A stretch of DNA of 36,727 bases from Candidatus Gastranaerophilales bacterium (GTDB lineage Bacteria > Cyanobacteriota > Vampirovibrionia > Gastranaerophilales > Gastranaerophilaceae), in contig CALUWF010000015.1 in NCBI GenBank assembly GCA_944324405.1, forward strand, positions 1 to 36,727, given 5' to 3'. The notes under the pieces were generated by a model. The model saw only the letters and a program-made list of their open reading frames with translations. It did no database searches and was not told the DNA's origin. Position numbers and translations under genes: made by a program. Shown here in pieces: positions 1-36,727 of this stretch. Every line of letters begins with the position of its first letter. Within the stretch, counting starts at the first letter, position 1.

Positions 1-123
1 GAATTCGGAGGATCAGGAGGAGGGGGAGGAGGAGTTGTTGATGATTCCTTTGAACTCGGATCAGGAGGTTCAGGGTCATCAGGATACCTTAGGATAAGAT
101 GGGATGCAAGCGAACAGGAGTGA
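1..123 (+). CDS. C-terminal end of a glycine-rich protein (partial)
   Basis: An open frame enters from the left edge in frame 1 and stops with TGA at 121-123. The visible 40 residues are dominated by Gly and Ser runs and end in a short tail containing GYLRIRWD. Glycine-rich C-termini closing with an aromatic/Ile-Arg-Trp strand occur in bacterial surface, pilin-like and tail-fibre-like proteins, so a surface or secreted protein is possible, but the fold cannot be assigned from this fragment. A strong terminator follows about 60 bases downstream, so this is the last gene of its transcript. The rest of the gene lies outside the window. Confidence 0.6.
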   Translation, partial: EFGGSGGGGGGVVDDSFELGSGGSGSSGYLRIRWDASEQE

Positions 124-185
124 AGTGAATACTCAGAAGCTAATAAAATTCTCGCAATTATGAAATTAAAAATTTCGTATCTTTT

Positions 186-227
186 CGGACACACTCCGGG
201 TTTAAATCCAAGCGTGTCCGTTTTTTT
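186..227 (+). terminator. Rho-independent terminator after the glycine-rich gene
   Basis: Positions 186-195 and 211-220 pair as a 10-base stem (CGGACACACT with AGCGTGTCCG, one mismatch) around a 15-base loop, followed by seven T at 221-227. The T tract is on the plus side only, so it serves the plus-strand gene ending at 123. It also lies just past the end of corA on the other strand. Confidence 0.88.
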
Positions 228-235
228 ATGCAAAA

Positions 236-1186
236 TTAAAACATGCCCTTTTTAGCAAAAAGTGCGGCTGCAAGCATAGAGGCAATACCAGAGATAAAAA
301 TTACAATCACAAAGCCAAACTGGTGTGAAGCGAAGGGAAGATGAACATTCATACCCCAAAAGCTTGCAAACATTGTGGGAATTGCAAGAATAATCGTTAT
401 AGAGGTTAGAAACTTCATCACAATATTTAAGTTATTTGAAATAATTGAAGCAAAGGCGTCCATCATATTTTCAAGAATGTTTCTGTGCATTTCAACCATT
501 TCAAGCGCCTGTTTGTTTTCGATAATCACATCTTCAAGCAGGTCGATGTCGTCCTCTTTGAACTTTAGGGGAGTAATAAAGGTAGATTTTGTTAGGCGCA
601 TAATCTTTTGCAGCACGATGTAGTTATCCTTTAGCGCCGTTGTAAAATATACAAGCGACTTTTGCGCTTCAAAAAGCTGAAAAAGAGCTTTATTTTTCAT
701 TGTGCGCCTTAGGTCATCTTCAATTTTATCAGTTTGTTTGTTTATAAAGTTTAAATATCGAAGGTAATATTTTGTAGATCTAAAGAGGATATTAAGTAAA
801 AAACGTGTTTTATTACGAGTGTCAAAAAAGCTTGCCGTTTCTTTATTAAAGGAGCTTATAATTCTGTTTTCTTTTGAGCAGACTGTAATAAAACTGGTGG
901 GGGTAAGAATTATACCCAAAGGCAGAGTGTCAAACGCACCTTCATCTTCCATAACCGGAATATTTGTAATGATAAGCATATGGCCGTCTTCAATCTCCAT
1001 ACGCGAGCGTTCATCAACGTCAAGGGAATTTCTCAAAAAGCTCTCGTCAAGGTTTAAGACAAGTGAAACTTTTTGAATTTCTTCATAAGTCGGGTCAATA
1101 AGATTAAACCAGGAGCCGCATTGTGCCTCTGAAATGCTTAATTCGACAAGTTCGTTATTATCCTGTGTTTTTAAAATCTCTATCAT
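236..1186 (-). CDS. corA: CorA-family divalent metal ion transporter
   Basis: Inner-membrane channel for Mg2+ (or Co2+/Ni2+) of the CorA family. The soluble N-terminal two thirds end in a long helical region. They are followed by two transmembrane helices at the C-terminus, roughly residues 258-277 and 291-310. The family signature Gly-Met-Asn sits right after the first helix (FWGMN, about residues 276-280). The length of about 316 residues is normal for the family. An upstream TTG at 1195 would add three residues. Neither start has a convincing ribosome site, and the ATG at 1186 is preferred because the N-terminus then starts like other members. A promoter with both boxes lies at 1220-1248, so it can be transcribed independently of maf upstream. 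Ion specificity cannot be read from the sequence. Confidence 0.9.
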   Translation of the reverse strand: MIEILKTQDNNELVELSISEAQCGSWFNLIDPTYEEIQKVSLVLNLDESFLRNSLDVDERSRMEIEDGHMLIITNIPVMEDEGAFDTLPLGIILTPTSFITVCSKENRIISSFNKETASFFDTRNKTRFLLNILFRSTKYYLRYLNFINKQTDKIEDDLRRTMKNKALFQLFEAQKSLVYFTTALKDNYIVLQKIMRLTKSTFITPLKFKEDDIDLLEDVIIENKQALEMVEMHRNILENMMDAFASIISNNLNIVMKFLTSITIILAIPTMFASFWGMNVHLPFASHQFGFVIVIFISGIASMLAAALFAKKGMF

Positions 1187-1219
1187 CCAAACCAATTCCG
1201 CTATCTCGTCGACATAACT

Positions 1220-1248
1220 ATTAAACTACACAAAAAGGCGATTGTAAA
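1220..1248 (-). promoter_or_regulatory. Probable corA promoter overlapping a weak maf terminator
   Basis: On the minus strand TTTACA (1243-1248) and TTTAAT (1220-1225) are separated by exactly 17 bases, giving a predicted start near 1213. The -35 box lies in the loop of a small hairpin (AAGGC/GCCTT arms at 1249-1253 and 1235-1239, followed by T residues on the minus strand) that may be a weak terminator for maf. The two functions would share the same bases. Confidence 0.5.
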
Positions 1249-1262
1249 GCCTTATAAACACA

Positions 1263-1871
1263 TCAAAACTTCTTTAGCATTTTTTCAAAAGTATCAATAC
1301 TGAAACCGACAACATTAAGGTAGTCGCCTTCAATTTTTTTAATAAAACTTTCGCGGGGCGGATTTTTGGCATTATAGTCCGATATAAAATCTTGTATGCC
1401 ATAGCTGCCTGCCTTATCAAGCGGATTTTTGGTATTTATATAATTTATAATTTCATCATCTTCCAATTTTCTGAATGTCACAAGTGTTTCGGTAAATTTT
1501 GTATCATTTTCAAGTGTTTTTGAATTTACGAGAGAAATTGAAGTAACGACACTATGAGTTTTTGCGCTTAGATTTTTAAGCATAGTAAAAGCCTCACTTA
1601 AATCGCGAGGCTTGTTTAACAAACACACACTATCGAGGATTACCATGGTGTCGGCACCGATAATCACTGCGTCGTCACGAATTCGTCGGGCGACGTCAAG
1701 TGCCTTACCCAATGAATTCTTTTTTATATTTTCAAATGAAAACTTCTCAAATTTTTCTTCCTTATAAAACGATTTGACAATTTCAAATTCGTACCCGAAA
1801 CGCATAAGAATTTCTTTACGCCGCGGCGAATTTGAAGCAAGTATTAACTTCCCTTTTGCAAAATTTTTCAT
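1263..1871 (-). CDS. maf: Maf-family nucleotide pyrophosphatase
   Basis: House-cleaning nucleoside triphosphate pyrophosphatase of the Maf/HAM1 superfamily, hydrolysing non-canonical or excess NTPs to NMP and pyrophosphate in the cytosol. Visible motifs are LASNSPRR (11-18, phosphate binding), GADT (72-75), DKAGSYGIQ (152-160) and GDYLNVVG near the C-terminus, in the standard order. The length of 202 residues is typical. Subfamily (dTTP/UTP versus m7GTP/CTP) is not assigned. It lies 19 bases after the small gene at 1891-2157. There is no Shine-Dalgarno site before the ATG, but a perfect extended -10 element places transcription start on the A of the ATG, so a leaderless message is likely in addition to any read-through. 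Confidence 0.93.
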   Translation of the reverse strand: MKNFAKGKLILASNSPRRKEILMRFGYEFEIVKSFYKEEKFEKFSFENIKKNSLGKALDVARRIRDDAVIIGADTMVILDSVCLLNKPRDLSEAFTMLKNLSAKTHSVVTSISLVNSKTLENDTKFTETLVTFRKLEDDEIINYINTKNPLDKAGSYGIQDFISDYNAKNPPRESFIKKIEGDYLNVVGFSIDTFEKMLKKF

Positions 1872-1877
1872 TTTGCA

Positions 1878-1886
1878 ATTATATCA
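1878..1886 (-). promoter_or_regulatory. Extended -10 promoter of maf (leaderless)
   Basis: Minus strand TGATATAAT followed by TGCAAA and the maf ATG. The last T of the hexamer is seven bases from the A of the start codon, so the predicted +1 is the A of ATG (1871). No purine-rich ribosome site exists in the gap. The same TGATATAAT occurs before surE, there 20 bases further from the gene. Confidence 0.65.
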
Positions 1887-1890
1887 TAAA

Positions 1891-2157
1891 TTACTTAACC
1901 GCTTGGGCAGGTTTTCTCATTTTGATATTTTTTGATTTGCGATATTGAATATTAAGAGAAATGGCCTTGATACATGTAGATTTTAGCTGTTGTTGAAGAT
2001 TAAGAGCATTCATATGAATCATTGCATAATCATTCATAGCTTCGAGCATTTTATCAGGATCAATCATTGATGACTGAATAACAGGGTTATCCACTTTTAA
2101 ACCTTGATATTTTTTAACAAGAAGTGCATCAATTTTATCTTTTGCTCCTATTGCCAT
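1891..2157 (-). CDS. Small conserved-looking hypothetical protein, 88 residues
   Basis: I do not recognise this protein. It is 88 residues, basic at the C-terminus (KSKNIKMRKPAQAVK), with no signal peptide or membrane segment. The middle (about residues 30-62) is Met/Gln-rich and likely helical. A clear ribosome site GGGAGAA sits eight to ten bases upstream of the ATG, so translation is credible. It is the first gene of a minus-strand pair with maf and is divergent from the protease gene at 2305. A small structural or nucleic-acid-associated role is possible, but nothing in the sequence proves it. Confidence 0.72.
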   Translation of the reverse strand: MAIGAKDKIDALLVKKYQGLKVDNPVIQSSMIDPDKMLEAMNDYAMIHMNALNLQQQLKSTCIKAISLNIQYRKSKNIKMRKPAQAVK

Positions 2158-2304
2158 TTTGTTTTCTCCCTTTAATTTAAATCCCGTCTCCTATACATCA
2201 ATAAAGTATTTGCGTCCTGATAAATTGCTAATTTAAAAAACATCATTTAACAAAAGTTTACAAAAGAGCAAAAAAATTTATTTATTCACATTAAAATATC
2301 AGGT

Positions 2305-3705
2305 ATGATTATAAATGCATTTACAAGAGCACGGGGAGCGAACCCAATATATTTTGGAAATAATGGCAAGCTTGACACAAAAGACTCTGCCAATACTTCA
2401 GAGCGGGGAAAGATAGACTGGTCTGCAAAAACAAATGTATACGCTTACCACAGTATAAAAAATATACTTCCTGATAATTTCTACAAAGCAAGGGGAGAAG
2501 ACCTTGAAATATTAAATGATAAAAGCTACCGCGCGCCTTCAAGAAGAGCAAAGTGGTTTAATCCGAAAGACTGCAAGGTATATTACCTCATTAAAAAATC
2601 ACAGGATGACGACGGAAAAATAATATTAAGAGTTTTAGACCAAGACGGAGAATTTATAAAAGAAACAAGAATATTGCCAAAAACTATAGTAATAGCCGAT
2701 AAATTCACAAACGACGCCAAAGTTCCCTCTATTGGCAATTTTACAACAAGACAAATTCCAAATATTTCACATGGTCAGATGGTTTCACGCTTTGCCTTTG
2801 TCACAAACCCTTTTGCAAGATATGTTTTTGTAGATATTGGGCAGGATGAAAACCCCTATCACGCAATGCAAAAAGTTGTCAAGGAAGCAGATGTAAAAAA
2901 TGTCGATATAGTAAATTTTTCATGGGCAGATTTGATACCTGTTGAATTTTATGAAGATTTTAAGGGAAAAAATTCAAGCCAGTTTCCCAAAATCGCATAT
3001 AAGATTATAACCGAAGAATTTGGCGGAGAAGAAGAAGCAAAAGAAATGTTTTGCAATATTGAAGATAATGCAAAAATCATAGAAGATATAAACAACTTGA
3101 CAAAATCCGGAATAAAAGTATTTATATCAGCCGGAAACTCGGGAGAAGGAGAGTTTAACCTTGCCTTGCTTGCAAACGGCGTTCAGGGGGTCGGTGCACT
3201 GAATGAGCAAGGGGGGTTTAGCGAATTTAATTCATCCAGAATAAAGATGCTCACGCCGCACTTTGAACGTGGCGAATACAAAATTAAAAGAACAAAAGAC
3301 GGGATAAATTACACCGGCGGAGATTATACAGACTATTACTGTAATGTGGATAAAATTTTTTATCTGAGCGGACATAAATTACAAAGACATTTAATAAAAA
3401 GTGAAGACTTTAATAAGCTGATAAAATATAAAAAAGACTCTTCAAGCGAATTTAGAAATTATTATGCATATCTTATTGGGAAAAATACGGTTATAAGCGG
3501 AAGGCAGGCTTGCAGACTATTTAATGATGCAAAAAACAGAGCATACGACAATATTGTTGTAAGTCTTGGCGATTGGATACCGTATGAACTTAATTTTCAA
3601 AATGAGCTGGTACCGCATTTTGAAAGAATACGCGGAACTTCATATTCCACGCCGATACGTGCAGCAAGATACGCGCTAAATGAATCAATGAACAATGCAC
3701 TTTAG
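2305..3705 (+). CDS. Divergent subtilisin-like (S8) serine protease
   Basis: A 466-residue protein in which a full S8 catalytic set can be placed in the right order: Asp132 (VIADKF), His156 (SHG), oxyanion Asn278 (FISAGNSG) and Ser446 (RGTSYSTP, the GTSxxTP box). The match outside these boxes is weak. There is no signal peptide, and a 130-residue N-terminal region precedes the catalytic Asp. Asn278 to Ser446 is 168 residues, against 66 in subtilisin BPN', so about 100 extra residues are inserted there (roughly 315-420, rich in Tyr, Lys and charged residues). It might act in the cytosol, or be exported by a non-Sec route. Only a weak AGGT precedes the ATG. A TAAAAT at 2292-2297 would start transcription one base before it. 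Substrate unknown. Confidence 0.8.
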   Translation: MIINAFTRARGANPIYFGNNGKLDTKDSANTSERGKIDWSAKTNVYAYHSIKNILPDNFYKARGEDLEILNDKSYRAPSRRAKWFNPKDCKVYYLIKKSQDDDGKIILRVLDQDGEFIKETRILPKTIVIADKFTNDAKVPSIGNFTTRQIPNISHGQMVSRFAFVTNPFARYVFVDIGQDENPYHAMQKVVKEADVKNVDIVNFSWADLIPVEFYEDFKGKNSSQFPKIAYKIITEEFGGEEEAKEMFCNIEDNAKIIEDINNLTKSGIKVFISAGNSGEGEFNLALLANGVQGVGALNEQGGFSEFNSSRIKMLTPHFERGEYKIKRTKDGINYTGGDYTDYYCNVDKIFYLSGHKLQRHLIKSEDFNKLIKYKKDSSSEFRNYYAYLIGKNTVISGRQACRLFNDAKNRAYDNIVVSLGDWIPYELNFQNELVPHFERIRGTSYSTPIRAARYALNESMNNAL

Positions 3706-3711
3706 AGAATG

Positions 3712-4899
3712 TCAAGCCGATGCTTCGCTTTCAAAAATTTCCTTCAGCTCTTTTGTAATACCGAAAATACCGGTTAAGAAAGCAATCGAACTCATAATTA
3801 TAAGAATTTTATCCACACCAAAATATTGTCCTATATAGCCCATGGGAGCAAGAAAAAGCGCACCCAACCCCCAGCTGAAACCTTGCATGATCCCTGAAAT
3901 TACACCGCGATTTTTACTTACAAGCTTTTGTGCACTTACAAGAGTAACGGAAACGGACAAAAGGATAAAAAACCCTGTAACAATAAAAAGAAAAGCTGCA
4001 ATATAGGGTGATTTATCAAGCACGTATAAAGTAAGAAGAGCAAGCGGCAAAATTGATAAAAAAGACAGCCTAATAACATTTGCACCGCCTATTTTCTCCT
4101 CAATTTTCGGACTTAATATCGTAGCAATACCGCTTATAGCAAAGAAAAGAGTGACTACAAACCCGGTTTGATTAAGGCTAAATCCGTTTTTCTCAAGTAA
4201 AAAAGGCATATATGTGCCAAAACTTATACTCACGCCTGATTTTACCACTGCAATTAAAATGAGTCCCAAAATTACTTTTGAGCTTAAAATTTCCTTCATA
4301 AGAGGAATAAATTTAACTTTAGGCGGACAGAGAGTATCACCCGGAATTTTAGGCACAAGAAAATACACAGCAAAAGCACAGACAATTCCGGGAATTGCAA
4401 AGTACAAAATAGCATGCTCTCCAAAATTTGCCACAACTGATGAAGAGCAAACAGGGCCAATGGCGTAGCCGATTGTACCAAGACCTAAAAACATACCCAT
4501 ATACCTTGAAAGTTTAGGATTGTTATAACAAAAAGTATTTACAAGACATGTGACTTGCGGATGATAAAAAGCATTTCCGCACATGCCGCAAATTAAAAAA
4601 AATGCCAGAAAAAAAGGAGTATTTGAAATAACGCTTAATGGGATAAAAACGCTTGCCATAATAAGCCCCCAAAACATAAAAGTTCGATGGCGAAGCTTAT
4701 CTGATACATAACCGAAAAAAGGTTGCAGCATTGAAGAAAACATATGCCCAAAGGCAATTATCGTACTAATATAAGATAATGAAATTCCCAATTTAGCAGT
4801 AATTGTAGGATAAAGAGGCACAAGCACCGAAGCGTACCAATCCACCATAAAATGCCCTGCGCTCAATCCGGCTATAGCTTTTTTATCTGCATTTTTCAT
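3712..4899 (-). CDS. MFS transporter, fosmidomycin-resistance (Fsr) type
   Basis: Inner-membrane major facilitator of about 395 residues with twelve predicted helices. The N-terminal helix carries the GHFMVDWYASVLVPLYPT stretch typical of Fsr-like carriers, and the loop after helix 2 has an MFS motif A variant (GYVSDKLRHR). Fsr homologues export fosmidomycin and related small molecules, and the natural substrate here is unknown. A TTG at 4908 would add three residues. The ATG at 4899 is preferred because AAGGG is 11 bases upstream of it but only two bases from the TTG. It follows purH by 17 bases and has no promoter of its own that I can see, so the two are probably cotranscribed. It ends six bases from the end of the convergent protease gene. 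Confidence 0.82.
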   Translation of the reverse strand: MKNADKKAIAGLSAGHFMVDWYASVLVPLYPTITAKLGISLSYISTIIAFGHMFSSMLQPFFGYVSDKLRHRTFMFWGLIMASVFIPLSVISNTPFFLAFFLICGMCGNAFYHPQVTCLVNTFCYNNPKLSRYMGMFLGLGTIGYAIGPVCSSSVVANFGEHAILYFAIPGIVCAFAVYFLVPKIPGDTLCPPKVKFIPLMKEILSSKVILGLILIAVVKSGVSISFGTYMPFLLEKNGFSLNQTGFVVTLFFAISGIATILSPKIEEKIGGANVIRLSFLSILPLALLTLYVLDKSPYIAAFLFIVTGFFILLSVSVTLVSAQKLVSKNRGVISGIMQGFSWGLGALFLAPMGYIGQYFGVDKILIIMSSIAFLTGIFGITKELKEIFESEASA

Positions 4900-4916
4900 T
4901 ATATTCAAAACCCTTA

Positions 4917-6422
4917 TCAGTGTCTAAAATGTCTAATCCCCGTTGCAATCATTATTATACCCATTTTATCCGCAGTTTCAATTACTTCCTTATCTTTGAT
5001 TGAACCTGCCGGTTGGATAATTGCCACTATTCTGTTCTGGGCTGCAAGATGGATATTGTCAATTGCCGGGAAAAAGCCGTCACTTGCAAGTACTGCATTC
5101 TTGGGCGAATCACAAACACGATTTATTGCGATTTCAACGGCACCCACCCTGCTTGTTTGTCCGCCGCAAATACCAAGTGTACGTAAATCTTTTGCAACGA
5201 CAATCGCATTAGATTTAACATGTTTTGCCACCTTAAAAGCAAAAACCATATCTTCGATTTGTTCTTGCGTAGGTTTTAGCTTTGTAACCACTTTAAACTT
5301 TTCGACATCAAGTTCAAGAATGTCTTTCTCTTGTACCAGAGCACCAAAAGGGGTAAGTTTAATTTCTCTTGGTACAAAATTGTGATACTTTTCATAAGGT
5401 GTATTAATTTTTACCACTCTCAAATTTTTCTTTGTTTTTAAAATTTCAAGTGCCTCATCCGTATATGAAGGAGCAATCACAATTTCAAGGAACATTGACG
5501 TTAAATGTTTTGCAAGCGTACTGTCAACCTGCCGCGTAAATGCCACAATTCCGCCAAAAGCACTCAAAGGATCACAGTCGAGGGCTTTTTTCCAAGCATC
5601 CTCTAAATCTTTGCCGAGTGCTACCGCACAAGGATTTGTGTGCTTAACAATGACACATGCACAGACATCATAAAATTCACAGGCAATATTTAATGAAGCG
5701 GTGGCATCTAAAATATTATTATATGACATTTCTTTGCCGTTTAAAATTTCATAGTCCAACTCATCCGCATAATTATACAATGCAGCACTTTGATGAGGGT
5801 TTTCGCCATAGCGAAGATTATTTTTCTTTTCCAAATATAAAGCTAATAAATCAGATAATTCGTCCTGATTTTTAAAGCCAAAATTATAAGATAACTCGTT
5901 ATATATCGTATAATCATACTTTGATGCAGTCTCAAAAGCTTTGAGGGCGAGCTTTTGTCTTGTTGTTTCGTCAACATTTTCAAAATCAACATCATAGTCA
6001 TCTGTATCGCAGATTACCGTGACATTTTTAAAATTCTTTGCAGCGGCTCTCAAAAGCGCAACTCCGCCAATATCAATATTTTTTGTAAGAACATCAATAT
6101 CTGCATTTACGCCTTTATATTTTTCAAAAGGATATAAATTTACAACAACGAGTGAAAAAGGTTCACAGTCAAGTGCTTTTATTTCTGTTTCATCAGCTAA
6201 AATCGGTGCAAAAATTTTAGGATGAAGCGACTTCACCTTTCCGCCCAAAAGCTCGCTAAAGCCTGTTATAGATGAACTTTCAACCACGTTTATTCCATGG
6301 TTGATAAGGTAATTTGCCGTATTTCCCGTTGAAACAATTTCCCAACCGGCATTTTGTAGCCTTAAGGCCAATTTTTCTATGTCAGTCTTGTTGTAAACGC
6401 TTATGTATGCACGTTTTTTCAT
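4917..6422 (-). CDS. purH: Bifunctional AICAR transformylase / IMP cyclohydrolase
   Basis: Catalyses the last two steps of de novo purine synthesis in the cytosol: formylation of AICAR with 10-formyl-THF, then ring closure to IMP. The N-terminal MGS-like cyclohydrolase domain (about 1-145) shows VSTGNT (30-35) and GGKVKSLHPKI (60-70). The transformylase domain holds NLRYGENPHQ (202-211) and the catalytic KHTNPCAV (260-267), then SNAIVVAKD. The length of 501 is close to the usual 510-530. The ribosome site GGGGAAA precedes the ATG, and an extended -10 lies at 6450-6458. No other pur gene is nearby. Confidence 0.97.
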   Translation of the reverse strand: MKKRAYISVYNKTDIEKLALRLQNAGWEIVSTGNTANYLINHGINVVESSSITGFSELLGGKVKSLHPKIFAPILADETEIKALDCEPFSLVVVNLYPFEKYKGVNADIDVLTKNIDIGGVALLRAAAKNFKNVTVICDTDDYDVDFENVDETTRQKLALKAFETASKYDYTIYNELSYNFGFKNQDELSDLLALYLEKKNNLRYGENPHQSAALYNYADELDYEILNGKEMSYNNILDATASLNIACEFYDVCACVIVKHTNPCAVALGKDLEDAWKKALDCDPLSAFGGIVAFTRQVDSTLAKHLTSMFLEIVIAPSYTDEALEILKTKKNLRVVKINTPYEKYHNFVPREIKLTPFGALVQEKDILELDVEKFKVVTKLKPTQEQIEDMVFAFKVAKHVKSNAIVVAKDLRTLGICGGQTSRVGAVEIAINRVCDSPKNAVLASDGFFPAIDNIHLAAQNRIVAIIQPAGSIKDKEVIETADKMGIIMIATGIRHFRH

Positions 6423-6449
6423 AATTTCCCCACAATAATCTATGGAAAA

Positions 6450-6458
6450 ATTCTAACA
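6450..6458 (-). promoter_or_regulatory. Extended -10 element for purH
   Basis: Minus strand TGTTAGAAT (TGn plus TAGAAT). The predicted start near 6443 leaves a 20-base leader that contains the GGGGAAA ribosome site of purH. No clear -35 box. Confidence 0.5.
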
Positions 6459-6485
6459 TAAGAGTATTTTTATTTCACCACAAAT

Positions 6486-7496
6486 TTAAAGTGTCATTTG
6501 ATAAAATTCGCCGTCTTTGTTCAGCATGACAATTTTGCTTTCTAAATCGTCATAGAGTGAAAAATCCGTGCCCGTACGAAATTTAATACCCTCATTATAC
6601 GAAACAGGCTCTTGTGCAACAATTCTTGAATTTATAGATGAGTAATCCGACAAAACGCCTGCAAAATTATAAAAAAGTGCGTTTCTTGCCGTATACGAAG
6701 TGCCGGCCGGACTTTTTTGCACACCGCGCATAAATGTAACAGGTAAAAAGCCGTAATCAGACTGAATGTCCTTTTCAAGCGTAATTACATAATCGCAGCT
6801 TTTTGGGTGCAAATAATCTCTTCCGGCGATATTTTTTAAATAAGTAATTTTGATTTTCGGCTCATCAACATCCATACCATAGAGAAAAGAGCTTGTTTTT
6901 GTGTTCATTTTATTTTGCTTGACGATTTTTGTATATCTAAATCTTGAGCCGTCCGAGTCAATATACTCGCTTGTTTTTGGGTAATCCGAAGAATATGATT
7001 TTTCAAATCTTGAAAGTGAACCATCGGGATTAGCAAAAATTAATTCTCTTTTTGAGCTGTCTTTTATTTTCATGCTGCCATCGGGATATATATCGGTTTT
7101 TCTAAACTCTTCGCCATTTTTATACTCCCTCATCATAACGGGTGAGGAATTATTAAAAACAACTTCTCTTTGCAGTACATTTTCATCGTTATAAGAACTT
7201 GAAATCCCGCTTTCTTTTGCATCATTCAGTAAATTTGTCACATCCTCAATAACATGCTCAACATGACGCGTTAATTCAAATGCATGAGCGGAAACTTTTT
7301 CAACCTCATTTTTTGCCTTTATTAAAGAAGCATAGCTATCCCTTATTTTAGCACCGTAATCCAAATCAGATGTAAAAGGAATATCAAAATAAGAAACCTT
7401 GTTTTGCACTGATTGTTTACTGTTTTGCTCTTGTTTAGCGGGAATAAAATTATTGGATTTGTATATATTAAACGAACTTACCGGTGAAATTTTCAT
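6486..7496 (-). CDS. Hypothetical protein with DGS-type strand repeats, 336 residues
   Basis: Not recognised. The ATG at 7496 is chosen because GAGG lies ten bases upstream; the longer reading from a TTG at 7511 would place that ribosome site inside the gene. Parts: an N-terminal Asn/Gln/Ser-rich stretch (about 1-40) without a classical signal peptide; a probable helical segment (about 48-95, Glu/Lys/His-rich); then at least three spaced beta-hairpin-like units with Pro/Ser-Asp-Gly-Ser cores (YPDGS, NPDGS, DSDGS, about 135-190); then a mixed C-terminal domain. The DGS units recall MORN/YD-type strand repeats. It lies 82 bases after thiS. Possibly a lineage-specific surface or exported protein, which is inference only. 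Confidence 0.72.
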   Translation of the reverse strand: MKISPVSSFNIYKSNNFIPAKQEQNSKQSVQNKVSYFDIPFTSDLDYGAKIRDSYASLIKAKNEVEKVSAHAFELTRHVEHVIEDVTNLLNDAKESGISSSYNDENVLQREVVFNNSSPVMMREYKNGEEFRKTDIYPDGSMKIKDSSKRELIFANPDGSLSRFEKSYSSDYPKTSEYIDSDGSRFRYTKIVKQNKMNTKTSSFLYGMDVDEPKIKITYLKNIAGRDYLHPKSCDYVITLEKDIQSDYGFLPVTFMRGVQKSPAGTSYTARNALFYNFAGVLSDYSSINSRIVAQEPVSYNEGIKFRTGTDFSLYDDLESKIVMLNKDGEFYQMTL

Positions 7497-7578
7497 AAAA
7501 TTATACCTCAAACTATATATGCAAATATAATAATACCTGAAAATATAATTTTTTGCTATTCACTACAATAAGTCTGCT

Positions 7579-7779
7579 CTAACCGCCGCCGCAAAATGCT
7601 GCAATCTCAAGTATGTCGCCGTCAGATAAAATAGTTGAAGAATAATTTTCCTTGTAAATTATTTCCAGATTTTTTTCCACAACATAAAATCTCGGCAGCT
7701 CCATTTGCCCTAAGAGTGCTTCAAGAGTAGTTCCTTCGCTTATTTCTTTTTTATTCCCGTTAAGAGTTATGTGAGCCAT
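7579..7779 (-). CDS. thiS: Sulfur carrier protein ThiS
   Basis: Ubiquitin-like sulfur carrier for thiamine thiazole synthesis. 66 residues, starting MAHITLNG and ending in the Gly-Gly-Gly tail (AFCGGG), whose terminal glycine is adenylated by ThiF and thiocarboxylated. Internal LPRFYVVEKN matches the conserved V-x-x-N strand of the family. The ATG at 7779 is chosen by family length; a GTG at 7794 would add five residues and also reads in frame. The gene overlaps the end of surE by 20 bases, so translation is probably coupled. No thiG, thiF, thiH or thiE is in the window, which is unusual since thiS normally sits with them. Confidence 0.85.
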   Translation of the reverse strand: MAHITLNGNKKEISEGTTLEALLGQMELPRFYVVEKNLEIIYKENYSSTILSDGDILEIAAFCGGG

Positions 7780-8572
7780 ATCCGTACCAATCACAAATTC
7801 CGTCTTTGCAAAATTCTTTTTCTAAATCAGCCATAATACTCTTGTGAGTCATTTCAAAAGTCACCGGTGTAATTGAAATCCTGTTTGCGCGCACAGCACT
7901 TATATCTGTTCCGTCCTCTTCATGTTTTGTTGTAAGTTCACCCGCCATCCAATAATAAACTTTTCCGCGCGGGTCAATACGCTTTTCGTAATTATCGGTG
8001 AACATTTTTGTACCGAGCTTTGTAATCTCGACTCCTGCAATATCTTCTTCTTCAAGCGCCGGGGTATTGATATTTAAAATCGTTTTCTTTGGAAAATTAA
8101 TTTTTTCAATTCTGGGCAAAAATTTTGCAACAAAATCCGCAGTAACATCAAAATAGACAGGATCGCTTGTCATACTTGCAAGGGATACCGCAATACTTGG
8201 ATAATCAAGCATGGCACCCTCCATCGCGCAACTTACCGTACCAGAGTATAAAATATCCGTACCTAAATTTGGACCATGGTTTATTCCTGAAATTACAATA
8301 TCGGGCAATTCACCCTGACCTAAGACTGCACAAATTCCAAGCTTTATGCAATCGCCGGGGGTACCTGATGTTACCCAGACACGCTTTGCACCAAATTGAG
8401 AGTCAAGCTCCTCCACCCTTAAGGGAGTATGCAGAGTTAACGAGTGCCCCGCAGCACTTCTTTCTCTATCCGGTGCGACCACATATACGTCATGCTCTTT
8501 TGATAATCTTGTAATTAATGCTTTTATGCCTGTAGCAGCTATGCCGTCGTCGTTTGATATTAAAATTTTCAT
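7760..8572 (-). CDS. surE: 5'/3'-nucleotidase SurE
   Basis: Metal-dependent nucleoside monophosphatase of the SurE family, acting on 5'- and 3'-nucleotides in the cytosol. The N-terminal NDDGI (7-11) supplies the metal-binding Asp pair, followed by the APDRERSAAGHSLTL block (34-48), TSGTPGDC, and SGINHGPNLGTDILYSGTV with the Asn/Gly loop of the active site. The length of 270 is typical. AGGTGGAT precedes the ATG, and an extended -10 (TGATATAAT) lies at 8606-8614. First gene of a surE-thiS unit. Confidence 0.96.
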   Translation of the reverse strand: MKILISNDDGIAATGIKALITRLSKEHDVYVVAPDRERSAAGHSLTLHTPLRVEELDSQFGAKRVWVTSGTPGDCIKLGICAVLGQGELPDIVISGINHGPNLGTDILYSGTVSCAMEGAMLDYPSIAVSLASMTSDPVYFDVTADFVAKFLPRIEKINFPKKTILNINTPALEEEDIAGVEITKLGTKMFTDNYEKRIDPRGKVYYWMAGELTTKHEEDGTDISAVRANRISITPVTFEMTHKSIMADLEKEFCKDGICDWYGYGSHNS

Positions 8573-8605
8573 ACATCCACCTGAAATAAACTGTCTTTAC
8601 ATAAA

Positions 8606-8614
8606 ATTATATCA
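8606..8614 (-). promoter_or_regulatory. Extended -10 element for surE-thiS
   Basis: Minus strand TGATATAAT, predicted start near 8599, leaving a 26-base leader that includes the AGGTGGAT ribosome site. Confidence 0.55.
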
Positions 8615-8682
8615 TAATTTATTAAATAATTTGCCAAAAGGTTTTTGTGATAATAAAATTTTATTATAAAGGATAGTAAAAA

Positions 8683-9600
8683 ATGCAAAAAGCGTATCAG
8701 GCTTTTAGTGATTATTTAAAAGAAAAACACGGAGAAAAAGTCTATAAAATAACAATAGACGCCGGTTTTAGCTGCCCGAACAGGGATGGCACAATCTCAA
8801 AAGGCGGCTGCATTTTTTGCGATGACTCAGGGAGCTTTTCAAAAGCGCATTCAAGTGAATTGGATATAAAAAATCAGGTTATAACGGGCATAAACACCCT
8901 AAATTCACGCTTTGGCGCAAAAAAATTTCTCGCCTACTTTCAAGCGTTTACAAATACATATGCACCGGTTGACAAGCTTAAAAAAATATATGACTCAGCA
9001 TTTTGTGACGAGAGGATTTTAGGAATATCCATAGGCACTCGCCCCGACTGCATAGATGAAAAAAAGCTCGATTTAATTTCAGGTTACAAAAACCCTTGGC
9101 TTGAATTAGGCTTACAGAGTACACACAATGAAACACTTAAAAAAATTAATCGCGGACACAATTACGAGTGCTTTTTAGAAGCCTACAAACTTGCAAAAGA
9201 AAAGGGGATAAAAGTATGTGTCCATATGGTTTTAGGCCTTGAAGGCGAAAACCGCGAAATGATGCTTGAAAGCGCGAAACGTTTGGCAAGGCTCAACATT
9301 GACGGCATAAAGCTGCATATGCTTACTGTGCTTGAAGATGCGCCGATTGCAAGACTGTATAAAGAAAAACCTTTTCAACTGCTTGATATGCGCCAATACT
9401 GCGAGCTTGTATGTGATTTTTTGGAGCTTCTGCCGGCAAATACAACTATCCACAGACTTGCAGGGAGCGGCTATTCAAAAACGCTAATAGCGCCAAAGTG
9501 GATAAATAACAAATTTGAAACACTGAATTTAATAGATGAAATTTTTAAACAAAGAAAAACAAAACAGGGGGCAAAGTTTTACCCGGAGTGCGCGAATTAA
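8683..9600 (+). CDS. Radical SAM protein, YhcC/TIGR01212 family
   Basis: A 305-residue radical SAM enzyme. The three cluster-binding cysteines are Cys31, Cys43 and Cys46, in the CX11CX2C spacing typical of the YhcC-like family instead of the classical CX3CX2C. SAM-barrel landmarks follow: SIGTRPDCID, LELGLQSTHNETLKKINRGH and VCVHMVLGLEGE. The family's reaction is poorly defined, so no substrate is claimed. AAGGA is placed nine bases before the ATG. It is monocistronic and ends at a bidirectional terminator shared with secA. Confidence 0.93.
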   Translation: MQKAYQAFSDYLKEKHGEKVYKITIDAGFSCPNRDGTISKGGCIFCDDSGSFSKAHSSELDIKNQVITGINTLNSRFGAKKFLAYFQAFTNTYAPVDKLKKIYDSAFCDERILGISIGTRPDCIDEKKLDLISGYKNPWLELGLQSTHNETLKKINRGHNYECFLEAYKLAKEKGIKVCVHMVLGLEGENREMMLESAKRLARLNIDGIKLHMLTVLEDAPIARLYKEKPFQLLDMRQYCELVCDFLELLPANTTIHRLAGSGYSKTLIAPKWINNKFETLNLIDEIFKQRKTKQGAKFYPECAN

Positions 9601-9611
9601 GATACGAAAAC

Positions 9612-9640
9612 AAAAAGGGCATTGCGCACGTGCCCTTTTT
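9612..9640. terminator. Bidirectional Rho-independent terminator between radical SAM gene and secA
   Basis: AAAAAGGGCA (9612-9621) pairs perfectly with TGCCCTTTTT (9631-9640) around a nine-base loop. The A and T runs make it a terminator in both directions, serving the gene ending at 9600 and secA ending at 9669. Confidence 0.92.
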
Positions 9641-9668
9641 CTTAATATTTTAAATTTTGAAATATGAC

Positions 9669-12497
9669 TTAAACTTTGTCCCTTCCGCAGCACTTTTTAT
9701 ATTTCAAACCGCTGCCACAAGGACATGGGTCATTTCTGCCTACTTTTGGCATATCCTCCCCTGGCTCCTCATCAACATAGTTAGGGGTAGAATTTTTAAG
9801 AGCACGCGTAAGTTCCGTTTCTCTTTCAAAATCTTCATCCATAAAAGGAACATTTTCAAGAGCATTTTGATTCTCATCAATTATTTGTATGCCGAAGCGA
9901 GCTCTGAATAAATGTCTTACGGTTTCTGATTGGATATCTGACATCATAGAATTAAAAAGATTAAAAGCTTCTTTTTTATACTCAATAAGCGGGTCTTTTT
10001 GCCCGTAGGCCACAAGGCCGATTGAATCTTTAAGAGCATCAATATTATTCAAATGGTCAATCCATTTTGAGTCGATTACCTGTAGAAGTATATCTCTTTC
10101 AAGACTTCTCATAACATTATTATCCGAGAAAGGCTCCTGTATTTGTGCATCCGGCGAGCCATACTTTGTTATTACGTCATTAAAACCTTCTACGGAAACT
10201 ATTTCCATGTCGCGATAAGCATTATTTACACGCTCTTTAAGATAGTCTGACATCTCTTGAAATCTTTTTTCAGCCAAATCCTCAGCTCTTACATCGCTTA
10301 ACTGCGGAAAAACAAGATGAATTTCATTTGTGAGCATTTTTATATCGTCCATGACATACTCAGCTGGCGGCATATCAGGAGAGATGTATTGTTTTAGAAT
10401 TTTATCCACTTCAAGGTTTATCATATAATCAATATCTGATTTTAAACTCTTTGAAGCAAGGACTTTACGCCTTTGTATGTAAAATTTCTCTCTTTGAATA
10501 TTGATAACGTCATCATATTCAAGTACACTTTTTCTTATATCAAAGTGATATGTTTCGACTTTCTTTTGCGCGGATTCAATCTGGCGCGTTATAAGCGGAT
10601 TTTCAATAGCCATATCTTCCTCGATATTAAGCATATTCATAAGGGCTGAAATTTTATCTCCGCCAAAAATTCTCATCAAATCATCCTCAAGAGAGAGGAA
10701 AAATTTTGTGGAGCCGGGGTCGCCCTGGCGGGCGGCACGACCGCGGAGCTGATTATCAATACGCCTTGACTCATGCCGCTCGGTGCCTATTACATGTAAA
10801 CCGCCAAGTGCCACAACTTTAGCGTGTTCTTCTTCTGTAATTTTTCTTGCACGCACAAGGGCAGCCTCTTTTTGTTGCTCGTAATCCGCAGACTCCGGGG
10901 TAATACTCATTTTATCCAGTTCTTCTTTTGCAAGGTACTCGGGATTACCGCCAAGAAGAATGTCCGTGCCGCGTCCGGCCATATTCGTTGCAATTGTAAC
11001 CGCATTAACTCTTCCCGCCTGCGCGATAATATACGCTTCGCGCTCGTGAGCTTTTGCGTTTAAGACATTGTGTTTAATTCCGCGTTTCTTTAGAATGTCT
11101 GAGAGATACTCGGATTTTTCAATGCTTATGGTGCCAACCAGGGTAGGTCTGCCCATTTTAGCCATTTGCTCAATTTCATCCGCAACTTTTTGATATTTCA
11201 TTTCTTTTGTTTTATAGATAACATCAGGGTAATTAATCCTGATATCGGGCTTATTGGTTGGGATTTCGGTACATGGCAGATTATAAATCTTTCCAAATTC
11301 CGCTTCCTCGGTCATTGCCGTACCTGTCATACCTGATAATTTGGGGTAGAGTCTGAATAAATTTTGGAATGTAATGCTTGCAAGAGTTTGCGTTTCATCT
11401 TGAATGGGAACACCTTCTTTTGCTTCAATTGCCTGATGAAGCCCTTCGCTCCAACGCCTGCCCTCCATAATACGGCCCGTAAACTCATCCACAATCATAA
11501 CTTCGTTGTTTTTAACAACGTAGTCGGTGTCTTTAATAAAGAGTTCTTTAGCCTTAAGAGCCTGCAACAAATGGTGGGCGTATTGAGTCTGAATGTCGAA
11601 TAAATCGCTGACGCCTAACAGTTCACAAGCTTTATCAATACCATCTTCCGTTAAAATAATGTTTTTATTTTTCTCGTCGACCTCATAATGCTCAACTTTA
11701 TTTAACTGTGGTGCTATTTGAGCCATTAATTGATAAGTTTGCGCGGATTTTTCAAGACGGCCCGAAATAATTAACGGGGTACGAGCCTCATCAATTAATA
11801 TACTGTCAACTTCATCTATAATTGCATAATTAAAAGGTCTTTGCACAAGTGCTTCAAGCGAAGTCGACATATTATCGCGCAAATAGTCAAAACCGAACTC
11901 ATTATTTGTGCCGTATGTTATATCGCAGGCATAAGCCGCCCTTTTTGCATTGTAATCAGAACTTTGTGAACCCTGGGATAAAATTACCCCGACAGAAAGT
12001 CCTAAAAATTCATAAATTTTTCCCATCCAGTCCCTGTCACGCTTTGCGAGGTAGTCGTTAACGGTAATAATATGTACACCTTTGCCGGTTAGGGCATTCA
12101 GGTACGCAGGCAGGGTTGCAACGAGCGTTTTACCTTCACCTGTTCTCATTTGCGCAATATGACCGTTATGCAAAAATATTCCGCCAATTAGCTGCACATC
12201 GAAATGACGCATGTTTAAAACTCTTTTACCAGCTTCACGAACGGTTGCAAAGGCTTCGGGTAAAATAGCATCAAGTGCGGCTTTTTCAAGCTCTCTGTCT
12301 TTTTTAAAGTCACTTGAAGTTTCTCGCTTTGACAAAATTTCTTTAAATTCAGCAGTTTTAGCCTTAAGCTCTTCATCAGTAAGCTTTGAAAATTCCTCCT
12401 CAAGCGCATTTATGTGCTCGACAATCGGCATAACTTTATTAATTTTTCTCTCATTAGGGTCCTTAAATATTTTTAAAAGTATATTAACTAAACTCAT
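9669..12497 (-). CDS. secA: Preprotein translocase ATPase SecA
   Basis: Motor ATPase that drives unfolded preproteins through SecYEG at the inner membrane. 942 residues. The Walker A of NBD1 is MRTGEGKT (117-124), and the DEAD-like box is [15 protein letters not shown]. Further motifs are [17 protein letters not shown], and [12 protein letters not shown] of NBD2. The C-terminus keeps the zinc-binding SEC-C tail with cysteines 925, 927, 936 and 937 (CPCGSGxxxxxCC), which contacts SecB or ribosomes in other bacteria. AGGAGAG precedes the ATG. A TATAAT at 12528-12533 gives a short leader. It stands alone as a monocistronic gene. Confidence 0.98.
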
Positions 12498-12527
12498 TAA
12501 ACTCTCCTGATGAATTTCTCCCTTAAA

Positions 12528-12533
12528 ATTATA
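12528..12533 (-). promoter_or_regulatory. -10 element for secA
   Basis: Minus strand perfect TATAAT; predicted start near 12521, giving a 24-base leader that carries the AGGAGAG ribosome site. The -35 region is only a T-rich tract. Confidence 0.5.
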
Positions 12534-12564
12534 GTAACATAAAAAAATAAAAAATATCGCGCCT

Positions 12565-12592
12565 TTGACTAATAATTTTTAGCAGGTAGAAT
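12565..12592 (+). promoter_or_regulatory. Promoter of the ion transporter-ruvB pair
   Basis: TTGACT (12565-12570), 16-base spacer, TAGAAT (12587-12592). Predicted start near 12599 with a 27-base leader containing GAGAGGGG, which fixes the TTG start of the transporter gene. Confidence 0.62.
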
Positions 12593-12625
12593 AAACATGG
12601 TCAGATTATTGAGAGGGGTATTATT

Positions 12626-13945
12626 TTGGAACATTTGCACTTGTTTTTCAATCAAAATGCAGTATTAGCTTCAGCGTCAATACTAATTGTCGCGTATATT
12701 TTTATAGCTTGGGAAAAAATTTCCAAAGTCACAATTGCACTTTTGGGCGCATGCCTTACATTATTCTTAGGGTTGTTGCAAACCGAAAAAAATCCGCAAG
12801 CTTTGAGTGAATATTTTACAAATTTTATTGATTTTAACGTAATATTTTTACTCGTTTCAATGATGATAATCGTTCATATCGCGGCAAAATCTGGCATGTT
12901 TACTTGGGTTGCAAATGAAATTTTAAAACACACAAAAGGCAGGCCAAAACTTGTTTTGTTTTCTCTTGCTTTTTTTACCGCTTTTACAAGCGCCTTTCTT
13001 GATAACGTAACAACTGTTATTTTGGTCATGCCGATTACTTTTGCTGCCTGCAAAAAGCTTGACCTAAACCCCATACCATTTTTAATTACCGAAATTATAT
13101 GCTCCAATATTGGCGGTACGGCAACTTTAATTGGTGACCCGCCAAATATAATAATCGGCTCTGCCGCAGGTTTTTCTTTTATGGACTTTGTAAAAGAATT
13201 AACCGGTATTGTAACACTTATTTTCCTTGTTTGTACCGGCATTTTAATTTTTATGTTCAGAAAACAACTTGTAAGTACAGCCGAAAAAATGGAACTTGTG
13301 ACTCAGATTGATAATTCAAATTCAATCACGGATAAAATACTTGCTTGGCGCTCAGGCATAGTACTATTACTTGTAATCATAGGCTTTATGGCACATGATA
13401 TTACGCACATCCCGACATTTTTGATAGCAATGATTGGTGCAAGCGTACTTTTAATATTTGAAAAACCCGCTAAAATCCTTGCAGAAGTTGAATGGAACAC
13501 TATATTCTTTTTCATAGGTTTATTTATTATCATTGGTGGACTCGAAGCCTCAGGCGGTATCAGACTTATGGCAAATTGGCTGCTTGAAGTAACAAATGGC
13601 TCACAAAGCGCCACATCCATGATTATTCTCTGGGCATCCGGCATTTTATCCGGCATTATTGATAATATACCCTATACAGCTACAATGGCTCCTATGCTTG
13701 CAACAATTTCACAGACAATGGGCGCCGAATACACACATCCGTTATGGTGGTGTTTGTCACTGGGTGCTTGCCTTGGCGGAAATCTTACCATAATAGGAGC
13801 GGCAGCAAATGTTATTGTGAGCGAAAACTCTGCAAAACAAGGACATCCGATATCATTTATGTACTATTTAAAATACGGCGCGACAACAACTTTTGTTGCT
13901 CTGCTTCTTAGCATGGGATATATATACGTCAGATTTTTAATATGA
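12626..13945 (+). CDS. ArsB/NhaD-type ion transporter (IT superfamily)
   Basis: Inner-membrane carrier of 439 residues with about eleven hydrophobic helices, built as two similar halves. Each half has a re-entrant signature: [15 protein letters not shown] and [22 protein letters not shown] in the first, [16 protein letters not shown] and [17 protein letters not shown] in the second. These are typical of the ArsB/NhaD/CitM group, which includes Na+/H+ antiporters and arsenite exporters. The substrate cannot be fixed here, and no ars genes are nearby. The start is TTG at 12626, supported by GAGAGGGG eight bases before it. The stop overlaps the ruvB start (ATGA), so the two are translationally coupled, an unusual partner for ruvB. 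Confidence 0.88.
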
Positions 13946-15057
13946 TAATTTCAGATGATGACAAAAACAAAAGACAAAAAAGTGCACGGCGGGAATTTCT
14001 CGCCGATTTGCCAACTTCAAAACATTTGGACAAAGAAAAATCTCAAAATCTTGAGGCAAAAGAAGTAGAGTTTGATAAAACATACGAAAAAAATATCCGC
14101 CCCAAGACTTTTGATGAATATATCGGGCAAAGTGCGCTTAAAGAAACACTTAAAATTACAATTGAGGCAAGCAAAAAACGCAACATCCCGCTTGACCACC
14201 TTTTATTTTATGGCCCACCGGGTCTTGGGAAAACAACTCTTGCAGGCGTAATTGCAAATGAAATAGGTGTTAATATCAAAATAACTTCCGCGCCCGCGCT
14301 TGAGCGCCCACGCGATATTATAGGTATTTTAATGTCACTTAAGGGCGGAGAAATTCTTTTTATAGATGAAATCCACAGACTGAACAAAGTGGCGGAAGAG
14401 ATACTCTACCCTGCAATGGAAGATTTTTTTATTGACCTTACAACAGGCAAAAGCCAGAGTGTTAAAACAATGCGCGTACCTGTACCAAAATTTACACTAA
14501 TCGGCGCTACAACTAAAGCAGGAGCATTGTCAGGGCCTTTGCGCGACAGGTTCGGTATAATTCACAGGCTTGAATTTTATACCATTGAAGAATTGGCTGA
14601 TGTAATAAAGAGAAGTGCAAAAATATTAAATATAAAAATTGACAATGAAGGCGCAAAGGAAATCGCCTCCCGCTCAAGAGCCACGCCAAGAATTGCAAAC
14701 AGATTAATTAAAAGAACAGCCGACTATGCACTTGTGAAATACGACGGAAAAATTACAAAAATAATTGCAAAGGAAGCGCTTGATTCACTTTGTATTGATA
14801 ATTTAGGACTGGATAATACGGACAGGGCATTGTTGGAACTAATAATCAAAAATTATGACGGCGGGCCCGTCGGCATTGAAACCCTTTCGGTGGCACTTGG
14901 AGAAGATATCCGCACTATTGAGGATGTATACGAACCCTACTTGCTGCAAAAAGGATTACTTGCGCGCACTAACAGAGGACGCCGAGCAACAAAAGCGGCA
15001 TATAAACACCTTGGAATTGATTATCTTGAACAAAACGGGCAAATGGGACTGTTTTAA
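13942..15057 (+). CDS. ruvB: Holliday junction branch migration helicase RuvB
   Basis: AAA+ ATPase that, with RuvA, drives Holliday junction branch migration during recombination repair. Motifs: Walker [10 protein letters not shown] (91-99), Walker [10 protein letters not shown] (139-147), sensor 1 [17 protein letters not shown], and the winged-helix C-terminal domain with [15 protein letters not shown] and YEPYLLQKG. It has 371 residues, about 30-40 more than usual, owing to a charged N-terminal extension (1-45) before the conserved [11 protein letters not shown]. The ATG overlaps the upstream stop by four bases. ruvA and ruvC are not adjacent. It converges on the HDOD gene with a three-base gap. 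Confidence 0.97.
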
Positions 15058-15060
15058 ATG

Positions 15061-15882
15061 CTAAGCAGGACTTTGCATTTCTTTTAAAAATATTGATGCA
15101 CGCGCCAAAATGCTTTCCCTGAGTGCAAGAGGATCACTTATTTGAATGTCAAGCCTATCCATAATTTTAGGATCTAAAATCGGATTAGGGATTTTAGGCT
15201 GCACAAGCCTGTCTGCAATATAGACAATACCGCACGCAACAGGCAGGGAAGATTGAACCGGATTGTGGTGATAGCGGATACAATTTGTTAAAATTACAGG
15301 TAACTGCCATTTTTTTGAAATAAGCGCCCCCAAAACGCAATGGTTTGTACCAAAAAAAGAATCTTCAATCTCAACTAAGTCAGCCTGATTTTGTTGTGCT
15401 ATATAGCGCACTTTTGAATATTTAATCGGATTTTTTGCATTAAGCAAAATCTTGCCTATGTCATGCAGAAAGCCGATAACAAAGGCGTCGTCAGGATTGA
15501 TAACCTTATACTCTTCTGCAAGCATTTCAGAGGCAATGGCACATTTTGTGGAATGTTCCCAGAGTTCACGTGAACCCTGTGCTGTCATCATTTGTTTAAG
15601 AGCAAGACTCATAATAATATTTTTTGCTTTCATCATACCCAAAATTACAAGTGCCTTGTTAATTGATGTAATTTGCTGATGAAAACCGTAATAAGCAGAG
15701 TTTACAAGACTTAGCGTTTTTGTGGAAATTGCCTGGTCGACCGACATTATATTTGCAAGTTCTCTAATTCCTGTCTGGGGGTTTTTAATAACTTCAAGTG
15801 CGCGCACCATAACATTAGGCATTGGCGGAATGTCTTTAAATTCATCTACATATTGTTGAGGATTTATTCTGTTATTGTCCAT
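15061..15882 (-). CDS. HDOD-domain signalling protein
   Basis: 273 residues; a stand-alone HDOD domain (about 10-215) related to HD-type hydrolases, found in bacterial signalling and stress networks. The N-terminal half has the LPPMP-like entry (DIPPMPNVMVRALEVI) and SAYYG. Metal-type residues are retained: His110 (LWEHS) and His140-Asp141 (FLHDIGK), so unlike many degenerate HDOD proteins it could keep hydrolase activity. The C-terminal 55 residues continue past the core. TCAGGT precedes the ATG, and the start lies eight bases after the ftsX stop, so it is the last gene of the wecG-tkt-ftsEX unit. A role in sensing division or envelope state is inference from position. Confidence 0.9.
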   Translation of the reverse strand: MDNNRINPQQYVDEFKDIPPMPNVMVRALEVIKNPQTGIRELANIMSVDQAISTKTLSLVNSAYYGFHQQITSINKALVILGMMKAKNIIMSLALKQMMTAQGSRELWEHSTKCAIASEMLAEEYKVINPDDAFVIGFLHDIGKILLNAKNPIKYSKVRYIAQQNQADLVEIEDSFFGTNHCVLGALISKKWQLPVILTNCIRYHHNPVQSSLPVACGIVYIADRLVQPKIPNPILDPKIMDRLDIQISDPLALRESILARASIFLKEMQSPA

Positions 15883-15890
15883 TTTTTGTA

Positions 15891-16805
15891 TTATACCTGA
15901 AGATGTTTTTTGATGCTCATAAAACTGCCGCCCGCCGAGAATACTACACCTATTAAAAGTATAGAAAATACTACAAGACCCTGTGAATACGGATAAGCAG
16001 GCATCATAAAGAATTCATGCACTTTTTGCAGATATCCCTGAACTATGTTTATAGGGATAATTGCAACAAGAGCGCCGCAAAAACCATATATAGCCCCTTG
16101 CAAAACAAGCGGCGACTTAATATACCAGTTTGATACGCCCATCAAACGCATTATCTCAATTTCCTCTTTCCGTGATTGGATGACCAATTCAATTGTATTA
16201 TTTATAATAGTAATTGTCAAAATGCAGGCAATAATTACTACAACAAGTGTAATTGTATGACTTATTTTATTAATCATTTGGAATTTTGATACCAGATCTT
16301 TTGCATAACTTAAATCCGCAACACCGGAAATTGGTTTTACGGAATTCATAACCGTTTCAATGTTCTTAGGATCGTCGACTTTTATATGAAGCGTGTCCGG
16401 AAGCGGATTTTGTACATCCGGAACATCTATTTCTCTCTTTAGTTCCGCCCAGGATGCTTCGCGCGAAATGTATTTGACACCCTTAACATGTTCAAGATTT
16501 CGTATTTCTTTAACAGTAGAGTTAATATCAGCATCCGGTTTTAAATATGCGGAAATTTCAAGTACACTGCCCATTGCCGAAACCATACTTGAAACACTCA
16601 ATGTAGTTCTAAAAATTGCGCCAAAAATCGTAAGTATAGCAGCCATGGTTGTAATTATTGCGATATTTATAAGCCCGGCTTGCGCAACACCTTTTATCGT
16701 TTCAATACCGATACGATACGCAATTCTGAGTTCCGTCAGCCAATCTTTTGGCAGATGTGACTTTACTTTTTGCTTTAATCTGCTTCTTCTTGAACCGTTA
16801 GTCAT
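15891..16805 (-). CDS. ftsX: Cell division protein FtsX (ABC permease-like)
   Basis: Membrane partner of FtsE; the complex transmits division-site signals to peptidoglycan hydrolases. 304 residues with the FtsX plan: cytoplasmic basic N-terminus, first helix about 45-65, an extracytoplasmic domain (about 75-175, including PLPDTLHIKV), then three C-terminal helices with the coupling segment SRKEEIEIMRLMGVSNWYI. The ATG at 16805 is chosen because GGCGGG lies five bases upstream; an ATG at 16823 would extend it by six residues. The start overlaps the end of ftsE by eight bases. Confidence 0.94.
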   Translation of the reverse strand: MTNGSRRSRLKQKVKSHLPKDWLTELRIAYRIGIETIKGVAQAGLINIAIITTMAAILTIFGAIFRTTLSVSSMVSAMGSVLEISAYLKPDADINSTVKEIRNLEHVKGVKYISREASWAELKREIDVPDVQNPLPDTLHIKVDDPKNIETVMNSVKPISGVADLSYAKDLVSKFQMINKISHTITLVVVIIACILTITIINNTIELVIQSRKEEIEIMRLMGVSNWYIKSPLVLQGAIYGFCGALVAIIPINIVQGYLQKVHEFFMMPAYPYSQGLVVFSILLIGVVFSAGGSFMSIKKHLQV

Positions 16806-17472
16806 ATGTACCCGCCTGAACATCTCTTACTATCTGCCCTTTATCAAGGGTAATAACTCTTTTTCTGAAATGGTTTACAATAGCATGATCATGGGTAGAT
16901 ACAAGTATTGTAATCCCCCTCTGGTTAACCTGCTCAAGTATTTGCATAACTTCCATAGAGTTTTTGGGGTCAAGATTACCCGTAGGCTCATCCGCAATTA
17001 AAAGCGGAGGGCCGTTTACGATTGCGCGCGCAATACTGACTCTTTGCTGTTCACCGCCTGATAATTCGCAGGGTTTTGACTTGTATTTATCTTCAAGACC
17101 GACAACTTTAAGTGCACCGTATACCCTTGCCTCGATTTCTTTTGATGAAACACCCATGGTTCTTATAACGTATGCAATATTATCATATACCGTGTGATTT
17201 TGAAGAAGCTTGTAATCCTGGAAAACAATGCCCATGCACCTTCTTAAATTAGGAATTTTATTGGGAGCAAGATTGTTTATATTAATTCCGCCTACAAGCA
17301 CTGTGCCGCGGGTAGGATGCTCTTCAAGATAGAGCATTTTCATTAAAGTTGATTTTCCTGCACCGGATGAACCAACAAGGAACACAAATTCGCCCGGCCG
17401 AATGTGCAGATTTACATTGTACAGGGCAAATTTATTTCTGTATTGTTTTATCAAGTCACGTATTACTATCAT
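16798..17472 (-). CDS. ftsE: Cell division ATP-binding protein FtsE
   Basis: ABC-type ATPase of the FtsEX complex. 224 residues: Walker A GSSGAGKST (34-42), Q-loop VFQDYKLL, signature LSGGEQQRVSIARA, Walker B LLIADEPTGNLDP, H-loop STHD. All are intact, so it should hydrolyse ATP. Its ATG overlaps the stop of the transketolase C-half gene (ATGA), and its 3' end overlaps ftsX by eight bases, giving strict translational coupling. No separate promoter is visible. Confidence 0.97.
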   Translation of the reverse strand: MIVIRDLIKQYRNKFALYNVNLHIRPGEFVFLVGSSGAGKSTLMKMLYLEEHPTRGTVLVGGININNLAPNKIPNLRRCMGIVFQDYKLLQNHTVYDNIAYVIRTMGVSSKEIEARVYGALKVVGLEDKYKSKPCELSGGEQQRVSIARAIVNGPPLLIADEPTGNLDPKNSMEVMQILEQVNQRGITILVSTHDHAIVNHFRKRVITLDKGQIVRDVQAGTYD

Positions 17473-18425
17473 TTTTTATTTATATACCTGCTTATTCTTT
17501 CATAAAGTTTTTTGTCGCTCAAGCCGAAAAATTCCATAAGAGCACGCTGTTCTCCGCTTTGTCCGAAGCAATCCGGTGTACCTATTCTAAGTACTCTTGT
17601 GGGCAGATTAGCGCTTAACACCTCACACACCGCGCTTCCGAGTCCGCCTATGACGCTATGATTTTCAACTGTGATAACAAGTCCTGTTTTCTTTGCACTT
17701 TCAATAATATCACTTGCGGCAAAAAAGGGTTTAACAAGAGGGACATGTAGAACTTCCGCCTTTATACCGTTTTCCCCAAGCATTTGCGAACAGCTTATTA
17801 CTTCGGATAAAGTTTCACCGTTGGTAACGATTGTAACATCAGAACCTTCGCAAATTTTAACTGCACGCTCGGGGTTAAAAACATATTTCTCTTCATCAAA
17901 AACCGTTTTTAAGTTTGTTCGCGCAAGCCGTACATATACGGGCCCGTGGATTTCCGACGCATATTTAATTACTTGTTTTACTTCATTATAATCCGCGGGT
18001 ACAATTACCGTCATATCGGGAATTGAGCGCATATAAGAAATATCTTCAAGCGCCTGGTGGGATGCACCGTCTTCTCCGACGGTAACCCCGCCATGGGTTG
18101 CAACTATTTTAACGTTTAATTTTGGATAACAAATAGAATTTCGGATTTGATCAAGACAGCGAGCCGTAGCAAACATTGCAAAAGTACTGACAAAAGGAAT
18201 TTTACCTTCGCAGGCCAACCCTGCCGCGGTACACATCATATCCTGCTCCGCAATTCCGCAGTTAAAAAAGCGTTCAGGATAAGCCTTGTGAAATTGACAG
18301 GTTTGCGTTGAACATGATAAATCCGCGTCCAGTACGACAATATTTTTATTTTGCGCCCCCAATTCAACGAGCACTTCACCGTATGCATTTCGCGGAGATT
18401 TTATTTCCGTAGTTTTTTTAAGCAT
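17469..18425 (-). CDS. Transketolase, C-terminal subunit
   Basis: Pyrimidine-binding and C-terminal domains of a split transketolase. With the N-terminal subunit it transfers two-carbon ketol units in the pentose phosphate pathway using thiamine diphosphate. 318 residues. GIAEQDM (57-63) supplies the catalytic Glu60 that activates the cofactor, and GVTVGEDGASHQALEDIS follows, with a normal C-terminal domain after it. The ATG lies inside the end of the N-subunit gene (ATGCTTAA, eight-base overlap). DXS was considered, but the two-gene organisation and the partner's sequence favour split transketolase. Confidence 0.93.
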   Translation of the reverse strand: MLKKTTEIKSPRNAYGEVLVELGAQNKNIVVLDADLSCSTQTCQFHKAYPERFFNCGIAEQDMMCTAAGLACEGKIPFVSTFAMFATARCLDQIRNSICYPKLNVKIVATHGGVTVGEDGASHQALEDISYMRSIPDMTVIVPADYNEVKQVIKYASEIHGPVYVRLARTNLKTVFDEEKYVFNPERAVKICEGSDVTIVTNGETLSEVISCSQMLGENGIKAEVLHVPLVKPFFAASDIIESAKKTGLVITVENHSVIGGLGSAVCEVLSANLPTRVLRIGTPDCFGQSGEQRALMEFFGLSDKKLYERISRYINKK

Positions 18426-19224
18426 TTAACTCCTCCAGTGCAACGGTCAGTTCATTATCATTTGGCGCTTTGCCATGCCAACCGGGGTTATTTTCCATAT
18501 AAGAAACACCTTTTCCTTTTACTGTATTTGCGATAATTGCAAATGGTTTATCAGACTCTTTGGCACTCAAAAAGGCTTTTTCCAGCATATCTTCATTGTG
18601 TCCGTCAACTTCTTTGACTTCAAATCCGAATGCTTCAAGCTTTTTATCGAGCGGTTCCAAGGATTTTACTCTATCGGTATCACCGTCAATTTGAAGTCTG
18701 TTTTTATCAATCACAATGACCAGATTATTAAGTTTATGATGGCTTGCGTTCATTAACGCTTCCCATACGCTTCCTTCCTGCATTTCGCCATCGCCCAACA
18801 GTGTATAAACATAGGCCGGATTGTTGTTTAATTTTAGCGCAAGTGCAATGCCGCAGGCAATTGAAAGTCCTTGCCCCAGCGAGCCTGTTGACACTTCAAT
18901 TCCCTCAAGTCCAAGCCTTGTTGAAGGGTGGCCCTGTAAACGCGAACCAAGGTGCCTGAAAGTCATAAGCTCTTCATGAGCAAAAAAACCGCAGTTTGCA
19001 AGCACACTGTAAAGCGCTGCACTGGCATGTCCCTTTGAAAGTATAAATCTGTCACGTTTGTCAAAATCAGGGGACTTTTTCCAATCACGCGGAACGAACA
19101 TAATTTTATTGTAAAGCACGCTTAAAATTTCAACACAAGAGAGAGAGCCTCCCGGGTGTCCTGACTTTGCGCCATGAATCATTTTTAAAATATCGCGCCT
19201 TACACTATTGTTAAAATCTTTCAA
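18418..19224 (-). CDS. Transketolase, N-terminal subunit
   Basis: Pyrophosphate-binding domain of the split transketolase, 268 residues. KSGHPGGSLS (20-29), FILSKGHASAALY (60-72), and the thiamine diphosphate/Mg2+ motif GDGEMQEG (144-151) continuing to the Asn of DKNRLQIDG. The start must be TTG at 19224: an in-frame stop lies nine bases upstream, and the next Met would cut into the conserved helix before KSGHPGG. AGAGG lies very close to this TTG. It follows the wecG-like gene by 30 bases and overlaps the C-subunit gene. Confidence 0.93.
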   Translation of the reverse strand: MKDFNNSVRRDILKMIHGAKSGHPGGSLSCVEILSVLYNKIMFVPRDWKKSPDFDKRDRFILSKGHASAALYSVLANCGFFAHEELMTFRHLGSRLQGHPSTRLGLEGIEVSTGSLGQGLSIACGIALALKLNNNPAYVYTLLGDGEMQEGSVWEALMNASHHKLNNLVIVIDKNRLQIDGDTDRVKSLEPLDKKLEAFGFEVKEVDGHNEDMLEKAFLSAKESDKPFAIIANTVKGKGVSYMENNPGWHGKAPNDNELTVALEELNA

Positions 19225-19254
19225 AACCTCTTACGCCTCAAATAAACTGTCAAA

Positions 19255-19980
19255 TTACTTTTTTACACTATCTATTATACTCTCAAACAAAAATATTGGC
19301 AAAGCCGGGAATATCCTCCTAAACCTCTCGGGTTGTTTAATTACTCTGTAAAGCCACTCCAATCCTAACTTTTGCCATATAAGAGGCGCCCTTTGTACAT
19401 GTCCTGAAAAAACGTCAAAACTGCCTCCAATTCCTATCATTGTGCACCCTTGTAACATTTCTTTTAATCTTGAAATAAAAAACTCTTGTTTTGGAGAACC
19501 GAGAGCACATAAAAATATCTGCGGACGCGCATTTTTAATTTCATTAAGTATTAAATTTTCATTATCAAAATAACCGTTGTGTGCATATACAATGTTTAAA
19601 TTTTCAAATTCAGCCTTAAGCTTATCAACAAGTGTCGAAATAACTTCTTCCTTTGCCCCCAACAGAGCAAGACGCAAGTTGTCTTTTGCGCACATTTCAA
19701 TCAATGAGCGCGAAAAGTCAACGCCGCCAATTCGCTCTTGGCTAAATCCTTTTAATTTTAGTGCAATTTTTACACCTACGCCGTCTGCAACGACGAGCTC
19801 CGAATGCTTAATAACATTTGCAAAATCTTTATTATTTTTTGCACACTCAATCATCTCGGGATTTATAGTCACAATTTGCATACTCTCGCCATTGTCAACG
19901 GCATATTTTACGCTTTCCAGAGCATCATTGTAGCTTATAATATCAACAGGCAGTCCCTGCAAGTAAACTCTCTTTGTCAT
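19255..19980 (-). CDS. WecG/TagA/CpsF-family glycosyltransferase (GT26)
   Basis: Membrane-associated glycosyltransferase that adds a sugar, such as N-acetylmannosamine or its uronic acid, to an undecaprenyl-linked primer in surface polysaccharide or teichoic-acid-like synthesis. 241 residues from the ATG at 19980. VTINPE (37-42) and VVADGVGV (63-70) include the Thr and Asp expected at the active site. Later blocks are LCALGSPKQE, GIGGSFDVFSGHVQRAP and GLEWLYRVIKQPERFRR. A TTG at 19998 would extend it by six residues, but an extended -10 covers that segment. It is the promoter-proximal gene of the tkt-ftsEX-HDOD unit and is divergent from a sugar dehydrogenase. The donor sugar is not determined. 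Confidence 0.9.
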   Translation of the reverse strand: MTKRVYLQGLPVDIISYNDALESVKYAVDNGESMQIVTINPEMIECAKNNKDFANVIKHSELVVADGVGVKIALKLKGFSQERIGGVDFSRSLIEMCAKDNLRLALLGAKEEVISTLVDKLKAEFENLNIVYAHNGYFDNENLILNEIKNARPQIFLCALGSPKQEFFISRLKEMLQGCTMIGIGGSFDVFSGHVQRAPLIWQKLGLEWLYRVIKQPERFRRIFPALPIFLFESIIDSVKK

Positions 19981-19986
19981 AAATAC

Positions 19987-19995
19987 ATAATAGCA
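19987..19995 (-). promoter_or_regulatory. Extended -10 promoter of the wecG-tkt-ftsEX unit (leaderless)
   Basis: Minus strand TGCTATTAT, then GTATTT and the ATG. The predicted +1 is the A of the ATG at 19980. A TTAAAA lies 18 bases upstream as a possible -35. There is no ribosome site for the first gene. Confidence 0.55.
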
Positions 19996-20078
19996 CAAAC
20001 GTTAATATAATTTTAACTTGAATAAAAAAAATATTTTAACTAAAATTAACTAAAGAGAGTTAAAATACAGGTGAATAA

Positions 20079-21092
20079 ATGCACAATAACAATTTCGGAG
20101 AAAAATTTGTAGCTGTTGTCGGCTGTGGTATCTGGGGAAGAAATATTGTAAGAAATTTTTATAATTTAGGCGCTCTACACACGGTATGTGATATAGACGA
20201 AGAAAATCTTAAAATGGTTCAAGCACAATATGACGGCACTCATACCACAAAAGATTTTAATGAACTTTTGAATAACCCCGAAATTAAAGCAATTTGTGTC
20301 GTAACACCGAGTCATACTCACTTTGGCCTTGTAAAAAAAGCGCTTGAAGCGCATAAACATGTTTACGTTGAAAAACCGATTTCAACAGTTGCGGATGAAG
20401 CCCGCAAATTAAAAGATTTAGCTGATGAAAAAGGTTTAATTCTTATGGTGGGCCACCTGCTATTGTATCATCCTGCCGTAAACAGACTGAAAATGCTTGT
20501 ACAGGACGGCGTTTTGGGTAATATTAAATATGTTCAAAGCGACAGATTAAACATAAATTATTTCAAAAACGACAGAAGTGTTATGTGGGACTTAGCACCG
20601 CATGATGTGTCTATGATTGCCCATGTTCTCGGGCTTGACCCGATAAAAGTGCTGAATGCAACCGGCTGCTGCGCCGAGTATGAAAATATTTTTGACATCA
20701 CGCATTTAACCATTCAATTTGAAAAAAATATAATAGCACATGTAAGCGACAGCTGGATACATCCACAAAAGCGCGTGACACTTCTTGTTCGCGGTGATAA
20801 AGCTACGGCAATTTTAGATGATACATTGCTTGAAAATAAATTGCAGATTTTTGACAACAAAACACCCGCACAGCAAAGCATAGAGATATTTGACTATCTT
20901 GAAATTGAGCCATTGAAGCTTGAATGCCAGCACTTTATAAAATGTATTGAAACAGGCAAAAAGCCGCGTTCGGATGGTGAAAACGGATTTATGATAACAA
21001 AAATCCTTGAAGATGCAGAGGATATGATGCTCGGAAATAAAAAAGCCGAACTTGATAAGGTCGATTTTCTTCTCTCGCGCTCAAAAAGATAA
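20079..21092 (+). CDS. Gfo/Idh/MocA-family NAD(P)-dependent sugar oxidoreductase
   Basis: 337 residues. The N-terminal Rossmann fold carries VAVVGCGIWGRN (12-23) as the dinucleotide loop, CVVTPSHTH, and the conserved Lys of the family EKP motif (HVYVEKPIS, about 92-100). The C-terminal alpha/beta domain includes WDLAPHDVSM with the His expected to act in catalysis. Family members oxidise or reduce sugars and nucleotide sugars; WbpB-like UDP-sugar 3-dehydrogenases are one option given the divergent glycosyltransferase gene. AGGTGA precedes the ATG by four bases. It is convergent with proC, eight bases apart. Confidence 0.9.
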   Translation: MHNNNFGEKFVAVVGCGIWGRNIVRNFYNLGALHTVCDIDEENLKMVQAQYDGTHTTKDFNELLNNPEIKAICVVTPSHTHFGLVKKALEAHKHVYVEKPISTVADEARKLKDLADEKGLILMVGHLLLYHPAVNRLKMLVQDGVLGNIKYVQSDRLNINYFKNDRSVMWDLAPHDVSMIAHVLGLDPIKVLNATGCCAEYENIFDITHLTIQFEKNIIAHVSDSWIHPQKRVTLLVRGDKATAILDDTLLENKLQIFDNKTPAQQSIEIFDYLEIEPLKLECQHFIKCIETGKKPRSDGENGFMITKILEDAEDMMLGNKKAELDKVDFLLSRSKR

Positions 21093-21100
21093 AAACGCCT

Positions 21101-21919
21101 TTAGCCAAGCGCACGCGCTTTTTCCATGGTATCCTTTATTGTTTTATCGAGAATTTGTTCGATATCCGAATTTCTAAGGACATCATTGCCGACAGCCGTG
21201 CAGCCGCCGGGAGTTGTAACCGCTGTAATTAATTCATCAGGTGTCTGTGTGCCCTCAATAAGCATTTTTGCTGAGCCTAATGCTGTCTGGGCACTCAGTG
21301 CAAGGCAAGTACCGTAATCAAGTCCTAATTTTTGCGCACTTTTTGCCATCACATCAATTATATAATAATAAAATGCCGGGCCCGAACCGGATAAAGCCGT
21401 AACTATATCGATGTCTTTTTCATCAATTCTTGTTGTGCGGCCAATATTTCTAAGCACTGATTCGACAAAATCCAAATCATCGTCATTAGCATACAAACCG
21501 GCGCAAAGTGCGCACATGCCTTCATTTACAAAAGCGGGAGTATTTGGCATAACACGGACAACATGAGTATTCTTAAGACTTGCTTCAATTTTTTTTGTAG
21601 TAACCCCCGCCAAAATAGAAACCACCAGTTTATCTTTCGTCTTACCTTCAAGCTCTTTTAAAACATCTGAAATAACAAAGGGTTTTGTTGCAATAACAAT
21701 AACATCGGCATTTTTAACAAGTTCGTTGATACTTGAAATTATATTTATACCAAAATTTTCTTTTGCCGAATTTAGAGCCGCAGGCGAAACATCAAAAGCA
21801 AAGATGTTATCTTTTGGTGCAAAACCGCTTTTTACAATACCGCCGATAATGGCAGATGCCATTTTACCGGCGCCAATGAAGCCTATTTTTTTATCTGTTT
21901 TACAAATGTTAACACTCAT
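21101..21919 (-). CDS. proC: Pyrroline-5-carboxylate reductase
   Basis: Last step of proline synthesis: NAD(P)H-dependent reduction of pyrroline-5-carboxylate to proline in the cytosol. 272 residues. GFIGAGKMASAI (13-24) is the dinucleotide loop, VRVMPNTPAFV is conserved, and ALSGSGPAFYYY begins the dimerisation domain with TPGGCT near the end. The ribosome site GGAG is nine bases before the ATG. It is monocistronic and divergent from rpmH, whose -35 box lies immediately upstream of the proC start codon. Confidence 0.96.
   Translation of the reverse strand: MSVNICKTDKKIGFIGAGKMASAIIGGIVKSGFAPKDNIFAFDVSPAALNSAKENFGINIISSINELVKNADVIVIATKPFVISDVLKELEGKTKDKLVVSILAGVTTKKIEASLKNTHVVRVMPNTPAFVNEGMCALCAGLYANDDDLDFVESVLRNIGRTTRIDEKDIDIVTALSGSGPAFYYYIIDVMAKSAQKLGLDYGTCLALSAQTALGSAKMLIEGTQTPDELITAVTTPGGCTAVGNDVLRNSDIEQILDKTIKDTMEKARALG
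21107..21123 (+). terminator. Possible short terminator for the Gfo/Idh gene
   Basis: AAGCG (21107-21111) pairs with CGCTT (21116-21120) across a CACG tetraloop and runs into five T (21119-21123). It lies inside the last codons of the convergent proC gene. The stem is only five pairs, so confidence is limited. Confidence 0.4.
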
Positions 21920-21922
21920 AAG

Positions 21923-21951
21923 TTGACACTCCGCTATGTTTTACTTAGTAT
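21923..21951 (+). promoter_or_regulatory. Promoter of rpmH-rnpA
   Basis: Perfect TTGACA (21923-21928), 17-base spacer, TAGTAT (21946-21951). Predicted start near 21958 with a leader of about 34 bases carrying AAGGAGA before rpmH. It begins three bases from the proC start codon on the other strand. Confidence 0.72.
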
Positions 21952-21991
21952 AGTTAATACCGATAATAAAATAATGTCAAGGAGAAAATAA

Positions 21992-22144
21992 ATGCGCAGA
22001 ACATTAGAAGGCACAAAAAGAAAAAGACAAAATGTCAGCGGCTTTCGCGCAAGAATGGCTACACCCGGCGGCAGGGGCGTAATCAACAGACGCCGCGCTA
22101 AGGGTCGTCACAAACTCGCAATTACAGCTAAGAACCGTGCTTAA
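21992..22144 (+). CDS. rpmH: Ribosomal protein L34
   Basis: A 50-residue, strongly basic protein of the large ribosomal subunit. The sequence [12 protein letters not shown], then GFRARM and [17 protein letters not shown], is the standard L34 pattern; the first residues are MRRT where many species have MKRT. AAGGAGA lies six to eight bases upstream of the ATG at 21992. Its last bases GTGCTTAA contain the start codon of rnpA. Confidence 0.96.
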
Positions 22145-22505
22145 TAAAAAACATAGACTGACAAAACACAGCGCTTTTGTCGCAACATACCGTCAAAAAA
22201 GAATAGTTTCGGATGAAAATTTTATATTATATGGCGGCAAAAACAAAGATGAGCAAAACTACCCCACAAGGGTAGGTTTTGTTGTAAGCAAAAAAATACA
22301 TAAACGCTCTACAAAACGAAACAGAATAAAAAGATTGGCAAGGGAAAGCTATTCAAATCTTTTAAGAAATAGCGAAATAGGCCAAAGTCAACTGTTTCAG
22401 AGCCTGATTTTCATTTCAAAGGAAGGTGCGCTCGGAAAAAATTATGAAGAAATATGTTCAAGTGTTAAGAAATTAATCACACTTTTGGCAATAAAATATT
22501 TTTAG
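22137..22505 (+). CDS. rnpA: Ribonuclease P protein component
   Basis: Basic protein subunit of RNase P that helps the catalytic RNA bind precursor tRNA. 122 residues; starts [10 protein letters not shown] and has the RNR signature (61-63) in [17 protein letters not shown], with RVGFVVSKK before it. The start is GTG at 22137, overlapping the rpmH stop by eight bases, so the two are coupled as in most bacteria. The genes that usually follow, yidD and yidC, are absent here. Confidence 0.95.
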
Positions 22506-22511
22506 AGTTAT

Positions 22512-22517
22512 TATAAT
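22512..22517 (+). promoter_or_regulatory. -10 element of the uridine-kinase-like gene (near-leaderless)
   Basis: Perfect TATAAT followed by ATTCACA and the ATG at 22525. The predicted +1 is 22524, one base before the start codon. It occupies the 19-base gap after rnpA. There is no ribosome site and no well-spaced -35. Confidence 0.5.
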
Positions 22518-22524
22518 ATTCACA

Positions 22525-23391
22525 ATGAATGCATTAATAAGAGATTTAGCTGAAAATAAAGAAACAGAAAAAATCCAAAAGCCTAATTTTGACACAAGAA
22601 TAGGCAGGGAATTTCTTGCGTTTTATTTAAAAACAAAATTCAAACAAATAATAAACTATGATAAAAAATCGGGTAATAACTTATTTCTAAGCGTCAAACC
22701 CGATTTTTTAGAAAACTTTACCGACAGGTTAATTAATCAGCCTAAAAGAAAAATCCTAATCTCAATAACGGGCGAATCAGCATGCGGAAAATCCACGGTA
22801 TGCTCCGAAATATCCCGCTGCATTGAAAAAGAAAATCTTCCGATAACAATTTTAAATACAGATAATTATTTTAACGATATTTCGGATTTGATAAAAATCC
22901 ATGGAAACTTTGACGCACTTCGCGATGCAGGTTACGATGTGGACTCTCCGCATAATTTTCAGCTTGATTTGCTAAGAGATGACATTGAAAAACTGGCTTG
23001 CGGCTTTGATATTATGGCGCCGAAATATCTCGTTAACGGTACCGGCATAAGTGTCCCCAAAGCCCTTGCGGTCAAAAGCAGAAAAATAATAATCGTTGAA
23101 GGAATGGCTGCAACATACAAAGAAGTCCTTGATTTGTTTGATATCAAAATTTATATAGATTTGGACAATAAAACAAGAAGAAAACGTTTTTTGGAACGTG
23201 CAAAATCGCGAAATCAAGATCATCAAAACGCACTTAAACATTGGGATTATGTATGTGCAGCGGGAAAAAAATATATAATTCCCGCAAAAGATAACTGCGA
23301 CATAATTGCAAACGGTGCTTGTTCTCTTGAATACTTTACTAAATTACTTGAATACATCAATCTGATTACAAATAATTTTTGCGAAGTGTAA
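22525..23391 (+). CDS. Uridine kinase / phosphoribulokinase-family P-loop kinase
   Basis: 288 residues. After an unusual 75-residue N-terminal extension of unknown role comes a P-loop kinase domain: Walker A GESACGKST (83-91), TDNYFNDIS (112-120) resembling the DDFY box of uridine kinases, the DSPHNFQLDLL substrate segment (139-149), and IIIVEGMAA (191-199) resembling the family VEGI strand. A lid-like DLDNKTRRKRFLERAKSR segment follows. Substrate could be uridine/cytidine or another small alcohol; family membership is firmer than substrate. Its 3' end overlaps the convergent kinase gene by 26 bases. Confidence 0.8.
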   Translation: MNALIRDLAENKETEKIQKPNFDTRIGREFLAFYLKTKFKQIINYDKKSGNNLFLSVKPDFLENFTDRLINQPKRKILISITGESACGKSTVCSEISRCIEKENLPITILNTDNYFNDISDLIKIHGNFDALRDAGYDVDSPHNFQLDLLRDDIEKLACGFDIMAPKYLVNGTGISVPKALAVKSRKIIIVEGMAATYKEVLDLFDIKIYIDLDNKTRRKRFLERAKSRNQDHQNALKHWDYVCAAGKKYIIPAKDNCDIIANGACSLEYFTKLLEYINLITNNFCEV

Positions 23392-23887
23392 TCACAAGCT
23401 CCCTTTCCTGTCTTTTTAGATTTTCGTAATCAGAATTATTATCTATAATAAAATCCCATTTATTATAATCATCCAGCGCTGTTTCGGTTTTATCGTTTGC
23501 ATTTGTAATAATTGCTCTCTTTGCTCTGTTTTCCAAACTTGCTTCCACGCGCACACAAAAAGCGCCGCAGCTTTTAAAAAGCTCAATTTCATGTACCACT
23601 CTTATGTCGGGCACAATAATATTTTCTTTCATATTGATAAGACTTTTAAGCCAATAGTCCTCGTCTTGTGCCCTTCCCCAATTACCCAGATTAATTAAAT
23701 CAGCTCTGTATAAATGTTTATTTTTTTCTACTTCTTCAAAGGTTATATTTTTCTCTTGCGCATATTTTATTTTTATTGCATCACCGATACCGACACGCAC
23801 AAAACCCTCCAAATCATCAAGGAGCAGTTTTGCAAGGGTATCTTTACCGCTGTATTGTTTCCCGGATATTGCAATAATCTTTTTCAT
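23366..23887 (-). CDS. Small P-loop kinase, deoxynucleotide/phosphomevalonate kinase-like
   Basis: 173 residues from the ATG at 23887. The N-terminus IIAISGKQYSGKDTLAK has a Walker A (GKQYSGKDT) of the kind seen in phage dNMP kinases and animal-type phosphomevalonate kinases. A mid-protein strand IIVPDIRVVHEIELFKSCGAFCVRV gives the Asp-x-Arg and Glu expected for this fold, followed by a basic lid. I cannot decide between a nucleotide kinase and another small-molecule kinase. The longer reading from 23929 runs over the promoter. A perfect extended -10 predicts a leaderless message, and a double palindrome covers the -35 position, so this gene is probably tightly regulated. Confidence 0.75.
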   Translation of the reverse strand: MKKIIAISGKQYSGKDTLAKLLLDDLEGFVRVGIGDAIKIKYAQEKNITFEEVEKNKHLYRADLINLGNWGRAQDEDYWLKSLINMKENIIVPDIRVVHEIELFKSCGAFCVRVEASLENRAKRAIITNANDKTETALDDYNKWDFIIDNNSDYENLKRQERELVITLRKNYL

Positions 23888-23893
23888 AAAAAA

Positions 23894-23902
23894 ATTATAA
23901 CA
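23894..23902 (-). promoter_or_regulatory. Extended -10 promoter of the small P-loop kinase (leaderless)
   Basis: Minus strand TGTTATAAT (TGn plus perfect TATAAT), then six T and the ATG. The predicted +1 is the A of the start codon at 23887. Confidence 0.65.
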
Positions 23903-23912
23903 CATGCAAAAA

Positions 23913-23936
23913 TTGCGCAATATATACATTGCGCAA
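23913..23936. repeat. Double palindrome TTGCGCAA, probable operator
   Basis: TTGCGCAA, itself self-complementary, occurs at 23913-23920 and 23929-23936. Together with flanking bases they form a perfect 9-base inverted repeat (TTGCGCAAT/ATTGCGCAA) with a six-base spacer and 16 bases between centres. The proximal copy lies 15 bases upstream of the TATAAT of the kinase gene, over its -35 position. This arrangement suits two dimers of a repressor or activator. No regulator gene is adjacent. Confidence 0.7.
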
Positions 23937-24045
23937 CTGCACTCATCCTCTACATTAAGCTTATATATTTAATTTAGCTTATAACCAACTTTTTAAGGCA
24001 TATTTGCTATATATAAATTAAAACATTTTATTGGCTTCGTATTCA

Positions 24046-24061
24046 AAAAGTATATACTTTT
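24046..24061. repeat. 16-base perfect palindrome upstream of the coiled-coil gene
   Basis: AAAAGTATATACTTTT is fully self-complementary and lies about 120 bases before the ATG at 24180. It sits in a 292-base gene-free stretch (23888-24179) that otherwise is AT-rich, with a repeated AGCTTATA (near 23958 and 23977). Operator or promoter-region site by position; no regulator identified. Confidence 0.5.
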
Positions 24062-24179
24062 GTAACATAACTTAACAATTAAGAATAAAAAAGGCAATTT
24101 TTTAAAACAAAAATTTTTTATAAAAGAGTAAAGAGAGAAAATTCAATTTACACGAGGAACTAACAAAGGAGAGACAGTC

Positions 24180-24662
24180 ATGGGCTGGGTCACAATATCA
24201 CTCAGAAAAATGGCATTAAAACAAAGGGTATCTAACATGCAGTACAGGTTGCTGCAAGTTAGCCAAGAAAGACAAACGATTGCAAACCAATCACAATATA
24301 CCCAACGTTATTTAAATGCAATGAAAAACCAGCAATATAGCGGCATCACAAACAGCTATATGTCAGCCGTTCAAGAGCTGCAAAACAATGCGGCAAATAT
24401 GGACCCCACATCAAGTGAATGGAGTGCATATCAAACAAGCCTTGACCAATTAGCTCTTGTACAATCAAGACAACAAATGGCTGTAGACTCGGTATTCCAA
24501 GGTTATGAAGATGCATTAATGGGAGATGTTAACAGACGCGACCAACAACTTGAAGCAGAACAAACACAACTCGAAACACAAATTCAAGCGGCACAAGCAG
24601 AACTCGAAAGCTTAGACGAGGCAATGGAACAAAGTATTCAAGACAGCGCAATTAAATTATAA
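24180..24662 (+). CDS. Gln-rich coiled-coil protein of unknown function, 160 residues
   Basis: Not recognised as a named family. The N-terminus MGWVTISLRKMALKQRV is amphipathic and basic without a cleavable signal. The rest is almost wholly helical by composition, with heptad-like stretches at about 15-50 and 112-152, the latter very rich in Gln and Glu. There are no cysteines. The gene has a strong ribosome site (AAAGGAG, eight bases from the ATG), an untranslated region that could be up to about 200 bases, a palindrome upstream and a strong terminator downstream, so it is a single-gene, probably well expressed and regulated unit. Small helical proteins of this sort serve as secretion-rod, filament or scaffold subunits, but that is inference. 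Confidence 0.75.
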   Translation: MGWVTISLRKMALKQRVSNMQYRLLQVSQERQTIANQSQYTQRYLNAMKNQQYSGITNSYMSAVQELQNNAANMDPTSSEWSAYQTSLDQLALVQSRQQMAVDSVFQGYEDALMGDVNRRDQQLEAEQTQLETQIQAAQAELESLDEAMEQSIQDSAIKL

Positions 24663-24702
24663 TAAATAATAAAGATTAAGGATAGGGAAGTTTAGATATA
24701 TA

Positions 24703-24727
24703 GCCTGCATAACAAATGCAGGCTTTT
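24703..24727 (+). terminator. Rho-independent terminator after the coiled-coil gene
   Basis: GCCTGCAT (24703-24710) pairs perfectly with ATGCAGGC (24716-24723) around AACAA, followed by TTTT. It separates this gene from the rhamnose operon. Confidence 0.9.
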
Positions 24728-24756
24728 ATATTGTTTTATTTTAAAAAAAATTAATG

Positions 24757-24762
24757 TATAAT
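24757..24762 (+). promoter_or_regulatory. -10 element of the rfbCBDA operon
   Basis: Perfect TATAAT preceded directly by TG. Predicted start near 24769, leaving a 17-base leader that holds AGGGAAG before the rfbC ATG. A TTGTTT 20 bases upstream is a poor -35. Confidence 0.5.
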
Positions 24763-24785
24763 AAGTTACAAAACAGGGAAGAATT

Positions 24786-25352
24786 ATGCCTTTTGAATTT
24801 AAAAAAACGGATATTGATGATGTAATTCTTGTTATACCAAAAGTATTTGAGGACAAGAGGGGATTTTTTCTTGAAGGATACAAAAAATCCGACTTTATAA
24901 AAAACGGCATAAAAGACGATTTTAATCAGGATAATCACTCAAAATCTTCTTTTGGAGTGCTGAGAGGCCTGCATTACCAGAGCAGACCGCATATGCAGGC
25001 AAAACTGGTGCGCTGCATAAGAGGTAAGATTTTTGATGTTGCCGTTGACATAAGAAAAAATTCTAAAACATTCGGTAAATGGACGGGCGCAATTTTGAGC
25101 GAAGAAAACAAAAATATGCTCTACATCCCCGAAGGCTTTGCCCATGGCTTTCTAACACTCACCGACACGGCAGAACTTTTATATAAAGCCTCAGGCGAAT
25201 ACGCGCCGCAAAACGACAGAGGCATACTCTGGAATGATTCTGATATTAATATAGACTGGAAAAAACACGGGCTTAACTTTGAACCGCTGCTGAGCGACAA
25301 AGACAGAGTGCAGCCCGGATTAAAAGAAATTAAAGAGGAAGATTTATTATGA
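24786..25352 (+). CDS. rfbC: dTDP-4-dehydrorhamnose 3,5-epimerase
   Basis: Third enzyme of dTDP-L-rhamnose synthesis, epimerising C3 and C5 of dTDP-4-keto-6-deoxyglucose. 188 residues in the RmlC cupin fold: RGLHYQ (60-65) with the catalytic His63, VAVDIR (85-90), and IPEGFAHGFLTL (114-125) with His120. AGGGAAG precedes the ATG. First gene of the operon; its stop overlaps rfbB by four bases. Confidence 0.96.
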   Translation: MPFEFKKTDIDDVILVIPKVFEDKRGFFLEGYKKSDFIKNGIKDDFNQDNHSKSSFGVLRGLHYQSRPHMQAKLVRCIRGKIFDVAVDIRKNSKTFGKWTGAILSEENKNMLYIPEGFAHGFLTLTDTAELLYKASGEYAPQNDRGILWNDSDINIDWKKHGLNFEPLLSDKDRVQPGLKEIKEEDLL

Positions 25353-26329
25353 AAATATTGGTAACGGGCGGCGCAGGCTTTATCGGGAGCTGTTTTGTAA
25401 GGCATATGGTAAAAAAACACCCCGATTATAAAATTATAAACCTTGATGCACTCACATACGCGGGCAACATCGAAAATTTGAACGATGTTAAAAATAACCC
25501 TAATTACACTTTCGTGCACGGTAATATTTGCGATAAAAACCTTGTTGCACAAATTGTACAAGATGTTGACTGCATTGTAAACTTTGCGGCGGAAAGCCAC
25601 GTGGACAGGTCTATATTGACCCCTGAAATTTTTATAGAAACAAACGTGCTCGGCACGCTGAATTTACTTGAAAATGCCAAAAAATACAATATTCAAAGGT
25701 ATTTGCAGGTTTCAACGGATGAAGTATACGGAACACTCGGCAAAACAGGATATTTTTATGAAACAACGCCGCTTGCGCCAAATTCCCCCTACAGCGCTTC
25801 AAAGGCAAGCGCCGATATGCTTGTAAGGGCTTATTTTGAAACATATAAAACTCCCGTTTTAACAACAAGATGTTCAAATAACTACGGCCCTTACCAATAT
25901 CCCGAAAAATTAATACCGTTTTTTATATCAAAACTTCTAAAAGGCGAAAAAGTGCCTGTGTACGGCGACGGACTAAATGTACGCGACTGGCTTTATGTAT
26001 ATGACCATTGCGAAGCAATAGATACGGTTTTGCACAAGGGGCAAATCGGCGAAGTGTACAATGTCGGCGGACACAATGAAAAAACAAACCTTGAAATCAC
26101 AAAAATTATTTTAAACGAGATGGGAAAAGACGAAAATTCTATTGAATACGTACAGGACAGGCTCGGACACGACAGAAGATACGCCATCGATAACAATAAA
26201 ATCACAACACAGCTTGGCTGGAAACCGTCGCTTACATTTGAAGAGGGCATAAAATTGACAATAGACTGGTATTTAAACAATCAAGACTGGATTAAATCAA
26301 TAGAGAGCAAAAAGGCGGCGATGTTATGA
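25349..26329 (+). CDS. rfbB: dTDP-glucose 4,6-dehydratase
   Basis: Second enzyme of the pathway: NAD-dependent conversion of dTDP-glucose to dTDP-4-keto-6-deoxyglucose. 326 residues, extended SDR fold. GGAGFIGS (7-14) binds NAD, STDEVYG (122-128) carries the Asp-Glu dehydration pair, and Tyr148/Lys152 (YSASK) complete the active site; RCSNNYGPYQYPEKLIP is diagnostic. The ATG overlaps rfbC and the stop overlaps rfbD, each by ATGA. Confidence 0.97.
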   Translation: MKILVTGGAGFIGSCFVRHMVKKHPDYKIINLDALTYAGNIENLNDVKNNPNYTFVHGNICDKNLVAQIVQDVDCIVNFAAESHVDRSILTPEIFIETNVLGTLNLLENAKKYNIQRYLQVSTDEVYGTLGKTGYFYETTPLAPNSPYSASKASADMLVRAYFETYKTPVLTTRCSNNYGPYQYPEKLIPFFISKLLKGEKVPVYGDGLNVRDWLYVYDHCEAIDTVLHKGQIGEVYNVGGHNEKTNLEITKIILNEMGKDENSIEYVQDRLGHDRRYAIDNNKITTQLGWKPSLTFEEGIKLTIDWYLNNQDWIKSIESKKAAML

Positions 26330-27147
26330 AAATAATGGTAACTGGCGCAAGCGGAATGCTCGGGCAGGATTTATGCCCCATTCTTGAAGATATCGGCGTC
26401 TTTGTAATTCCCACAAACAGCAGCATTTTAGATATTACCGATAAAAATGCGGCAGAAAACTTTATACAAAATGCACACCCCGACATTATAATTCACTGTG
26501 CGGCATACACAAACGTTGATAAGGCGCAAAGCGACAGCGAAAATGCTTACAAGATAAACCGCGACGGCACAAGAAATATTGCAATAGCCGCAGATAAGAT
26601 AAACGCACTGATGATCAATATTTCAACGGATTACGTTTTTGACGGCACAAAAAATACACCCTATACGCCAAAAGACAAAACAAATCCGCAAAACGTGTAC
26701 GGAAGTTCAAAACTCGCGGGCGAGCAGGAAGTTATAAAACACTGCAAAAAATACTATATCGCGCGCACAAGCTGGCTTTACGGTCACAAGGGAAAAAATT
26801 TCGTCGAAACAATGATTTCTCTTGCGCAAAAACCGGAACTTAAAGTCGTTGACGATCAAACGGGCTGCCCAACATGGACTGTTGCGCTCTGCCGTGCCGT
26901 TATCAAGCTAATATCAGAACAAAAACCCTATGGCATATACCACACCTGCGGGGGCGGGTACACAAGCTGGTACGGCTTTGCAAAAGAAATATTCAAACTT
27001 GCGGGAATAAATGCAAATCTTAAACCCTGCACAACGGATGAATTTCCGCGCGACGCAAAGCGTCCTAAATTCAGCGTAATGGACAACGACGGAATTTGTC
27101 CGGACTGGAAATTGTCACTAAAAGAATATATCGAAATGAGAGGATAA
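26326..27147 (+). CDS. rfbD: dTDP-4-dehydrorhamnose reductase
   Basis: Final step: NAD(P)H reduction of dTDP-4-keto-rhamnose to dTDP-L-rhamnose. 273 residues. [12 protein letters not shown] (5-16) is the dinucleotide loop, STDYVFDG and YGSSKLAGE give the Thr and Tyr-x-x-x-Lys catalytic groups, and [11 protein letters not shown] is typical of RmlD. Overlaps rfbB by four bases; rfbA begins one base after its stop. Confidence 0.96.
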
Positions 27148-27148
27148 A

Positions 27149-28039
27149 ATGCAAAGTTGCGGCGTTAAAAAAGGGATAGTTCTTGCGGGCGGCTCGGGTA
27201 CAAGGCTTTACCCCAGTACAATTGCGGTATCAAAACAGCTTTTGCCCGTTTATGATAAACCCATGGTCTACTACCCGATATCCGTACTTATGCTTGCAGG
27301 TATTAAAGATATACTCATTATTTCCACTCCTTATGATATAGATAACTTTAAAAAACTGCTCGGGGACGGCTCGCAATTCGGTGTAAAATTTTCCTATGTT
27401 GTGCAGCCTTCGCCCGACGGACTTGCACAGGCGTTTATTCTCGGTGAAGATTTTATCGGGGAAGAATCCGTAGCTCTGATACTGGGCGATAACATATTCT
27501 ACGGTCAGTCTTTTTCATCAATGTTAAATGAAGTTTCTAAAAAAATTGAAACACGCGGCGGTGCAACCGTTTTTGGCTACAGGGTAAAAGACCCGCAAAG
27601 ATATGGTGTTGTAGACTTTGATAAAGACGGAAACGTGAAAACCATTGAAGAAAAACCAAAAAATCCAAAATCAGACTACGCGGTAACGGGGCTGTACTTC
27701 TATGACAACAAAGTGGTTGAATATGCAAAATCCTTAAAACCTTCAAAGCGCGGGGAACTTGAGATTACAGACTTAAATAATATATACTTAAAAAACGGCG
27801 ATTTAGATGTAAAGCTTTTTGGAAGAGGCTTCTCCTGGCTTGATACAGGAACACACCACTCTCTGCTTCAGGCAGGACAATACATACAGACAATTGAAGA
27901 AAATCAAGGAGTAAAAATAGCCTGTCTTGAAGAAATAGCCTATTCTATGGGATTTCTGGACAAAAAATCAATTTATGAAATAGCCCAAAAGTATAAGAAC
28001 AGCGAGTATTTCCAATATATTATAAATTTGATAAAATAA
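27149..28039 (+). CDS. rfbA: Glucose-1-phosphate thymidylyltransferase
   Basis: First enzyme of the pathway: glucose-1-phosphate plus dTTP to dTDP-glucose and pyrophosphate. 296 residues. [16 protein letters not shown] (9-24) is the nucleotidyltransferase loop, with the conserved [16 protein letters not shown] following, then ILGDNIFYG and [25 protein letters not shown] lies before the ATG inside the end of rfbD. It is last in the order C-B-D-A, so the pathway is complete in one transcript. The acceptor glycosyltransferase is not here. Confidence 0.97.
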
Positions 28040-28050
28040 AAATAAAAAAA

Positions 28051-28093
28051 GGCTCAAAGTGTTTATAAACTTCTCTATAACCTCCTTTGAGCC
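28051..28093 (-). terminator. Terminator-like hairpin oriented for the minus strand
   Basis: GGCTCAAAG (28051-28059) pairs perfectly with CTTTGAGCC (28085-28093) around a 25-base loop. On the plus strand it is followed by CAGTAGC with no T run. On the minus strand it is followed by a run of seven T and further T-rich sequence. The flanking genes are both plus-strand, so it either stops antisense or unknown small-RNA transcription, or acts as a 3' stem for rfbA mRNA. Confidence 0.5.
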
Positions 28094-28151
28094 CAGTAGC
28101 AAATACGGCATTGACTCTATAGACGCATCTTTTAATTTTTAGTTCCCGATG

Positions 28152-28157
28152 TATAAT
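28152..28157 (+). promoter_or_regulatory. -10 element of the glcD-like gene (leaderless)
   Basis: Perfect TATAAT, preceded directly by TG and followed by TGCACT and the ATG at 28164. The predicted +1 is the A of the ATG. It lies within what would be the N-terminus if the in-frame ATG at 28149 were used, which argues for the 28164 start. Confidence 0.6.
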
Positions 28158-28163
28158 TGCACT

Positions 28164-29540
28164 ATGGATAAAATTTTATTTGAGGAACTAAAAAAAATAT
28201 ATAACGGTGATATTCTCTATAAAGATGAGGATGTATACCCCTATGCCTACGATACTTCCCCTAATCCGCAAAATATTGTAAAGCCCGAGTTTGTTGTTTT
28301 TCCGACAAATTCAATACAGGTATCAAAAACCGTTTTAATTGCAAAAAAACACAATATCGCCATAATTCCGCGCGGAGCCGGCACAAACCATTGCGGCGGG
28401 TGCAGGGTAAAACAAAAATCAATTGTTTTACACTTTTCAAAAATGAATAAAATTCTTGATATAAACAAAGAAGATTTAATTGCACATGTACAGCCAAATG
28501 CAATTGTCAGGGAAATTAACGCACAGGCGGAAAAACTCGGTTTATTTTTTCCTCCCGACCCGTCAAATCTTGCCGTTTCAACAATAGGCGGGGCGGCAGC
28601 GCTCAGCTCCGGAGGCCCGCGCACCTTTAAATACGGTTCAACAAAAGACTATGTAATAAATCTTGAAGTGGTGCTTGCAGACGGCAGCATAATAAAAACA
28701 GGCTCGGATGTGGCAAAAAATGTCACGGGCTACAACTTAACGTCACTTTTTGTAGGCTCGGAAGGCACACTTGGAATAATTACCGCTCTTACTCTTCGCC
28801 TCATTCCAAAGCCAGAGGCAAGAAAAGTTACTCTTGCATACTTTGATGATTTAATAAGCGCAGTAAGTGCGGTTAATGCCATAATAAACTCGGGGTTTAT
28901 GCCCGCAACATTAGATTTGCTTGACAGAAATACGCTCGAAACCATTGAAAAATTTAACCCATGCGGTCTGCTTTGCGACAAAGAAGCCGCGCTTTTAATA
29001 GAGCTTGACGGATTTGTCGAAAATCTAAACTTTGAGTGCAAAAAAATATATGAAATATTGAATAAATCCAATGCAGCACAAATTATTCAGGCAAAAGACG
29101 AAGAAGAAAACGAAAAAATCTGGCGCACAAGAAGGAGTGCTTTTGCGGCGGTTACAAAACTCCGCCCGAATGTCGTAACAGAAGATGTCGTTGTACCGCG
29201 CTCAAAAATTGTTGCGCTCACAAAAGGGATACAAAAAATCTGTGCCGAGCATGATATTATAGTGTGCATTATGGGTCATGCGGGAGATGGCAATATACAC
29301 CCCAATTTTGCCCTTGATTTATTAAACGAAGAAGAGAAAAAGAATTTTGAAATTGTAAAAGATAAACTTTTTTCTCTTGCGCTGAGCCTTGGCGGAAGTT
29401 TGTCGGGCGAGCATGGTATAGGATACGAGAAGAAAAAATATTTAAATCAGGCGCTTGACCCCGTTGCGCTTGAATATATGGGAAAAATCAAAAAATTGTT
29501 TGACCCCGATAATATAATTAATCCGGATAAAATGTTTTAA
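28164..29540 (+). CDS. FAD-linked oxidase, GlcD / D-lactate dehydrogenase type
   Basis: 458 residues from the ATG at 28164. The FAD-binding PCMH domain (about 35-215) has PRGAGTNHCGGC (69-80), PPDPSNLAVSTIGG and VGSEGTLGIIT. The C-terminal FAD-oxidase domain has GHAGDGNIHPNF, with the His that helps hydroxyacid oxidation, and SGEHGIGYEKKKYL. Such enzymes oxidise glycolate, D-lactate or related 2-hydroxyacids. The usual partners glcE and glcF are absent, so it may act alone, like bacterial D-lactate dehydrogenases. Cys77 and Cys80 in the flavin loop replace the more usual Leu-Ser-type residues and could bind or be oxidised; this is noted, not proven. Confidence 0.9.
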   Translation: MDKILFEELKKIYNGDILYKDEDVYPYAYDTSPNPQNIVKPEFVVFPTNSIQVSKTVLIAKKHNIAIIPRGAGTNHCGGCRVKQKSIVLHFSKMNKILDINKEDLIAHVQPNAIVREINAQAEKLGLFFPPDPSNLAVSTIGGAAALSSGGPRTFKYGSTKDYVINLEVVLADGSIIKTGSDVAKNVTGYNLTSLFVGSEGTLGIITALTLRLIPKPEARKVTLAYFDDLISAVSAVNAIINSGFMPATLDLLDRNTLETIEKFNPCGLLCDKEAALLIELDGFVENLNFECKKIYEILNKSNAAQIIQAKDEEENEKIWRTRRSAFAAVTKLRPNVVTEDVVVPRSKIVALTKGIQKICAEHDIIVCIMGHAGDGNIHPNFALDLLNEEEKKNFEIVKDKLFSLALSLGGSLSGEHGIGYEKKKYLNQALDPVALEYMGKIKKLFDPDNIINPDKMF

Positions 29541-29547
29541 ATTTTTA

Positions 29548-29556
29548 TGTTATTGT
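29548..29556 (+). promoter_or_regulatory. Extended -10 of the MATE gene (near-leaderless)
   Basis: TGTTATTGT (TGn plus TATTGT) with predicted +1 at 29563, one base before the ATG at 29564. It is located in the 23-base gap after the glcD-like gene; only a weak GAG could serve as ribosome site. Confidence 0.4.
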
Positions 29557-29563
29557 AGAGTTT

Positions 29564-30910
29564 ATGGAAGCATTAACGACAAAATTTCAAATATACAAGA
29601 AATATTCGGTTGATTTAATAAAGCTCAGCGGCCCGATACTTGCGGGCAATCTTGCCAATATGATGATAAATGTCGGCGATGTACTTGTCGCGGGAAGACA
29701 CTCAACCGTTACACTCGGCGCAATAAGCGTCGCTTCAGCCATATTTATGACATTTATGATTGCGGCAGTCGGGCTTATGGCAAGCATTTCACCTGTCGTT
29801 TCAAACCTTCGCGGTGAAAGAAAAACAACAAAAACACTGCTTCGCGCAACCGTTAAATACTCTCTTATAATAGGGCTGCTTTTTTGCCTTTTAATTCGCT
29901 ATATAATTCGCCACATAGACATTATTGGCCTTGCGCTGGATTTATACCCGCTTGTCGTTGAATATTTGGATATTAGCAGCTGGGGTATGTTTGGCGGCTT
30001 ACTTTTTATTGCATTAAAAGAATTCTTGCAAGCGTATGAAATAGTAAATTTTCCAAACATGGTTGTTGTGGTTGAGATATTTTTAAATCTCTTTTTAAAT
30101 GTCGCACTGGTCTTTGGTATGTGGGGCTTCCCGGAGCTTGGAGTAAAAGGTCTTGCCATAGCAAGCCTTTTTGTCAGAACGGTTGGCGGCATAGCGCTTT
30201 TAATCTACTGTATACCGTTTTTTAAAGGACATTCAAGACGCACCAAAAGTTACATAAAAGAACTTTTAAAAACCGGCTGGCCAATATCTTTTGCACTGTT
30301 TTTTGAATTTCTGGGTTTTAATATAACAGCAGTGCTTGTCGGCAAATTCTCATCACTCCTTGCCGCCGCACACAACATTATCGTAACTGTTACAAGTCTT
30401 ACTTATATGTTTCCCATGTCAATTTCAAATGCAATGGCAATAAAAGTAGGTTTTGCGAACGGCGAAAAAAATATTCTTGATATTAAGCGATATTCTCTGG
30501 CAGGAATTTATTTGTCTGTTATTTTTATGGGGATAAATGCGCTAATTTATTTATTTTTCCCGGAATTACTACTTTCGCTTTTCACAAACGATAAAAATGT
30601 AATACTTGTATCTTTGCCGGTAATGCACGTTGTACTCTGTTATTTATTCTTTGATGGAATACAATGCTCCTGCATTGGCTCCCTTAAAGGTTTAAAAGAT
30701 ACCAAACCAATTATGATGACAATGGCAATTGCTTACCTGGTTATAGGAATACCCGTAGGCTCAATTCTTGCTTTTAAATTTAACATAGTGCTTATGGGCT
30801 TTTGGAGCGGACTTGCTCTTGCACTTTTTAGCGCGAGTATAATCTCCTCTACGATTTTACTTATAAGAATCAGACAAATGCAAAAAACTACTTTTTGTCG
30901 TAAACCTTAA
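29564..30910 (+). CDS. MATE-family multidrug/metabolite exporter
   Basis: 448 residues, about twelve transmembrane helices in two homologous halves, the MATE/NorM plan. The N-terminal helix LSGPILAGNLANMMINVGDVLVAG matches the usual first helix of the family, and the second half repeats it around LKTGWPISFALFFEFLGFN. Na+- or H+-coupled export of cationic drugs or metabolites is the family role; the substrate here is unknown. It lies 23 bases after the glcD-like gene. Its last 23 bases overlap the convergent parvulin gene. Confidence 0.92.
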   Translation: MEALTTKFQIYKKYSVDLIKLSGPILAGNLANMMINVGDVLVAGRHSTVTLGAISVASAIFMTFMIAAVGLMASISPVVSNLRGERKTTKTLLRATVKYSLIIGLLFCLLIRYIIRHIDIIGLALDLYPLVVEYLDISSWGMFGGLLFIALKEFLQAYEIVNFPNMVVVVEIFLNLFLNVALVFGMWGFPELGVKGLAIASLFVRTVGGIALLIYCIPFFKGHSRRTKSYIKELLKTGWPISFALFFEFLGFNITAVLVGKFSSLLAAAHNIIVTVTSLTYMFPMSISNAMAIKVGFANGEKNILDIKRYSLAGIYLSVIFMGINALIYLFFPELLLSLFTNDKNVILVSLPVMHVVLCYLFFDGIQCSCIGSLKGLKDTKPIMMTMAIAYLVIGIPVGSILAFKFNIVLMGFWSGLALALFSASIISSTILLIRIRQMQKTTFCRKP

Positions 30911-31256
30911 TCAAATGCCAGCCAAAATCCGTCTGTACAGGGTCTGATACAACACCAACAGGCAAGGAAAAAGCGGCATCTTCAAACTCTTTTACCATTT
31001 TTCCGCGGCCGAAGTATCCAAGGTTACCGCCATATTCACCCGAAGGGCAAGCGCTGTATTTTTTTGCAACCTCGGAAAAACTTTCGCCGTTTTCAATTCT
31101 GTTTCTAAGGGCTTTAGCTTTAGACTCGCTTCCGACAAGAATATGTGCTGCCTTAACTTCGGTATAGTTGTTTGCATTTTCATCTATCGGAACCTTGGCA
31201 TTGCTTATCAACGTAAAAGCAAAAAGTGCGGCAATTAAAAGTAATATTTTTTTCAT
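30888..31256 (-). CDS. Secreted parvulin-type peptidyl-prolyl isomerase
   Basis: 122 residues: signal peptide (1-20, MKK followed by a hydrophobic core and SNA cleavage site), then a single parvulin domain (about 34-120) with EVKAAHILVGSE, SGEYGGNLGYFGRGKMVKEFEDAAFSLPVG and TDFGWHLIKV. It would act outside the inner membrane, catalysing prolyl isomerisation of exported proteins. It lacks the chaperone domains of SurA or PrsA, so it is a minimal form. GGGG precedes the ATG by five bases. Divergent from the TolC operon. Confidence 0.94.
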   Translation of the reverse strand: MKKILLLIAALFAFTLISNAKVPIDENANNYTEVKAAHILVGSESKAKALRNRIENGESFSEVAKKYSACPSGEYGGNLGYFGRGKMVKEFEDAAFSLPVGVVSDPVQTDFGWHLIKVYDKK

Positions 31257-31328
31257 ATCAACCCCATCGTATGTCTACCTAATACAGTTTAGCATAAAAT
31301 AATAATGTCAAATCCTCCATAGGCATGG

Positions 31329-31356
31329 TTGACAGAAGAAACTTTAAAAATACAAT
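31329..31356 (+). promoter_or_regulatory. Promoter of the TolC-MacAB-like operon
   Basis: Perfect TTGACA (31329-31334), 16-base spacer, TACAAT (31351-31356). Predicted start near 31363, about 21 bases before the TolC gene ATG. Confidence 0.68.
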
Positions 31357-31383
31357 AATATATAAAAGGCTTGTTGACTTTAA

Positions 31384-32910
31384 ATGTATTGCAATAAAAT
31401 TTTAAAAAATATATGTGTAATTATACTTGTCGCAGCATTTACAACACAGAGCGCAAATGCTTTTTCCTTTATATTCAAGAAAAAGCAAAAAAAGCAGGAC
31501 AAGGTTGAAGAGGTTATAACACCGGAAGAAAAAGAAAAAGGCAAAAAAAACTTTTCTCTTGAAGAATGCATTGATTATGCCATAAATAATGACCCTAACG
31601 TCAGAATTTCAGCCGGTAATTACGAAGTTCAAAAAAGCAGGGTAGGGCAGGCTAAATCAGACTATTTTCCAATGTTGGGATTTGGCACCGGATACAACTA
31701 CCAATACAGTAACAGCTCCGGTTTTACTTCAAGCAGCATGTGGAGAGGAAGTAGCAGAAGTAATTCTAACGGATATTATCAATTAAATGCCAGTGTTAAT
31801 CAGCTTATATGGAACTTTGGCAGAACAACCGCCGGAATAAATATGCAAAAATTTAACCGTGAATCTGCGGGTTATGATTTAGACTACAGTATTTTAGAAA
31901 CGGTATACAACGTTAAAACCGCATATTTTGCCGTACTTGCAGCATTGGCCAATGTTGATATTTTTGAGCGTTCCGTCAGAATAAACTCTCTCAACTACGA
32001 ACGTACAAAAGCAATGTTTGATGAGGGTTTAAAATCAAGAATAGACGTGGTTAACGCAGAAGTGTATTTGACGGATGCCAAAACGCAGCTAATAGATGCT
32101 CAATACCAGTACGATACAGCTATGGTAAATCTTAAAAACGCTATGTACTACACAAAAGACAAGGATTTTCTTGTTGAAAATACTGAAAACTTTGACTTTT
32201 TAAGAAACAACTACAAAATGCAGACAGTTGAAGTCGGTACGATAAAGAAAAACGGAGAAACTCAAAACGGCGAATATTCCGCAGTATTACTCACATCCGG
32301 CATTCAAAAACAAGATATTCTGCAAAATTACAAATTTAACCCCCTGATAATAGAATTAAGCGAAGCAATCAAAACGGCCTATGAAAACAGACCGGATTTA
32401 AAATCACTCAAAATGATTGTACGCGCACAGGAAGAATCCCTAAAGCAGATAAAAAGGAGCTGGGCACCCGAGATATCGGCAAGCGCAGGCTATAATTTAA
32501 GATATATGGACAGTCAATCAAATACAGGTTTTACGGCAAGCGCCAACCTTGATTTTCCTATGATTAATATGATGGACATAAAATACAGGATTGACGAAGG
32601 AAAATCATATCTTTTAATTGCAAGGGATAATGTGGATTTATCCGAAAAAAATATAAACTATGAAGTGCAAAGGTATTACCTTGCAATGAGAAGACTTGAA
32701 AAAACAATTCCTTTAATGGCCGATAAAGTCCGCCAGACGCTTGAAAATTTTGAACTTGCGGATGGAAGATATGCAGTCGGCCTAAATAATTTTATTGAAC
32801 TTCAAGACGCGCAGACAAATTATAACAACGCCCAACTCGCATTTGTGCAGTCGGTTTTTGATTACAACGTTGCGCGCGAAGAATTTAAAAAATCAATGGG
32901 GGTCAGATGA
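31384..32910 (+). CDS. TolC-family outer membrane efflux protein
   Basis: 508 residues with a signal peptide ending near Ala26 (SANA-FSF), then a Lys/Glu-rich linker and two OEP repeats. The domain starts at FSLEECIDYAINNDPNVRISAGNYEVQKSRVGQAKSDYFP and the second repeat at AIKTAYENRPDLKSLKMIVRAQEESLKQIKRSWAPEI, as in TolC. Between them lies a Ser-rich strand region. The trimer would form the outer-membrane channel of the exporter encoded downstream, showing that this organism has an outer membrane. No clear ribosome site is seen; AAGG is 14 bases before the ATG. The stop overlaps the next gene by four bases. Confidence 0.93.
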   Translation: MYCNKILKNICVIILVAAFTTQSANAFSFIFKKKQKKQDKVEEVITPEEKEKGKKNFSLEECIDYAINNDPNVRISAGNYEVQKSRVGQAKSDYFPMLGFGTGYNYQYSNSSGFTSSSMWRGSSRSNSNGYYQLNASVNQLIWNFGRTTAGINMQKFNRESAGYDLDYSILETVYNVKTAYFAVLAALANVDIFERSVRINSLNYERTKAMFDEGLKSRIDVVNAEVYLTDAKTQLIDAQYQYDTAMVNLKNAMYYTKDKDFLVENTENFDFLRNNYKMQTVEVGTIKKNGETQNGEYSAVLLTSGIQKQDILQNYKFNPLIIELSEAIKTAYENRPDLKSLKMIVRAQEESLKQIKRSWAPEISASAGYNLRYMDSQSNTGFTASANLDFPMINMMDIKYRIDEGKSYLLIARDNVDLSEKNINYEVQRYYLAMRRLEKTIPLMADKVRQTLENFELADGRYAVGLNNFIELQDAQTNYNNAQLAFVQSVFDYNVAREEFKKSMGVR

Positions 32911-34070
32911 ATAAGAAAACAATTATAATTATCATATCCGCTCTTGTACTTATACTTTTACTTCTTGGAGTAATTAAACTTTGCACCAAAAAAAGCGTAT
33001 TTTACAAGAGTGTTCCTGTTAAAAAAAGAACAATAGTGGAAAGCGTTGAAGCCTCGGGCACAATAAACCCTGTTCAAACCGTAGATATCGGTACACAGGT
33101 ATCCGGAACAATAAAATACATTTACGCAGACTACAACTCAAAAGTTAAAAAAGGCGACCTGCTTGCCCAAATTGACCCTGCACTATTTCAGGCACAGGTA
33201 GACAAAGCACGAAGCGACTTAAATGCCGCAAAAGCAAACTACCAAAGGTCAAAGAGCATGCTTGAATACGAAAAGAAAAACTATGAAAGATATGCAAGGC
33301 TGTATACGAAAAATTACGTTTCAAAAAGCGAGGTTGACCTGGCGGAAGCTAATTATAAATCAAACTTAGCGGAAGTGAACGCTATGAAAGCACAAATAAA
33401 CCAGGCAAGTGCAACGCTTGAAAATAATCTTACTAATTTAAGGTACACAAAAATCATCTCGCCTGTTGACGGAGTTGTTGTATCAAGAAGCGTCGATGTA
33501 GGACAGACTGTTGCCGCAAGCTTCCAGACACCTACTTTGTTTATGGTGGCACAGGATTTAACCCAAATGCAGATAGAAGTTAACGTATCGGAAGCGGATA
33601 TCGGCAGAATAAAAGTTGGGCAGGATGTCACATACACTCTTGACGGCTATGCAAACGAAGAATTTCACGGAAAGGTATCCCAGGTAAGAATTTCGCCGAC
33701 AACAGTTTCAAATGTCGTGACATACACTGTAATTGTCGATGTTACAAACGAAGAAAACAAACTCATACCCGGCATGACGGCAAATGTTTCCGTTATTACA
33801 AATAAAAGCGAAAACGTAATAGCTGTACCGGTTGCGGCATTTCGCTTCACTCCAAAAGAAATAACGGGTGGCAAAAAATTTGAAAAACAGGGTGTGTGGG
33901 TAATGGCTAAAAATAAAAAGCCTCAAAGAATTGAAGTGACAACCGGCGCATCTGACGGTGATTACACCGCTATAACAGAGGGAAATATAAAAGAAGGCGA
34001 CAGAGTGATAATCGATAGTTCAAATACACAAAAAACAACTGCAAAAAGGCGCCGCATGGGGATTTTATAA
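32907..34070 (+). CDS. MacA-like periplasmic adaptor (HlyD/RND family)
   Basis: 387 residues: a single N-terminal membrane anchor (about 5-25), a lipoyl/barrel-sandwich region (TVDIGTQVSGTIKYIYADYNSKVKKGDLLAQID and KIISPVDGVVVSRSVDVGQTV), a helical hairpin between them (about 90-170), a beta-barrel domain, and a basic Arg/Lys-rich C-terminal end (TAKRRRMGIL). It bridges the permease and the TolC channel across the periplasm. Coupled by four-base overlap to the TolC gene; the next gene starts on the base after its stop. Confidence 0.94.
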   Translation: MNKKTIIIIISALVLILLLLGVIKLCTKKSVFYKSVPVKKRTIVESVEASGTINPVQTVDIGTQVSGTIKYIYADYNSKVKKGDLLAQIDPALFQAQVDKARSDLNAAKANYQRSKSMLEYEKKNYERYARLYTKNYVSKSEVDLAEANYKSNLAEVNAMKAQINQASATLENNLTNLRYTKIISPVDGVVVSRSVDVGQTVAASFQTPTLFMVAQDLTQMQIEVNVSEADIGRIKVGQDVTYTLDGYANEEFHGKVSQVRISPTTVSNVVTYTVIVDVTNEENKLIPGMTANVSVITNKSENVIAVPVAAFRFTPKEITGGKKFEKQGVWVMAKNKKPQRIEVTTGASDGDYTAITEGNIKEGDRVIIDSSNTQKTTAKRRRMGIL

Positions 34071-34781
34071 GTGAGTTTGATTGAAATAAAACATCTTACA
34101 AAAACATATCAAACAGGCGACACGTCCTTTAATGCGCTTGATGATGTTTCGCTAAGTGTCGAAGAGGGTGAATTTGTGGCAATTATGGGCACATCAGGCT
34201 CCGGCAAATCAACATTTATGAATACTCTGGGATGTCTGGATAAGCCCACATCCGGCAGTTACCATCTTGACGGAACGGACGTTTTAAGCTTAAATGCCGA
34301 TAAACTCTCGGAAATTCGTAATCTTAAGCTTGGTTTTGTTTTTCAGGGTTTTAACTTAATCCCAAGAACATCAGCTCTTGAAAATGTTGAAATGCCAATG
34401 ATATACAAAGGAATACCGCCGAAACAAAGGCTTGAAAAAGCGCGCCATGCACTTAAAATCGTCGGCCTGGAATACAGAGAAAACCACTTGCCAAACCAAA
34501 TGTCCGGAGGACAGCAGCAAAGGGTTGCAATAGCGCGCGCAATTGTAAATGACGCCCCAATTATCCTTGCAGACGAGCCTACAGGAAATTTAGATACAAA
34601 GACAAGTATCGAGGTTATGGAATTTTTTGTGGAATTAAATGAAAAAGGAGGCAAAACTATAATCCTTGTAACCCACGAACCCGATATCGCGCAGTATTCA
34701 AAAAGAATAGTCAGATTTAAAGACGGCAAAATCATAAGCGATAAGCCAAAAAGTGAAGCTATACGCGAAGGAGGGTTATGA
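34071..34781 (+). CDS. MacB-type ABC transporter ATP-binding protein
   Basis: 236 residues of the LolD/MacB class. Walker A GTSGSGKST (40-48), Q-loop VFQGFNLIPRT, signature MSGGQQQRVAIARA, Walker B IILADEPTGNLDT, H-loop VTHEPD. All complete. The start is GTG at 34071, immediately after the adaptor stop codon. It overlaps the permease gene by four bases. In Proteobacteria MacB is one fused protein; here ATPase and permease are separate. Confidence 0.95.
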   Translation: MSLIEIKHLTKTYQTGDTSFNALDDVSLSVEEGEFVAIMGTSGSGKSTFMNTLGCLDKPTSGSYHLDGTDVLSLNADKLSEIRNLKLGFVFQGFNLIPRTSALENVEMPMIYKGIPPKQRLEKARHALKIVGLEYRENHLPNQMSGGQQQRVAIARAIVNDAPIILADEPTGNLDTKTSIEVMEFFVELNEKGGKTIILVTHEPDIAQYSKRIVRFKDGKIISDKPKSEAIREGGL

Positions 34782-36007
34782 TAGATTTTTCTTCTACTCT
34801 TAAAATCTCTCTGCGTTCGCTTAAAGTTAATAAAATGCGCTCGGTGCTTACGAGCCTTGGCATTATCATTGGTGTAGCCGCGGTTATTATAATGCTATCA
34901 ATCGGCGAGGGTGCAAAACAGAGGATAACAAAAGATATTGAATCTATGGGTTCAAACATTCTTATGGTTATGTCAGGCTCAACCACATCCGGCGGGGTCA
35001 GAATGGGCTCGGGATCTTCCCCTACTCTTACACTAAAAGACGCGGAAGCCATTGTTAAAAACTGCCCCTCCGTTAAGATTGCAGCACCCATAGTAAACGG
35101 CGTACAGCAGATAATCTATTCAAACCAAAACTGGTCAACATCGGTTTACGGCATAACCCCGGAGTATATGGAAATTCAACTCTGGGAAATTGAAAGCGGC
35201 AGAGACCTTACACGCGATGATATTAAAAATAATACAAAATCGGCGCTAATCGGTGCAACTGTTTCACAAAACCTCTTTGGCGATGTAAATCCGGTAAATA
35301 AAGTTATAAGGATAGGAGGTATGCCTTTTAAGGTTGTCGGACTATTAAAAGAAAAAGGGCAAAATGGCATGGGGCAAGACAAAGACGATACCGTGCTTGT
35401 GCCTGTTACAACAGCACAAAAGAAACTTTTCGGCACGGCATTTCCGGGCACCGTAAAATTTATAAATATTCAGGCAAAAGACTCCGACTCTCTTGCTTCT
35501 GCCGAGGAAGAAATAAAAGAACTGCTTCGTGAGCGCCATAGGATAGGTAAAAACGATGATGACGATTTTACAATAAGAAACTTTACTCAAATGCTTGAAA
35601 CGGTTAAACAAGCTTCAAACACAATGGCACTGCTTTTGGGCGCTATTGCCTCCGTTTCGCTTCTAGTAGGCGGTATCGGTATTATGAATATAATGCTTGT
35701 GTCCGTTACCGAGCGCACAAAAGAAATCGGAATAAGGATGGCAATCGGCGCAAAAGCCATGGATATAAGGGTGCAATTTCTTGTGGAGGCTCTCGTTTTA
35801 TCACTAATAGGTGGTCTAATCGGAGTACTAAGCGGTGTTATTATAGCACAGCTTATAGGTATGTTTACGGATATGAAAGTAGCAATAACACTTATGCCTA
35901 TACTTGTATCGTTTGGTTTTTCCGGACTTGTGGGAATGGGATTTGGATACTATCCCGCTTATAAAGCTTCTCTGTTAAATCCGATTGATGCACTTCGCTA
36001 TGAATAA
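34778..36007 (+). CDS. MacB-type ABC transporter permease (FtsX domain)
   Basis: 409 residues with the MacB permease plan: first helix about 21-43 (LTSLGIIIGVAAVIIMLSIGEG), a large periplasmic domain (about 50-275) and three C-terminal helices with GGIGIMNIMLVSVTERTKEIGIRMAIGAKAMDIRVQFLVEA, ending PIDALRYE. With the ATPase, the MacA-like adaptor and the TolC protein it forms a tripartite mechanotransmission exporter for peptides, siderophores, glycolipids or drugs; the substrate is not evident. Confidence 0.95.
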   Translation: MIDFSSTLKISLRSLKVNKMRSVLTSLGIIIGVAAVIIMLSIGEGAKQRITKDIESMGSNILMVMSGSTTSGGVRMGSGSSPTLTLKDAEAIVKNCPSVKIAAPIVNGVQQIIYSNQNWSTSVYGITPEYMEIQLWEIESGRDLTRDDIKNNTKSALIGATVSQNLFGDVNPVNKVIRIGGMPFKVVGLLKEKGQNGMGQDKDDTVLVPVTTAQKKLFGTAFPGTVKFINIQAKDSDSLASAEEEIKELLRERHRIGKNDDDDFTIRNFTQMLETVKQASNTMALLLGAIASVSLLVGGIGIMNIMLVSVTERTKEIGIRMAIGAKAMDIRVQFLVEALVLSLIGGLIGVLSGVIIAQLIGMFTDMKVAITLMPILVSFGFSGLVGMGFGYYPAYKASLLNPIDALRYE

Positions 36008-36092
36008 GTTGTAAAGTTATGTAAATTTTTTTCAAAAATCAGCATATATTCTTTATATATATTTTTTATATATATATAAATGGAGACGTGCC

Positions 36093-36727
36093 TTGATTAA
36101 CTTTTTTATTGAAAAACTTAATAATGCAATCCAAACTAAGTTTGGCAGTGAAAATCAAAACAAAAACAGTGACAACAGCACAAGCATATCAAGCAGTGCC
36201 GTTGATTCAAGTATATTTCTCGGAGCAGATTTTGAATCATTTAAAAATAAAATCTCGCAGGGCATTGACGCACAGGGCGAAGAAAGTATTTTTGGTTTTA
36301 TTGAAGCAGCCGGCGCACAAGACATTTTTGACAGTTTTGATAAAAACTCAAACGGAATAATTGAAGATTTTGAACTTGATGAAACAGCGGGAATTGACGG
36401 CAACGAAGACGACATCTCTAAAGAAGATTTAAGCTATATATTCAACTCGCTTCCCTATGAAAAAATTCTTGATAACTTTAAATCTCAAATTGAAGCAATA
36501 GAAACACTAAATTCATACGGAAATGACTTCTGTCCGACACAGGGTTATTCACCTTCCGCACAAATTGCGCCGCAGGGCGGGGTTTCAACGCCGCAGGGCG
36601 GAACCTCCACCCAAACGGTAACACAAAGTACGCAAGACAGACTGGATGAAATAGAAAACAAAGAAATCCCGGAACTTGAAGAAAAAAGACAGGAAGTAAT
36701 TGATACCGCACAGTCTGAAATTGACGC
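36093..36727 (+). CDS. EF-hand-containing protein, N-terminal part (runs off the window)
   Basis: Open from a TTG start at 36093 to the right edge; 211 residues visible. TTG is chosen because GGAG lies seven bases upstream; the nearby ATG at 36079 hits a stop after six codons. No classical signal peptide. The region 83-94 (DKNSNGIIEDFE) is a complete EF-hand calcium loop with Asp/Asn at 1, 3 and 5, Gly6, Ile8 and Glu12. A second, imperfect loop (DGNEDDISKEDL, about 102-113) follows. Next come a Gln/Gly/Thr-rich linker with a duplicated PQGG unit (about 160-170) and the start of a Glu-rich coiled coil. Likely a large calcium-binding or surface protein; the complete sequence is needed to go further. 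Confidence 0.8.
   Translation, partial: MINFFIEKLNNAIQTKFGSENQNKNSDNSTSISSSAVDSSIFLGADFESFKNKISQGIDAQGEESIFGFIEAAGAQDIFDSFDKNSNGIIEDFELDETAGIDGNEDDISKEDLSYIFNSLPYEKILDNFKSQIEAIETLNSYGNDFCPTQGYSPSAQIAPQGGVSTPQGGTSTQTVTQSTQDRLDEIENKEIPELEEKRQEVIDTAQSEID

What the first reader, a model, noticed from the sequence alone, without database searches (positions are those of the whole stretch)
2305..3705. Signal-less, highly divergent subtilase with a large insertion inside the catalytic core
The Asp132/His156/Asn278/Ser446 set is in order, but the spacing is far from standard: 168 residues separate the oxyanion Asn from the Ser (66 in subtilisin BPN'), and 24 separate Asp from His (32 in BPN'). A 130-residue N-terminal region replaces the usual signal and propeptide. 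A cytosolic or non-classically exported protease with a built-in regulatory insert would be new. No inhibitor or substrate gene is adjacent.
Basis: partly seen in the sequence, partly recalled or inferred. Interest (0 to 1): 0.6.

Follow-up and report, generated by a model that had tools for sequence, protein, structure and literature searches.

The report
Leaderless lineage-specific subtilase of gut bacteria
The gene encodes a real but very divergent subtilisin-type protease with no export leader, one of a family confined to a group of non-photosynthetic gut relatives of cyanobacteria; it looks active, and how or whether it leaves the cell is the open question.

Summary
Window 2305-3705 (+) encodes a 466-aa protein that is a genuine, highly divergent peptidase S8 domain. 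Pfam scores it just under its cut-off. A profile of 26 relatives aligned to ordinary subtilases puts Asp132, His156, Asn278 and Ser446 on the DSG, HGT, AGN and GTSxxxP positions. Across 31 relatives His, Asn and Ser are invariant and Asp is kept in 28 (Glu in 3); close pairs mostly show dN/dS of 0.08-0.29. So it is probably an active enzyme under selection.

The "insertion in the core" lies in a loop just before the Ser helix: constant length inside the genus (Asn-Ser = 168 in all six orthologs), 81-238 outside it. The short Asp-His spacing (11-25) is family-wide. There is no Sec leader and no I9 propeptide match; a conserved ~85-residue domain runs straight into the Asp strand.

The family is accessory, confined to Gastranaerophilales, sometimes duplicated or broken. 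Structure prediction failed (pLDDT 38-39), so active-site geometry is untested.

In passing: this genome has a second flagellar-type export apparatus, and the protease's tail resembles tails of other leaderless proteins, so non-Sec export is testable but unproven.

The parts
2305..3705 (+). gene for the 466-aa divergent S8-family protease
   Evidence: ORF; Pfam PF00082 19.7 bits against cut-off 21.8; profile-profile alignment with S8
2305..2424 (+). variable N-terminal tail, residues 1-40, no hydrophobic leader
   Evidence: 23% mean identity among genus orthologs, 2 of 40 columns invariant
2350..2364 (+). YFGNN, residues 16-20: the family's [F/I/L/Y]-x-G tail motif (FGKN, FLGKR, FKGKI, FHGIN, FVGKN in relatives)
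   Evidence: alignment of 31 relatives
2425..2679 (+). conserved N-terminal domain, residues 41-125, predicted helix plus beta hairpins, runs directly into the Asp strand
   Evidence: 51% mean identity in the genus; no Pfam domain recognised in that region; strands in a low-confidence model, pLDDT about 50-79 over residues 61-123
2698..2700 (+). Asp132, catalytic Asp
   Evidence: aligned with canonical DSG; Asp in 28 of 31, Glu in 3
2770..2772 (+). His156, catalytic His (HG)
   Evidence: aligned with HGT; 31 of 31
3136..3138 (+). Asn278, oxyanion Asn (SAGN)
   Evidence: aligned with AAGN/SAGN of subtilisins; 31 of 31
3340..3624 (+). long insertion, about residues 346-440, in the loop before the Ser helix; helical in a low-confidence model
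   Evidence: absent or different in length in relatives; constant length and 38% identity in the genus; helices at pLDDT 60-88
3640..3642 (+). Ser446, nucleophile (GTSYSTP)
   Evidence: aligned with GTSMATP/GTSYSTP; 31 of 31

Best explanation
It is a catalytically competent, leaderless, lineage-specific member of peptidase family S8 (clan SB). Shown: the four catalytic positions align with those of ordinary subtilases and are kept under purifying selection in a family spread over the order. Inferred: it cleaves proteins by the usual Asp-His-Ser triad with Asn278 in the oxyanion hole. Inferred: the N-terminal domain is a permanent part of the enzyme, because it ends only about 7-9 residues before the Asp, leaving no room for the usual propeptide junction and first helix of a mature subtilisin; it would replace the I9 chaperone in folding or gating. 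Inferred: the loop before the Ser helix tunes substrate access in each clade. Its patchy presence, duplications and broken copies mark it as an accessory enzyme rather than a housekeeping one. The place where it acts is not settled.
For: Profile-profile alignment in register at all four residues. Profile hits to solved subtilisins, several of them intracellular serine proteases. Pfam S8 matched by 11 of 26 members at E <= 0.01. Invariance of His, Asn and Ser in 31 sequences at 22-52% identity to the query. dN/dS 0.08-0.29 in seven of eight close pairs. Found in 57 of 286 genomes of the order and in 5 of the 6 other genomes of the genus searched. Neighbourhood conserved in L032. Long matches to the family profile, N-domain included, occur almost only in this family of bacteria, with one weaker case in a sister family.
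Against: No structure: both AlphaFold2 runs failed for want of an alignment, so closeness of the triad is unproven. Asp-His spacing of 11-25 is shorter than in BPN' (32). One sub-branch has Asp to Glu, HG to HA/HS in two of its three members and GTSxxxP to GTSxxxS (L021, L026, L027), so catalysis may be lost in part of the family. One close pair (97% identical) has dN/dS 0.8. Some copies carry stop codons (G110, G031, G278).
Confidence: 0.8

Rival explanations
1. Cytosolic protease working like the intracellular subtilisins (ISPs): made without leader, held inactive by its N-terminal region, released under stress or in stationary phase. (A reading of where and how the enzyme of the best explanation works.)
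For: No Sec leader. Best-scoring solved relatives in the profile search include intracellular subtilisins (7xr8, 7y6m, 2xrm). No partner gene needed.
Against: Those hits rest on about 60 residues and do not place it in the ISP subfamily. The ISP inhibitory prosegment is short (general knowledge), whereas this N-terminal domain is about 85 residues and of another type. Patchy, duplicated and decaying distribution fits an accessory rather than a core quality-control role.
Confidence: 0.45
2. Exported without Sec by the order's second flagellar-type (type III) export apparatus, the variable N-terminal tail ending in [F/I]-x-G serving as the signal; the enzyme then acts on proteins outside the cell.
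For: A nearly complete second set of export genes exists in this genome, and FHIPEP proteins are in all 272 genomes of the order searched. The tail motif recurs at the N-terminus of unrelated leaderless proteins and is kept in many distant relatives of the protease. A leaderless nucleotidase family shows a similar conserved start in 30 of 30 relatives. Proteins that start M-x-[IV]-[NSTGQ] are enriched for F-x-G only in residues 6-36 (OR 4.0, p 4e-4).
Against: The pattern was chosen after looking at the data. In a second genome it only trended (OR 2.9, p 0.07), and a stricter form of the pattern showed nothing there. F-x-G alone is not clearly enriched at N-termini. In the nucleotidases the motif abuts the first strand and may belong to the fold. 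No secretion experiment, no chaperone gene next to the protease.
Confidence: 0.25
3. A pseudoprotease: the subtilase fold kept for binding, not for cutting.
For: Extreme divergence, below the Pfam cut-off. A sub-branch with Asp to Glu and loss of the Pro after GTS. Broken copies in some genomes.
Against: His, Asn and Ser unchanged in 31 sequences while the mean column identity is 31%; Asp in 28 of 31.
Confidence: 0.12

Closest known systems
Peptidase family S8 / Pfam PF00082 (subtilases)
   Same: Order and sequence context of Asp, His, oxyanion Asn and Ser
   Different: Below the Pfam cut-off; short Asp-His stretch; extra about 30 residues between His and Asn; long loop before Ser; own N-terminal domain
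Intracellular subtilisins (ISP; e.g. PDB 7xr8, 7y6m, 2xrm)
   Same: No Sec leader; S8 catalytic domain; among the best-scoring PDB relatives of the family profile
   Different: N-terminal region is an 85-residue conserved domain plus a variable tail, not a short inhibitory prosegment; loop insertion; similarity detected over only about 60 residues
Other leaderless S8 families in the same order (L062-L066, about 460-480 aa, EF-hand-like start)
   Same: No hydrophobic leader; Asp and HG contexts alike; same bacterial family
   Different: Different N-terminal region; Ser motif is STSW(S/T)VP; Pfam S8 score above cut-off

Membership tests
Peptidase family S8 (clan SB) | Asp, His, Ser in that order, each in its motif, plus oxyanion Asn | tested here: met
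   hhalign against S8 of the same order puts all four in register; conserved in 31 relatives
Peptidase family S8 (clan SB) | Score over the curated Pfam PF00082 cut-off (a practical criterion, not a definition of the family) | tested here: not met
   19.7 bits, cut-off 21.8; several relatives do pass it (24-27 bits: G134, G041, G137, G063, G064)
Peptidase family S8 (clan SB) | Subtilisin fold with the triad in contact | tested here: inconclusive
   AlphaFold2 pLDDT 38.3 and 39.1 with two-sequence alignments
Classical secreted subtilisin | Sec signal peptide and I9 propeptide | tested here: not met
   no hydrophobic leader in the translation; no I9 match among Pfam hits of 26 members
Intracellular subtilisin (ISP) | Cytosolic location and short N-terminal inhibitory prosegment | tested here: inconclusive
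   leaderless, but the N-terminal region is much longer and of another type; location not testable here
Type III secretion substrate | N-terminal signal that carries a protein through the apparatus | not testable with these tools
   only a tail motif of modest statistical weight

The most novel reading that the evidence does not exclude
The protease is one of a set of leaderless proteins that Gastranaerophilales send out through a dedicated second, flagellum-derived export apparatus present throughout the order, including members with no flagellum. A subtilase would, as far as I know, be a new enzyme class among type III substrates, and the 'flagellar remnant' genes of these gut bacteria would be a working secretion system.
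Probability: 0.25. Interest if true: 0.8.

Novelty: new variant of a known kind. Interest (0 to 1): 0.42.

Why it matters
It is a subtilase family without an NCBIfam model in common but hard-to-culture gut bacteria, and its lack of a leader raises the question of how these cells export proteins. The answer bears on genes that earlier papers read as an incomplete flagellum (PMC3787301 for MEL.A1; PMC4040986 for six of nine genomes): in this genome they are a second set alongside a flagellar one, so they need another role.

Tried and rejected
Structure prediction of the whole protein and of residues 118-466 failed (pLDDT 38.3, 39.1). Viral collections hold no relative. NCBIfam, PADLOC and PHROGs give nothing useful (the Cmr5 hit at E 0.004 covers 50 residues and was judged chance). 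Single-sequence PDB search gave only weak subtilisin hits around E 0.9-1. An unbiased scan of short peptides at N-termini was dominated by Sec leaders and then by N-rich composition, and F-x-G alone is not clearly enriched. A motif first read at the start of the lytic transglycosylase beside FliE was probably an artefact of a wrong start codon: several relatives start at MF(N/S).

Full report
What was claimed and what is there. The ORF at 2305-3705 (+) encodes 466 residues from an ATG, with no alternative start in the 18 upstream codons. Spacings are as stated: Asp-His 24, Asn-Ser 168. The genome is 1.8 Mb and 99.6% complete; a syntenic relative is labelled Candidatus Gastranaerophilales. It holds no other match to the Pfam S8 model.

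Is it a subtilase? On its own sequence it falls just short of the Pfam S8 cut-off (19.7 against 21.8 bits) and finds subtilisins in the PDB only at about E 0.9-1. With relatives the case is firm. The profile of 26 relatives finds intracellular subtilisin 7xr8 at E 7e-5, through the SAGN region with a weak second piece at GTSxxTP. Aligned by hhalign to two sets of S8 proteins of the same order (which share four members), the catalytic part gives E 1e-5 to 3e-5 locally and 5e-7 to 2e-6 globally. In the better set KTIVIADKF lies on xVCIIDSG, ISHG on GGHGT, ISAGN on xSAGN, and RIRGTSYSTP on xxVGTSYSTP. All four residues are therefore in register with canonical ones.

Is it kept? Among 31 relatives, at 22-52% identity to the query in the 26 aligned, His, Asn and Ser never change; Asp is Asp in 28 and Glu in three. 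The three with Glu (L021, L026, L027) also lose the Pro after GTS, and two of them lose the Gly after His, so that branch may be inactive. dN/dS in eight close pairs is 0.08-0.29 except one nearly identical pair at 0.8. A match was found in 57 of 286 genomes of the order, including 5 of the 6 other genomes of the genus searched; some genomes have several copies and some copies carry stop codons. This is the pattern of an accessory gene.

The spacing. Asp-His is 11-25 across the family, so the short stretch is general, not peculiar to this protein. Asn-Ser is 81-238 across the family and exactly 168 in all six genus members. The shortest relatives go from the GTDI stretch to GTS in about 10-15 residues, so the extra 85-95 residues here sit in one loop just before the Ser helix. 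Within the genus that insert is 38% identical against 44-67% for the catalytic regions, and part of it is predicted helical with pLDDT 60-88 in a model that is otherwise unreliable. It is a maintained, clade-specific loop. Calling it a regulatory insert goes beyond the evidence.

The N-terminal region. Residues 1-40 are variable (23% identity). Residues 41-125 are as conserved as the core (51%), no Pfam domain is recognised there, and they occur nowhere else in the 1.76 Mb of this genome that was read. The domain ends about 7-9 residues before Asp132. I infer a permanent N-terminal domain.

Where might it act? Two facts led outside the coordinates. First, this genome has two sets of flagellar-type export genes. 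The flagellar set is on contig C1 with a full-score FlhA (860 bits, cut-off 772). The second set has FliE-, FliF- and FlhA-like proteins and two further genes placed where FliG and FliH would be, on C3; FliN/SctQ-, FliP-, FliQ- and FliR-like proteins on C20; FlhB-like on C1; and a second T3SS-type ATPase on C40. The second FlhA scores below both the FlhA and the SctV cut-offs. FHIPEP proteins are in 272 of 272 genomes of the order, and in many the best hit is at the level of the second copy (about 1e-213 to 1e-222), as if only that one is present. Earlier papers described several gut members as having a flagellar gene subset that could not make a flagellum (PMC3787301, PMC4040986). Second, the protease tail contains YFGNN, and the matching position in many relatives reads FGKN, FLGKR, FKGKI, FHGIN, FVGKN. 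Other leaderless proteins of the genome start alike (MKIGSVSNAATFKGA, MKITNIQTQNFKGA, MINPVRNYSPINFKGS and more), and a leaderless nucleotidase family keeps M...F-x-[GSAQK]-A in 29 of 30 relatives (F in all 30). The statistics are modest: odds ratio 4.0, p 4e-4 for residues 6-36 and nothing further in, with a trend only in a second genome (p 0.07), and the pattern was chosen after seeing the data. I therefore give export by the second apparatus a probability of about 0.25.

Structure. The order of strands and helices around the catalytic residues in the second model is what a subtilase would show, but at that confidence it is no evidence.

Verdict. The protein is a divergent, probably active, leaderless S8 protease of a family confined to this order: a new variant of a known kind. 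The regulatory-insert reading is not supported as stated; cytosolic versus non-Sec export is undecided.

Noticed in passing
L082:17539-19629(-), L083:1386-3490(-) [C3]; L150:10136-14163(+) [C20]; L073:7653-8756(-) [C1]; G000:C40:4488-4700(-): A second, paralogous and apparently nearly complete set of flagellar-type export genes (E, F, putative G and H, N/Q, P, Q, R, FlhB, FlhA, ATPase) besides the flagellar set. FHIPEP proteins are in 272/272 genomes of the order. Earlier papers read such genes as an incomplete flagellum.
   Followed up: partly
L107:6705-8156(-) [C1:386705-388156]: A third FlhA-related protein holding only the C-terminal, cytoplasmic half of the family (profile positions 321-655).
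   Followed up: no
L150:17991-19625(-) and relatives L199-L228: A leaderless 5'-nucleotidase-like protein (starts MKINSQTTAFKGA) near the second export genes; 30 relatives all lack a leader and keep an F-x-x-[A/S] start.
   Followed up: partly
L073:10502-11497(-), L076:3535-4720(+), L077:18936-19427(+), L111:16203-17210(+), L127:16692-17390(-): Unrelated leaderless proteins with the same kind of tail (M-x-[IV]...[F/Y]-x-G); some follow it with a Gly/Ala-rich hydrophobic stretch.
   Followed up: partly
L062, L063, L065, L066 (other genomes of the order): Another leaderless S8 group with an EF-hand-like start and an STSW(S/T)VP Ser motif.
   Followed up: no
window 6486-7511(-): 341-aa orphan protein between purH and surE, with no significant Pfam match; absent from that place in the related contig L032.
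   Followed up: no
window 24180-24662(+): 160-aa Gln-rich coiled-coil-like protein with no significant Pfam match.
   Followed up: no
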